Positions 1 through 64,000 of a stretch of DNA of 64,000 nucleotides are shown one piece after another. Source of the stretch: Rhodamnia argentea. Taxonomy: Eukaryota; Streptophyta; Magnoliopsida; Myrtales; Myrtaceae. Position numbers and translations under genes: made by a program. Under the pieces are notes generated by a model. That model had not been told where the DNA came from, did not search any database, and worked only from the letters and a program-made list of their open reading frames with translations. Each line of letters opens with the position of its first letter. Position 1 is the first letter of the stretch. The DNA lies in NCBI RefSeq assembly GCF_020921035.1, contig NC_063155.1:25971294-26035293 (forward strand), in the 5' to 3' direction.

Positions 1-1628
1 GCTCCACATCGAGCAACTTTTAATTGTGTCTATGCCTAATGCTAAGAGTGAACATAGTTTCACGATGGAATCGAGAATCGAAAAATTCACACGTCTAATT
101 TTAAGATATATATGGTAAGTTTCAGATTTCAAAAAATTTGAGGAATAGGTTCCAACACCATCTTACATTTATCTCAACAATCTCTCCCTCATATTGTGAG
201 TTTGAATATCAAGCTATCAACTCGATACTATCTCGTTGGGAGCGCAACAACAGAAGTCTAGATCGCTATCGGGGAGCACAAGTTCGAGTTTAATATATCT
301 AGGTAAACCAGCTTTCACTCAAAAATCTAAGTCAATGAATTGCGGGATCAATTAGGATATACTAATCAATACCCACCATGTTAATTCTTCGATGTGGGGA
401 CTTCTCTAACATAATTTACCCATGCATCTCAACAACTCCTACCTAATGCTGATAAAACTTTTGATGCGTTACGTTAAGTTATTTCGAGATCGTATTCGGC
501 CAAGCAAGTGAACGATGGGGACCTTGTACCTTCATAAGATTGAGATCTCGAATTACATCCGTGCTCAAGGCAATCTCTCGAGACTATTATCATAACACGA
601 AGTAGCTCTCTTGGAATTCTCTAATTCCGACGTGGATGATCCATCTTTGATTTGCGCCAAAGGGACAGACTTAGTCGGGCGTATGAAAATCGATTCGAAG
701 TACGACTTGATCGCTACATAAAATGTATACAATGTCATAAAAATAAAAATAAAAAGAGTCTATTACTATACTCGAAATGTCCTTCGGTCGGATGCGAATA
801 GCAAGTTTGGAAGGACGAGTTTGGTACAAAGGGGAGCTCACATTTTCCTTATGGGGCTACCGTCCATATCCCACTGAAGCGCGTGGACCATCGTCCTTTC
901 GGCATGGTGGCCCCATGCGTCCATCACCTAGCCACTACTTAAATTAACATACGTACTTGCTCGTGTACTTTTAAATTAATTCGAAGTAGCCAATTTCATA
1001 TTGTTTAGAAGAAGGAATATGTGTGATTAATTGCATGCGCGATGGGTTCTTTAGTCCCCTTCGTTCATTATTGAACACATGTCACGGATCATGCCGCGGC
1101 GCCTTAACCTAATTGACTAATTTCGAGTGTTAAGAAAAATGGGGTTGTTTAAGCTCGCTAATCAATTTTTTTCCCCCCAGGTCGTAATTCCGCCTTGAAA
1201 TAATTTGCTTCTTATGTCTGAATTTGTTGGTGCGAGTCGATTTAAGGCCACAAACGCGGGCCTGAAATGAAAGATGGAGACATCATGGATCGTGCTTGCC
1301 CAGATGGGACATGCCACCGCATTGAGATGGAGAGATTGGGCGGTTGGTAGTTGTCCTAATTTGGCGATAGAAACTGAAATGACATTCTGCTCATGTTTCC
1401 ACCGCAAAATGGAAAAATATCGTATCGATCACTAGATTTCATCCGTCTCGCCTGTAATGATAACCTTGGTTAATTTTGAGCTGATGCATCCGTGCCATAA
1501 TTGCCCCCGTACCGACTTCCATGTACCAAATGTCAAATTAAGACACCCTTGATAAATCTACCATTTTCTCGCTCTTTGATTTTTACTTGTTAAAACTTTT
1601 GAAAAACTTTCATCATACCTTCGCTACT

Positions 1629-1630
<2 letters not shown>
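1..1630. other. Intergenic, no gene recognised
   Basis: AT-rich DNA with many stops in all frames. The short open frames here show no recognisable domain and no convincing splice structure. No complete repeat with paired ends was found. It may contain old repeat debris, but I cannot name any. Confidence 0.5.

Positions 1631-1631
<1 letters not shown>

Positions 1632-1673
<42 letters not shown>
1632..1673. repeat. (CT)n microsatellite
   Basis: About 42 bp of perfect CT dinucleotide repeat. It creates spurious Ser-Leu and Arg-Glu repeat frames on the two strands. CT/GA tracts of this type are common in plant 5'UTRs and promoters, but no gene starts immediately downstream. Confidence 0.95.
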
Positions 1674-1677
<4 letters not shown>

Positions 1678-2141
1678 GTTTGAATCACAATTGCTTCTTC
1701 AATTGCGCAAATCTTCATGATCTCGAGGGCAATGGAGATTGGGTTCCAATTCAGGAGCTCGGGGAACTTCGACATTGAGGACCTATGTCAGTTGCTGATC
1801 TCAAATTTAGGATTCTCCATATGAAGAACTTGAATATTTCCCTCCAATTCTTATCTTCACATCTCCGACGTCGTCGCAGGCAAAGGTCGCCTTCGCCTTT
1901 CGTGTCCGATTTTGTCTTCGTTAGAATAATTCGGTTTAGCTTGAGCACTTTGAAATGGAACCTTGTTATTAAATTAGATGCGAACTAATGATAAAACGCC
2001 ACTTGAATTTATAGGAGAAATCATGTACAAATGGAACGAGAAGGACACGCCCGAAGCAAAATGTGGCATGAGTATTTTGATTTGTGATTTTTCGTAACAC
2101 GATAATTAGTTTCGAGTAAATGTGATACGTGTATAAATTTG

Positions 2142-2150
2142 GGTTTTTGG
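2142..2150. repeat. 9-bp target-site duplication, left copy
   Basis: The sequence GGTTTTTGG lies directly outside the first base of the left TIR. The identical 9-mer follows the last base of the right TIR at 12948-12956. Nine base pairs is the standard Mutator-superfamily TSD length, so this pair fixes both ends of the element. Confidence 0.9.
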
Positions 2151-2256
2151 GGGTTTTTTTTCAATTTAATTTTTTTAAATTAAATATTTACGAAAATATT
2201 TTTTAAAAATAAATATTTACCGATTTGGGTCTCGCTCGGCGGTGGGTTTGCCGAGC
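2151..2256 (+). repeat. MULE left terminal inverted repeat
   Basis: It aligns in reverse complement with 12842-12947 over about 100 bp with only a few mismatches. It begins GGGTTTTTTTTC, continues through an AT-rich body and ends in GATTTGGGTCTCGCTCGGCG. A sharp AT-to-GC switch falls inside the TIR at about 2226. Confidence 0.9.
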
Positions 2257-2385
2257 GGCCGGGAGTGGGCCCGGCCTGCCCGCTCAGCAGCCCAACCGCC
2301 GAGCGGCTGGGCGGTGGGCCCTTTGCCCGCTCGGCGAGCCCATACCCGAGCGGCTGTGCGGCGGGCCCCGCCCCCGGCGGCTTTT
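2226..2385. repeat. GC-rich subterminal block with GCCGAG/CTCGGC motifs
   Basis: About 160 bp of very GC-rich DNA full of short inverted GCCGAGCGG / CCGCTCGGC words that can fold into many stems. A longer equivalent is at 12600-12870 near the other end. Subterminal repeated motifs in transposons often bind transposase. That role is inferred here. Confidence 0.75.
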
Positions 2386-3860
2386 TTTTTTTTTGTTTTC
2401 CTTTTTTAAGTGTTTTAATTATTTATATTTATAATATTTAGTTTATATCGTATATTTTTTAACATGTTATATTAGTAATAATTAATAGAAAAAATTGTTA
2501 AGATCTATAATTCATAAATAATGTTGTAATTATGTAATTAATTGAAAATATTCATAAAAAAAATTGGTAAGATATATGTTGAAAAAACAAATGCGAAAAC
2601 GAACACGGAACACAAGGATTTATGTCGTTCGATTAAGGTGATCTACGTCCACGGATGAGGCAAAACGAAATTGCACTATGATCAAGGAGAGTATAGATTA
2701 CGAAGTCGATTTTCGATCGAACAAAAGTACACGGCTCACTCGTCTCTCACATAAGGAAAATCTTCAATAGCAAACGAAAAGAAACTCTACCTGCAAAGTA
2801 TAAAAAATAGGGCACAAAAAGAATTTCTCGGGGCGTTGCCCCGAACCCGCACGCAAATATGTTCGCACCGCAAAGGAGATTTGTTCGCTTGCTCGAGTTG
2901 AGCCTATCGGCCCAATTCTCCGCATGATGAAGTAAATCTCAATTTTTCCTCCACTTTATGGGCCGCACAAAAATATGTCGAGTCGGGTGATAAACCGGAC
3001 CGGGTACATAAAATTCAAGACATATTTAACAATATATGAAATTAATTGAAAATATTCATAATATAAAATTGGTAAAATATTCATATAAATAATATTGTAA
3101 TTATGCAATTCAGTCGGCTAAAAAGATTGAAAGAAGAGGAAAGAGGGAAAAGAGGGTTCATTTGATATCAAGAAGTAGCACCGATGGGAGAAAAATGCAA
3201 AATTGACAAGGAAAACAGCCTTTTTCCCACACAAAAAGAAAAGCCCGGCTTTTTCCTAAAAAAACGCCGTTTTTCTTGTAATTATGTAATTAATTTAAAA
3301 TATTCATAAAATGAAATTGGTAAGATATATGAAAAAAAAATGAGATTTTCATAATATATTCATATATTGGACAGACATAAATCCAACCGGAAGGTGAAAT
3401 GGTGATGTGTCAACAACCGGCGGATAGGGTCGACGATATCAGATCGGGCTCAAATTCGGTCGACTGAAGGGAAACGGCGTCTTAATCAATATACATTGCC
3501 GTTGGCGGTGATGAACGATGGATTTTTGCGATTGGGGATTGTCTAGATGGGTTTTTCTATTTTTTTAGTATTTTGGGGATTTTTTAATTGCAGCTTTGTA
3601 ATTTTGGATTTTTAGAAATTATGAAAATCTCAATACTTAATATAAGTATCAATAATTAAAAAAATACGAAATGAAAAAAAGTTGGTAAGATATATAAAAA
3701 AAATATGTTGTAATTAATGTTAAAATTTATTAAAATATATAATTAATAAACAATATTGTAATTATGTAATTAATTGAAAGTATTCATAAAATAAAATTGG
3801 TAAGATATATGAAAAAAATGAGATTTTCATAATATATAACAATCGTCAACCGTAATTACA
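2386..3860. other. MULE left arm, non-coding
   Basis: AT-rich filler between the GC-rich block and the 3' end of the PMD gene. A short phrase of the type 'attaattgaaaatattcataa...aaattggtaagatat' recurs several times (near 2540, 3040, 3290 and 3765). At 2580-3010 lies a higher-complexity segment with an 'acacaaggattta...gatctacgtccacgg' stretch that looks like a separate repeat nested in the arm. No supported gene. Confidence 0.6.
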
Positions 3861-3864
3861 TATA

Positions 3865-6218
3865 CTAATGATGTTGTCCTCCTCTATGACCTCCTGTTCC
3901 GCAAGTAGGTCGTCTCCGTTGTTCGGGAAGTCTAGTATTGTACGGACGTCGAGGACGAGAATCCGGATGACTAGGATGTGTGGATGACGAAGGAATATCT
4001 TCTGCAAATATGCCCCGTCCGGATGGTACATATCCTACTGTATGAGGGTATTGAGAAAAAGGAGAGAAATCGGATCCATAAGGCTCGGCAGAAGTAGCTG
4101 GAGTCTGCAGCAGTGTATTGTCGGGATATTGAAAATCGGATCCCCCGTGAGATGGGCCTGCAAACCGTGAGAACCCCGGAGTGAAATTCGACGGCGAAAT
4201 CCCTGGAGTGAACCCCCGGAGTGAAATCTGATCGCCAAACCCCGGAGTGAACCCCGGAGTGAAATCGTCGTATGATACTCCAAGGGATAGGGGACGACAT
4301 GACCACCTGGATGATCTCGAGTAGCCCTCCGCATTGGCTGAACAGGTCTCGGGAGGGTCATCATCCTGCGGTCCAACGGGTCTTCTTGTAGTTGCTTGGT
4401 TGGGGCGGTGGCATCATTGTTAGCCGTCTTTCCTCATTACGAGCGTATAGCATTGCCCTAGCTATATTCCCCCTACTGCCCAGGATTGACGAGATGGGTT
4501 GACATTATGTATGATATGCAAAATTTGTTCAACGCCATCACCCCGATAATGATATCAAAAGTTATGAAATGATAATAGATCACGTTACTAAAAAATAATT
4601 AACGAATCAAATTGAAAGCATTTGCACGAACCGTTACACCCATTGCGGCCCCGGAATAGAAATCCACCTCCGGGTATGTCTACGGTACCACTCCATATAT
4701 CCTGAATGATAGTGAAGTGCCTCCGTTGCGGGATCACCATTGACAATGTAATCGACACGACGGTCCCACATATCAATGCACCGTCTGTGTTTACCTACCC
4801 AATCCTTGCCAACCGGCCTTAATTCAATATCATGCAACGCGGTATGATCACGCGGACGAGCGAGGTATTGGCTGCTGCATACCGAACCGACGAAGTACCC
4901 GATCTGGATAATACCACTCAACTATCCAAGAATGAGATGAGTGGGACACGAGCCCTCCAACTATCTTGTCCCCGCCGGCGGTAATATGGTAGAGCCTCCG
5001 AATGTCATTGGGGTATGGCTCCCAAATAATCTGGTATGGTAATAAAACATATTAAATTAAATCAATAATCAATTTATAAGCTAAAATTATATTAAACTTG
5101 TTGGTTTCTATCATTACTTACGTCTTCTGATCCCATTCTATCAAGTTAATAGCGTAAATGTGGCAACGTATGTGTAGGGACCTCCGTTGTCGGTAGGCCT
5201 TGACTCCATTGCATAAAAAAAAAATATGAGATTTTCATATATTATACGCCTTTGGAAAAAATTAATGACTGATGAACTAAAAAAATAATAGATCACTTAC
5301 CGACTACCGAGAGGTGCATCTTCTAAAGGATCACGATCGCCAAGGATGGGGCGACACATCGAAGCGCTCGCATGCCCAAATCTCGCAATACATGTAGGGC
5401 ACCTCCAATTTGATGTTTTGATGGATCGGTTGCACTACATAGCTCCCGATATAACCATGCAAGCGCTGCTGAACCCCAACCTGTACTTGCGTAGGGTTGT
5501 TGAGGTCCGCCAACAGTGGAAGAAATAGTAAACTAGCTCGTGCCCCTGATTTATCCGAAAAAATGCATCCTCCAATTAAACGGAGAATGAACGCCCTAGC
5601 ATGTTGTACTATCATAATGTCATCGGCATCCGGAGGGAGATCATCAAAGTGTTCTCTCAGCCAACTTAAGTTTATCTGCGTCCCACGCAAATTAGGCGGG
5701 CGAGCACCAAGTAGATCATCACAGAGAGTGCCCCGGTTAAAATCGGTACGGCCATGAATCGCACGTCCATCTATGGGCAGCCCCGTGATCACCGCTATAT
5801 CCTCAAGCGTAATCGTACATTCACCTTCCGGCATATGGAAGGTGTGGGTCTCGGGTCTCCACCGCTCGACCAACGCAGTAATCAAATGCCAATCTAACTG
5901 AAAATACCCCATCATATAAACTCCATAAAATCTCGAAGCTTGAAGGTACGGGAGTATGCGTTCATCAAGTTCATCTACGTGCAACATGGATCGCTGACAT
6001 CTAAGGAGTGCATTTTCATCTGCCTGTGAAATGTGATATGAACTGTTAGTAGCAATTTTGATATTGGGGTTACGAATGGCAAATGAACTACTAAATTTCT
6101 CAATTACCCGAGCGTTCCATACGGTCTCTGATCTATGTCGGGCCTGTCGTGTAAGTAGTGAATCATCCCGAGGTCCCGGCTGAATATGAGTCCTTTGTGC
6201 CATATCTACAATTGTCAT
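3865..6218 (-). pseudogene. Plant mobile domain (PMD-C, MAIN/MAIL1-like) gene carried by the MULE, degenerate
   Basis: The N-terminal 295 codons carry PMD hallmarks: YGVYMMGYFQLDWHLITALVERW, WRPETHTFHMP, GECTITLEDIAVITGLPIDG and the later LGSR motif. Downstream exons continue the domain: WEPYP, VEWYYPDRVLRRFGMQQPIP, DIELRPVGKDW and MEWYRRHTRR. The tail has FTPG repeats (about 4155-4275) and a basic Arg-rich end stopping at TAG 3865-3867. Splice sites visible: an 84-bp intron 6024-6107 (no stop, in frame), donor at 5300, donor at 5121, acceptor at 5031 and probable donor near 4640. Damage: a one-base frameshift near 5358, an in-frame TAA at 5146-5148 and a frameshift at about 4850-4880. PMD proteins of hosts act in gene silencing and genome stability. 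Transposon-borne ones have unknown roles. The assignment is firm; a functional product is unlikely unless the breaks are assembly errors. Confidence 0.85.
4155..4275 (-). repeat. Short tandem repeats coding FTPG units
   Basis: Imperfect repeats of a 12-15 bp 'ttcactccgggg' unit (minus strand) in the last PMD exon give a chain of Phe-Thr-Pro-Gly motifs. They lie between the PMD core and the Arg-rich C-terminus. Such low-complexity tails vary in unit number between copies. Confidence 0.75.
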
Positions 6219-6655
6219 ATTATCTCCATCATTAAATTGACATATCTAATGTACATATGGAACAGAAGCAATGAATAAATATCGTGCAACCGTGATATTA
6301 TAACATCACAATAAATTAATATATAAAAATCCGAAATTGCGAAATGAAATGCACATGCGGACGCCTAAACAAAACTCGAATGCAACGAAGCAAGATGATC
6401 CAGGATATCATAAAAACAAACATCACATAACCGAAAACCAAATTACACAACGAGTTCAACGAAAAGGGATACAGAAGTACGAGGTTCGAAGCTTACAACA
6501 AAAAACTACCAAAAGAAATCCCACAGACGTGTCCAAATACGAACGCAATCCTACGAGGGCATAAAAAGGTAGATAATATAGCTACACAACGAGGTCGGGC
6601 CACTATTCTCGGATAAGTCCTCATCGCCTAGCGGGTCGTAATCCGTAAATGCGTC

Positions 6656-7177
6656 TCACTCTTCAGCTTCTTCAGGGTCGGACTCGTGCTCCATCTCGGG
6701 CTCGGGCTCGGGCTCTGACTCGGAATCCAGTGGCTCGTTGAACTCGTCCATCAATGCCTGCTCGAACTCGGTGGGCTCCTCCGACTCTGCATCGCCATCT
6801 ACAACCTCTACTGCTTGGGTCTCCTCTATCGGCTCCGGGTCGGACTCCATTGGTTCTTCGGCGTCCTCCTCCTCCATCGATTCGGTGTCCGGGTTCTCGA
6901 CTTCTCCATTTCGGGGCAAGCACTCGGTAGGGTCCAACTCCATGGGGTCTCCTTGCTCGTCCTCGTCATAGGGCACGCCATAAATTTGAAGGGGTCCACC
7001 CATTCCTTCTTCTGCTCCCTTAGTCCGGGCCAAAAAGGTAGACTCTTCCCAAGCTCCACCTCTTACGTCTATCCACACGGTGCTAAGATTCCTATAGTAC
7101 ACCCTACCATCACCTAATACATATTTTGTCACTATGCGATCGATCCGTCTCGGTATCCCAAAAAGCGGCGGCGGCAT
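6656..7177 (-). CDS. Acidic 173-aa protein of unknown function carried by the MULE
   Basis: An uninterrupted frame between the PMD gene and the transposase on the same strand. Residues 1-85 look like a compact globular segment (IDRIVTKYVLGDGRVYYRN, TVWIDVRGGAWEESTF). The remaining half is extremely acidic with Glu-Pro repeats near the end. There is no signal peptide, membrane segment or cysteine cluster. I do not recognise the family. It could be a third transposon gene, an extra exon of one of the neighbours, or captured host sequence. A longer open frame overlaps its start upstream (to 7328), so the true start or a spliced 5' exon is uncertain. The coherent N-terminal half argues that the frame is or was coding. 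Confidence 0.5.
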   Translation of the reverse strand: MPPPLFGIPRRIDRIVTKYVLGDGRVYYRNLSTVWIDVRGGAWEESTFLARTKGAEEGMGGPLQIYGVPYDEDEQGDPMELDPTECLPRNGEVENPDTESMEEEDAEEPMESDPEPIEETQAVEVVDGDAESEEPTEFEQALMDEFNEPLDSESEPEPEPEMEHESDPEEAEE

Positions 7178-7620
7178 CTTCGTGGTCGGTGGTCCGAAAA
7201 GTGGGTCCCACGAAGGGGTGAGATAAAAATCCCGATGAAGGTGGATCTAAGCCGACCCTAGGGTATAGTACCTCCGAGCTAATCAAACCAAGATATATAA
7301 TCCAAGACACACAAACAACCCAAATCAATATGAAATCAATTCAAAACTGACGACACACACTCTCTTAATCCCGCAGTCAAACTTCTATACTATGGTACTT
7401 TGGACTTCGGGCATTACCGCAATTCGATCACACGTGGTATCAACATCAAGTAGTCCATTTTCGGGCCCGCGTATCAACGCTTCGGGCTCATAACACATCC
7501 TCTCAAACATCTAGCCCGCGTAACCACGCATCGGGCTTAAAATACGCACTTTCATAAGTTCATAATATAAAATGTTAGGATAGTCACAGAGATTCTCAAC
7601 TCGATGGGCGGGCCCGCGTG
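7178..7620. other. MULE spacer between acidic ORF and transposase
   Basis: About 440 bp with repeated 'cgggc...gcgt' words (7440-7615: 'tcgggcccgcgt', 'agcccgcgt', 'cgggcccgcgtg'). No supported ORF. It may hold the 3'UTR of the transposase and 5' sequence of the acidic ORF. Confidence 0.5.
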
Positions 7621-10159
7621 TTAACACGACCTGTGTGTACAAGTACTCCTATTATGCCCCGATTTCCCACATATCGAGCAATGGATGCGGGAATTGCTAC
7701 AACTCGGTGTCCTCCAGTCCATCTCATTACGTATACGTGATGCACGGGGCCTTCCTTTATTCCTAATGCGTCTCGGGTCCGGTACTAATGGCGGTGCGTC
7801 AGGTTCGGACCAGTACTCAACATGCCCCAACGGATAAAACATATACCGATAGCACTGAAGAGTTTTATCCAGCGTGTAGCACTCATCTACGTATAGCTCG
7901 TAATCAATTCCATATGCTTGACATCTTGCAATTACGTGGGAACATGGAATTTTAATCTCTTGAAATTTTCCACATGTGCACGTTCGCAGGTCTAGGCGCA
8001 CTATCTGTTTATGGCCCCCTGATCCTCTTGATCCGTCACGTCCAGTTTTAACTTCGAAAATCCCTCCATCGTAGTCGAAACATGTAACTTCGTGCCTATT
8101 TGCACGTTGACTGTTTTCCCCGAGTGTTTGACCAGCAAAATGTGTAAATACATGTTGTTGGTCCTTTCGCATCCTGTACTTTGTTCTTCTTGTATCAAAA
8201 TAGTGGACCAACCGATAGAATATCTTCTCCACCATAGCTTTTATTGGCGGACCACGATAACCCTTCAACATGCCATTGATCGATTCAACTAAATTTGTTG
8301 TCATCGCTCCATATCTTCTCCCTTCATCATAAGCCTTCGTCCATTTGTCCCTTGGAATCTGGTCACACCATGCAGGTGTGCGTGCATCCATACCCCTAAT
8401 TTCGTTCATGATACTCACGAACTTTCGTTGTTGATTCGCGTAAGCTGTATATTACAATAATAATTAGTATTTCCTTCTCAAATATTGTCAATACGTATTT
8501 TCATCAAATTTTAAAATTTCAAAATTCACCTGCCGCTTCAATAAGGGCTTTGCCTTCGGCATTTTTGAATTGTCTGTTATAGTTGCTTACAAGATGACGA
8601 ACGCAATATTCGTGGTAGCCATATGGAGGACGCCACTCTGCTTGTCTCCATTGCTCTTTTAATCCCCATATGTCTGTCGATATTACACAAATATTATCCC
8701 TACTAGTAACATATGTCCGCAACAAAGTCATAAACCAACTCCAATTATCAATATCTTCCCGATCGACTACAACAAATGCCAACGGGAATATATGGTTGTC
8801 GCCATCAAGTGAGGCCGCTACAATGAGTGTTCCTCGGTATTTCCCGTACAAATGAGTACCATCAACAAATATCACGGGCCGACAACTTGCGAAGCCTTCA
8901 ATCGTTTGCTTGAAAGTCCAAAACATCCGGTTGAAAACGGTGCAGCTTTGATCTACGTTCATGTGATCATCGATCACAAAATAAGAACCTGGATTCCTTA
9001 CCATCATTTCGGTCATGAACTTTCTCAACATACCGTACGACTCATCCCATCCTCCAAAAGCTTCGGCAATCGCCATTTGTTTAGCTGCCCGGGTTTTACG
9101 ATAAGTAGGTTCGAAATGCAGCTTGTCTTGAATCTCCGCCATGAGTGCCTTGATTCTGATATCCGGTTGGGCGGTAACCATTGCTTTTATCTGGCTGCAT
9201 ATGTATCTCTGATCAAGTTGTCGATGATCCCGTGACATTTGAGGATGACTACATGTGTGTGGCCCATTGTACTTAACTATTTTCCAAAATAGGGTACCCG
9301 CTTTATTAGACGCGCGGAGCCTCCAATCACATGGTCCATTCAAATTACCGCACCTTATCACATATTGGGACTTATTTGTGACATCGCTGCGAAAGCTCTG
9401 ATTTCTTATCGGAGAGTACTCTTTCGCAGCCAACCGTAACGCGTCCCGTGATGGAAATAACATGCCAACATCAAATTCTTTTGATGGATCAAATAACATA
9501 CGTCCCGGCTTGGCTCTTATATCGACTTGCATCATATCAAAGTCGATCTCTGAATATGGCGGCGGATGTACCAACGGCAATATGGGATTACTACAATGGG
9601 TGTTGTAGTAAGCCTCCATATTGTCACCTTCGATATCTTCCTCATCATTGTCATCACTATCTATCCATTCATCATCTTCTTCATCGTTATCATCTCCATC
9701 ATTATCATCATTATCATCTCCATCATTATCATCATTATGATAAGGGTCCAAGTACTGATTATGCACGCCAACTTCATCTTTATCGATATTACAACCTTCC
9801 TCAGCTGAATCATTTATCACTTGGTTTTCAGCTATAGTTGCATAAAACTGTAAAAACCCCGTAGCACCGGTCTCAAGTGCAAATTGCTTGATCATCCTAA
9901 CGGTACCATCATCACGCACATCCGTTATGTCGTATATGACACAATTCGATGTTAAAATCGGGAATCTATATATCAGCTTATGAATATACTGGTTGGGTGT
10001 TATATTCAACGCGCTCTCTATCGTAGCACGTAACTCATCAAATGTTGATATGTTTGCAAACTCGAACATGATAGATTGTCCGCCTTCGTAATCATGTCCA
10101 TATTCTGTTTGCACTATTCTACCTCCCAAGTATACAATCGCAACTAATGAAGATGACAT
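7621..10159 (-). CDS. MuDR/MURA-type transposase, intact
   Basis: Two exons, 10159-8530 and 8444-7621, joined over an 85-bp GT-AG intron (8445-8529). The join gives the expected EAAAYANQQRKF sequence and an 817-aa product. Domains in order: a variable acidic N-terminus (about 1-240), a MuDR-family DNA-binding region with CGNLNGPCDWRL (about 240-400) and the MULE catalytic domain. The likely DDE residues are D433 (VDGTHLYGKY), D496 (ISTDIWG) and E597 (NLVES). A SWIM zinc finger (CTC...CSH, about 699-713) and a CCHC knuckle C799-C802-H807-C812 follow. The usual SDRH around the second Asp is STDI here. A splice-acceptor-like TTTAGCAG sits just before the ATG, so a 5'UTR intron is possible. Transposase recognises the TIRs and cuts and pastes the element. 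The frame has no break, so it could be active. Confidence 0.93.
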
Positions 10160-10530
10160 TCTGCTAAATAAAAAAATTACAAATTATTTCGCACATACAA
10201 TTCAGTAAACATTGTCCCGAGCTCATTAACAAATTAATATTATAACAATTAATATATCAAATGAAATGAAATAAATGTATCATATATTCCTAATGATTTG
10301 CATGGGGAAATAAAAAAAAAATTCAGAGCCAATTTGTCAAAAAGGGAAAAATCTTCATTTTCAAAAGCACGGACAGTCAAATTACCGAAATAAGGATTTG
10401 CCTAGTTAATTGTGGCCGTTTACTATTTTTCAGGATTTCTCGATATTTTACCCTTTTTTTTTTTGGAGAAATTTTCCCATAAGAGAAAAATTGTTATTTT
10501 ATTAAAATCGGCAGCCCAACATCAATAATA
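10160..10530. other. MULE right arm, transposase upstream region
   Basis: AT-rich DNA just 5' of the transposase start and the likely location of its promoter and 5'UTR. Monomers of the array that follows begin to appear from about 10410. No ORF and no clear TATA choice can be made among many AT runs. Confidence 0.45.
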
Positions 10531-10534
10531 GTCC

Positions 10535-11442
10535 ATGGCCGATTGATTTTGCCATTTACTATTTTTCGGGATTTCTCGAAATTTTACCTATTTTTTTGAG
10601 ACATATTTTCCCAAAATGCCAAAATTGTTATTTTCTTTTAAATCGGGGGCCGAATATCAATAATAGTTCATGACCAGTAGATTGTGGCCATTTACTCTTT
10701 TTCAGGATTTCTCGAAATTTTATTCATTTTTTTGGGAGAGATTTTCCCGGAATTGCAAAATTGAGATTTTTTCCTAATTTATTTTTTTAAAAAAGTATTT
10801 ACTAAATTATTTTAAAAAAATTTGATTGTGGCCATTTACTCTTCCACGGCCGAGCGAGGCCCAAATTTGTAAATATTTTTTTTATAAATTAATTTAGTAA
10901 ATACTTTAAAAAAAAAATTAATTTGGAAAAAAACCTGCAAAATTCTTATTTTTTTTAAAATCGGGGGCCAAATATCCATAATATTCCATGGCCAGTTGAT
11001 TTTTCCATTTACTATTTTTCGGGATTTCTCGAAATTTTACCTATTTTTTTGGGACATATTTTCCCAAAATGCCAAAATTGTTATTTTCTTTTAAATCGGG
11101 AGCCGAATATCAATAATAGTCCATCACCAGTAGATTGTGGCCATTTACTCTTTTTCAGGATTTCTCTAAATTTTATTCATTTTTTTGGGAGAGATTTTCC
11201 CGAATGGCAAAATTGGGGTTTTTTCCTAATTTATTTTTTAAAAAAGTATATACTAAATTATTTTAAAAAAAATTGATTGTGGCCATTTACTCTTCCACGG
11301 CCGAACGAGGCCCAAATTTGTAAATATTTTTTTATAAATTGATTTACTAAATACTTTTTTACAAAAATTAAATTGGAAAGAAACCCGCAAAATTCTTATT
11401 TTTTTTAAAATCGGGGGCCAAATATCCATAATATTCCATGGC
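10535..11442. repeat. Tandem duplication, about 450-bp unit x2, built of about 130-bp sub-repeats and hairpins
   Basis: Two copies offset by 450-453 bp (ccatttactatttttcggg at 10552 and 11005; ccataatattccatggc at about 10977 and 11427). Inside each copy a sub-repeat of about 130 bp ('ccatttact.tttttc.ggatttctcgaaatttta') recurs, also once more upstream near 10413. Each copy also has a stem formed by 'aaaaaagtatttactaaat' and its inverse around a 'ggccgagcgaggcccaaatttgtaaatat' core that resembles the inner part of the TIR. Confidence 0.85.
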
Positions 11443-12599
11443 ATTTCATTGTGACCATTGCAGCATTGAATTCTTCAAATTTTCAATGATTTTTTCCTAT
11501 TGTTTTCTTTTCTATGCTTTTTTATCAATTTTTAATTTTTTTATTTTCTTTTTCCGAATTTTCAAATTATTTTAAAAAATTATTTTTTTGCACTTGGGTC
11601 AAATTCGGAATGCAATTCTCGGGTCACTCGATAACCTAAAAATGAATATGGACATAATTGTGAAAATGAGTCCAAAAAAAATTTAACCACATTAGGCGAA
11701 ACTTTTTTATTTTCCCTGTCTCCAAGTACGGCTCTACCTATTAATTTTTTTTTTAAATAGAGCGCTACAAAAAATCATGAAGGAGAACACGATAACATAC
11801 TTCGACATAGGGTAAATAAAAAAATTCGCCCTAATCTCGTTGATTTTTTTTTAATCGGGTCAAATGCGGTCCACACTTCTCGTATTGGCTATCGATAACC
11901 CTTTTTTAAGTTATTTTCCTAAAAATTTATTTTAAACTTTTAAAACAAAATTTACATTCACAACAATTTAAAAAAATTTACTAATAACCTATATGTAACA
12001 TACATGATTCAGATATAAATAACAATCACATAAATAAATCTACACTTACGAAACTCGTAAAAAATAATAAAAAGAAATTTACCTCAAATTATCGAGAGAG
12101 CGCACGCACCGAATGAGGAGCTCAAACTGTCAAGAAAAAGTACCGAATTAATTTAAATATTAATATAAAAACGTAGTACTAACAACATATAAATAAAAAT
12201 TCATACTTAACTATAAAGAAATGTGTCTAAGGAAGAGCGTTTGCGGGACAGGAAGAGCGTCTAAGAGAGAGACAGTTTGAAAGAGGGAAGAAATGAGAGA
12301 ATGTTTTGAGACGGACGAAAAACGTTTGAAAGAGAGGGAGAGCGACAAAGCGTTTCCAAAAAGAGAAGAAATGAGAGAAGGAGAGGAAGAAAGAATTTAA
12401 AGAAGTGAAGAGAAGAGCAGCAGAAAATCTGGAGTATTTTGCGTCTTGTAGCGTCTGACGCCGCAAGACGCAAAATGCGGGGGAGAGGAGAGCCCCTACT
12501 CTTTCGCGGCACAAACTCACGCGAGGAGACCGCCACACGGAAAATGGGGACAGCGGCACGGAGGAGAGGGGGAGGGGGGCACGGAAGAGAGGGGAAGGG
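11443..12599. other. MULE right arm, non-coding
   Basis: Mostly AT-rich DNA, then a purine-rich stretch (12225-12440) with many gaaagag/gagagag runs, leading into the GC-rich subterminal block. The overlapping open frames here are low-complexity and have no domain. Confidence 0.5.
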
Positions 12600-12870
12600 G
12601 GGGGCGACACGTGGGGGGAGGGGGGCGGGCACCCGCGGCACTGGTCCGCCGAGCGGGGAGGTAGGGGCCCCGGCCCGCTCGCCAGTGGCTGGCCGGCGAG
12701 CCGGCCCGAGGCCCCCCCACCCGTCCGCTCGGCAGTTCAACCGCCGAGCGGCCCCGGCGGGGGCCCACCACCGCCCTAGCTCGCGGCCCAGGCTGCCGAG
12801 CGATCCCTTGCTCGGCGGCCTAGGCTGGCTGAGCGGGTCTCGCTCGGCACCCCAACCGCCGAGCGAGACC
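12600..12870. repeat. GC-rich subterminal block, right side
   Basis: About 270 bp, extremely GC-rich and dense in CCGCTCGGC / GCCGAGCGG inverted words. It mirrors 2226-2385 near the left end. Multiple overlapping frames on both strands here are composition artefacts. Confidence 0.75.
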
Positions 12871-12947
12871 CAAATCGGTAAATATTTATTTTTAAAAAAT
12901 ATTTTCGTAAATATTTAATTTAAAAAAATTAAATTGGAAAAAAACCC
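12842..12947 (-). repeat. MULE right terminal inverted repeat
   Basis: Reverse complement of the left TIR at 2151-2256 with few differences. It ends ...GGAAAAAAACCC at 12947 and is followed at once by the 9-bp TSD. Confidence 0.9.
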
Positions 12948-12956
12948 GGTTTTTGG
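12948..12956. repeat. 9-bp target-site duplication, right copy
   Basis: GGTTTTTGG, identical to 2142-2150. It marks the outer edge of the MULE. Confidence 0.9.
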
Positions 12957-14370
12957 CGGTATTCATTCTTATGGCCAATTGGAAACCATTTCCTTTGTGC
13001 GGCCCTCAGTCGACTCCACAACATCGCATCAATACACCAAGCTTTCTCCTTGAGCCGGAATCTGATTGGACGTCCCAAAATTGCGGTCGGCCAAAACCGT
13101 GCCGTGATGAGTGGGAGGACTAAACTGTACACAGGAAGGCTTCTGGACGAGCTTCGTGGCGTGACGTGGGTAAAAGGACAGAGAGATTGGCAGGACGTAT
13201 TCCATGTCGACGATGTCCTATATATACTTTGGATCTTTGGAAAGATTGAGTGAGACATAGAGACAAACACGTTGTGGGCGTTTCAATCCTTGGACGGGAA
13301 AGACGACTTGCCTCAGTTACGTAGACGACGGGCGGGTCAACTTCAACCACTACCTGCCTTTGCCTTTGCTGCGCTTACACTCTTTCGAGGAATCCAAAAC
13401 TCCGGCCTTGGACGGGGAGTGGACCACCACTTCACGGTCCGCGTTCGGGGTCGGGCGCGTTCGTGTTCGGTTGGAAGGAATAACTAGCGATCGTGCCGTG
13501 ATCCTCCTTCCTCCGCACGAGAAAAGTTTGTTGTCCCCGCGCGATCTAATCGAGAGCCGAGTCGATCAAAACAATTTGCTAGTCCGACTGGATGCCGTTC
13601 GATTATGCGGTTTTTGCATAGCGGAACAATCAACTTCATCTTCAGCTATTCCGACTTTTCAACCTCAATTTTGTCCAAAATCCATTAACAATTTGAAACG
13701 GATAGGATATTTTTGTTTAATCGTAAGTAGTGGATGGAAAAGATGCCACTCGTAAATCAATGATACTCGAGAGTCAAATGCTAGCAAATCCCAAATAACT
13801 GCACAACAAAGTAAAAGCCATAAAACAAATAACAAAGCATGGTTTGTAGCTAGAAGCACGCTCTCATCTCTCAATAACAAATTTGTCGCCGTAAAACTTC
13901 GACGGCCGATCACCAAATTCAAATTCAGCGCACGCTAAAATCTCCCACTCTATTCTTAACGGCTTCCGATGGGTGTCTAGATTCAACTTCCTCATCACCA
14001 TCGCCGTAACGATACATTAGAGACATATTGAAAGTGAGCGAAGTGATTTTTTTTGGAGATCAAAGCCTTTCCTTTGGAAATTCGCGAGGTTTGATTTGAG
14101 ATTTAGGCATTGACACCCTCGAATGTTGCTCAAGAGATGATATGTTTTGTAGATACACGTTCGGACTGTACAAAAAATAAATTCTTAGAGTATTTTGAAA
14201 ATGAGTTTTATTGTTTTAAAAATAGGGCGAGAATTAGCCGCTGCTCGTCGGGTCGTGCCAATTTATTAGCACTTCATTAGTTCATTTGTGCATCCTACAA
14301 CACCCTGTAAATTTCTCAAATTAATACACCCCGCCATCAATTCTTCTCTTTATCTCCTCTGGCCCCCTTA
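12957..14370. other. Intergenic flank right of the MULE
   Basis: Moderate-GC sequence to about 13600, then AT-rich. Short frames exist on both strands but none has a domain I recognise. A 'ctatatata' TATA-like word sits at about 13218-13226. It may be remnant gene or promoter sequence, but I cannot support a product. Confidence 0.45.
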
Positions 14371-15742
14371 GTGTGCGTTTGGCAATGATTCTAATCTAAA
14401 AAATCAATTCTATTCGGAATTGATTTTTTCTGATTCTATACTCTAGACGAGTTTTAAAGAATCGGAACGTTTTTTATAACTGTACATAATTTCTATTATC
14501 ATGGAGAAAATAAGTTTCGTAATTGCGCAAAAAATTTATGCTCTCGGAAACAATTTCTTTTTCTATTTTTTTATTTAAGTTGAATAATTACGTCTTATCA
14601 CTATAAAGTCGATCGCTATAGCATCATTGATAAAATGAATACAAATAATGCATAGTTTATAATTAGTTTATTTATTTCGTGGAGCATAAAGACATGTGTA
14701 AGATAATATAAGCTCAATAGGCAATTTGCACTTACATTTTTGCCACAAAATTTGCACTTAAATTATCTTATAAAAGAAGTTTGAATAACCCCTAGATTGC
14801 TCCACGATGGTGCTGATCATGTATAGATGGATTAAACATAAGCTCAATGGTGCCGCTACACGAAATTTGCACTTAAATTACTTGCTATGATAGATGGAAA
14901 TGTTGCAAAGTATTTAAAAAAAACAAGATTACAAAAGTAGAAAGCACAAAGTCATGTAATTGAACGACGATCGGAGATGTCAAATGATTGGGTCGAATCG
15001 AGTTAAATATGGTTCTACCCATATTGACCCATTTTGATGCAGTATAAATCAAACAATTCATACCCGACCTAGTCGATACCCGATTCATATCTGACCTAAC
15101 CCGTATTACTTAAACACTTTTATATCTAACCAACTAATGGAATATTTGTTTTGTTAAAATTTGTTAAGAAAAATGATATTACTAAAACACTTTCATGTAA
15201 TACAATTCTAGTGAATTTTTTAATTTTTTAATTTTCATTTTAATAAATTTTAAAAATAATTTTTTTATTTATTAAAAATGTATTTTCTTATTTTAATTTC
15301 ATTTTCTATGTTATTTTCTTTTTTCTCCGACAGCTAGAGACAGCGATTGGCGACGAACGGCGGTCGATGGTCAACGGCGACAACGGCGATCGACGGCGTA
15401 CGGCGGTGGTGGAATTGGGCGGTCGAGCAACGGGAGCGGCAGACGAGCAAAGGGAGCCGATTGGTCGAGTGTTCTTCTCGGAGGCTTCGTTCTTTTTGTT
15501 TGGGTTAAGTGAACAAAGTGAAAGCCTTTCTTCAGAATTCTCACTTCGTTGGTCTTGTTTTTCAAAAGCAATTCTAGAACAAAGAATCAAAATATTTTTA
15601 TTCTCATTTCTGCCTCAAATCTATTCTCCAGAACAAAATCAGAAAATTTGAGAATCAGAATAATCACAAACACAAGCTTTTCATCTTTTTATGTTTCGAA
15701 GAACAGAATCACAGAATCAAATCGTCATCAAACAGATCCTTA
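14371..15742. mobile_element. Probable non-autonomous TIR element
   Basis: The left end, 'gtgtgcgtttggcaatgattct', matches in reverse complement the right end near 15720-15739 ('ggatctgtttgatgacgat'). Inside both ends are 'gattct'-rich arms typical of plant MITEs. The interior near 15320-15480 is GC-rich with cgacgg/ggcggt words. The ends are diverged and the TSD is uncertain, so the borders are approximate. The open frames inside are not supported genes. Confidence 0.5.
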
Positions 15743-16334
15743 TTTTCTCTTCTTCTTCAAACTGAGGTGGAAAACCCCTGCCTTCATCGTCGTGTGTGCC
15801 CACCGCCACACTCGGCCCAATGCCACATCATGCCATCACCGCCTCGGCCCCGACCCATCGCTGTCTTCATCGAGGGCCACTACAACTCGTCTGCTCCCAA
15901 CTAGCACGCAACCTCTACGTCTCTCTAAAATAATAGAGAGATCTAACATCCCCTACTCGAGCTCATATAAAGTCGTGGCCCTAGAGGTGAGTTTCTAAAT
16001 AAGAAAAAAAAAAGAGAATTAGATACTGCAAGAAAAATTACAGTTCAGGAGGGCAATTGGTAACTTTTTAAAGTTCAGGGTTACTGTGCAACGATGTTAA
16101 AATTCAAGGGAGTAATGTGTAATTTTTCAAAACATGGGGTTGGGCTTAAATTGGAAATTCGAAAGCCCTGCCCGGCCTAAAATTTGCAGTTTTCGCGTAG
16201 TTTCTTATATTTCTTACAATGTGTCATTAATTCTTTCTATCATAAAAGAAAAAAGTGAACATTTTGCAAGTGAGTTATTTATTTTGTTATGCGCTTGAGT
16301 TAATTATGTTATTCTTGAAAACACGAAACTTTAC

Positions 16335-16382
16335 AAGTGAAAAAGTTACTTCCTACAAAAAAATAAAGTGAAAAAGTTACTT
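16335..16382 (+). repeat. Micro-insertion with poly(A) and 17-bp TSD
   Basis: The direct repeat AAGTGAAAAAGTTACTT occurs at 16335-16351 and 16366-16382. The 14 intervening bases are CCTAC followed by an A-rich tail. This is the footprint of a severely 5'-truncated poly(A) retroposon. Confidence 0.65.
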
Positions 16383-16389
16383 ATTTAAT

Positions 16390-16800
16390 ATTAAAAATTT
16401 TGGAAAAATTTCAAGCAACGGCCTAATCAAGAGTATTTTTGTCATTTTATATTTTCTGAAATTTTCCCTTTTTTATTCTTTTTCTCTTTCGTTTTTTTTT
16501 TCCCTTCCTTTTCAGCGGCCTCACCTAAGCAAGGCCTTCCTTGGCCATCGAGGGCCAGCCTCACCCAGTGGCCGGTGAGGGTGGTCGAGCTCTTGGCGGC
16601 CCCAATGGGAAAGAAAAAGAAATAGCAAAAATGAAAAGAAAAAAAATTAGAAAATGTAGAATAATGAAAATACCCTTGGTCAAGCCCTTTTTTAAAATAA
16701 TGAGGACACTTCATGCCTTTCTTTGAAATAATCCGGGCACTTCAAACCCTTCTTTAAAACACGATCCACTTCGGATCCTTGTTTGAGAAAAAGTTTAAAG
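16390..16800. repeat. MITE-like repeat with GC-rich core
   Basis: AT-rich arms made of a repeated phrase ('tcaagcccttttttaaaataatgagg', 'tgcctttctttgaaataatccgggc', 'cttctttaaaacacg') surround a GC core at 16510-16605 with 'aaggcc...gagggccagcctc' words. It has the same modular plan as 36243-36913. The end points are approximate. Confidence 0.5.
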
Positions 16801-17142
16801 CTAAGCCTAGCATAAACCAAACAAGTCCGAAATTTTTAGGTCACGCTTGTTAAAATTTCGAACTTGTAATATCCAAGTCCGAAAGGACCACATTATATTT
16901 ATGCTAATCTTAAAAAAAAAAAATGCACATCATTGAAAGACCCAATTTTAAAAAGGGAAAGAAAATAGAAAATAAAAGGAGGACTTATCGAATTTCAATA
17001 GAACTTATAAGAAATCAATGATGCCTTGCCTCCATTCCTTCTTTTCTCGTTGGTTCCCGCCGCCTTCGCCTTGATCAGTTGGAAGAAGTTCTCGACCCCT
17101 TCCCGCGTTCTAGTCGCCGAGCGGTCAAGCCGGAGTCCGCCC

Positions 17143-20100
17143 ATGGAAGAAGAAGGCGAGAGGCTCAACTTCATGTGCCACGGTTGCGGCGGCATCGGCT
17201 TTGCCGACGGCTCCGACGGCTTCTTCTACTGCGTCCACTGCGGCTCCCAGGCCGACGACATCGTCGACACCGGCGTCGCCGACGGGGATTTCGTCGACAA
17301 GGGCGGCGACGCCCGCGGCGCCCTCTACCAGGCCAGCCACCGCCGCCACCGCGCCGTCAAGCCCGAGCCCAATCTCTCCCAATTCCAGCTGTGGTCCCAG
17401 CTAACCCTAACTCCTCATCTCAAGACGCCCACGAAGGAGGAAGACGTGGCTTATGATGAAATCGGGCCGACGGGCCCCCGGGACTTTGGGGATTCGGGGT
17501 CGGCCAGGCCGAGGGCGCTTGGCTATGAGGATTACTACAATGAGGTGAGGATCAGGTATGTGATGGGGCTGCAGACGATGGTGCAGCTCCAGTGTGAGGC
17601 TCTCGTGAGGGAGTTCGGCGCAACACCGCTGATTTGTGGGATTGCTGGGCCGATTTGGCTGAGGTTCGTAGCAAGCACTCGGGTTTTCTCAGACGAGTGG
17701 GCGGACGAGACCGTTAACGAGTCCGAAATGCAGACAGAAGGTGCGCTGATTTCATCTTTCTGTATTTTAATCATGCCCTGAAGAATTCGTGTCATCCAAG
17801 CTATGATCATTGACTTGTGGCTTTAACATTGCATTGTAATCTTTCGTGGCTCTGTAATTTAGCATGGATAGTTTGTGTGGAGCATGAATCTGAGAAAATT
17901 TACCGTTCACATAATCTAATGGTCGAGGGGGAGTGGCAAAGCTTAGGCTGGCTAAAAATTGAAATTTGGCGGAATGAAAGTATTTGTGGAAAAATGTTGT
18001 GCAGAGAAACTTTAGTGTCCATTTGCTTATTCTATTAAGCAGCGAAGTGATTAGTTTTATTCCATTGACCGTTGACACAGCATCTACTTGGAAGCACTGA
18101 ATGAAAGTATGAAATCCAGTATGAAAGTGGTCCGGATGCCTTCTTTTTAGCAGATGCATACTTTGGATGGCCCTTTAAGATATTTCTTCATATCAATAGT
18201 GTCATGTAAGCATGGATATCTTGCTGTAAACAATTTGCTTGAATTAGAAATGAATTTTCCACCGGAGACCTTTTTGTTTTATGTTCATTTTCATTCATGT
18301 TCAAAGAGCTTTCCTTTTGGCTGCTAAGTGGATATGGTTGTTGGATTTCAATCGCTCATAGACAGGCTTCCCTACTCTAGATGATTAAAAAGTTCAAACT
18401 GGTCAGAGGATGCGAAATATGGAGATACTTGTCTATTTGCTTAGCGACCACTCTCTTTACTTGGTAGCCTGTAGTTCAGTTAATGGCCATCTGCTAGCAT
18501 TAGTACCCATTTGGATTGCAACATAGAATTCCAGTAAAATTGAGTGAATGACAATTAAATTCATGCTAGCTGGATTTACTTTGAAAATCAGCTCTCTCTT
18601 TCATATGTACACCTCTAATTGTGGATGGTGTTGGCACGAGAAAATGTCCATTTTGGAGGAAACACCTTCATCTGCAGATTCTCAAGTTTCAATTACCCTA
18701 TTCTCTTAAATTGATTCTGAATTTTAATGCTTGTCTATTTGGCCACAGGGGAACCAAAAGATTTTAGGCCTCGTGCTAAGTTCAGTGCAGAACCACACAA
18801 TATGCAAGGCAAACGAGCAGTGATAATATGGTATAGGACCTTGAGAAAAAAGATACCATTATCTTGTTCTTTAGCTATTTGTTTCCTGGCTTGTCATGTT
18901 GCTAGGGAACCAATCCTCCCTACTGACATAATCAAGTGGTCAGTTGAAGGAAAGCTTCCATATTTCGCTGCTTTCCTTGACATAGAAAAGAACATTGGTC
19001 CACCATCAGCTGCTTGTCCTTTGAGTTCCAATCTTATGTTTAGGCCTTCTCAAGCAGTTCCATCACAGAAGGTAGAAGCTATGGCAGCGTCCATTGCTCT
19101 GTCGTTAGGTTTGGAATTGCCGCCTGTGAATTTCTACGCAATTTGTTCCCGCTATCTCAATCAGTTATGCCTACCAGCAGCGAAGATTTTTCCACATGCA
19201 TGCCGAATACAGGAATGGTCGATGCCTCCTGATCTATGGTTGTCGGCAAATGAGTTGAGGCTTCCTACTCGTGTATGTGTTATGTCAATACTCGTGGTAG
19301 CAATAAGAATTCTGTATAATATACATGGTTTCGGAGAATGGGAGAAGAGCTTGACTGATCAGCAAGATATGACTTCAACATCAAGTGATCAGGTTGGATC
19401 CAAAACCACAGGCAGTTCCGGAATGAAGGAAGATGTTGGAAATGGTTCTGGTTTTTGTTCTGGTGCTGGGGATGATTTTGATACAAGATTGGAAGCGGAA
19501 GTCTCAGATGGTGATAAGTCTGACCTTGATGCTACGGAGCTTCTACAAAAGCTCAATGCTCGATACAATGACTTCACTGACTCATATGGTACCTAATTGC
19601 ATTTTGATAACTTAAGATAATTTTTTAAAATGTTTTATCTATCACAACACGGTTTGAAAGGTTTTTTGGGCTTTGATCTGGATGAATGAATAATTAGTGT
19701 ACTTTTGTGTTGTATCTTTTCATGTGAACAGAGTACTGCAAAGACTTGCCCACCTATCTCCAATATTGCAAAGATGTTGTTTTTGCTGGTCTAGAACCAT
19801 CTTTTGAGGACTGCGGGGAAGAAGAAGTTATGAAGCAGTTATGGGATTTTTATCAGAAAAACAAGGTAAAATACGATATAATTGCATCATCAATTATTCC
19901 TTTGATTGTGAAGTTAATTTTTACAGATCCATGATAGAAGCCTGTCCTGGTATTTGATACTCTTATCTTTAATCTTATCCATGGGGATTTGTGATTGATT
20001 TCAGGATGGTGGACAAATGGAATGGCCGGGCCTTGACTTCGATGGTGCTTTGAACCAAAAGAGGCCTAGACATAATGTTAATGGATGTTCAAAGAATTCT

Positions 20101-20613
20101 TTTATAGGCAACAAAAGGCTTAATAGTGGAACTTCTGACACCAATAAAAACCTTTTGGACAGCACAGATGACGATGCTTCTTCACAGAATTCATTAGCAG
20201 ATGATAACATGAAACCTAGCAATCACGCATCATCGGAAAGTTACCAAGACAGAGCCATTAGACAGCTGAAATTAGACATGGAAGAGAATAGGTTCTTCTA
20301 CATTCCACCAAGGGTAAAGATCAAGAGACTTGATTATCTTCATTATGTTAGGAAGAGGGACCATGGTGCATTAGCTTATGTTGCCCATGCTGATTATTAC
20401 ATATTGCTTCGTGCTTGTGCTAGAGTAGCTCAGGTTGAGATTAGATGTATGCACATGGGTGTATTGAATTTTGAGAGGAGATTAGCCTGGATGGAAAATA
20501 GAACAGAATACTGCCTGCATTTAACTCCTCCTAAATTATCTTGCGAGTTCTGTAGTGATGAGACTCAAGAAGATGCGGACGATGTGATTAAACTTTCTAG
20601 TCTGAATATATAA
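17143..20613 (+). CDS. TAF1B: TAF1B/Rrn7-like RNA polymerase I transcription initiation factor
   Basis: Four exons: 17143-17740, 18749-19588, 19732-19865 and 20005-20613. All introns are GT-AG and phases match, giving 726 aa. The ATG at 17143 was chosen because the Zn ribbon follows at once (C12-X2-C15 ... C30-X2-C33); upstream in-frame codons lack family character. The cyclin-fold-like middle region spans exon 2 (IIWYRTLRKKIP, LAICFLACHVAREPILPTDIIKW, LPYFAAF). The C-terminus has the conserved plant block FYIPPRVKIKRLDYLHYVRKRD and LAYVAHADYYILLRACARVAQ. TAF1B/Rrn7 proteins are TFIIB-like factors that recruit Pol I to rDNA promoters in the nucleolus. The Arabidopsis counterpart is, from memory, MEE12. 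A Ser/Gly/Asp-rich linker sits at the end of exon 2. The frames are intact and the gene appears functional. Confidence 0.9.
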
Positions 20614-21715
20614 AAGATATTTAACATTTGCTGTCTCATACGTCTCAAGAGTGGATTGCGGCCTGGCTACTATGTTTACAAAGCGAATATTATACTGTTT
20701 ATGGGACATTTTGTGCATAGGTTTTGGACCATGCGACCCCCTTTGTGAGGAGGCACCCCTTTCCTTGAATTTACGGGGCTGAGATGGTTTACTTATTGCT
20801 GATAGGAGTTGCTTTAGCAGGTGCCCTGGTCTTTTCTCATCAACCTCATCTTGTGATTTTTCACCATCACAAGCTAATGTTTCTACGATCTCGTTCAGTA
20901 TTTACTTGAGTAATGCTATAAATCTCCAGCAAAGTGGTTATTTCTCATAATCGAACAAAAGCGCAGAGCGAAGCCAAATTTACCGAGTTTATGAGGTGGA
21001 GGAGTTACTTGGAATAGTGGTAAATTTTAGAATATGATTACCTGTTGCAAGAGCTGTGACAGTTAATTCGGAAGGGACTCAGATCGTTGACTGAGATGAC
21101 AAGAGGAAGTTCAAATTAGATGTTGTATAATTGCCTCGATGTGGTCCTCTTGGATGACATAACCCAAGTTAAAACAAAAGCTCAGCTAGGCTCTTCAAGG
21201 AACTCCTGTTAAGAGGTACTGCTAATTGAGCAGAAAGTTTTTTCCTCCTAGATATAATGTCATTCTTCTAGCAGAAAAACCAGATATAAGGAACTAATCG
21301 GAAAAAACTAGGTTCTCTCCTCAGGCTCGAAACATCTTAAGGAACAGAGCTTGCCATATTCCCTTTGTCTATCTCTCACCATCCCCTGCTTAGAGAAGAA
21401 GAAAAAGAAGGAAGAAGAAGAATTTGCACCATGTTCTAAGCTGGACCCTCTCTTGGGTCTATGATGCTTGCAGAACTGAAATGTGATGTTGTACTCTCAA
21501 TACAAATCCTACAAAAGCTTAGCTTGCCTGTACAAGTCGCTTTATGACAATATATGACAAAAAGAAAATATTCCGAGAAACAAATCAACCTTCACAAAGC
21601 CTCCCTTTAAAGCCAGGATAATTTTAAATCCTAGCCTTCACATCTCCGAGGAAACTAGTCAAATTAACTTGCTCGACTGTTTCTTCTGGTCATAAGGAGC
21701 AAACTTGAAAAGATT
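20614..21715. other. 3' flanks of the TAF1B-like and CLE genes
   Basis: The convergent intergenic region likely holds both 3'UTRs. It is AT-rich with pyrimidine/purine runs (21400-21420). No ORF or repeat with defined ends is supported. Confidence 0.5.
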
Positions 21716-22000
21716 TTAGGGCCTGTTGTGGATGGGATCCGCTCCTCTTCGGACCTGTCTTTTGCTTGACATGTTAGGATCATCAGATGTCGTCGTCACG
21801 CTCGTAGATTTCTCTGTGTTCATGCCCACTGTGCTAGTAGTCTTCAAACTGCGTCGACTCTGAGGTGGTTTTCCCTGATCTTCTTGCTCCCTCTTGAAAC
21901 CGAGCTCTCCAGTTCTTACGCCATGGACTTTATCGGGGTCCAATGCTAAGAAGAAGATGAATACGAGCAGTATGAGGGCTCTGTTTAAGATGAAGCCCAT
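21716..22000 (-). CDS. CLE45-like secreted signalling peptide precursor
   Basis: A 94-aa single-exon precursor. I chose the ATG at 22000 because it places a hydrophobic signal peptide at the start (ILNRALILLVFIFFLALD). An in-frame ATG 22 codons upstream (22066) would bury it. A variable basic/Ser-Thr linker follows, then the C-terminal CLE dodecapeptide RQVRRGADPIHN at residues 81-92 and two trailing residues (RP). The motif closely matches the CLE45 subgroup, whose canonical form I recall as RRVRRGSDPIHN. Here position 2 is Gln and position 7 is Ala. CLE peptides are processed in the apoplast and bind CLV1/BAM-type receptor kinases. CLE45 acts through BAM3 in protophloem. The assignment rests on signal peptide, length and terminal motif together. 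Confidence 0.85.
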   Translation of the reverse strand: MGFILNRALILLVFIFFLALDPDKVHGVRTGELGFKREQEDQGKPPQSRRSLKTTSTVGMNTEKSTSVTTTSDDPNMSSKRQVRRGADPIHNRP

Positions 22001-22725
22001 GACTGCGGTTTGCGGAAGGAGAAGAAAGAACGGCTCGAAAACTTTTTTTGCTTCCTCTAATATCAAGAGCGTAGGTGATTTGGAGACCCCTAGTCCTCTT
22101 CTTTCTGCTGCAACTCCTGCGGATACAAGCCTTTGGTTTATCTAGCAGTGGACTTGATATTGCACTTAATAGCATAAAGTACGGAGGGCCCCCTAACAGC
22201 TAGAGGGAATTCATATCACTTAAAAATCTTTTAGCATGCCTGCAATCGAAGCAAATAAGCATATTTAAGTCTGCTATATGGGGAATCCGGGTAAGTATGA
22301 ATAAAGCCTCTTGGAACATTACCCTGGAGAAGCCAAGCATCTTTCTTCATTATTTCCTAATCTATCTGTCATTCTCTTTGATTTGATGTTTTCGCGAAGG
22401 GCCAAATGCCTCTTAGACAGCACTCATCTTTGCCACACAGGTAAGGTGCGCCGGGGAATTTTTATAAAGAGGGAACTCAAATCTGCTCGAAATCTGTATC
22501 TAAGGGTTTCTTTTTCTCTCTTACAAAAGCATGTCTTAAAGAACGCTCAGGTTGATATATTTGCTGATACAGACTCACATCTTGGAATGTTTTTTCTTAG
22601 GATGAAGAGCATGTGTTTGTAAACACTGAGGTTGACATTAGCTGACATAAGAGTCATATCTTGGATCTGTTTTCATAGGTTGCTGATGATGTTTTCTGGT
22701 GATTGAAATATCTTTTTACCAAGGA
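22001..22725. other. CLE upstream region up to the solo LTR
   Basis: This is 5' flank of the CLE gene, probably its promoter and 5'UTR on the minus strand. The retroelement insertion at 22731 lies about 0.7 kb upstream of the chosen start. No other gene is supported. Confidence 0.5.
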
Positions 22726-24608
22726 AGGGTTGTTGGGAATGTCACTAATGTGGTGATTGTTGGAAAATCCTCAATATTATTTTGATGATTACAAAGACAA
22801 TCAAATGCTACTAATATGTGTATTGGTTGAGTTGTACCAGGTTATATATGCACAAGTCAAAATGCAGATGATTTGATAAAGAGCACAATATGCTCTTGAG
22901 ACAAAGATCTACTCTGTCAATGTTTAGAGTGTTATGCCGATCTTTTGGATTGGTAGCCGATCTCTAAGTGGAGCAAGATATTGGGTAGTGAAGATGTCTG
23001 CAAGCTGGAATGATCTTCGGATAAGGTGAACATTTGGAATGACCTTAATCAAGGTGAACAAGCCGAGAAGAATGGGAATGTTTGTGATAGCTTGGATATA
23101 CAAAAATCGGGTGAACAATGGATGGACGTAGTGATGGTGAACAAGTCTAGAATTGTGATGTTCGGTAAAGTTTGGAAGGACTACGAAGATGAACAGCTTG
23201 GTGGAGTTAAAATTGCCAATATGCTTGGTAGGACCAAAAGAAAGATCGGGTCATTGGATTATTATCGAAGCATCAAATCTTTAGCAAAGAGAATGTGCCT
23301 TATATAGATCGGGTGAACAACATCAACAGATTAGTAAAGATCCGGACGTCCCGATTATAGATAAGGGATCATGCAAATGTTTACTCCTTAAAGGTGACGG
23401 TCACTTGATCAATCGACCGGATCTTTGATTAAGAAGAACATAACCGATACAAATATTGTGATGATATAAATTACCCGAGTTCAGCGAAAACAAGTCAAAG
23501 ATGACGGGTGTTTATAATGACTTGAAGGTACCATAGTCGATCTATCATCAAGGTAACGTCTTTGGAAGCTGGGATACTCAAGAGGATCATTGAATAATTG
23601 ATCACGAGATTTTTCCACGGTTTTTCTATAAATAGGATCAAAGGACCAAAAGATCGGGTGAGACAATGTTTATGTCGATATCAAATCTTGGTATGTTTGA
23701 ATAGCAAGCATGTGCGAATGTTTGTTGGGAAAGAAATATAGCCGTTGGCGGGTAAAAGATCCGCATAGAAAGATTAGGAAGTCTATTGGGTAAAATATAG
23801 CCGTTGGCATCTATCAATTTTTTCACAACAGTGTGAGAACAGCAGATTTTTCAGAACGAGTATCGAAACAGAAGCTACAGCAATTTCAATGGGTCTCTAA
23901 CGGCTAGTTTCTCTTCAGCAGCACCTCCAACGGATAGATTGGAGTTGTCTATATAATGAAAGACTTTTTAGGCCAAAATGTAAGAGAGTGAGAGAGAGAA
24001 CATAATGTAAAATGCATACTTGTTATGAGCTAGGTTTCTCTTGTTGTTTCTTGGTTCTCCCGAAAGATCTTTTCTGATAATCTTTCGATGTTTTAAATGT
24101 GCTAAAGGTCAAGTATATAAGAGTAAGAGCAGCAGCTGAGTCCCGATAGTGTGATCCATCAAGCAAAAGGATTAGTGCTTGTCAATTGCAATTTATTGAG
24201 CAGATTACTAGTGAATTCTAGCCCAAGTTGTGGCTATTAGTCTTGAGAGTGGATGTAGGCTTGGGGATAAAGCCGAACCACTATATATCTTGTATGCTTG
24301 CATTTTATTTGATCTTTTACTCGATCTTGCACACGTTCAGAAAATGTTCTGTGAAACATCTGCTTACCATATTTTTTTACATCATCTACTGTTTTGTGCG
24401 CTCTTATTTCTTGTGATTTTCATACACTTCAGCACACAATCTTTTCACAGTATTTCAAACATCTGTTGACCTAATCTCTACAATATCTCTGCAGATGTTT
24501 GACCCGTTGCTTGAAATTGAACTTGTTTTTTTCCGCAAAATATTTTTCAAAGTTCTCAAGCAACCTATTCAGCCCCCTCTAAGTTGTGTTGTTAGCCCCA
24601 TCAAGGGT
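22726..24608 (+). mobile_element. Solo LTR of a retrotransposon with 5-bp TSD
   Basis: The LTR runs 22731-24603 (1,873 bp), begins TGTTGGGAATG and ends CCCCATCA, giving the TG...CA ends and a short imperfect terminal inverted repeat. The 5-mer AGGGT flanks it at 22726-22730 and 24604-24608. There is no gag-pol, primer-binding site or second LTR, so it is a solo LTR from intra-element recombination. A phrase near the end ('gtggatgtaggcttggggataaagccgaacc', 'caacctattcagccccctct') is typical of plant Copia-type LTR/leader sequence. Copia assignment is inference. Confidence 0.8.
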
Positions 24609-25590
24609 AGTGTGTTATGTTTATATCTGATGAAGTGGGGTCATACTGCAACGTCAAGCAAGACATTATTGAGAATCAAAATGGGATGGCACAGGGAGAT
24701 GGAACAGCAGTGAAAAGAAACGAAAATTCCTTATGCTCTGGTTTCTAGACTGCTTGGAAACATATTGCAACACAAAGTTCCTACTCTGTTTCCTCCATTT
24801 CTCTTCCTGTTGACACATCAATGATCGATGCAATCTCTTTATATGTTCCTCCTGTACTGTTGGCAATACTTTGAATATGATATTCTGTGTCACATGCAAC
24901 CGGGAACATTCGAAAGCATAAGTAGCCCCACTTTTCCTGAATGTGGGCTGCAGGATTTCATGCAAAGGGGGAAGGGTGAAAGGTGAATAGTTCTGGTCCA
25001 ACCAACACCAGCACCTCCTAAATGGGTCTCTTATGTTCTGATTCTCTCTGCTTTTCCTTCACCAATTGACGTAGAAAGAGTCCAAGTGACTCGTTTCGAT
25101 ATTTTATGTATCGAAATCCCATCACCAATCTCAACATTTTAGTGCTTTGAGGGGGCTGTGGTGATCTCCCCACATAGAGGAATAAGAATTTTTTTGGCTG
25201 TTCGACTCATATCTTGTGATTCCTCTTCTGTTTGGGGCCTGGAGTCATCTGTTGTGAATGCCAACCAGCCATAAGAGTTCCATAAACTAGCAATGCCCAA
25301 TAATCTGCATGTCGCCAGCTTAATTAGGGAGAAACTGTAGATCTTTCCGCGATATATATGATGGTAGGACGGGGGCGCGCGTTAACTATTTCACAGCTAC
25401 GTTCCGCTGTCGCACACCCTTGTGGGGTTTGAATTCATTGGAATGGTACTGGATTATCATCTCATCGTAGTCTAACGGGACTAAAACTTCACCTCGTGAT
25501 GCTCCCGTTAGTTCAACTAGAAGCCAATGTTGACGTTCCTCTTGTTATTGTCAAGAGAAGAGAAGGTGAAAAGTGAAGAGACTTCCCTGG
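24609..25590. other. Intergenic, no gene recognised
   Basis: Moderate AT content with no supported ORF, RNA gene or bounded repeat. Confidence 0.45.
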
Positions 25591-26287
25591 GGGAAATTAC
25601 CAAAAAAATTTTAAAACTATTGCATTTGTATCAATTCAATCATAAATCTTTTAAATGAGTCAATGTAGTCCTAAATATTTTCAAGTTTTGCTAATTGAGT
25701 TGATCCCGCCAATTGTGGCTGGAAATCGCTAACGTGAAAACTAGCCATTTTGCGTGGCACGATTGGCATTGATGTGGTGGATTTTTTTTTTCCCTTGTCT
25801 ATTTACTTTTCTTTTTGGACCGAGGGTCAGCAAGGGTCGCCGACAACAGGTGAGGGCCGACGACCCTCCCCAGAACAATGCCCTCGCTTGAGCCTACGAG
25901 GGCCGCGGTGCCCTTGCATCTTCCAGAAATGGCGAGGGCATCACAACCCATAGCGAGGGTCGTGACGCCCTCGCCTAATGCCGGTTGGGCTGATTGACAA
26001 CCCTTGCCAGCCCTCGGTAAAAAAAAAAAAAGTAAAGAAAAGAAAAGAAAATAGAATAAAAATGTCCAAGTTAGCATCTGTCATGTCACGTAGGACGATC
26101 GGCGTTCATAATGAGCGATTTCCAACCAAATTTGATTGGATGAACTCAATTGACAAGTCCGACAAAAAAAAAAAAAAACTCAATTGACAAGGCGTGAAGA
26201 TGTTTAAGACTAAAATGACATAATTGAAAGGTTTAGAAATGAACTGTTATAAGCACAATAGTTCATAACTTTTTTGATAGTTATCCC
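25591..26287. mobile_element. MITE-like TIR element with GC-rich core
   Basis: The left arm starts 'gggaaattaccaaaaaaattttaaaactattg' and the right arm in reverse complement starts 'gggataactatcaaaaaagttatgaactattg'. Each is followed by 'tcaattcaatcataaa' / 'agttcatttctaaac' type sequence. A GC core (25820-26010) is built of 'cgagggc' words. Related copies are at 41586 and 62895. A micro-insertion (26143-26191) lies in the right arm. Confidence 0.65.
26143..26191 (+). repeat. Micro-insertion TCCGAC-poly(A) with 15-bp TSD
   Basis: AACTCAATTGACAAG is present at 26143-26157 and 26177-26191. Between them are only TCCGAC and a run of 13 A. It is a minimal poly(A) retroposon footprint. Confidence 0.7.
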
Positions 26288-27586
26288 GCTTTTCTTAAAC
26301 ATGGGCCGTTATTTTCTTTCCGAGGCTAAAATTGAAAAGGATCACTCACTTTGAGCGAGCTTCTTGCTTTACTTATGATTACATCACAGACCATATCAAT
26401 CTCCGTTATTGATGTGGCCTTCCTGCGCCTGTAACCCACTTACCCATCTGGTTCAATCTTGGTATTTCGAAATCATTTCAATCGACTCTACAGGAATGCA
26501 AAATGAGAAATGAAAAGGACAAGGCCGTAGCATCTGTAGATTCACGAGGTAGGTCGGTCGTAAAGAGGGGGACTATTCTAGAGCTTATTGACTTGAGTTG
26601 GTCCACCCGAGACAGTCTTGACTGCAAATGCAATGACCGAATCTGCCGGAAGAGGAAAACGAAGAAGAAAAGCGTCACAACGCTATCAAAAGAAGAGAAG
26701 AAACAGAGAGTCAAAATCTGAGTCGGCTGTCACATTCCCCCCCAAAAATCTTTGAACGCCCTCTTTCAGAGTCCGAAAAATGCTGATGGAGTTCAAACTT
26801 TGGGGTGCATGCTTGCTTACAAGGAAAGGACGACAAGTCATGCTCCCATGTCGATAAAGCACATTTCAACTTCGTCCATCCTATGCTTACTCCCAGTTTG
26901 TTCGTCCTATAGCTTCAAACACATCGGTCTCGATAAACTGCAATTGCAAAGGGCGACCCATCATGAATATCTCGGCGGCAATCTCTTCTCTCCCTCTCTT
27001 TTGAGGGAAGCCATGCATAAGTCCTGCCTCACAGCATTTCTCCAATTGATTCGACTAAGTACTTCTAGTTGCTTTTACATAAGACACCCCATGCCCCGGC
27101 GACCCGCCCATGTCTCGCCTATGTTTGCACGTAGAAGGACGTGTGACTGAGTCTCATCACCCTTATTTTGCCCCTTCTTTAAGTTAAAAGAGTTAGTTTA
27201 CAGCAGCAATACAGTGAAACAGTAGTTCTAAAAGCTTCAAAGATGGCGCTTAAAATAGAAATGAGCCACAATCAGATCCGCCAACATAACATCCTAAAGA
27301 AATGGATGCCTCGTCAATGGGAAACCAATATTTTGGTACACAACCTGAGAAGTTTTCCATGAACCACTAAAGGCTGATGCCAAAACAATGCAAAATAAAA
27401 AAGTATAATTACAAGGAGGAGAAACCGAGAGAGGCATCGTATCTAACAGGGCTTTCCCAGTATATAATCACTTCCAGAAATTAGTGAAAAACATATGCAT
27501 ACACATTCGATGGGATGGAGAAGCTCCTTTACATTCTTCACTGCACGTGAATTGGAAGCCAATAGTGCCGCAATTCACAATACAGA
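26288..27586. other. Intergenic and 3' flank of the RINGv gene
   Basis: The part from about 27160 to 27586 likely holds the 3'UTR of the minus-strand RINGv gene. No further gene is supported. A 132-codon open frame at 26752-27150 has no domain and no splice support. Confidence 0.45.
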
Positions 27587-30272
27587 TCAAAGAGGTTCTT
27601 CATGAGCCGTTACTGGGGTTACTGGTGCTATCGTGAAATGCAGTCCCCTATGTTGGCCGGATTGGAGTACAAAAGCAACTTGCCTTGCTGCCAATGCTGC
27701 AGCCTCCTGCTTCACCACAGAATACAACAATGCAATATGAAAAAACTAGCTCAACATTAACTAGTTGCATCTTTGAACATTGCCAAGTTCTACTACAGTC
27801 TGCCATGTCTACCCCGGGATAACCATCATCTTAAGGATTTACCGGATCATTTGTTCTGCTTAACTATACTCCCAGGTGACAACATACTAATAAGTTAAAG
27901 AGAGTTAAATCCTGCAGAAAACCAACAAAACAAGAGTATGAAGAAGAGACTTGCCTGTCTCTGCCTGCGGCGCTGCAAGATACTGATAGCCCACGCCATT
28001 ATGTAGCAGGGCAAAAGAAAGCCAGCAGCCCGGAGTAAGAAGAGCTGAAAAGGATGAATTGGTCAAGCCAAATGTCATTTTGTGGCTATAACTACAAGAG
28101 GAATCAAGAAGCTATAAGAGTGTTTAAGATTAGCTTACAGAGAAATAAACCGATGCATTGTCATCTCCACCATCATCATCGGGAATGGTCAATGCATGCC
28201 GCAGAAGCAGAAGGGCCATTAACTGCCAAAAACCACAGTCACAAAATTATGACGGACTTCAGAGCAAGCACTAATAAGACCTATGTTCTTCCCAAAATAT
28301 CAGTAATATAGTTGTACAGGATGAGAATCTGAGGAAGCAAATATATAGTCTACATGACAAAAAAATTTAAGTGCTTACAATTAAAGCAGCTGAGCGGCAG
28401 AATGCAGCTCCACTGGCATTTGAGGCAGCATACTCATCATAATCAGTTTCCAAAAAGTGACGCTCTGCCTCTGCAAGTGCGAGACGAGGATCTCGCAGGT
28501 CCAGTGAAGCTCCAGATATTGTCCAGACTTCACTGAAAAGAAAGTCCACAGATAGTAAAATAAAAAAAGGACTCGCAGAAGTGCAAGAAGTAAATTTCTA
28601 AGAGAATGGTCTGTATTAGCTTCAAAAAGTCCTTCATTGCGCTAAATAATTTCATTTTTTAAATTTTAAAGAAATACATTTTTTTTTTTGTTGCTTTTTC
28701 AGAAGCTTAGAGAAATGGAATCTAGCCCCGAATGCGTTTGCAGAGAAAATTACAAAACAGCTCTAACTTACCCAATATCGATTGTGGCGTCTTCAGGTGG
28801 ACGAGGTGGGGCAGTATAATTGGGCTGAAATTGCTGTTTAACAGATGCAAAAAGGGGTTAGATTCCATCTATGATGACACAGACAGACAAAAGGCAAAAC
28901 TCGAGCAATATTTATCTTGTCCTTAAGTTGGGATTACAAATATTCGAAACAAGTTCTTTGAACACAGAAAAGCATATGACTGACTGAATGTGAATCTGTT
29001 CTATCAGATCTTTCTGAATAACAAGATGACAGCTTACACTGCCCAATTGTCGAAATAAACCCTTCCAGTTGAATGCATCACGAACAGATGTATGATGTCC
29101 TTTAGTGGGATATTAGCTGTGCAATTAATAGCATAAATTTCACCAAATTCATAGCATGGCAACAAGCAATGTGGACCTGAAGCGTACCTTATGACAAATC
29201 TCACATGTTATATCGCCTTTCTCGTTGCACCAGTGCTGGACACACTTCCTATGAGCATACTGGAAATCACATTCACTGTTACTAAAAGAAATCTAGCATA
29301 TTGCACGACACACAAAATCACATCCTACAATAATGAAAATAATAAAAATATGTCCGTGATCCAGCAAATTTGCAAAAGATGTTTTGCTCTTGACATTCCA
29401 AACCTCCCTATTCTCATCAGAATGAATAGAATGAGAACATCACCAGGTAATTTTCAGCTCATAACTTCTGCTTTTAAAATTAACAGACAGAATTTGAGAT
29501 TTATACAGGATTGGACGAGAAAGATGCTTTTCGGCCCTCTCTTTAGCCCTATGTTCTCTTATCCCTCGGAAGTCTTCCTCCACAGGCAGGTTTTTCCGAA
29601 AGAACTTTATTTACTGTGGTCTTTTTTCCTGATTGAAAAATATTTTGCATTATTTACAAACGCATTTTCTAGGCCATCTTCATTCTCAAATGAAAAGGAA
29701 AGCAGAAAAAGAGAAATTGAAAAACTTCTGCAAACCAAACACGGCCTAAACTTTCTACAACAGTTGATCACCTCAAATTTTTCCCTTCTCAAATCAAGGC
29801 AGAAAATGCGACAACCCTAATCCCTTCCCCCCAGGGGGGGTGGGGTGTTGTGGGTGGGGTGGAAAGAAAACTGTAAATTTTTGTTCTGGGAAACAGCGGA
29901 GAAAATTCCACAAACTTGAAATCGAGCTGAAGAGAGGGAAGAAAAGCAGCACGAAGCATGCCTCCCGCGCAAAGACGAAAATTCATGTACACCAACAATA
30001 CGTCTTCAACAAAAAGACCTCCGAACAAAACATGAGCATTGTACCTTGAGACTGCCGCTGCAGGCACAGGGAGACTCCAAGTTGCTCACGCTGTCCTCAT
30101 CCTGGCAAATGCGACACTCGGCCGTCTGAATCAGAGGCTCCGCCTCATTCCCCTCCACCTCGGCCGCATCGCCGCCCCCGCTCGACGACGACGACGACGA
30201 AGCCTCGGCCTCATCCCTCGCCGGCACCGGCCGCACGAGCCGGTCCACGGACAGCACCACGTGATCGCTCAT
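27587..30272 (-). CDS. RINGv (MARCH-type) membrane E3 ubiquitin ligase
   Basis: Seven exons: 30272-30045, 29259-29188, 28833-28772, 28532-28379, 28222-28139, 28044-27955 and 27706-27587. Phases match and the product is 269 aa. The RING-CH finger is C4HC3 (ECRICQDED ... SPCACSGSLK|YAHRKCVQHWC ... CEICHK), split by introns 1 and 2. A plant-specific block follows (QPNYTAPPRPPEDATID, SGASLDLRDPRLALAEAERHFLETDYDEYAASNASGAAFCRS, DUF3675-like). Then come two hydrophobic segments (ALILMALLLLRHALTI and VYFSLFLLRAAGFLLPCYIMAWAISIL) and a short cytosolic tail. Such proteins ubiquitinate membrane cargo with the finger facing the cytosol. Intron 6 uses a GC donor (CAG|GCAAGT at 27954). The N-terminus has a Ser run. 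The frames are intact. Confidence 0.92.
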
Positions 30273-30850
30273 CGTCCTCCAAAATCAAACTGCAACCAAA
30301 AGCAAGAAAAAACGGAAAACCCTCATTCCACCGCACAAATGCCCGGGAAACCTAACTGAGCAAAAACGCCTGGGAGTCGCTCTAACCGCGGAACGAGACC
30401 CTCGACCAAAAGGGGAAAGAGCAGATCCAAAACCAGAGATCACCGGGAAAAGCAGGCAATCGATCTCCCATCCGGATTATACAGACAAAAATGGAAAAGA
30501 AGAGGGCGCGAGAGAGAGAGAGAGTCAGAATCCTACCGCGCAGATCGGTGGGTGGACGGTGGTGGTCGCTTCAGCCGGAGAAAGAAGATTTTTCGCCTGA
30601 GCAGGTGACGGACGCGCTTTTCTTCTTTGAGAGAGAGAGAGAGAGATTGAACAGCGAAGACGATTGCAATGATATGATTTTTCCAGCGGAAATTTAGAGG
30701 GAGGGAGAGAGAGAGAAAGAGAGAGAGCGCTTCTCTGTGAAGAATACGGACCCCGTCAAAACAATCCCTTGACGTGTTCGGTGACGTCCGTCCAACGGCT
30801 CCAATTGAATTCTGATACCGGAGGGAGAGGGTATTTCCGTCCTTTCGCAA
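30273..30850 (-). promoter_or_regulatory. 5'UTR/promoter region of the RINGv gene with GA repeats
   Basis: Upstream of the ATG at 30272. It contains GA-dinucleotide tracts (about 30508-30523, 30629-30645 and 30703-30727), a usual feature of plant core promoters and leaders. A splice acceptor or donor in the leader cannot be chosen with confidence. Confidence 0.45.
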
Positions 30851-31289
30851 TCCCCGTCACGTCACGGCGCGCTTCCAGTTTCACTTGACCGCTTCGCCTT
30901 TTTCGGGTCCTGGTCGCACCGCGTTCGGTCGCTATCGTGAATGCTGTTTCGCTCTTAAAAAGTACACATTTTTCTTTTCTTTTCCCATTTCTTTTTTTTA
31001 ATTTCTGTCTACCAGCTTTGTAAAAAAAAAAAAAAAAAGGAGGAAATACAAATCAAATCGTCCAGCCTTTGTCTTAAACCCAGAAAGTCCGACGACTTTT
31101 CCGGTTCCTAAGGTCGGATCCTTCCGCCGCCGCCGCGGCCGCGCCATTACTCCCATGTTCGGACTGTGAACTTAAAAGCTCGGGACACTGATCCCGAGTA
31201 TGGGTAACGAGCCACTCATCAGCTGTCCATTATGTCCTGGAGTCTCCACCGACGATGCACGAGGTTCTGTCGGGCCCTTGCACAGATGG

Positions 31290-31450
31290 TCCGATCCCGC
31301 CTTGAAATCAGGGATTGGACCGGAGTGCCTGGAACGGATCAGACAATCCAGCAGAATCGATTGCATGCGTTTGAATTGGGGATTGGATCGAAGGTGCCCG
31401 GAACGGATCGGACATTTCATTTCAGCGGAATCAGTTCTATGTGCTTGAAA
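31290..31450. repeat. Imperfect tandem repeat, about 70-bp unit x2
   Basis: 'gggattggaccggagtgcctggaacggatcagaca...cagaatc...tgcgtttgaa' is followed by 'gggattggatcgaaggtgcccggaacggatcggaca...cggaatc...tgtgcttgaa'. The copies share most positions. No coding function is recognised. Confidence 0.6.
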
Positions 31451-32596
31451 TGCACATGTAATTTTAATTATGCAGAAATACCCATAATAATTAAGAGTTT
31501 AGGTGATTTTTTTTAAAGATTTGTAAAAATATATAAATGGAAATTAAAGAAATAATCGATCCGATCCGGTCGATTTTTTTCTCTCGCCTCTACTTCTAAA
31601 CAAAGCTTGAAGGGCGCTTTTATCACTTAAGAGAAAAACCCTGTTCCCTGAAGCTAAATGAGCTAAGGAAATAACTCTTTCTTAGTATAATCAATTTCGA
31701 TTCTCGTAATTTCATTGAAAGAGAGAAAAATGACTAAATGGATTAACAAGATCTTCTAATGAAAGTTCCGATACAGAGCTTCTCTTATTCAAGCTTTTAG
31801 TCAATAAAAAAAATCATCACATAACATATGACATAAACATTCTGTCGCGACCTAAATTTTCGCTTGAAAACTTTTTCATTTATTATGTAAGAAAGCTAGG
31901 GATTGAACTCTTTCGTTCGACAAAAAAAAAAAAAAAAAAGAACTCTTCAATATCGACAAAATTTGACCCTCTAGTCTCGCATTTGCATTTCTTACTGCAT
32001 TTGGATTCCCACCAAATAGAACATAGTGTCATGCTACGAATTTCATCTTCATTAACCCAATAGGTGGCTCGACGCGCCAAAGGCGATGGGGCCTTAAACT
32101 CATTTGAATTTCTAGGACTGCTCTCACATGAGTTTGGCCTCTTTGGAAATTTCGGACCCTTTCCTTTTCCCTTACATCGGCCAAAAACTACGAGTCATTT
32201 GAACACGATTTCGGTTGCGACTCCAAGATTGTCGGACTGGCTTCAACTCCAGGGACGTAGGATCCGACACGGCTCCAAGATTGCGGGAGCCGGTCATATT
32301 GTTGGAACTGAATCGGACTCCAAGGCTGCGGGAGTTGGCCGAAATGGGGACAAAATAGATTGCAAATCCAAGGAGTTGGGGGTTGGCCATAACCCAAAGT
32401 TTGAGGATAAAATGGCTGAATTTGCGAGGTCTATCTTCGGTTGAATCTAGAGATGGTGTTTTGACCACGATGGAACATGATTTCTTCGGATCTCTTCTGA
32501 AGATAAAACACCCGACAGACCTGGCATGATTCAAGAAGTTGCGAGTCAATTGACGATGGGGATCATCTAACCAAGAATTTTTTTGAGAGAATCGGC
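31451..32596. other. Intergenic with low-copy repeats
   Basis: Contains a micro-insertion (31905-31947) and, at 32220-32400, three imperfect repeats of 'gactccaagattg.ggga..tggcc' about 55-60 bp apart. An open frame of 126 codons spans the latter, but it has no domain and I do not support it as a gene. Confidence 0.4.
31905..31947 (+). repeat. Micro-insertion TCGTTCGAC-poly(A) with 8-bp TSD
   Basis: GAACTCTT is present at 31905-31912 and 31940-31947. The insert is TCGTTCGAC plus about 18 A. Its 3' end resembles the TCCGAC-A insert at 26158. Confidence 0.6.
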
Positions 32597-33586
32597 ACGA
32601 ATGACAACCATTTGCTTTTTAATATTTATTTCTATTTTCTAAACGAGTTTTTGAACAGATACATAAGTTTGATAACGATGCAAAATATCTATTTATGAAA
32701 TAGAAGTTCGCGTAATAACGGGATAAATTTCTACCGTGGTCTCGGCTAGCAACCGGCGGCCGACGGAGGGTGGCTAGAGACCGGCGGATCGCAACCGGCG
32801 GCTAGTGGCTGACCAATAGCGGCAGGGACGTAAGAGAGAGAGAGAGATACTAGGAGGGAACGACCATTGAGAAGAATTATTATTTCTGTTTCTATTCCGG
32901 AAATAGAAAAGTAGAAAGTATTTTTATTTCAAATTTATTTTTGAGCAAAAAATTCGTCCTGTAAATAAAAAAATCAAATTACATCACTGAATAGATTTCT
33001 GATCTAAACTTATTTTCAAAAATGGAAAACTAGAAGAGTCTAGGATCACTCACGGTGCACCATGAGATCTACAGCAAAGCTTGGATGCCTACTGTTCAGC
33101 CTAGATAACAGGCATTCGTCCCTTTCTCGAACTCAAATTCGATCCCGAAGCAAGCATGAACTATCCTGACATGACCACTAGTCATGAGGACCACTCAAGG
33201 CCAGCCTAGGACGTGCTGAACAGGCCAAACGATGCTAGTCACCGTTGGCTGGTAGTCGTTCGTTGGTTGCCGATCTCTCATCCCGATTGCCGTTCGTCAG
33301 TCACCGTTCGCCGATCGCCGTCCTCGGCTGCCATTCGCCCGCCGCCAGTCTGCTTCCATCAATCTCTGGCCGCCCTCCACTCTTCACTAGTCTTTGATCT
33401 TTGATCCGTCGGTCACTCAACCATAGAAATTCTATGTTATTATCAAACAAATTTATGTTATAGGAACTTAAATTTTGTATCGTTACCAAACGTGCGTCTC
33501 TACTTAGAAACTCGTCTATGAAATAGCAATAAAAAATTTTATTTCTTGTTAGAAATAGAGCCAGAAAGAGAATGGTTGTCATTTGT
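32597..33586. mobile_element. TIR element of about 1 kb, non-autonomous
   Basis: The perfect inverted 13-mer AATGACAACCATT sits at 32600-32612 and 33571-33583. Similarity continues inward (a tatttctattttctaaacgagtttttgaacag arm against the reverse complement of the right arm, and 'tttgataacgatgcaaaat' against 'tttggtaacgatacaaaat'). The core (32750-32830 and 33240-33370) has GC-rich 'ggcggccgac' / 'gccgttcg' words. No transposase is present. Confidence 0.7.
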
Positions 33587-33701
33587 TCCCTGAGTAGCTG
33601 CAAACCAATTTGTCTAATCTAGATCAACAAACAAACACTTTTATGTTTTCTTCCTTTTTTATATTCGTATTTGCTTTGGCAAGACTTTATTTTTGTCGAA
33701 A

Positions 33702-34368
33702 TAAATAATATTTCATTCACGTCTTCAAAATACAAGAGAGAAACATCGTTTCATACTTACCTTACCAAAAAAAAAAAAAAAAACATCGCTGGTCAGCAAA
33801 AAATCAAGACAAATTCCATACAATTTCAAAACAAAACATGCTTCGAATAATAAGAGGAATCATTAGAATAAGATTATGGGTCACACACTCAAAGAGTACA
33901 TCTATGACTTCTTCACACCAAAATCGGCAACCAATCATCGAATCACTCTTTAGTGATGAGCACACATTAAGATCGACATCTGTTACTATGGCTTTGCCTT
34001 TCGATGATGCGTGTCTACATTTGGTGTACCTAATACCATCGTCGAGCAGAGTAAAAAAGTTGAACTATCATAGTTCCAACACATGTGAGAGTGAATCCTT
34101 CGCAAAATTTCTCTAATTTCCTTTGAAACTGGATTTCCTCACCAACGAAACCCGAGAAAAGCAAAACCTTGAAAATGTACATGCAAAAAATCTCAAATCT
34201 ATATTAAATTGGGATAGAAATATTCCTAAAATGAGAGAGAGAAGCTTTCGCATGATTAAATCGAAAGAGAAAAAATTTCAAGTGGGAGGAAAGCAAGAAA
34301 ATGAAATAGAGAACCAAAATAGCTTTAAAAAAGGAACAAAGGGAGGGGAGGGAGAGATCTAGCTCAAA
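33702..34368. repeat. Dispersed repeat, copy 1
   Basis: Collinear with 44627-45247 in the same orientation over about 600 bp with many substitutions. Shared landmarks are 'caaaatacaagagag', 'atagagtaaaaaagttgaac' and 'gggatagaaat'. Neither copy has intact coding capacity. It carries an extra micro-insertion at 33741-33788 that is absent from copy 2. The class is unknown. Confidence 0.65.
33741..33788 (+). repeat. Micro-insertion ...CTTACCTTACC-poly(A) with 8-bp TSD
   Basis: AAACATCG is present at 33741-33748 and 33781-33788. The insert is TTTCATACTTACCTTACC plus poly(A). The paralogous repeat at 44627-45247 lacks it, which supports an insertion. Confidence 0.75.
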
Positions 34369-34648
34369 TCTTCCTTCGTGGACATGAAAGATAAAAGCTT
34401 TGTGGAGATAAGATGGAGAGGAAAGAGAAACTAGGCCCGGCTACTTTTTGCAGGACTTTTTTCACGGTGTTTTTATTCAAGTAAAAGAATTTTTCGCCAA
34501 ATAATTTTCTCGACTCTCACGCGTTTAGGTTGTCAAAAATGATCGGTCAACGGTATGGTCAAAGAAAATATGGATGCTTTAAAGTTGGGAAAATGAAATG
34601 CCTAACCTCGGAAGAGGAATTTTTTTATTGAAAAATGATTTTTCGGAA

Positions 34649-35115
34649 GGGTTAATATCATGAAAAACTCCAAACCGATACACCCGTGACAAATTCACCC
34701 CAAACTATTTTTTTATCACGAATGACTTCAAACTGGTATGGTTGTGATAAATTTATCATAAACTATTGTTTTGACCATTAAAAATTCTAAACTAATACAC
34801 CTGTGACAAATTTACCATCTATTAAATTGAATTGATACCATGAAAAAATTTAAATAGAACAAACCGGTACATCCATTAATTGTCACGTGTCATACAACTT
34901 AGCACTTTAATTGTTAAATTTAATGAAAATTAACGGAGGGTTCTATACATACTTACCTTACAAAAAAAAAAACGGAGGGTAAATTTGTCATAGAGGTATC
35001 GGTTTGGGGTAAATTTATCATAAGAGTACTAGTTTGGGGTTTTTTGTGATTAAAAAAATAATTTATGAATTTTGTCACAAATATATTAATTTGAGATTTT
35101 CTGTGGTATTAACCC
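34649..35115. mobile_element. MITE-like TIR element
   Basis: The left end, 'gggttaatatcatgaaaaactccaaacc', mirrors the right end, whose reverse complement starts 'gggttaataccacagaaaatctcaaatt'. Both continue into 'gtgacaaatt' phrases. Fragments of the same family occur near 35850-35970 and 55740-55915. A micro-insertion (34932-34980) is nested inside. Confidence 0.7.
34932..34980 (+). repeat. Micro-insertion TCTATACATACTTACCTTAC-poly(A) with 10-bp TSD
   Basis: AACGGAGGGT is present at 34932-34941 and 34971-34980. The 29-bp insert ends ACTTACCTTAC followed by A9, sharing its 3' end with the insert at 33749-33780. Confidence 0.8.
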
Positions 35116-36242
35116 TTTCCAAAAAGCATTGTGCTTTATCACGAAATTCTCCCCTAAACAAATGCACTCTAAGATAACGAAAAAGAAGGACGTATAAAAT
35201 ATGGAATTATGATTTCCAAATTAGCGTGCAACAATAGGAATGAGGAAGTGCTACCAATCTAGCCACACTTAGTAACCCAATGGTAATCCCTAATCATCGC
35301 GACTGCTTCTTTAAATCTATGGAGTTGCCTTGGTAGTTAAAGATATAATACGCATTACCTGTGCAGATTAGGAGGAAAAATTATTCACTTAGTGCTAAAC
35401 TTATTGTATGGATATCAATTTGATGAATTTTTCAATTTTACCGATTTATGATGCATTTGTTTGACGAAAATTTTCATGACAAAAGATAAAACTTTCTAGG
35501 AAATAAATTTTTAGGAAAATTATTAGTTTTCCTTTTTCTGGTGATATTTGATTGAAAACGTCTTCTATTTTTTGGATCTGATTTGGAGGATGATTTCAAT
35601 CTCATGACTTTAGCTCAAGTAAAAAAAAAATTATGAATTTTTAAATCTAGTATATGTTTGATTTTGTTTGTATTTATTTATTATACTATTATTTCTTTTT
35701 TATTTTATTTTTTCTTCTTCTTTTGCCAATCACCTAGCCTTGGCAGCTAGCCACACGAGGTCGAGAAAGTAGTGAAACAGACTCGCACGAGTATACATGT
35801 TCTTTAATAATAATCAGTCTTATACACGACTGATGTTAGTGGTAAAAAAATAGCTTGGGATAAATTTGTTACGAGTATACCAATTTTAGATTTTTAGTGG
35901 TAAAAAAATAGTTTGGAATAAATTTATTATAGGTGTAGCGGTTTGAAGTTTTTCGTGGTATTAATCCTCATAAATAAAACGATTGTGACCACTATCGCAA
36001 TAAAAGAGTTTACACCCATCGACATGCGTGTTTGGAGTTGGTTTTGCAAATTAAATCTTTCGACCGGGATGATATAATAAAAACGTTATTATTATACGTT
36101 GCTCTGGCAGTGAGGAAAAATCAACAAAATAGAAAAACCTACCGCCCTCAACAGAATTCTCATCCCGAGATTGTTTCAACAGACCATTGAAATTAAAGTG
36201 ATATTCATTAAAGTGAAAAAGTAAAATATACTCGTAAAATTA
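35116..36242. other. Intergenic, repeat fragments
   Basis: AT-rich. The part 35845-35970 is a fragment of the 'gggttaat' MITE family, with 'agtggtaaaaaaatagtttggaataaattta' occurring twice. No gene is supported. Confidence 0.45.
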
Positions 36243-36921
36243 GAGAAAAATTCAAAAAATGGCCTAAAGTCCTCTTATTTTTTTAAATAAAGACCTAAAG
36301 TGAACTTTGTTTCAAATAAGGGCCCAAAGGGATATAGTATATTTCAATTAAGGGCCCGAAATAGTCATAATATTTCAAAAAAGGATATGACCTAAAGGGT
36401 GTTTTCGTCATTTCACATTTTAATTAATTTATTTTTTCCTAATTAAAAAAAAAGCCCACACACAAGCCGGAGGGCTGGTCACCGGCCCACTGCTGGTGGG
36501 GGGTCGACGAGGGCAGCGAAGGCTAGCAAGGGCCTTTGGCCCTCGCCGAGGCACCGACGACCCGAGCCTTTGCTTGCCCCGCCTATCGCCCTCCAGTGGT
36601 GGTCACAAGTGGGAGGGCTGCCCCTCCAGACTGTGTACGTCCATTTTTTCTTTTTTTAATTTTTGAGAAAACAGATAAAAAATTTATAATAAAAAAGAAA
36701 AAAATTAAATAAGTAAAAAGACTAAAATGTCCCCGAAATTAGTCTTTTTTTGAGATTTTATGATCATTTCAAGCCCTTATTTGAAATAATATTCATTTCA
36801 GGCCATTATTTGAGAAAATGATGACATTTCAGTCTCTTATTTGAAATACGGTTCATTGTGGGTTTTTATTTGAGAAAATATAAGGACTTCAGGTTTTTTT
36901 TTGAATTTTTCCTTAAAATTA
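36235..36921. mobile_element. MITE-like element with 8-bp TSD and GC-rich core
   Basis: The element is 36243-36913 (671 bp), with TIRs starting 'gagaaaaattcaaaaaatggcctaaagtcct' and, in reverse complement, 'aggaaaaattcaaaaaaaaacctgaagtcct'. The 8-mer TAAAATTA flanks it at 36235-36242 and 36914-36921. Arms are built of repeated 'cttatttgaaataa.g' units, and the core at 36460-36640 is GC-rich ('gagggctg', 'gccctcgccgagg'). It lies directly against the leader of the downstream eEF1B gene. Confidence 0.75.
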
Positions 36922-36939
36922 TCCTCGTACCTTTTTATT

Positions 36940-37585
36940 TATTTATTTTTATCCTCGTACCTTCTTAGCCCTTCTTTGCTTCCCTTGAGGCAAACCCTAA
37001 TCTACATAACTTCACCTCCTCGCCCGCGCACCAAGTCCCTCGCCTCCTCACCCAAGCACCAAGTCCCAGCAGCCTCGCCTGCTTCTTCAGGTAATCATCT
37101 CTCTGCAATGTAGGTGGTTTCTCGATATTTCTCCTCTTTCTTTTTTCTGGGAACGTCGCAATCGGATCGTTTTTTCTGCTTTTCCTGCAATCTTCCGTCG
37201 TTTGTAGATTCAAGAAGTTAAGTGATACGAGTCTTATTTGACGATAAAGGTCGTTGATTTATCGAGTATATGAATCGACGATGGTGACTGATAACGCATT
37301 TAGGAGTTGACAAGATCTGACTGCGGACTAGATTTAAAAAGGGCATCTTTCTTCTGTTTGATTCATGATGCTGGTGTTCTCGAAGAAGTGGGCGGGCAAA
37401 GTTAATTTATGTGGTAGTTATCATTGAGGGAGGGAAATCTGTGTTGAGAATTCAGTTCCACTTGTTTATGATTTGGGCATTAGGGTGGTAATTCAAAGAA
37501 GCATCTTGTTCATGTTCAGTGCTAACTGCTTATAATCTTCTCACGTGCGTGTGCAGATTATAAAGAATCTCTCTCCGGGAAAGCA
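36940..37585 (+). promoter_or_regulatory. 5'UTR of the eEF1B gene, with leader intron
   Basis: The leader exon ends CTTCTTCAG|GTAATC, so the UTR intron starts at 37091. The acceptor is GTGCAG at 37551-37556, and the second exon reaches the ATG at 37586. The leader is C/T-rich and contains 'aaaccctaa', the telo-box-like word common in plant translation-machinery genes. The end of the MITE is only about 60-100 bp upstream, so the element may form part of the promoter. Confidence 0.65.
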
Positions 37586-39478
37586 ATGGCAGTTGCATTT
37601 TATGACCTTGGCTTGGCATCAGGACTGAAGAAGCTCGATGAATACCTCCTCACACGTAGCTACATAACTGGGTTAGTATTTGATCTTCTCCGTCATCTTT
37701 GCGAATAAGAAAACAATAGATGAGTTCAAGTGCAGATGTTTTTCCTGTGTCTTGCTATGTCAGGTACCAAGCTTCAAAGGATGACGTCACCGTGCATGCA
37801 GCACTTCCGAAGGCCCCGTCATCTGAATTTGTCAATGTATCTAGGTGGTATAACCACATTGAGGCTCTATTGAGGATTTCGTAAGTTCTGGTGACACCTT
37901 AATTTTTTTTTCATCTTGACTTCATCACTCAAGGCATATGACTGAGCATTGAGCATCTACTTGTTAGTTCTAAGTTGGTTCTTTTTTTCCCTTCCTTAAT
38001 AAAGTTTAACACTTTACCCATGCCAGTGGTGTTTCTGAAGAGGGGTGTGGTGTTATTGTTGAGGGTTTGGCTCCAATCACTGAGGAGGCAGTGGCAACTC
38101 CCCCTGTTTGTGACACAAAGGCAAGCTTCTGTTTTTTTTTTTTTTTGGGGGGGTGTGCAGTTTGATAGATGCTTTATTACTGTTTTTGTTCTTCTGTTGA
38201 AAGATTTACTTTAAAAACAGAAGTTCGATGGGATTATGTTCTTTAAAGCATGATTGTGAAACCTAAATACAGGACCTTACCATAATATAAACTTGCTTAT
38301 TGCAGTCTGCAGCTGCAGAGGATGATGATGATGATGATGTGGATTTGTTTGGTGAAGAGACTGAAGAGGAGAAGAAGGCTGCTGAGGAACGTGCAGCTGC
38401 CGTCAAGGCATCTGGAAAGAAGAAAGAATGTGAGTACTTTATATACACATAGGAGAGAATGATTCAAAGCTCAGCGTTTGTTTCCTTTGGCATCTGGATT
38501 AGTCAAGTTGCTTTGGCATTGTTGTATATCAGGAAAAAAACCGGTTTCTGATGTGAAGTTACAGTAGAAAAATCATGTTGTCTTGTGGGAAATCTATGCA
38601 ATTGTCTCGATGGAGGCTGTCCATGGCTTGCTCCAGTTATCTATTATATTTTTAATTCACAAAAAATAGCCTAATTCGTATGATGCCTGCAATTTGGTCC
38701 GCACCGAAGCACTAAGGACTGTTCGCTTGATCTACCATATGCTTTAGAAAATTGAGTCCATGACAATAAACAGAGATCCTAATATTCAATACTTATTTTC
38801 AGCGGGAAAGTCGTCGGTGCTGTTGGATGTGAAGCCATGGGATGATGAGACTAACATGCAAAAGCTTGAGGAAGCAGTAAGAAGTGTCCAAATGGAAGGG
38901 TTGCTTTGGGGAGCATGTACGTTCTGTTCCCTTTGTTTGTCCTTGGCTTTAATTAATCGCACTAGGTCCTTTTGTCCATTTAGATAGGATGAGTTTTTCT
39001 TGCATGATTATGAAACATTATTTACAATTTTGGTATGTACTTGTTACTTTTGAAACAACACGTATTTTAGGGATGTGAAAAACATATGTTTTCCTCTTGT
39101 TATTGAATGTTTGGTGCTGCCACCTTGAAGAACCTGCTCTCTGATATAAATATTTAATGTCACACAGCCAAGCTCGTACCTGTGGGCTATGGTATAAAGA
39201 AAATGCAAATTATGATGACCATTGTGGACGATTTGGTTTCGGTCGACACTCTCATTGAGGACCATCTTACGGTTGAGCCGGTGAATGAATATGTCCAGAG
39301 CTGCGACATTGTTGCTTTCAACAAAATATGTAAGAACATTCTCTGTCCGATTATTTGCTATTCTCATTTGTTAAATTGTTATACATCATTTTGGAGCTGA
39401 TAGGTGCTTACATCTTATTTAGTATATTTCTGCTTTGGGGCATCTGTCTAAAGTCTTTTTTTTTTATTTGTTGCAGAA
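37586..39478 (+). CDS. Translation elongation factor eEF1B beta-type subunit (EF-1-beta)
   Basis: Seven coding exons: 37586-37671, 37764-37880, 38027-38120, 38306-38429, 38803-38916, 39168-39329 and 39477-39478, giving 232 aa. The N-terminus has the GST-C-like segment ([35 protein letters not shown]). An acidic linker follows ([19 protein letters not shown]), then the C-terminal GEF domain ([51 protein letters not shown]). It exchanges GDP for GTP on eEF1A in the cytosol. Two oddities: intron 3 uses a GC donor (AAG|GCAAGC at 38121), and the stop TAA is split, with T the last base of exon 6 (39329) and AA the first two of exon 7. The C-terminal residues FNKI are the usual plant end, which supports this reading. 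The frames are intact. Confidence 0.92.
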
Positions 39479-39670
39479 CTTACGTGATGTTTTGAGGTTG
39501 TGCCGGCGTGGCTTCTTGTTGACTTTGCAGCTGATATTTGGTGTCTTATCTCCCTGAATTCTATGCAGAACTAGATGCAAGAGACGTATTTGTATCTTCG
39601 TGATGTTACAATTTTTGACTTGATCTTTTAATTCTTTCGATGTCAAGTGCAATACATTATTTGCTGCGGA

Positions 39671-39676
39671 AATAAA
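39671..39676 (+). terminator. Poly(A) signal AATAAA of the eEF1B gene
   Basis: A canonical AATAAA about 190 bp after the split stop codon, within AT-rich 3'UTR sequence. Confidence 0.5.
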
Positions 39677-39679
39677 GTT

Positions 39680-41235
39680 TTTGATTGAATCTCTGAGGCT
39701 ACATGATGGGTTTGCTTCCTTTTTCCTTTCCGGAACTTAGCTGTACATATTGAACCCGGGATCTGTCACAGGATTGTGCTCCTTGAGGTAGATTGATATC
39801 ATATGCTTCAAGTTGATCGAGGCTTGCGTGTGTCATATTTTCGCTAGTCAAGACAATCATTTATTCTTATAGTAACTTCCCTTCTCAAATCTTGATTCTT
39901 AGTAAAATGGCTGGTTTTACTTCTATACGAGTGCGGTGACTGCAGCTGTCCCTCTGGATTCTCTGTCGAACTTTTTTGGTGTAAGGAGAAAAATATCAAA
40001 CGAATCAACCGTTCTATAATGATTGAAAACTACTCCAAGTAGAGATGGCGTCTGCAAGAGATTAGTGTTATCCAGTTTAACTTGGACAATTGGCATATAG
40101 ATTCATTCACCATTTGATATGCTTGATTTTCCATCGTTTGTTTCCAGCTATGATTTAAAGCAACAAGTGATTTGTCTCACCGTTTTGTATCCGAATGAAA
40201 ACCAGGAAATTTCAAGGGTTCATAGCAATTCCTGTCATGCTTCCACAAGGGGCACTCTTTCTCATTTTTCCATTTTAGTTTGGTGAAGATGGTCAAGTGA
40301 ATAAGCATGAAATCTGTCGTTTGATTGTCCAATAAACCTGTTACTTCAACAGACTAGAGATGTCATTCTCTTTGAAATTCCAAGTCATGTAGACTAAGCA
40401 GTCATGCCAATAGATGTTATTATTTCTTTTTTATCTAGAATATTTATCCTGAATTTTCTCTTGTCTAGACCTCTAAAGAGTCTGCTTATAAGCGATGGGT
40501 TACCTCAAGGATTGCTCAAGATTTTGATGATTGATGCTGCGATTCTTGGGTTCTGTTCTTTTTATCGAGTTAGTCAGACTGACTGATTGGTATCAACATG
40601 AGTAACGAGTAACGCTACACATATCAATACTGATCTACTAAACTGGATATGGATACGTACATGCACATAGGATGCGGAATTGAGTTCACAGCATTGGCGA
40701 TTCTCTTGGTCACAAGACTGACTGTGCAAAGCACCCCACCTTGAAAATAAATGCAAGTTCAAAAAACATGGAAGAAGATTGGAAGAAGAGGGGGTCAAGC
40801 ATTTCATGCTGCTCGTGAAATGAGGGAGTCGCTCGTAAAACCCTGATCGACTCCGTGGACCGGAAAAGACAAAGGTGAAGAAACGTTGACCAAAGAGGCA
40901 GGTGGGAGGAGGAGCCTGGCCGAGTTGCCAAGGTCCTGCTGCTCACGACCCAGTCTTGCTATGAAACCCCGAACCGAAACATCTATTTACAGATCATTTG
41001 TGAGTGATATGATGCGTACGTTTCTTCTGTTGAAATGGAGAAATCCATTAAATTTGAGTGGGGAAAGTTGATGATGGATTGACTTTCAGACGATTGGACC
41101 CATCGTGCCTCTGTTCTTTGGGGCGTAAGAGGTTGGGCTCGTTACCAGTGCTCTCGCGAAAGCAACTCAACGGAGCGCACGTAAATTTTGTCACCACACA
41201 TACAAAAATAAAATTTGGTGCGTCATAGCCAACCG
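39680..41235. other. Intergenic between eEF1B and tRNA
   Basis: No gene or bounded repeat is recognised. The short frames here have no domain. Confidence 0.45.
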
Positions 41236-41309
41236 GCTCTCGTAGCTCAGTTGGTTAGAGCACCCGTTTAGTAAGCGGGAGGTCTTGAGTTCGACTCTCA
41301 ACGAGAGCA
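41236..41309 (+). tRNA. tRNA-Thr (anticodon AGT)
   Basis: The cloverleaf is complete. The acceptor GCTCTCG pairs with CGAGAGC, with discriminator A. The D-arm is GCTC AGTTGGTTA GAGC. The anticodon stem CCCGT/GCGGG closes the loop TTAGTAA with AGT at positions 34-36. The variable loop is AGGTC, and the T-arm TTGAG-TTCGACT-CTCAA fits the B-box consensus. There is no intron. A34 would be read as inosine for ACU/ACC codons. It is nuclear type, with no neighbouring tRNAs. Confidence 0.95.
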
Positions 41310-41585
41310 ATTTGTCATTACTTTGTTTCCGAATTTTTGTGATTTTCTTGACTTTTTCGTTAGAATCCATTCAAAGTCCCGGTCTATCATTTGCTCTTTT
41401 ACTTCTTCCTCCGTGGCGGCCAACGAGGTGGACCCGATTGAGGAAAAAGGAAAGCAAAGAAAAATATAAAAAAAAAATTTACCTATGTCAATGATGCCGG
41501 CCTAGAATAACATGTATTATTACAATTTCCTACTTGCATAGGATTATACTTCAATAATGGCTTTGCCTAAGAGCTGATCTCTCAT

Positions 41586-42075
41586 GGAAAAATTATCAAA
41601 AAAGTCCTAAATTTATTGTAATTGTGTCAATTTAGTCCTAAATTTTTTTAAGAATAAGTGCACCGGAAATCCTAAAACTTGTCATGTAAGTATAAATAAG
41701 TCCTAAGACTTTCAAAAAGTTCAATCAAGTTTTAAAACTTGTCACGAAAGTGCATTCGAATTCTAAAATTTTCAAAAAGTCCAACTAGTAAAAAGACTTG
41801 ATTAAATTAATATAACAAATTTTAGGACTTTATTGCACTTTTTGAAAGTTTTAAGACTCGAGTGCGCTCTTATGACAAGTTTTAAGACTTAATTACGCTT
41901 TCTGAAACTTTTAGGACTCAAATGCACTTTCGTGACAAGTTTTAGGACTTCCATTGTACTTTTTTCATTTTATATATTTTGCCAAGTGAGTCTATCCGGC
42001 TAATTTTGATCGGAAATTGATGACATGGACATCGACTATCCTGCGTGGTATTGCTGACGCTCACGTGATTTTTTT
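41586..42075. repeat. Rearranged MITE-like repeat (relative of 25591-26287)
   Basis: Starts 'ggaaaaattatcaaaaaagtcctaaatttattgtaattgtgtcaattt' and contains the core phrase 'ccggctaattttgatcggaaattgatgacatgg'. The interior (41640-41960) has several inverted and direct 'ttttaggactt / aagtcctaaaa' units. The right arm is missing or scrambled. Confidence 0.55.
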
Positions 42076-42079
42076 TTAT

Positions 42080-43220
42080 TTTCTTTTATCATTTTTTAAT
42101 TTGTTTTATGGCCATTGGGTGCGGGCCTACGATCTCTCACTAGTCTTAAGAATAGAAAAAGGAAAATAATTCGGCGGATCTTGGGTTTTATCATCCAATC
42201 TCCCAAAAATTATAACATGATAGATGATAGACTTGTTATCAGTTACATCAGTGTTTAACCCAAATTTAAGAATCTTAGTCAGACACGCAAGCTGACTAGA
42301 TAGACACCAAAAAAAAGTACATAACATTCATTAGTATCACAAAGCAGCACCATAACTTCAATACTAATGAATTCAGAATTGGAAATCTGGTTTGAATCTG
42401 AGTCATGCGTCGCGACATCACATTCAGGAACCAACCGGGGCGACTCGATTGTTAATTTTTGTTCGTGGTTTCAATGTGCCTCGATTGCTGAAGTCCGCGT
42501 TCTAGCGATGGTCCTGATTGGCCACATGAAATGGGTGACTCTAACTAGGTATCCTAAAGTACAATGTCGATAGGTAGGTTGGTATCATTTGCTTAGGACT
42601 TGGATGGTCCATAATCTATTAAACCATGAAATATATCGTAATTGTCTACAAATGTTTCACGAATTCAAACGCGTAGACGCCCTTTAGGGTCGAGATCGCA
42701 GGGCGTAGTAGGGGAGGTTGGGTGTCGGAGTTTATGTGAGATCGATACATCGTGGGTCAATCTTGTAAAAATGCAAGAATAGATTATTGCTTACTCCAAT
42801 TACATGCCCCCAAATACACTTGAACAATTGAATTTAATGAAATCCTTCGTACTTAAACGTTGGTTGATCTTGGTTAAATCCCTCTTTGGCCAAAAAAAAA
42901 AAACAAAAAAACTCAAGGAAAAGGGCGACCTTATTTCCACCCCCGGGGTTGGTTAATACATTACTTTTTTCTTGTTAACTTACCCAAATAATCTTCTCTC
43001 TCTCATCAATTTGTTATTTTTTTAATCTGGTTAATCCATAAAACTGCATTTATTTCTGTCATCTCTCTCATTAATTTCGCGATACAAATATTCAATTACA
43101 GTCCTCAATATACAAATTTACCACATCTCATTATCTTCTCAGTTTTAATTTCGTTACATTATTAGTTCCAAATGGAGTAAGAAAAGCATAAAACGAAAAA
43201 AGAAGGCAAGCATTAATCTT
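42080..43220. other. Intergenic, no gene recognised
   Basis: AT-rich, with one longer plus-strand frame (42367-42573) that has no domain or splice support. A homopolymer A run is at about 42893-42911. Confidence 0.45.
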
Positions 43221-43222
43221 AA

Positions 43223-43565
43223 ATCAAGAGTGGACCCCAAATTTGTCCTCAATAAATGTTGTTTGAGTGGAGTATGATAGTTTAATCTCTAGCAAAATTG
43301 AAACAAAAGAAACGGAAGAAAAAAAGGTAAGTGAAAAAAAAAAAATCTTAAATCAAGAATGAGACCCATTAGGGATAACATAATCAATTCAATGTACATC
43401 AAGAGTGGACCAAAATTTGACCTCAGTAAATGTTGTTTGAGAGGAGCATGATAGTTTTGTCTCTAGCAAAATTGAAATGAGAGAAACCGAGGAAAAAAAG
43501 ATGGGAAAAAAAATCTTAAATCAAGAATGAGACCCATTAGGGATAACGTAATCAATTCAATATAA
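43223..43565 (+). repeat. Tandem duplication, about 170-175-bp unit x2
   Basis: 'atcaagagtggacc' starts copies at 43223 and 43398, and 'aatcttaaatcaagaatgagacccattagggataac' recurs at about 43344 and 43512. The copies are highly similar, with small indels in A runs. Non-coding. Confidence 0.85.
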
Positions 43566-44626
43566 AAGGGGGGAGTCAGAAGCTAATAAATGAGTGAAAA
43601 TAGCGCAAGCCAAGTAAACAACGAAAAGAAGACTCAATGGATTGAAAATGATCGGTTTGAAAATTTGGTATCAATCGGTTGTATTTGAATTTAATACCTT
43701 CTGAATTCAACGGGACGGGGAACCCAAAATCGACGAAAGATAGCGATAATGTGGTCAATTCAATGGTTCCATGTTCACCGTCTTTCAAGCGCAAGAAAAG
43801 GTAAAAAAACAAAAAGAACAAAGAATTAGGATCAGAGTCAAACAAGAAGCAAACGTGATAAATATTCATTAAAATAAATTACGTGGACATCTGCTCTAGA
43901 ATCTGTCGATCCAGGGCAATAAGATATTTGGGGAAACAAACTTGTGGGGAAGGCCGGTTAACGTCCATTAAATAAAAGAAGATCCTCGTATTAGGTGTCT
44001 GTCGATTAAGAAAGCTCGCTTAATCAAACTATATTTCGTGTTCCTCTTCTCCCTAAATGCAGCCTCCGCCTGGTCTTTTTGGCTTTTGTGGGAAGATGAG
44101 TTGCCCGCGTGTCTCAAGCCAATAGAGCGGTGACTGATAAAGGAAAATTGTCAAATCAATCGTGAAGCTATTATACGAACGTCGATTCAATTTTCAACTT
44201 CTTAATTTTGCTATGCGAAATTCCGAAATCCTATGTGGTTTTTCGTCGAAAATCGATGATGCAGCGGTCCGGTCATCATCGGCGATCCTTCGTGACCGGA
44301 TCATTGCAAGAGCGATTTCTAGCGAAGATTAATCTAAAGAATTAAATTTGAATTTCGCTTACGGGTTTTGAAATAATATTCGTAAAATTGAGATGTTTAT
44401 GACTGAATTGACATATTTATAATAGGTTTAGGACTAATTGGATATTTTTTCCCTTGTAATAATTACATCAACCCCAAGGGCAGTTCTAAAAAAATTTAAG
44501 GTGTTGTTAACATGTGTATTAAGACCTATATGCGAAAATATTTGATTTTCAAATTATAAATTTTACATGTCACGAGCATGATAAATGCGTAGTGCAATAT
44601 AACCTTATTTGATGACTTAAAAAAAA
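43566..44626. other. Intergenic, no gene recognised
   Basis: No supported gene. The 97-codon minus-strand frame at 43576-43869 has no recognised domain. Confidence 0.4.
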
Positions 44627-45247
44627 AACATTTCATTAACTTTCTCGAAATACAAAAGAAAAATATCATTGTTCAATTGCAAACAAAGACAGATTCCATG
44701 CAACTTCAAAACAAAATAAGCTCCAAATAACAAGAGGAATTGTCGGAATAAGGTTATGGGCTGCACGCTCAAAGAGCACACCGTGATTTCTTCACACCAA
44801 AATCATCACATGATCAACGAATCCGTTTTCAATAATGAGCACACACCGAGATCTCCATTTATTGCTACGGTTTTGCCTTTTGGCTGTGTGCAACTAGGTT
44901 TGGCGTCCCGAAAACCACCACCAAATAGAGTAAAAAGGTTAAATGAGCACAGATCCGACACTTGTGAGAGCGAAACATTCACGAAATTCTTCCAATCTCC
45001 TTCGAAATTGGACTTGTTCATCAACAAAATCCGAAAAAAGCGAAATCCCGAAAACATACAAGCAAAAAAACCCCAAATCTAAACCAGAATGGGATAGAAA
45101 TCTCTCTGAAAGTGGGAGAGAGAAGCTTCCAGATCTAGACTAAATCTGAAGAGAAAAGCTCCCAAAAAAGAGAAAAGTAAAAAAATAAAATAGAGAATCG
45201 AAATAGCCTAAGAAAAAAAGGGAGAAAAAGTAGAGATTTGGCTCAAA
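44627..45247. repeat. Dispersed repeat, copy 2
   Basis: Same family and orientation as 33702-34368, about 10.9 kb away. It starts with an A run followed by 'catttcattaactttctcgaaatacaaaag'. The frames on both strands are open for about 80-100 codons but without a recognisable domain. Confidence 0.65.
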
Positions 45248-46063
45248 CAAATTTTGAATTTTCAACCATACGATAGTTTTATAAAAGGAACAAAAAGGTG
45301 ATTTGTTAAACTAACCACATGAAAATTGTTGCTGACGGTTTGTATTACCCTAGCAATTGTCGGACAAATGAAAATAAGGAAGTTTTGCTAAGCATTTTGG
45401 GTTTAAATCTTTTACAATAGCAGGTAAATTTATATGGTAAATTTCTCACCTTTCGTAGTATGATTTATAAACAATCGAATATCTAAGTAGTGAGATGCGT
45501 CTCTTTCTTTCTTTCTTTTAATATCGCGCACGCACGACATAATTTATTGTATTCACCATGATGATCATGTTTGCTAGAATAGTGGACACATTTGTCGGCA
45601 CCCACGCTTATGATGATTTTGTCCAAATTTAACGTAACAATTACATAGACGCAATGAATGTGATCATGCCTAAAATCAGTAGCTACAAGTTATGACAAGC
45701 CGTGGATTATAAGCCGGTGTTGGTGGGCCCCATAAAAGAGAGGAGGGATGGCATGGATTGAGGGTTCACATACCGCGTTCTTATAAGAGGAAATAATATA
45801 AATGGTCCTTAGACTTTGGTCCGTTGTATAATATATTTCATGAACTTTTAATTTATTCAATATAATCATGGACTTTGGTCCAATTCAAATATCATCCTTG
45901 AAATTTGTTCGATATGGTCAATGAAATTTAGCCCAACGTGCTATGTTGTCTCCGAACTTTTAATTATTTAAGGAATAGAGTATTATAAGTCCCAAAACTT
46001 ATTGCGAATGAGCAACTGAATTCTAAAACTTTTAAAAAGTGCAATCAAGTCATAAAAATATAT

Positions 46064-46144
46064 CGCGAAAGTACATTTTTTTTTTGGTAAGGAAAATTTT
46101 TTTTTGGTAAGGAACGTCTATACGCGAAAGTACAATTGAGTCCT
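46064..46144 (-). repeat. Micro-insertion ...TTCCTTACC-poly(A) (double tail) with 12-bp TSD
   Basis: CGCGAAAGTACA is present at 46064-46075 and 46133-46144. Read on the minus strand, the insert is TATAGACGTTCCTTACC-A9, then TTTTCCTTACC-A10. The same TTACC-poly(A) end as at 33749 and 34942 appears twice in succession. Confidence 0.75.
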
Positions 46145-47100
46145 AAAATTTTCTAAAAGTGCAATGAAGTTGTCAAACTTGTCAAGTTGATGCAATTAAT
46201 CTCTTTGGTTCAATGTTCAATATAATTCATGGACTTTTAAATATATCTATATAGGCTATGGACTACATCGAACATTTACTAATAATTCATGGATCTTATT
46301 GAACAAATTAAAAGTTTGGGGCTAATATTGCACATTGTGTCATCAGGAAACGCATTGCACAAATTAAAAGTTCAAAATGATATTGGATGCGTTTGGTTCA
46401 GCTTTCTCATGGGGTTTTGGGCCTCTAAAGCCTTTTGGGGAAATGCCGGGGAGTTTGACAAGCTTTTTCGAGAGGGGTCAAATGCCAGCCTTGGGAAGGC
46501 AGCATCAGGCTTTCAACATTTTTGGAATGCTGAAGGTCACATTATTGAAAACCGGTGAGTTACATTTTTTGCATTCAAACCCTTACCAAAATTCCATTTT
46601 CACCCCTTCTTAAAAGTGAAACTCTAGATTCTTGCATTTCATATGCTTCTTCAAGGTGATCGGCAAAGGACCGGCGAAAGGCCGCCTGGAAAATTTTTTT
46701 AAAAAAAAAAAGAGAAATAAATAGAGAAATATGCAACCAAAAGCCATTTGTAAATTTTTTTTTTTGCCAAACACTATTCAACCCAAGGGCCAAAGCTGCA
46801 TCTTAAAAGATTTTTTATACCAAAACGCAATTTGCATCTCTTCAAAGTCACTTAGACCGAAGATATTTGTAACTACTCAAAGTTCATTTTCAATGCCGAA
46901 TCAAATTTCAATCACCGCAAAAATAAGAAATAATGCAAACAATTACCATCCCAAGATTTTTTCCTTGAAGTCGACGCAAACTCTCGTCCGCAAGTTTCCG
47001 GCGTCAGCTGGCCTCAGTTGACATGCGGCCTAACTCCTGAAAATTGCACTCCAACTGCAAAACGACAGACAACAAACAACATTATACATCTCCATTATTT

Positions 47101-47135
47101 TTATAATAATAATAATAATTATTATTATTATTATT
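47101..47135. repeat. (ATA)n/(TAT)n palindromic microsatellite
   Basis: A run of ATA units switches to TAT units, giving a perfect-looking hairpin arm of about 15 bp. It may be a mutable or cruciform-forming site. Confidence 0.8.
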
Positions 47136-48049
47136 CCCTCGTGGTCGTCGAAGGTTTGGTTGGTGTTTGTCTGTCAATTGGGTTGGGGGGATTAATAATT
47201 TGGTTCTTTTGGACAGCTTGTGCGGTAATAAATAGGCTGTGCGCCCTTTCCAGGGTCACGGCCCCGGCTACGGCCGGCGAATCTTTCTGGCCTCTTTCTT
47301 TGCTTCTAGACAAAACGGTCCCGTTGCCATCGAGACAAAAAAAAAAATAGAAACGGATTGTGCCGATACATTTAACAGACAGAAATATTTTATTTCTAAT
47401 CCATCGATCGGGCACAATAGGTGCATGATTAAACATCGTAATGTCCATTTAAAAAAAAGAAAAGAAAAGCTTTCTACAAAAATCAACGGTCGAGATTAAA
47501 AGCAGCGAAGCTTTGATTAGGTGTAATGAAATGTTACCATCAAGCGCGGCGTAAGATAGCCGTGCAAAAAAGTCCGGCTTTTTTTTTTTTTTTAATCAGG
47601 CGTCGTCGATGTACACAGTGACCGGGGCGGAGGTTTCCACGTGGCGCGCCGCCGGTGGCTTACACGGGGGTCAAAGTCAAGCCAATTAAAGAAATTGCAA
47701 AAAGACCGAAAGACCCTCCCACGGTCCCACCACCCCCTTATTACATTTATTATCCTTCGTGAATAAAAATGGCATTTTCGGGTATTTTTCTACAGATTTT
47801 CCCTTCTCTAGAACGGCAAGAATTGGTAAAAGCCAAAAAAGAGAAGGCCGAAGAAAAGAAAAGAAGACGACCGGAGAGAGAGAGAGAGAGAGAGAGATTC
47901 GTACAGTGCAAAAGCTTTCCGCTTTCACAAAAATGGCGGAACAGTGATGGAATGGTCTTCTTTCCCCCACTTCCCCGTCAATGCTCTTGCGCGTAGACTT
48001 TTCAAATTTTCGTCGCGTCCGCAGTACGGCAACCGACACAGATCCCTGA

Positions 48050-49807
48050 CTTCTCTTTCCCTCTCGCCTCATCCGGAGCTCTCCATTTTCATCCATGCAC
48101 TCCGTAGCTGAGGTGCGGAGCCGCCGATTCCGTCGCCGCTCGAGCGTGTAACCGCCGGCGATTCCTGTGCTGCTGCTAAAACTCGGTAAGTTGTAGGCTC
48201 TCGCTTCGCGTCCTCCAGTTACTTGCGGTAATTCTCCAGTGAATTCCGGATTTCTCTCGCTCGTGTTAGTTATCGGTCAGAGTGAATGTGCGCCTCGGCT
48301 CGCTCGTTCTGGAAGTGCGTTTGTCTGGATACTGTTCGTTTCCTCCAGAGAGGAATGCAAGACGTGTTGGATTTCGGAATTTAAAGAACCGATCCAGTGA
48401 TTAGTTTCTATCCCCCCCCTTTTTGTGCATTTGTCGAGCGAGCGGTTTCATGTAATTGTTTGCTTTCGTCTGGTTGTAACTTATTACAACTCCTGTCATC
48501 GGCGCTGGAAAATCCCTGTATCAAACTGATGAAAATCGGGCTTTGAGGAAATCGAACATAGAATTAGATGTTGACTCGGTCAATCAATGTAACTGCTTGT
48601 GTTATGCTATTGAGCGCTTAATTGTATGTTTGCATTTTCTTTCTTCTTTCTTTTCTTGGGTGAAAGTTGCATTCTTTGCTTAAACAATAAAAGCCTTGGC
48701 GGATGGTGCATGCATCGTTTTTCAAAACTTTAAGGTCGGCCATTTAATTGGAAGCAAGCGGGGTTAGCTGCACCAACTTAAGTGCGCCCCACTTTAGTTG
48801 CTTCTTGATCTGATCTAAGTATCTCCTTTAGTCTATTCTTGTTCCCATTTTCTTTTTTGAGTCTGATTTGTAAGAATTGTCATATTTTATTTGTGAATTT
48901 CACATGGTATCACTTGCCATCTTGTTCATTTGGTTAGTCGAGCATCTAGTGCAGCTACTGAAAGAGTTCAAATTACAAATCCTCCTATTTTTGTCTATTG
49001 ATGAAGTGCTAGGATTAGGAAGCGTCAGTTTTTCAATGTTGAACGGGGAAAGGATTTCCGCACACAATGCACATAGCAAGCAGCACCATTTTGGTACAAA
49101 AATGGTGTTTTACGGAGATAGATATGTTCTGTATTCAGCTAAGAGCTTAAATAATGGAGAGGTAACTCTTAATTTATGCAAAGGCGTGGATGCAATGGCC
49201 ATTTGCAGAGCTAAATTTTGAGAAACACATTTTTCATCTGTTGATATTAGTTTGCTTTGAGGTTACGTGATGTATTTACTTTGATCATCTTTAGGAGGAA
49301 GTTATCGTAGAAAGCTGCATAATATGATGCGCTCAAGTAGCATTAGGTTGTTTCTCTTCTACTGTTGGTCATTTCACGATTTTTTTCATTGTCTTGTTTC
49401 TCTGTATGATAGCTGTAACTTACATTTTGTTATGTCAACAATGTACTAATGCTACATGTTTGATTCCAATTGTCAACAGAAATCATTGATGAATGGACTG
49501 TTGTCATCGCTTTTGCACCTTCTGGAGTTCTGTCCTGAAAAATGCCATTGTTCCACTTATAATGGCAAGATTTGAAACGTCTGCTTCTTGAGAACAGCGA
49601 CTTCTTCATGCATGTAGCTGAAGTTCCTGTAAAGACCTGTTCTTTGCGCTTGCTCTTCTTCTTGATGATACCCAGGCTTACTTGGCAAATTCTCTTTCTC
49701 TTTGAATTTCTCAAATGAGTATGACTTGCTGTTTTATGATTTCTATTTAGCCACTGTGTCAATCAGACCTGTGGCTGTTGACAGATTTGTGTTCGCATTA
49801 AAGAAAG
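48050..49807 (+). promoter_or_regulatory. 5'UTR region with long leader intron of the GALT-like gene
   Basis: The leader exon ends AAACTCG|GTAAGTTG (donor at 48186). The acceptor is either TTTAG at 49750 or ACAG at 49784, so a leader intron of about 1.6 kb separates the promoter from the coding exons. A 114-codon frame in the intron (48877-49221) is not supported as a gene. Confidence 0.55.
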
Positions 49808-52806
49808 ATGAAGAAATGGTATGGTGGTGTTGTAGCTGCATCTCTTTTCATGTTACTTGTCCTAAGATATGTGGTCTTGAACAATCCCATGGGGCAAGGC
49901 TATCTGTCTAACCCATTCTCCTCTAATGCATCTAATCCTCTCGAGTGGGTGCGTGCTACCGCTCCACCTACCATTCAAAATCCAGTGAACAGATCTGTTG
50001 TTATCTCCACTGAAACAGTGGTCTCGAGTCTTTTTGCTGAAAGGAATATATCTACTAAAGAGCAGCAATCTCTCTTGTCTTGGCATCATATGAGGCATTT
50101 GATAGATAAAGCTCAAGGATTACCTAACGGTTTGGAGGCTATAAAACAAGCTGAGAATGCATGGAACAGCCTCATGTTCTCGGTTGAAGAGGAAAGGCTC
50201 GCCTCTGGCAATGACACTACACGAAGGAGGACAAATGAGAAACAATGTCCTCATTTCCTTAACATGATGAATGCTACGGAGCTTGGTAATGAAGGTGTTA
50301 GGGTGCGAGTTCCTTGTGGCCTTACCCAGGGCTCTTCGGTAACAATTATTGGCATCCCAAATGGCCTTCTTGGCAACTTTCGGATTGACTTAACTGGGGA
50401 ACCACTTCCTGGAGAGCCGGATCCACCGATTATTTTACACTATAATGTAAGGCTTCATGGAGATAAGATCACTGAAGATCCAGTTATTGTCCAAAATACC
50501 TGGACGCTTGCTCATGATTGGGGTGAAGAGGAACGCTGTCCTTCCCCATCTCCAGAAAAGAATAAGAAAGGTAAGGAATAAGGATACTCTTAACCTTTGT
50601 GGTTCTCAGCAATCGAGTGCTATTTTGTTTGAGGTAGGCGGTACTCATGATATCCCAATCTATATTCTAATATTCTTCGATAGTTACTGCTTTTGATGCA
50701 TTGTTGACCATTCGTATTTGATTTCTAAAGGGAGCCTTTGACTACATTGCAGAAGCTGGCTCAAGTCCTTTTTTAACTTATTGGCAGCAACTTTTAGACC
50801 ATCTGCTGTACCTCTGAAAAACAGTATTTTGAATACGTGTAGTAGTTAATCCTGGACCTTGAGGATCCGTCATGTTCATGACTATTTGGGAACATGGTGT
50901 CAATTACAATCATGTGAAATCTGCTAATTGTTTAAATTTGGGTTTTCTTTGTGCTTTGGAGATGATTAATACTATTGATATTCCTCATGGTGGCTAACCG
51001 TGTTATATTTTCTATTCAGTTGATGAGTTGGACCAGTGCAACAAGATGGTGGGTAATGATGATAATCGTGCACGTTCCAACAGTTCAAAACTGAGTCCAA
51101 CCAGGAAGGATGGATCTACTTCTAGAAGATACTTTCCCTTTAAGCAAGGATATTTGTCTGTTGCAACACTTAGAGTCGGATCAGAAGGGATCCAAATGAC
51201 TGTTGATGGAAAGCACATAACATCATTTGCTTATCGTGAAGTGAGTTATTCTTCCATCTGAAGTTGTTTGTAGAAGCTTGTTTTGCAGAAACATTTGGTC
51301 ATTTCCTTCCCTTATGCTTTCAGACTCTGGAGCCTTGGCTTGTGAGTGAAGTTAAAATCTCTGGGGACCTTAAACTGATTTCAGTTCTTGCCAGTGGTTT
51401 ACCCACATCAGAGGATTCGGACCATACTACTGATTTGGAATCCCTCAAATCAGTTCCTCTTCCTCGCGAGAGGCAATTAGATCTCTTCATTGGTGTGTTT
51501 TCAACAGCAAACAACTTCAAGCGTCGCATGGCTGTTAGGAGAACATGGATGCAATATGCAGCTGTGCGCTCAGGGGCAGTAGCAGTGCGCTTTTTTGTTG
51601 GTTTGGTGAGTTTTCCCCTGTTTTAGACCTTCTCCTCTTGTGCCCGTCTGTGTTCACTTTTTATAAAGGAGCTGAAATCTTTTCCAGCCTACCATTATAC
51701 TGAAGCCACATACTGCAAACAATTTTTTACTTATGATATATTCGCCCAATTACCGTGTCTGTTTTTCACTATCTGTGCCAAAATGTAATCTTTTCATTCA
51801 GCAGGATGCAAGATCTCAAGCATTCTGGATTAATATTCCATTAGATTTTGGCTGTCAAATTTATTTATCAACTTTGAATTGTGCTACAGCACAAGAACCA
51901 GATAGTGAATGAGGAGCTGTGGAATGAGGCAAGAACATATGGAGATGTACAGCTGATGCCCTTTGTGGACTACTACAATCTCATAACTTGGAAAACCCTT
52001 GCCATCTGCATCTTTGGGGTAAAGTCTTCTCTTTTCCTTACCATGATAGGGGTACTTTATTAACCTCATAACTTTATCTTCTCCACAGACAAAGGTCCAT
52101 GTGGCCAAGTATATAATGAAGACTGATGATGATGCATTTGTTCGTGTGGATGAAGTGCTGGCTTCTTTAAGTAGGATAAACAGAAAAAGTGGGCTGCTGT
52201 ATGGACTCATCAACTCTGATTCTCGGCCTCATCGAAGTACGGATAGCAAGTGGTATATCAGCCACGAGGTATGTTCCTGCACAATATGGTTCATGGACTC
52301 ATATTGAAGCGTGGTTCGCTTGACCTCTTAGTTGCACCTCTTTCATTGACAAAGGAATGGCCTGAAGATTCTTATCCCCCTTGGGCACATGGGCCTGGTT
52401 ATGTGGTGTCCCATGACATTGCATCTGCTGTCCATAAGAAATATCAGGACGGCCGATTGAAGGTACAAATTTGTCTTATTTCCTTCTATAAAAGATGAAA
52501 CATGCGTTTTAATGTCATTCATGGCTACTTCACTTCTCTCTTCTGAGTTACTTCTCACACGGTGCGATGAATCGTCAAATGTTACTGTGACAGATGTTTA
52601 AGTTGGAAGATGTGGCGATGGGGATCTGGATTGCCGATATGAAGAAGAGTGGTCTGGAAGTACATTACGAGAACGAAGGGAGGGTCCATAACGAGGGCTG
52701 CAAGGATGGTTATGTGGTCGCCCACTACCAAGGCCCTCGAGAGATGCTCTGCCTATGGCAGAAACTTCAAGAAGCCAAACGTGCAACGTGTTGCGGAGAT
52801 CGGTAG
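49808..52806 (+). CDS. Hydroxyproline O-galactosyltransferase, galectin + GT31 domains (GALT3/B3GALT16-like)
   Basis: Seven coding exons: 49808-50570, 51020-51240, 51324-51605, 51890-52018, 52089-52268, 52355-52462 and 52594-52806. All are GT-AG, giving 631 aa. Topology is type II: short cytosolic MKKWYGG, then a membrane anchor at residues about 8-25 and a stem. A galectin-type beta-sandwich follows (about 155-350; [53 protein letters not shown]). The GT31 domain begins [23 protein letters not shown] and contains the metal-binding DDD at 478-480 ([13 protein letters not shown]), [19 protein letters not shown] and EDVAMGIW. Plant members add the first galactose to hydroxyproline of arabinogalactan proteins in the Golgi/ER. 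The N-terminal sequence suggests the GALT3 subgroup, from memory, with less confidence than the family. Confidence 0.92.
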
Positions 52807-53627
52807 TCTCTTACAGTTTCTGAAGCTGCACGACGAGCGAGAGTGACATCTCCGTAAACAGATCATTGCGTGGAAAGAAGCAGAGGTTTCCTCCACTAAT
52901 TTCTCCTCCAATTTTGTTTATTCTTTTCCCCGACTACCACGTATAGTTAGTATTCTGTGTGGTCCATGTGGGTAATGCAGAGAAGTGTCGGACGAGTTGA
53001 TCACCGCACAAAGAGAGAGAGGAGGGAGATGATTGTACAGAGTTAGTTAGTCATAGGTGATTACTAGGCAACCGCTTGCCACGGTGTTGACAGACATTAA
53101 ATACCCTATCAATTACCAGCATTCTTTTTGCTCTACGTGAAGTGATCTTCTCTCGTACTTCAAGTTCAGTATCTGTCTTTTCTTCTTCTTTTTCCAATTT
53201 GGAATTTGTGAGCGTGGCTTTTCTTTCACCTTTGTCTCCTACTTGAAATTGTGTCGGAAAATTTTTCCTGGGCACATGACAAGAGCCTGTCTCGTGTTAT
53301 TATGTTAAGCACTCGCGCATCTTCAACAAGCAGAGCAATCCATTTTGGGCTATAATCTACCGAGAGAAGAAAGATGCACAATACGGACGATACACACAGA
53401 ATCTACGGCTAGGTTTGATCTCAATCCATCACCAATTTAAAAGTCAACGATAGAGGAGATGAACCAATTTGAAGAGACATTCAATCCTAGACAACATCCA
53501 ACGTTATGTTCCATGCAACAAACAGCACTCGAAACAATGACTGTTACACCAACAATGAACAAATAACCATAGGCAACGGTTCAGACGGACAACACACTGT
53601 ATAATATAGAAACTATGTAGCGAATGA
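52807..53627. other. 3' flanks between the GALT-like and DMP genes
   Basis: Convergent 3'UTRs, with no additional gene seen. Confidence 0.5.
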
Positions 53628-54314
53628 TCAAGTGGCCATGCACCCTATGCCATATCTGGTGTTGGGGAACACCAGGAAGAGGCCACTGCACACGACCCCC
53701 ACCATCACGGGGAAACTCTCCATCACTTGGTCCATCTCCTTCACGTGCCCCGGGAAGAGGCAGTTCGTTACCCGGAAGTCCGAGAGCGCGATCGCCGCGA
53801 ACACCATCACTGACATCACCGCATGCACCAAGTCGGAGAAACGCACCCGGTACCGCTCGTCCTCGGGGACCTCCACGCCGAGGCCCGTCTTGAACAGCGA
53901 CAGGCCCCGCGGTGTGACGAACCCGTAGTAGACCTTGCCGTCTGGCGTCTTGAAGCTGTCCGTAAAGTGGAAGAAGAAGCAGGAGAGGCTGCAGAGGCCG
54001 AGGAGCGCGTGGATCATCGACGTGTGCACTTCCGTGCACTCTCCGCTCCCGTACGCCGACGGGAGGAGCATCTCGAACGTCAGGAGGGTCCCCGTGGGGA
54101 GGAAGTTGGCGAGCATCGAGGTCTTCGAGAGCGTCTTCTGCACCCCCTTTGCCACGGCCTTCCTCTTCCGTCCGCCGCCGCCGGGAGTGTCATCGCCGCC
54201 GCGGCCTTTTGTGGGGACCGTCTCCGGTACGGAAGCGGTGTCGGCAACTTCCGGAGGCGGAGTTTTCGTGGGTGTGTAGATTTTGATGCCGACATCCGGA
54301 GATTGTTGCTCCAT
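53628..54314 (-). CDS. DMP family membrane protein (DUF679)
   Basis: Intronless, 228 aa, the usual size for the family. The N-terminus (about 1-65) is polar and basic and ends KGVQKTLSKTSMLANFLPTGTLLTFEMLLPS, the DUF679 signature. There are four membrane segments: about 66-86, IHALLGLCSLSCFFFHFTD, VHAVMSVMVFAAIALSD and SFPVMVGVVCSGLFLVFP. It ends FPNTRYGIGCMAT. The conserved DGKVYYGF loop lies between the second and third segments. DMPs are endomembrane, tonoplast or plasma-membrane proteins. Some act in senescence-related membrane remodelling and others in sperm-egg fusion, and this copy cannot be assigned to a clade by eye. The frame is complete. A very GC-rich body causes long antisense frames. 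Confidence 0.93.
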   Translation of the reverse strand: MEQQSPDVGIKIYTPTKTPPPEVADTASVPETVPTKGRGGDDTPGGGGRKRKAVAKGVQKTLSKTSMLANFLPTGTLLTFEMLLPSAYGSGECTEVHTSMIHALLGLCSLSCFFFHFTDSFKTPDGKVYYGFVTPRGLSLFKTGLGVEVPEDERYRVRFSDLVHAVMSVMVFAAIALSDFRVTNCLFPGHVKEMDQVMESFPVMVGVVCSGLFLVFPNTRYGIGCMAT

Positions 54315-54445
54315 TTTTCTCCTGTCTTTCTGAATCCAGGCAAAGCGAAAAGATCGAAGCTTTTGGATGTGTGTGAGAGAGAGAGAGAAGATGCGAAAAA
54401 AGTGCGAAGAGAGAAGATGGAATGTGTCGGAATCGTTGTCTGGAG

Positions 54446-54454
54446 ATATATATG
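54446..54454 (-). promoter_or_regulatory. TATA-like box of the DMP gene
   Basis: ATATATAT about 135 bp upstream of the DMP start (minus strand), followed by a leader with a GAGA tract at 54378-54388. The position fits a plant core promoter. Confidence 0.45.
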
Positions 54455-54876
54455 AAGTACGTCAAACTCTTAAAGGAGCAGTTACTTCCCGCAAATTTAG
54501 TAACTTCTCTCCATGAATTCAAATTCAAAAGGCTTCAGGAAGGTTTTTGTTCTCACGTTCATGGAAGATTATTTTCGATTATTATTTGTTTTTTTTTTGT
54601 GAATTTTTTCAAGGTACTTTTATGTCTTTCATGCACAGACCATACGCCTTCACAGCGCGCACTTTATCTTATTTATAATCTTAACTTTCGCACGTTGAAT
54701 GATATTTTATGTATCATCGTATCGATGGGCACCCTGAGGGCACCCTGCAGAAAGTCCCCCATACTGAACATTGTAAAATGATCGATTGGACCACAATGTT
54801 TATGTGCTCCTAACACATGCACTTAACTTTTTTCATGTGACTGAAAAAATCGGGCTTAGTGTTGCAATGCACGTAC

Positions 54877-55189
54877 CTCCGGTACGCGACCGGCACAATA
54901 CCGGCTCGGTACCAGGCAATGTGCTCGAAGACAGGCCGAGAGAGGTCGAAGTGGTGGAGTGGGGGGTTGCACCACCCGCCCACATTGTTGGGGAGCGCAT
55001 TGTTGGGCAGGCTGAAGTTGGTGGCGGTGACCACGATGGTCGTGGGGAGGCACCACTGGTGGTCGTTGACGCACCAGATCTCGTAGCACGACCCGCAGCT
55101 CAGGCCGTTGTTGAAGGGGGCGGTGCTCAGCGCGGCGGTGTTGGTGCCGTAGCCCTGGCTGTACAAGTTCCCATACCCGCAGGCTCCAC
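54877..55189 (-). pseudogene. Orphan exon 2 of an alpha-expansin (EXPA)
   Basis: 313 bp bounded by good splice sites: CACACAG acceptor (to 55190) and GGAG|GTACGTG donor (54876). The frame is uninterrupted and encodes [39 protein letters not shown] through [12 protein letters not shown] and [12 protein letters not shown]. This is the exact central exon of an alpha-expansin (GH45-like domain, HFD motif). Exon 1 (signal peptide, HATFYGG) is not found up to 56.5 kb. Exon 3 (carbohydrate-binding domain) is not found between it and the DMP gene, which starts only 560 bp downstream. The usual NFCPPN is NFSLPN here, so a conserved disulfide Cys is lost. It was probably left by a partial duplication, though an unusually long intron upstream cannot be fully excluded for exon 1. 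Confidence 0.8.
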
Positions 55190-56634
55190 CTGTGTGATGA
55201 AGAAGAGACGGAGTTTAGAGATGAGCTCCCTGCTCCTGAGTGGAAGCGACGGGAGAGACTTTCTTCTAATCTTTTATGACATTGGAAATTTTTCTGGAGG
55301 CGCTATAGCATAGCATAATGGCGCATGCATGTTTTGCCTCGAAAAGTATAGCTTGTGAAGGCAAAGATTCTATTGTTCTTCTGCAGTACACCGATGTATT
55401 TGATGCATAAACATACTTTTATCTTTGTGCAGACGTACTTATTACATCAACCGTGGAGGTTGTGCATTTAAGCTCTCCGCCATCCCGTTCCAAACGGAGA
55501 TTCATCATGGCCACCGAGCCAACTTAACGAGTTAACATCGCAACAACACGTTTAGTTTCACATTAGTTTTCATCTATCCCAAAAATCCTAAACCGGTGGC
55601 CCTGATGCAAATCTACCAGCTCTTAAAATACACACATGTCAATACACGTGAATTTTTCATGTTGAATCTGTCATTCTTTAGGTCAAATTTGTTATTCGAT
55701 CGTTTGCCACGTGTGTCAACACGTGTGCACTGTAACATAGGGTAGCTTTAGATCAGGGTACTAGTTTTAGATTTTCTGTGGGACGAAACTTACTTTGCGG
55801 GTACATACGCTGCAGCAGGGGTCACGATTCGGATTCTTTTTGACGTGAAAATTAACTTGTGGTAAAAATGTTGTACGGGTATCGATTTGAAAAATTTTCA
55901 AGGATATTAACCCCTTTCTTTAGTAAGGCATCTAGAACTTTAAACAGGCCCATCGGGGTTCCAATCTGAGATTAAGTTTTAGCCATTCAAATAGGATCCT
56001 ACTGCTTTATCAGAAATTAATTAATTAATTAGTTATTTGTTTTTTTGAGTGCGTGGCACTTGCCCGCAGGTGAGGTTTGACCTCTAAATATCTCCTGAGG
56101 GAGGAGGGCTGATGGAGACGTAGGTTTGGTCGCAATGGATAAACACGAATGCAAATCTGAACCTACGAAATTCTGTCAAGACCCGCAAAAATAAAATAAA
56201 AAAAGGAAACTGTTAATTCGATAATATGACAAGATCGTCGGTTATTTTTGATCGTAGATCCATACATCATCACTGCGTGTTTTATATAAAATACTTATTA
56301 ATTGAAAAATCGTGAGGTCGGTGATAATACTGTCAGTCCGTGAGACTAGCGGCTTTTTATTAATTATTTTTGGTCATATGATCTTTCAATCGATACAATG
56401 TATTATGTAAAATACGTGACGATGATGTGTATATTTAATATTGAGATTGTATTGACAGTATTGTCTAACAAGTTCACGGGATAAATTAGGTTGGTCCACC
56501 AATCACTTTGATGGTGCAGCACTTCCTGATTCTTCATCGACCCGTCCCAATCCTGTGGGCGCACCCACCAAATATCTACTCATCTCTTCGCCCAAAACTG
56601 TCAAAGAAAGGCGAGAAACGAAAAAGAAAAAGGA
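55190..56634. other. Intergenic, upstream of the RING-H2 gene
   Basis: AT-rich. The segment 55740-55915 is a fragment of the 'gggttaat' MITE family. No expansin exon 1 and no other gene are visible. Confidence 0.5.
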
Positions 56635-57186
56635 ATGGCTTCTTCCGACCCAGAACCACCGCCACCCGAAGAAGCTCCTCCGACGCTCCCCCGCCACAGG
56701 ATCATCCTGGTCAACCCGCTGACCCAGGACACGGTGGTCGTGGACCCCTCGTTGCCACCCCCGTCCAGCTGGGAACCGCTGCTCCGCGCGCTGCGGGCCG
56801 TCAAGGGCTGCGGCAGGCCGCCGGCGTCGAGGGAGTCGGTGCGAGCCATGCGGGATGTGATCAGGAGGACGAGCGAGCGAGGGCGAGAGGAAGAAGAGGA
56901 GCAGGAGGAGTGCGTGATATGCATGGAGGAGTTCGAGGAGGGGAGAGAGATGCCGTGCGGGCACCGGTTCCACGGCGGCTGCATCGAGCGGTGGCTCGGG
57001 ATCCACGGGACTTGCCCTGTCTGCCGGTACCAGATGCCCGCGGACGAGGGAGCCGCCACGGGGGAGAGATGGGAGGACGGCGAAGGAGGAGAGGGGAGGG
57101 ACATTTGGATCAGCTTCTCGGTCACGAGACGAAGCAGCTCGAGCGAGATCGTTCGTCATCATCGTCATCTTCACCATCACTACTAG
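56635..57186 (+). CDS. RING-H2 finger E3 ubiquitin ligase, small soluble
   Basis: An intronless 183-aa protein. The N-terminus is Pro/Glu-rich and then has RIILVNPLTQDTVVVD, an Arg/Glu-rich helix (residues 64-92), and a RING-H2 domain with C93, C96, C108, H110, H113, C116, C127 and C130 (CVICMEEF ... CGHRFHGGCIERWL ... CPVC). The tail is polar and ends in a His-rich stretch. There is no membrane segment, so it is probably cytosolic. The RIILVNPLTQ motif and compact size resemble the MPSR1-type quality-control ligases as I recall them, with moderate confidence only. The start at 56635 directly precedes the conserved Pro-rich region. The GC-rich body yields long spurious frames on both strands. 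Confidence 0.9.
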   Translation: MASSDPEPPPPEEAPPTLPRHRIILVNPLTQDTVVVDPSLPPPSSWEPLLRALRAVKGCGRPPASRESVRAMRDVIRRTSERGREEEEEQEECVICMEEFEEGREMPCGHRFHGGCIERWLGIHGTCPVCRYQMPADEGAATGERWEDGEGGEGRDIWISFSVTRRSSSSEIVRHHRHLHHHY

Positions 57187-57377
57187 ACGGACAGAGCTTG
57201 AGTCGTGTTTTGTCCTCCTGCTAAGTTGTTTTGGTCTTTGTCTTCTTCGTTTTGTTCTTATCATTCGAGTTTTAGGGCAAGGGAATCGGTACTTTGGGCG
57301 TGACGTGTAAATGTGTACAGGCCGCTCGGTTCGGAGCCTCCGATCGAGATTTGTTGGCTCTTCTATTCGGCTTGGAG

Positions 57378-57383
57378 AATAAA
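57378..57383 (+). terminator. Poly(A) signal AATAAA of the RING-H2 gene
   Basis: A canonical AATAAA about 190 bp downstream of the stop codon. Confidence 0.5.
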
Positions 57384-60126
57384 GGAAAAGGACATTGATT
57401 GAGGGTGAACTGAACTAAACTGAACTACTATTTCACACAGTATTTTTAAATTAGGATACTTCATCGATAAATCGATTCAAAGACTATAAAAAGTACAGAT
57501 TGATGACGCACGAACCGAAGTTTCGATAATTCACCCCAGACGCGGGGCATTATTATATAACCCTACTCGATAATAGCCATCCGAAGATGACGTGGAGTCT
57601 ATTTCTCCCACTATCATTCTCCTAAATTAAGAGTAAATATTTTTTTTCTCTTCATCTCAAAAAATACTTCTAAACTTTGCGTCTCAGAGTTTAGACGAAA
57701 CGGTTTAAAAATTTTTTAGGTCCAAAACTGAACTAGTGTTTCGTGCGCAAAAAATTCAGGGAAGGTCGCAAGCATGAGGTCATCGCTTATCAAGATGTCG
57801 CCCTCGTGCATGGAACCGGACCTACAAGCAAGCCAAGACCAAAGAGCAATCATTCATGTTTATGAGATTCCGTCTCTTTTAAGCGAGTTTCGATATAGGG
57901 CCATAAGAGCTGATTTGCGCTTTGGGAGTTCTTATCGGTTAGAGCCGAGCATAATAGATTGATTGAACCAGAGACCACCCGTACCGAGCTGAACCAAATC
58001 GGCTAGGTTGGTGCGGATTCCGGAGGTTCTGATTGGATTCTCGATTTCATAATATCGAAATTAATTACGATCGGTTCGGTTCCCGATTTCGGATGGGAAA
58101 CCGGACCAACGGGATCACTTAGACCGGACCAAATAATAATTTTTTTTTTGGAAATTAATTCCCAAATGTAAACAAACCTAAACCCGTGATGTTTAGGATG
58201 CTTAGTATAATTTTCAGGTTTAATGATCACGCGATGCAATTAACGAGAAGCAACCTGGTGAATATACTATTGGTGAGAAAACTTTAATGACAAATAAAAA
58301 AGATTAAAAAAAAATGGGACCAGTTCAATGATTGGACCACCTAGATCGGTTCCCAGTTTCAAGGATCGGGAATTGAATCGGACAGGGAACTGATAGCCCC
58401 CAGTGTCGGCCTTGACGAGAGTACAACCCACTTGAATCAAAGGTGACAACTATGGTTTTGTTCTGTTCGTTGCGTTCATATATTAAAAAAAAAAATCACG
58501 TAAACATTTTTTGTCGGTCAAGTTAGACAGAGTTAATGAAATGAGTTTTATTGCATCGATTTGATAAGTTTTAAGACTCGATTGCACATTTTGTAAATTT
58601 TAGGACTCAATTGCAATTTCGTAATAAGTTTTATAATTTCTAACGAATATATCCCTATTTTTAACTCTAAAGCGAATGGAAAAAATAGACAAAGCTGCAA
58701 AGTCAAGGGAAAAGGTTTGAGTCATTCATTTTTTCTTTTCAAGAAAAAGTAGAGCCAGATAAGGCTTACTATAGAGTTAAAATCATTGAAATAATATATT
58801 AAAATAGCATCACCTTATCTCTTTTTGATATCAACAAAACCTCATTAGATGCTCAAAAGTCATTTTCACATAATAGACTATATGTTTTGGTTAAAAACCC
58901 AAACTCTAACAAACAAACAAACAAACAAAAAAATCCCAAAGAATAAAAACAAAATAAAATAATGAGGGGTATAATTTACACGAGCCACCTTTTTATGTCG
59001 TGGATTTGAATAGTCATAATGTTATTAAAAATGAAAATGCTTTTCTGACAATCTTGTCAAGGACTGTACAATCTCAACCGTAGATCAATACACTATCACC
59101 GCATGTTTTGCATAAAATACTCATTGATTAGAAAATCGTGTGATCAGAAATAATTAATATCAGATTGTTAGGCTAGCAGCTTCCTTCTAAAAATTACCAA
59201 ACTTTCCAAATTAATAGTATTGAAAAAATGCGGACATAAAATCGCATCTTGTGTGTCCAGTAAAAGTCCCCAGCGAAGAAGGGCCGAGCTTGCCAAGAAG
59301 CAGGCCTGACTGGCGACGGAATGATCTCGTTTCAGCGTGAGAAGCGCCTGGAATTTCTGAATCCATGAACTTGGGTCCGCTGGGAGTCGGCCCGGTGGGG
59401 TGATTGATTGTTCTCTCGCTCTTTCACGTTCCGCACCGCTCTTCTCTTACCTGGAAAAATATATGAACCACCATCGTTTTCCTCTTTGGATTCATGGATG
59501 ATTGGATCTCTTTGATCCGTGATCCGATGAGGTTCGTTTCCTTGGCATTCTCTCTAGGAACCACCATCACTTTCTGCTGCCACAGTCCTACTGACCTCGA
59601 CGAACAACTGTTGCTACTCTGTTTTGATGCCAATCATCCTGGTCGTACCATCTTTTGCTCTTTTGATGAATGTGAAGCCACGAAAGATTAACATTAGCTT
59701 CTTCTACGTGATATGCAACTGCGAGCCCAGCAGCCGAAACTGCTCTGTCGTATGATAGGAGAAGCAGATACTGACAACCCCGCGTGACCTGTTCGACGAA
59801 TTGTCTCAAAGACCAACTGGGTTTTTGCTTTTGCTGCTTCTTTTCCTCGTATTCACCCTTTTGGCTGCTATTCTTTTGCAGGGTTTGATGCTTCTGTGAG
59901 TAATTCACTCAGCCGGTCGTGTTCAATTCGGCGGGATATAATTTCGTCAACCCTGGGCTGGATTATGGCTCTTTTGAAATTTCCAGTGATACAGTTGGGA
60001 AAGCCTGTTGTCTTTGGACCCAATTCGAAATCTTTTATTCTCCCACCAAGGGAAGAAACAAGTACGTGACATTTGTCTTTGTTTGTTACCTTGTTTGCGC
60101 GGCATAATCTTTGTGTGATTGTGTGC
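57384..60126. other. Intergenic, repeats and 5' region of the uL18 gene
   Basis: The segment 57960-58440 contains inverted and direct 'ggttcc / ggaacc / cggacc' words of a diverged repeat, and an (ACAA)n run is at 58911-58930. From about 59400 the composition becomes more gene-like. Leader exons of the uL18 gene probably lie in 59400-60126, but splice choices are ambiguous. Confidence 0.45.
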
Positions 60127-61080
60127 ATGGGAAATCCCGTAGGGCTGCTGGTGAAGCCACTGGTGATCCAAGCTAAGGGGAACGCCCGAATTGAAAGTCC
60201 GAAGATCCGAAACAGGAGAATGCAAAGGAAGGTAATGTTTATCCACTGGATGCCGTGTGTACTGTTTTCGATTACATAGAGTTAGCTGTCTTTCTGAAAA
60301 TGCTAATTATCATCGCTTCAACAAATTACAAAATTGGTCAGCGTTCTGTTGTTGGAAGCTTCGTATAAGTGGTTTTGGTTTTCTGTGAAGTTAATTGTAT
60401 ACTGTCATCTATTTCTTACATGTTTATTTCCAGTCGACCTTCTCCGATCTGAACAAAATACAGCAACGTCATATATTTAAGTGCGGAACTTCAAGTAGCT
60501 ACCCCGTTCAGAATTCTTTTCAGTATATCATGTTGATTGTACTAGAATTAAACTGCTGCCATTTTTTTAGAATTGTAGATGAGCTTTCGTCAGTTTGAAT
60601 CTTCAAAAATGTTTTTTCGCCTCCATCTTATATGTTGCTATCTGCTTAACCAGTTTACCGGCACCCCTACAAGACCAAGGCTTTCAGTATTCTGTTCAGA
60701 TAAGCAGTTATATGCCATGCTGGTAGATGACCAAAACCGAAAGTGTTTGTTTTATGGAAGCACTCTTCAGAAGTCCATTCGGGATAATCCCCCATGTACA
60801 ACCGTTGTAAGTCCTAAACTTGCATTTTTTATGGGATATCAAATAGATAAATCATGGAATGAAGAGCTTCCTAATCAATTATAGAAGTTTCAATCGAGTG
60901 TGGAACTCACCTTATGCCAATCAGGAAGCATCTCGACGTGTTGGTGAAGAGCTTATCAAGGTTTGTATTGACTTGGACATTAGTGAGATATCAACATACG
61001 ATCGGAATGGTTTTGCTCGTGGGGAGAGGATCCAAGCCTTTGAAATAGCAATTGCTCATCATGGTTTCTTGCCTCGCTAG
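60127..61080 (+). CDS. Ribosomal protein uL18 family (L18p/L5e), organellar type
   Basis: Three coding exons: 60127-60231, 60654-60806 and 60925-61080. All junctions are phase 0, giving 137 aa. Exon 1 gives MGNPVGLLVKPLVIQAKGNARIESPKIRNRRMQRK. Exon 2 gives FTGTPTRPRLSVFCSDKQLYAMLVDD and YGSTLQKSIRDNPPCTTV. Exon 3 gives EASRRVGEELIKVCIDLDISEISTYDRNGFARGERIQAFEIAIAHHGFLPR. PRLSVF and YDRNGF...GR-type endings are the uL18 core that binds 5S rRNA. Plants have several short nuclear L18p/L5e genes of this kind for mitochondrial or plastid ribosomes. The upstream frame stays open to 60073, so an N-terminal extension or targeting exon is possible and the ATG at 60127 is a best guess. The frames are intact. 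Confidence 0.85.
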
Positions 61081-62894
61081 ATTTGCCTCGGTTCATAATG
61101 CTTCCTGTAAGTCCCAATTACTTTGACTCTTCTTTTGTACATCATCTATATTGACAAGGCAAAAGTGCTTCCTACTACAATGAAGGTGTCGAGTGTCATG
61201 GGTATCGTGAAAGAGTGTTTTGTGACGTATATATGGAGTCGCAAATAAAACAGCAGATCAGCAAGTGAACTTTGGGATCTATACTAGGAAAAATGCCGAG
61301 CTTCTCACTCATTCTCCTCTGTGGCTATCTGCATCATCATTAGGGATGAAGTAGGTAATTTTTAGTGTGATCTTCGTGTTTTGTAATTTCTCGGCTGTTC
61401 ATTACAGAAAGGGAAAAACAAGGTTTGGCAAGATGTGTCTTCCTGATTTTGTTGCCATTGATAAGGGAGGTGGTAATTTGATGATATTGGGTTAGATGGG
61501 GACGTGACAATTTCATTGCAGGATGTACATGTAAAGTCTGCACATATGTACAACATGTATATATCCTCTCGAAGGGAAACTGGAATTTATTATCGATCAG
61601 ACTCATTTCAAATGAATCTCATACATGACTTGTGTCTTGTGGTAGAGAATTTCCAATCCATTCCCATGTCTAGGTCGAATGGCAAAAACCAATTCCCCAA
61701 AAGGGAGACGAGAAGGTCAAGTGAAATTCATTTGACGTTGCCGAGAGTTCTTTTTGCCGCTTCACCGCTGCAGGCTTCAGGCAACATTATCCGTTCCTGG
61801 AAGTCGCGGAAACACCGGGACGACTGGAAATGAAACATTACGAATTAACTCTCTCTTTCAGGGGAAATTGGTCAGGTAGGAGGATCAAGAAATACAAGCT
61901 GCGTCACACAGATGAAGACAGATTCGCAAATTCTCGCTTCCCGGTAATCGCGACAGAGGCTAAAAAAACGTTCAAAACATCTTGATCCTCGTCGAACTGC
62001 GATGCCCTCGTAAATTTCTAGATCATAAAACTTCCAAGTGATTCAACCATATGTATGACTTCAATGCTCCTACTGATGTGGTGGGGTATAAGACTTCAAA
62101 TAAAAACTACAGTTACTAACTAGATCTTGCTCGTGCACTACTCAGAAAGAGGAACGAAGATATATGATGACGAAATTTCTTCAGGAACTCCCTCGAAGCT
62201 CCAGAGCAGTTTTCAACAACTTTGATTCCTCGCCTCCTTCCTCTATCGAATTCGATTCCCACCGTGGACGGAGACATTATTTGCCTTACAATTCCCAGGA
62301 TTAAATCTAATGCAACGGTATTTGCTAGGTTAATTACCAACAAAAAATCCGAAACTTATTACTCGTATGCCAATTCAGTTCTAAGATTCTTAATTTTGTC
62401 AATTCGGTTGTAAATATTTTGACGATCCGGCAATGTAGCCCTTCCGATAAATTTTGGCGAGAAATCGCTGACTCAGACAAAGACCGTCCTAAAATATTAA
62501 GTAGGTTTAGGACTTTTTTATTTTATTTTATAGATAGTACTTTCATAATTACAGCCAAAAGAATCCCGAATAATGCGATGGGAGCACTAGACAAGACAAG
62601 TGTACGTATGTGATGGATCGATAAATTTGAGCTCTGATTGTCCGTTTCCATCATCTCATCGGAGGAGAGATTCGTGAATCATAATGAACAAGTCCATTGG
62701 CTGTTGCTTCCCAGCTGTGTGCATGTGCATGCCAGGCTTAGAAAAACTTTTCCAAGAAAAGGACGTCGGAACTCAATAATGAAAATTTCCTAGGCGACAA
62801 AACATACGTATTCTTCTTCCCTTTTTCACCGCACTTGCTCATGTTTCTTTTGGACCGTGTCGAGAGCTTAAGCAATTGATTAAGTGCTTTGACA
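61081..62894. other. 3' flank of the uL18 gene and intergenic DNA
   Basis: The likely 3'UTR extends some hundred bases past 61080. The 109-codon frame at 61504-61833 has no recognised domain and no splice support. Nothing else is called. Confidence 0.4.
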
Positions 62895-63489
62895 GGAAAA
62901 TTATCAAAAAAATTCTAAATTTATTATAATTATATAATTTTAATTTTAATTTTTTTTTGCAATTAAGTAATAGACCTTTTGCATTGGTGTCAATTCAATT
63001 CATTTGATTAGCTTTGGCTGGCCGAAGTTGACATAGATAATTTTTAATAATATTTAATAATTTTTTGAATATGAATTTTTTAATTTTCTTCACTTTTTTT
63101 CTTCTCTTTCTTCCTCTATCGTCGGATTGGCGACTGACCACTAGCAAGGCTGACCTCCCCCTAGCTGGCCCTCGCCTCTAGCCTGTCACCAATTTGGCAA
63201 TCGGCTGGAAGAAGAAGGAGAAGGGGAAAAAAAGAAGAAAAAGAAAGAAAGGGAAAAAAAGGAAAATAAAAAAAATAAAAAAGAATCTGAAAAATATTAA
63301 AATAAAAAAATCTGAAAAATATTAGAATATTTTTAAAAATTACCACGTCAGCTCTTGCCAGTAAAGTCGGCCAGATGGATTGATTTGATACAAATACAAA
63401 ATTTTTTGGACTCAATTGCAAAAAAAATATCCATGACTCGAATTGATACAATTACGATAGATTTAAAACTTTTTTGTTTGATTTTCCCC
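62895..63489. mobile_element. MITE-like TIR element (relative of 25591-26287)
   Basis: The left end is 'ggaaaattatcaaaaaaattctaaatttattataatt'. The right end in reverse complement is 'ggggaaaatcaaacaaaaaagttttaaatctatcgtaattgtatcaattcgagtc'. The core (63120-63210) has 'gctggccctcgcctc'-type GC words. No coding capacity. Confidence 0.65.
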
Positions 63490-64000
63490 TACCTTAAATA
63501 GTCTTGTACACGCCATTACTTAAAGAGAAGAGAATTCGAAAGCTGTAGCCATTGCTGTTTCTCAAATCGATCCAAAGGAACAGAGGGGGAGAAGGGACGT
63601 CAACACGGCATGTCTTGCTGTTTCTCAAATCGATTCAGTGCATAGAGTACCGCTCATAACCTGCATATGCCAATCCTCCTTCGTTGGGTTGCTTTCTTTC
63701 TTACTTTCCAAAACTTCCAAGGGAAAACCCCATTCATCGTGGACGGGACCGACCATGCCGAAACGGCCGGAAACTCGAATCGTGTTAGGCGAAAGGCGTA
63801 GTTCAAACACTTGAAAGAATTTTCCGCACGTATTATACTAGAGCGCCGAAAATTGTACATACGAAGTCTTTCCATTTAAATAGAACGACTCGAAGTTTTA
63901 CAGCACAAACCTTATGTTATAATCGTGGGACATACACAGCCAAATTGCCAAAGAATCGTGACCATCTCGAGCCACTAGGAGGGACACTAAGGCAAAAGGG
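63490..64000. other. Intergenic to window end
   Basis: The phrase 'tgctgtttctcaaatcgat' occurs twice (63553 and 63614). Minus-strand frames here have no recognised domain. A gene could start beyond the window. Confidence 0.4.

Follow-up and report, generated by a model that had tools for sequence, protein, structure and literature searches.

The window analysed here, a 64,000-nt stretch of Rhodamnia argentea DNA (GCF_020921035.1, NC_063155.1, 25,971,294-26,035,293, forward strand), very probably carries a young, TIR-bearing Mutator-like element (MULE) that combines a MuDR-type transposase and a PMD gene with a foreign open reading frame, ORF3, derived from the LTRs of Ty3/gypsy retrotransposons. 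The anatomy of the element, its TSDs, its family of copies, the LTR identity of the cassette that contains ORF3 and both junctions of that cassette can be read directly from the assembled genome.

Anatomy and copies of the element

The MULE occupies positions 2151-12947 (10,797 bp) and is complete, as the sequence-only reading had proposed, with both ends fixed to the base. Its 107-bp TIRs (2151-2257, forward strand; 12841-12947, reverse strand) are 96% complementary over 107 nt, and each is abutted by one copy of an exact 9-bp TSD, GGTTTTTGG (2142-2150 and 12948-12956), which is the longest match within the scanned neighbourhood of the element ends. Together with the transposase domains, the 9-bp TSD and the long TIRs place the element among the Mutator-like (MULE/MuDR) transposons.

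The transposase lies on the reverse strand in two exons: exon 1 (8530-10159) encodes DBD_Tnp_Mut (PF03108, 28.1 bits, cut-off 25) and the MULE DDE domain (PF10551, 44.1 bits, cut-off 27.6), and exon 2 (7621-8444, stop included) encodes the SWIM zinc finger (PF04434, 28.3 bits, cut-off 19.6), so that all of the expected domains are indeed present. The 85-bp intron between them (8445-8529, GTGAAT..ATACAG, GT..AG) begins and ends identically in all 11 copies compared, and the frame of 817 aa is open through it as assembled. The earlier description of this frame as uninterrupted is correct in that sense only, as exon 1 has a one-base gap near 8676 and a compensating one-base gain near 8642 relative to most copies; the frame stays open while the stretch over the second catalytic Asp, which we take to be the second catalytic motif of the DDE triad, is scrambled, and this may be base-calling noise. 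Upstream of the transposase are tandem repeats with a unit of ~450 bp (10486-11422), whose amount differs among copies, and two internal TIR-like stretches on the reverse strand (10849-10935, ~84% to the TIR; 11300-11386, ~81%).

That transposase and PMD occur in one MULE is already known. Here the PMD gene, also on the reverse strand, is identified by a PF10536 match on the 5331-6245 frame (E = 1.9e-34, profile positions 2-150 of 347), but several one-base indels shift the frame of its first exon (5300-6218) relative to other copies as assembled; this exon is open in 2 of 11 copies, the window copy as assembled not among them. An open frame at 3865-4413, with no Pfam match of its own, is by its position the probable last exon, and has a 75% match at the corresponding place in L043. 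Reading frames as assembled are unreliable because short indels cluster at CAG/CTG (48% versus 8% background; weaker, 16/55 = 29% versus 7%, in the copies called type B below), a pattern that looks like base-calling noise. Since private short indels sit at these sites, we rejected frame breaks as a sign of decay. Both MULE genes have only mildly low dN/dS against older copies: 0.53-0.81 for the transposase, leaving out the row against partial copy C3b, in which the values reflect alignment failure, and 0.35-0.66 for PMD, whose majority frame has three stops in the C3b comparison.

A search of the host genome (346.7 Mb) gave at least 53 matches at E ≤ 0.001 (best 40 of 451 candidates scored), confirming that other copies with the same ends exist. 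All 12 full-length copies that we examined, among them the one in the window, have an exact 9-bp TSD directly beside their TIRs, which is more than chance would give. Joining the flanks of the window copy as a query for an empty site gave 13 matches, none of which spans both flanks except, in pieces, the window itself.

Near-identical TIRs had been offered as evidence of recent transposition. However, in C3, C5a, C5b, C8b and C9a, five of the ten other copies compared, each end matches its counterpart in the window, left or right TIR, at 99-100% identity, and the 4% TIR difference was therefore inherited there. These five all carry the window's cassette; the remaining five have no clean left/right split. 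Because the difference recurs in this way TIR similarity is no clock, and we rejected it as a measure of age. The recency itself is supported by the divergence between copies, as the window copy has 0.11% private substitutions outside CG/CHG, and the element belongs to a young, multi-copy family. The suggestion that this family may be active is unproven: in the assembly an open transposase and an open PMD first exon occur together in none of 11 copies, and C-to-T changes at CG sites suggest that copies are methylated.

The ORF3 cassette and its retrotransposon counterparts

A third, acidic ORF is present as reported (6656-7177, reverse strand, 173 aa, with a predicted beta-rich N-terminal domain and an acidic tail) but is not a native gene: MULE sequence supplies only its last ~16 codons. 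The remainder, together with ~380 bp upstream, forms an 857-bp cassette (6701-7557, reverse strand) that is ~96% identical to the interior of 3.5-kb Ty3/gypsy LTRs, with nothing in common outside it. The downstream junction lies in a short homology, GAGTC(A/C)GAGCCCGAG (6707-6721, reverse strand), common to the LTR and the B-type MULE, and the upstream junction in a microhomology, TTATGAA (7551-7557, reverse strand), common to the LTR and to A- and B-type MULEs.

The window's cassette (type A) is found in 7 of 12 full-length copies, while five otherwise similar copies have a different ORF3 (type B, 43-47% amino acid identity to A where compared), and the element is accordingly not the collinear type specimen that it had been taken for. 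In 200-bp steps the window copy is 84-100%, mostly 95-100%, identical to four B copies outside the cassette, with the lows adjoining the TIRs, and about 52-66% identical inside it. These sharp edges indicate block replacement, and divergence of ORF3 by point mutation was rejected; the 76% ORF3 identity of C9a was likewise rejected as divergence, being a frame-shift effect in DNA that is 96% identical.

Apart from the eight type-A MULE loci, at least 19 loci match over exactly the interval of the cassette (query 44-900; best 40 of 196 candidates scored). In an element on C4 (C4:3432600-3449599, 3.43 Mb) it is enclosed by each of two direct repeats of 3.5 kb that are 97.2% identical to each other, which start with TGTGACATTC, end with GTGACA and are flanked by AATTG/AATTG; a primer-site-like TGGTATCAGAGC, gag and reverse transcriptase lie between them. 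Paired LTRs with TG..CA ends, a 5-bp TSD, primer site, gag and RT make this donor-family element a Ty3/gypsy retrotransposon, and its long LTRs presumably hint at the Tekay/Del lineage. We also examined LTR pairing and ends in a second element, on C8, where paired LTRs again hold the ORF and the flanks (TAGCG/TAGCA) differ at one base. The ORF was thus checked inside paired LTRs at two elements, with different ORF types; most of the 20 ORF3 homologues were fetched as ORFs, and the label 'LTR' denotes family membership. ORF3 is the predicted first ORF of the LTR leader, with a TATA-like run about 430 bp upstream of it. Outside CG/CHG, 1.3-2.8% of positions separate the A-type cassettes from the four LTR copies used for comparison, and therefore none of these four is the direct donor.

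ORF3 has no Pfam match above the cut-off, and a Pfam scan of five LTR-type homologues gave one sub-threshold match and none above it. In its predicted structures (mean pLDDT 58 and 61) the blocks of the beta core average about 74-85 and the acidic tail scores low; Foldseek against the PDB returned 0 matches at E ≤ 0.001, and a sequence search of the PDB one nanobody (E 0.99). Across 19 pairs dN/dS was 0.12-0.50, with dS reaching as far as saturation, which places the ORF3 family under purifying selection among its relatives.

Origin and possible role of ORF3

The ORF3 tree has two separate MULE origins (two changes, forced by the starred branches), and a single origin occurs in 0% of 200 bootstrap trees. 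The MULE has gained an LTR-type ORF3 at least twice, and probably a third time. Two older MULE copies carry a further cassette of LTR type. Type A is restricted to near-identical MULE copies, and 17 of the 20 best-ranked type-B loci were placed in MULEs. We infer transfer from LTR to MULE, in which the ancestral element would already have held an LTR-type ORF (type B), most of which an 857-bp piece of LTR interior would have replaced in the window's lineage to give type A. The two short homologies would have served for joining; the simplest process would be a template switch while a broken or excised copy was being repaired. The chimaera now occurs at eight places. The flank tree, from which partial C3b was left out, is weakly resolved, with four columns fixed in A alone; the A copies form no strongly supported clade, and they may therefore instead stem from one capture that gene conversion later passed between copies.

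ORF3 could be an accessory protein that aids escape from host silencing of the element's genes or acts in chromatin, a role we propose tentatively as the best guess; PMD may act to the same end, in line with the speculation of others. A broader version, in which a small, conserved accessory protein encoded inside LTRs resists silencing and MULEs repeatedly swap in versions of it (B, A, A') from LTRs, seems rather unlikely to us; if true, two unrelated transposon classes would share and renew one counter-defence gene, much like phage anti-defence genes.

In a rival account ORF3 is a passenger with no function in the MULE, and neutral ectopic recombination, by gene conversion or LTR insertion, overwrites the slot; we consider this a strong contender that falls somewhat short of an even chance. 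On this view the slot is overwritten occasionally because LTR-like sequence already occupies it and the genome has many related LTR loci. The homology at the junctions fits this, as do the two older MULE copies, where the LTR-derived segment runs to the LTR terminus and takes the place of the ORF, three A'-like copies with stops in ORF3, and the mildly low dN/dS of the MULE genes. It is opposed by the dN/dS of 0.12-0.18 (dS near saturation) between type B and the nearest LTR relative tested, and by the frame of the A chimaera, which is open through the downstream junction in the window copy, C5b and C2.

In the opposite direction, LTR retrotransposons would have acquired the ORF from the MULE. 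Four LTR-type ORFs (L044, L046, L062 and L060) group with type B, which fits either direction of transfer, but the other ORF3 homologues outnumber and out-diversify the two MULE types among those listed, on both sides of the tree, and type A, although a young arrival among the MULE copies, matches 19 further loci over the same interval. In addition, MULE sequence 3' of the ORF3 stop still resembles the longer tail of L060, making this direction improbable. Even less credible is the earlier view of a usual PMD-carrying MULE whose third gene is its own, with pieces of the MULE inserted later into LTRs: a 'PMD plus unknown ORF' arrangement is tabulated for another MULE group in the available part of PMC6446971, but this reading is contradicted by the cassette's LTR identity and its matching loci, by the ORF lying within both LTRs of two elements, and by L041, L042 and L044, which have no other MULE part beside it. 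Repeat collapse during assembly could invoke the repetitive cassette and the CAG/CTG noise, but is the least plausible of all, as both junctions are identical in seven A copies on six contigs, every one of which has a separate TSD, and an eighth matches across both.

Comparison with known systems

Extra genes of plant transposons are commonly presumed to be host-derived, and LTRs are usually regarded as noncoding. Here the donor is a transposon of another class, both junctions of the recent replacement can still be read to the base, and the states before (B) and after (A) coexist in one genome; whether class I and class II elements exchange genes is therefore directly testable. The data also point to a conserved family of proteins encoded within LTRs, and the foreign origin of ORF3 suggests that unrelated genomic parasites swap genes.

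The literature searched, in the portions accessible, holds no report of LTR-to-MULE gene transfer, nor of plant gypsy LTRs that contain a conserved ORF. The additional ORFs known from Ty3/gypsy elements of plants (PMC7264820, PMC9289625, as available in part) are similar in being extra coding sequence, but here the ORF is inside the LTR itself and therefore present twice per element; a term search of the accessible text of PMC7264820 found no wording for an LTR-located ORF. The host genes nested in maize retrotransposons (PMC1560396, available sections) are distinct from the ORF3 case.

The PMD-bearing MULEs of flowering plants, as far as the accessible parts of PMC6446971 and PMC5418596 describe them, share the SWIM transposase, the 9-bp TSD and a PMD gene inside the element, and the former tabulates one group with 'unknown ORF and PMD'. 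An LTR origin or replacement of the extra ORF is not described for them in those parts, whereas here the extra ORF is traced to LTRs and was replaced between near-identical copies. VANDAL elements, in the available text of PMC10398659 and PMC5735166, are likewise MULEs with extra genes, among them that for the anti-silencing protein VANC, and fast divergence tied to noncoding tandem repeats is a further likeness; in contrast, the element described here has long TIRs, and its ORF3 matched no Pfam family. Finally, Pack-MULEs and transduplication (PMC13317346, accessible portion) also involve uptake of outside DNA into a MULE, but in the present case the DNA came from a retrotransposon LTR and not from a host gene, and the recipient, which has a transposase gene, exchanged one of its own genes for a homologue.

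Boundaries and relatives of the MULE

The sequence-only reading described a complete Mutator-like DNA transposon (MULE) with base-exact ends and a 9-bp target site duplication (TSD), and this description stands, as GGTTTTTGG flanks both sides of 2151-12947 and the element ends in terminal inverted repeats (TIRs) of 107 bp that are 96% complementary. We searched a genome of 346.7 Mb in 74 contigs, in which the window occupies C6:25971294-26035293; its large contigs (C1-C11, ~24-37 Mb each) suggest some 11 chromosomes, and its content fits a flowering plant. With a 201-bp query over the left end, 53 matches reached E ≤ 0.001 (40 best of 451 candidates scored), confirming the further copies for which that reading had proposed to look: ten full-length copies were fetched from convergent match pairs together with an eleventh, and every one of the 12 copies, counting that of the window, has TIRs directly flanked by an exact 9-bp TSD. 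Transposase exon 1 returned 105 matches (80 best of 592 candidates scored), indicating a large and graded family. MULEs transpose by cut-and-paste, and the window element is taken to work likewise.

A copy with the window's form of the third gene but with internal losses lies at C9:15330000-15348895 (L033, L031), its left end not being found within the stretch read. Three short elements with the MULE's terminal sequence, of 347 bp (L039, C2:22698191-22699537), 1549 bp (L040, C6:2651836-2654384) and 1666 bp (L037, C4:8631625-8641624), are probably non-autonomous derivatives; the flanks of L040 nearly match, and inspection of those of L039 and L037 for a TSD revealed no clear one. Upstream of the transposase, ~450-bp tandem repeats (10486-11422) contain TIR-like stretches and might be regulatory or serve as alternative ends; their amount differs among copies, as one C5 copy (C5b) is without part of them and the C1 copy has ~451 bp extra.

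The third ORF and its probable LTR origin

Compared in 200-bp steps with four copies carrying a different third gene, the window copy is 84-100% identical, mostly 95-100%, the lows adjoining the TIRs, except from ~6700 to 7550, where identity is ~52-66% and the edges are sharp. The window's form of this gene (ORF3, minus strand, 6656-7177), type A, is present in 7 of 12 full-length copies and type B in the other 5, the fifth of which (C9c) was typed in the search that ranked type-B loci; where compared, the A and B proteins are 43-47% identical. Searching with the A interval (40 best of 196 candidates scored) gave eight MULE loci and 19 further loci, 88-96% identical, that match over exactly query 44-900, corresponding to window 6701-7557 (857 bp), along with more loci matching over other intervals.

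At C4:3432600-3449599 the cassette-matching segment occurs twice, within 3.54-kb direct repeats (97.2% identical) that start with TGTGACATTC, end with GTGACA and have AATTG flanking both sides; the first is directly followed by TGGTATCAGAGC, and gag (PF03732) and reverse transcriptase (PF00078) lie between them. The cassette is the inside of a retrotransposon LTR, and MULE and LTR sequences match across it, not beyond. A third ORF forming a collinear part of a type-specimen MULE, as first proposed, is not supported, given a cassette shared with LTRs and a different ORF3 in 5 of 12 copies. In a second element (C8:12.35 Mb), an ORF3 with 34% amino acid identity to the window's lies inside paired ~3.2-kb repeats, the pieces being 93.5 and 95.3% identical. 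A TATA-like run precedes the ORF by ~440 bp in the C4 LTR and by ~480-490 bp in the C8 LTR, and judging from this arrangement ORF3 may be the first ORF of the retroelement RNA. Just downstream of the C4 element, a tandem array of ~165-bp units (L041 ~5029-8646, C4:3.446-3.449 Mb) is open in frame for hundreds of codons.

Junctions, direction of transfer and the ORF3 family

The upstream edge of the A cassette falls within TTATGAA, common to A, B and LTR, and the downstream edge within GAGTC(A/C)GAGCCCGAG, inside the acidic tail. ORF3-A ends with the last ~16 residues of type B. Outside CG/CHG, A copies differ by 0-1.3% from one another and by 1.3-2.8% from four LTR copies. We propose that a homologous MULE gene would have been replaced by that of a retrotransposon LTR, most simply via template switching in gap repair, driven either by selection or by homology alone. 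A third, LTR-like cassette, ~76-78% identical to the C4 LTR, is present in two copies (C11:9.16 Mb and C2:15.94 Mb) whose MULE flanks are 89-97% identical to those of the window copy; here ORF3 is replaced, the B-type upstream region is kept and the end is GGACACGGGGCGTGACA, the LTR terminus. The picture is less clear for a more diverged copy at C3:24.88 Mb. The MULE sequence beyond the common stop, read in frame, resembles by eye the longer tail of an LTR-type ORF (L060), so type B looks like an older capture. LTR sequence thus went into the ORF3 slot at least twice, and probably three times. Among the 20 top-ranked type-B loci (71-100% identity), the 17 examined fall in MULEs, as judged for 15 from adjoining transposase exon 1 matches (cross-matched by eye) and for two separately.

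One C4 copy (C4a, L027/L028) has a ~160-bp insertion at ~7600-7660 that starts with TGTGACATTCCGAATTTCGACC, similar to the start of the gypsy LTR, and may be one more short LTR fragment next to ORF3; against gypsy LTR sequences from this genome it gave no significant full-length match.

The ORF3 protein had 151 matches in the genome (150 best of 1051 candidates scored). Twenty more homologues were fetched, two with frame-break shortening being omitted from the 25-sequence alignment and four from the 25-row tree, on which the MULE label requires two changes, forced by the starred branches, and the long branch L063 is unsurely placed. The dN/dS ratio is 0.16-0.50 for 15 LTR-type pairs, 0.34-0.35 for two other pairs, and 0.12 and 0.18 for MULE type B against L060, with dS near saturation. 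For ORF3, structure prediction gives a small beta sheet at modest confidence, together with an acidic tail at low confidence. The fold had no match in the PDB at E ≤ 0.001; any role assigned to ORF3 is a guess.

Age, assembly noise and the other two genes

Recent transposition had been proposed from the near-identical TIRs and the exact TSD, and the TIR argument fails. The two TIRs of the window copy differ from each other at 4% of places, an asymmetry that is inherited, since it recurs in 5 of 10 other copies compared: each of these five carries the window's cassette and has one end that is 99-100% identical to the left TIR of the window copy and an opposite end equally close to the right one. 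The other five have mixed ends. Divergence between copies nonetheless upholds the conclusion. Copies that share the window's cassette have 97.4-98.4% overall identity among themselves and 94.1-95.3% with those of the other group, and noise makes up a large part of the private differences. Of the short indels, 31 of 64 in A copies (48%, background 8%) and 16 of 55 in B copies (29%, background 7%) fall no more than 1 bp from CAG/CTG, a probable base-calling error at CHG-methylated sites that makes reading frames of repeats unreliable in this assembly. In A copies, C-to-T changes concentrate at CG (54% vs 19%), a pattern that methylated DNA would produce. When CG/CHG contexts are excluded, private substitutions in the window copy number 5 in 4385 bp (0.11%), compared with 0.11-0.27% in the remaining six A copies and 0.39-0.62% in four B copies. 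A plant rate of ~7e-9 per site and year gives the window copy an order-of-magnitude age of 0.2 My, and a greater one in slowly evolving trees.

The transposase frame, read earlier as uninterrupted, is open as assembled (817 aa), the only fully open one among 11 copies; relative to most copies, it lacks one base and gains another ~30 bp away, scrambling a stretch that covers the putative second catalytic Asp. The first exon of the plant mobile domain (PMD) gene matches PF10536. In the window copy it differs by some five single-base indels, and among 11 copies it is open in 2. Because of base-calling noise, neither intact nor decayed genes can be asserted.

The unusual feature of this element is its third gene. 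A PMD gene travelling with a Mutator element, as the sequence-only reading also recognized, is well known for plant MULEs: passages of a 2019 survey give PMD for several MULE groups (PMC6446971), and those of a 2017 paper describe PMD capture by MULEs and speculate on an anti-silencing role (PMC5418596).
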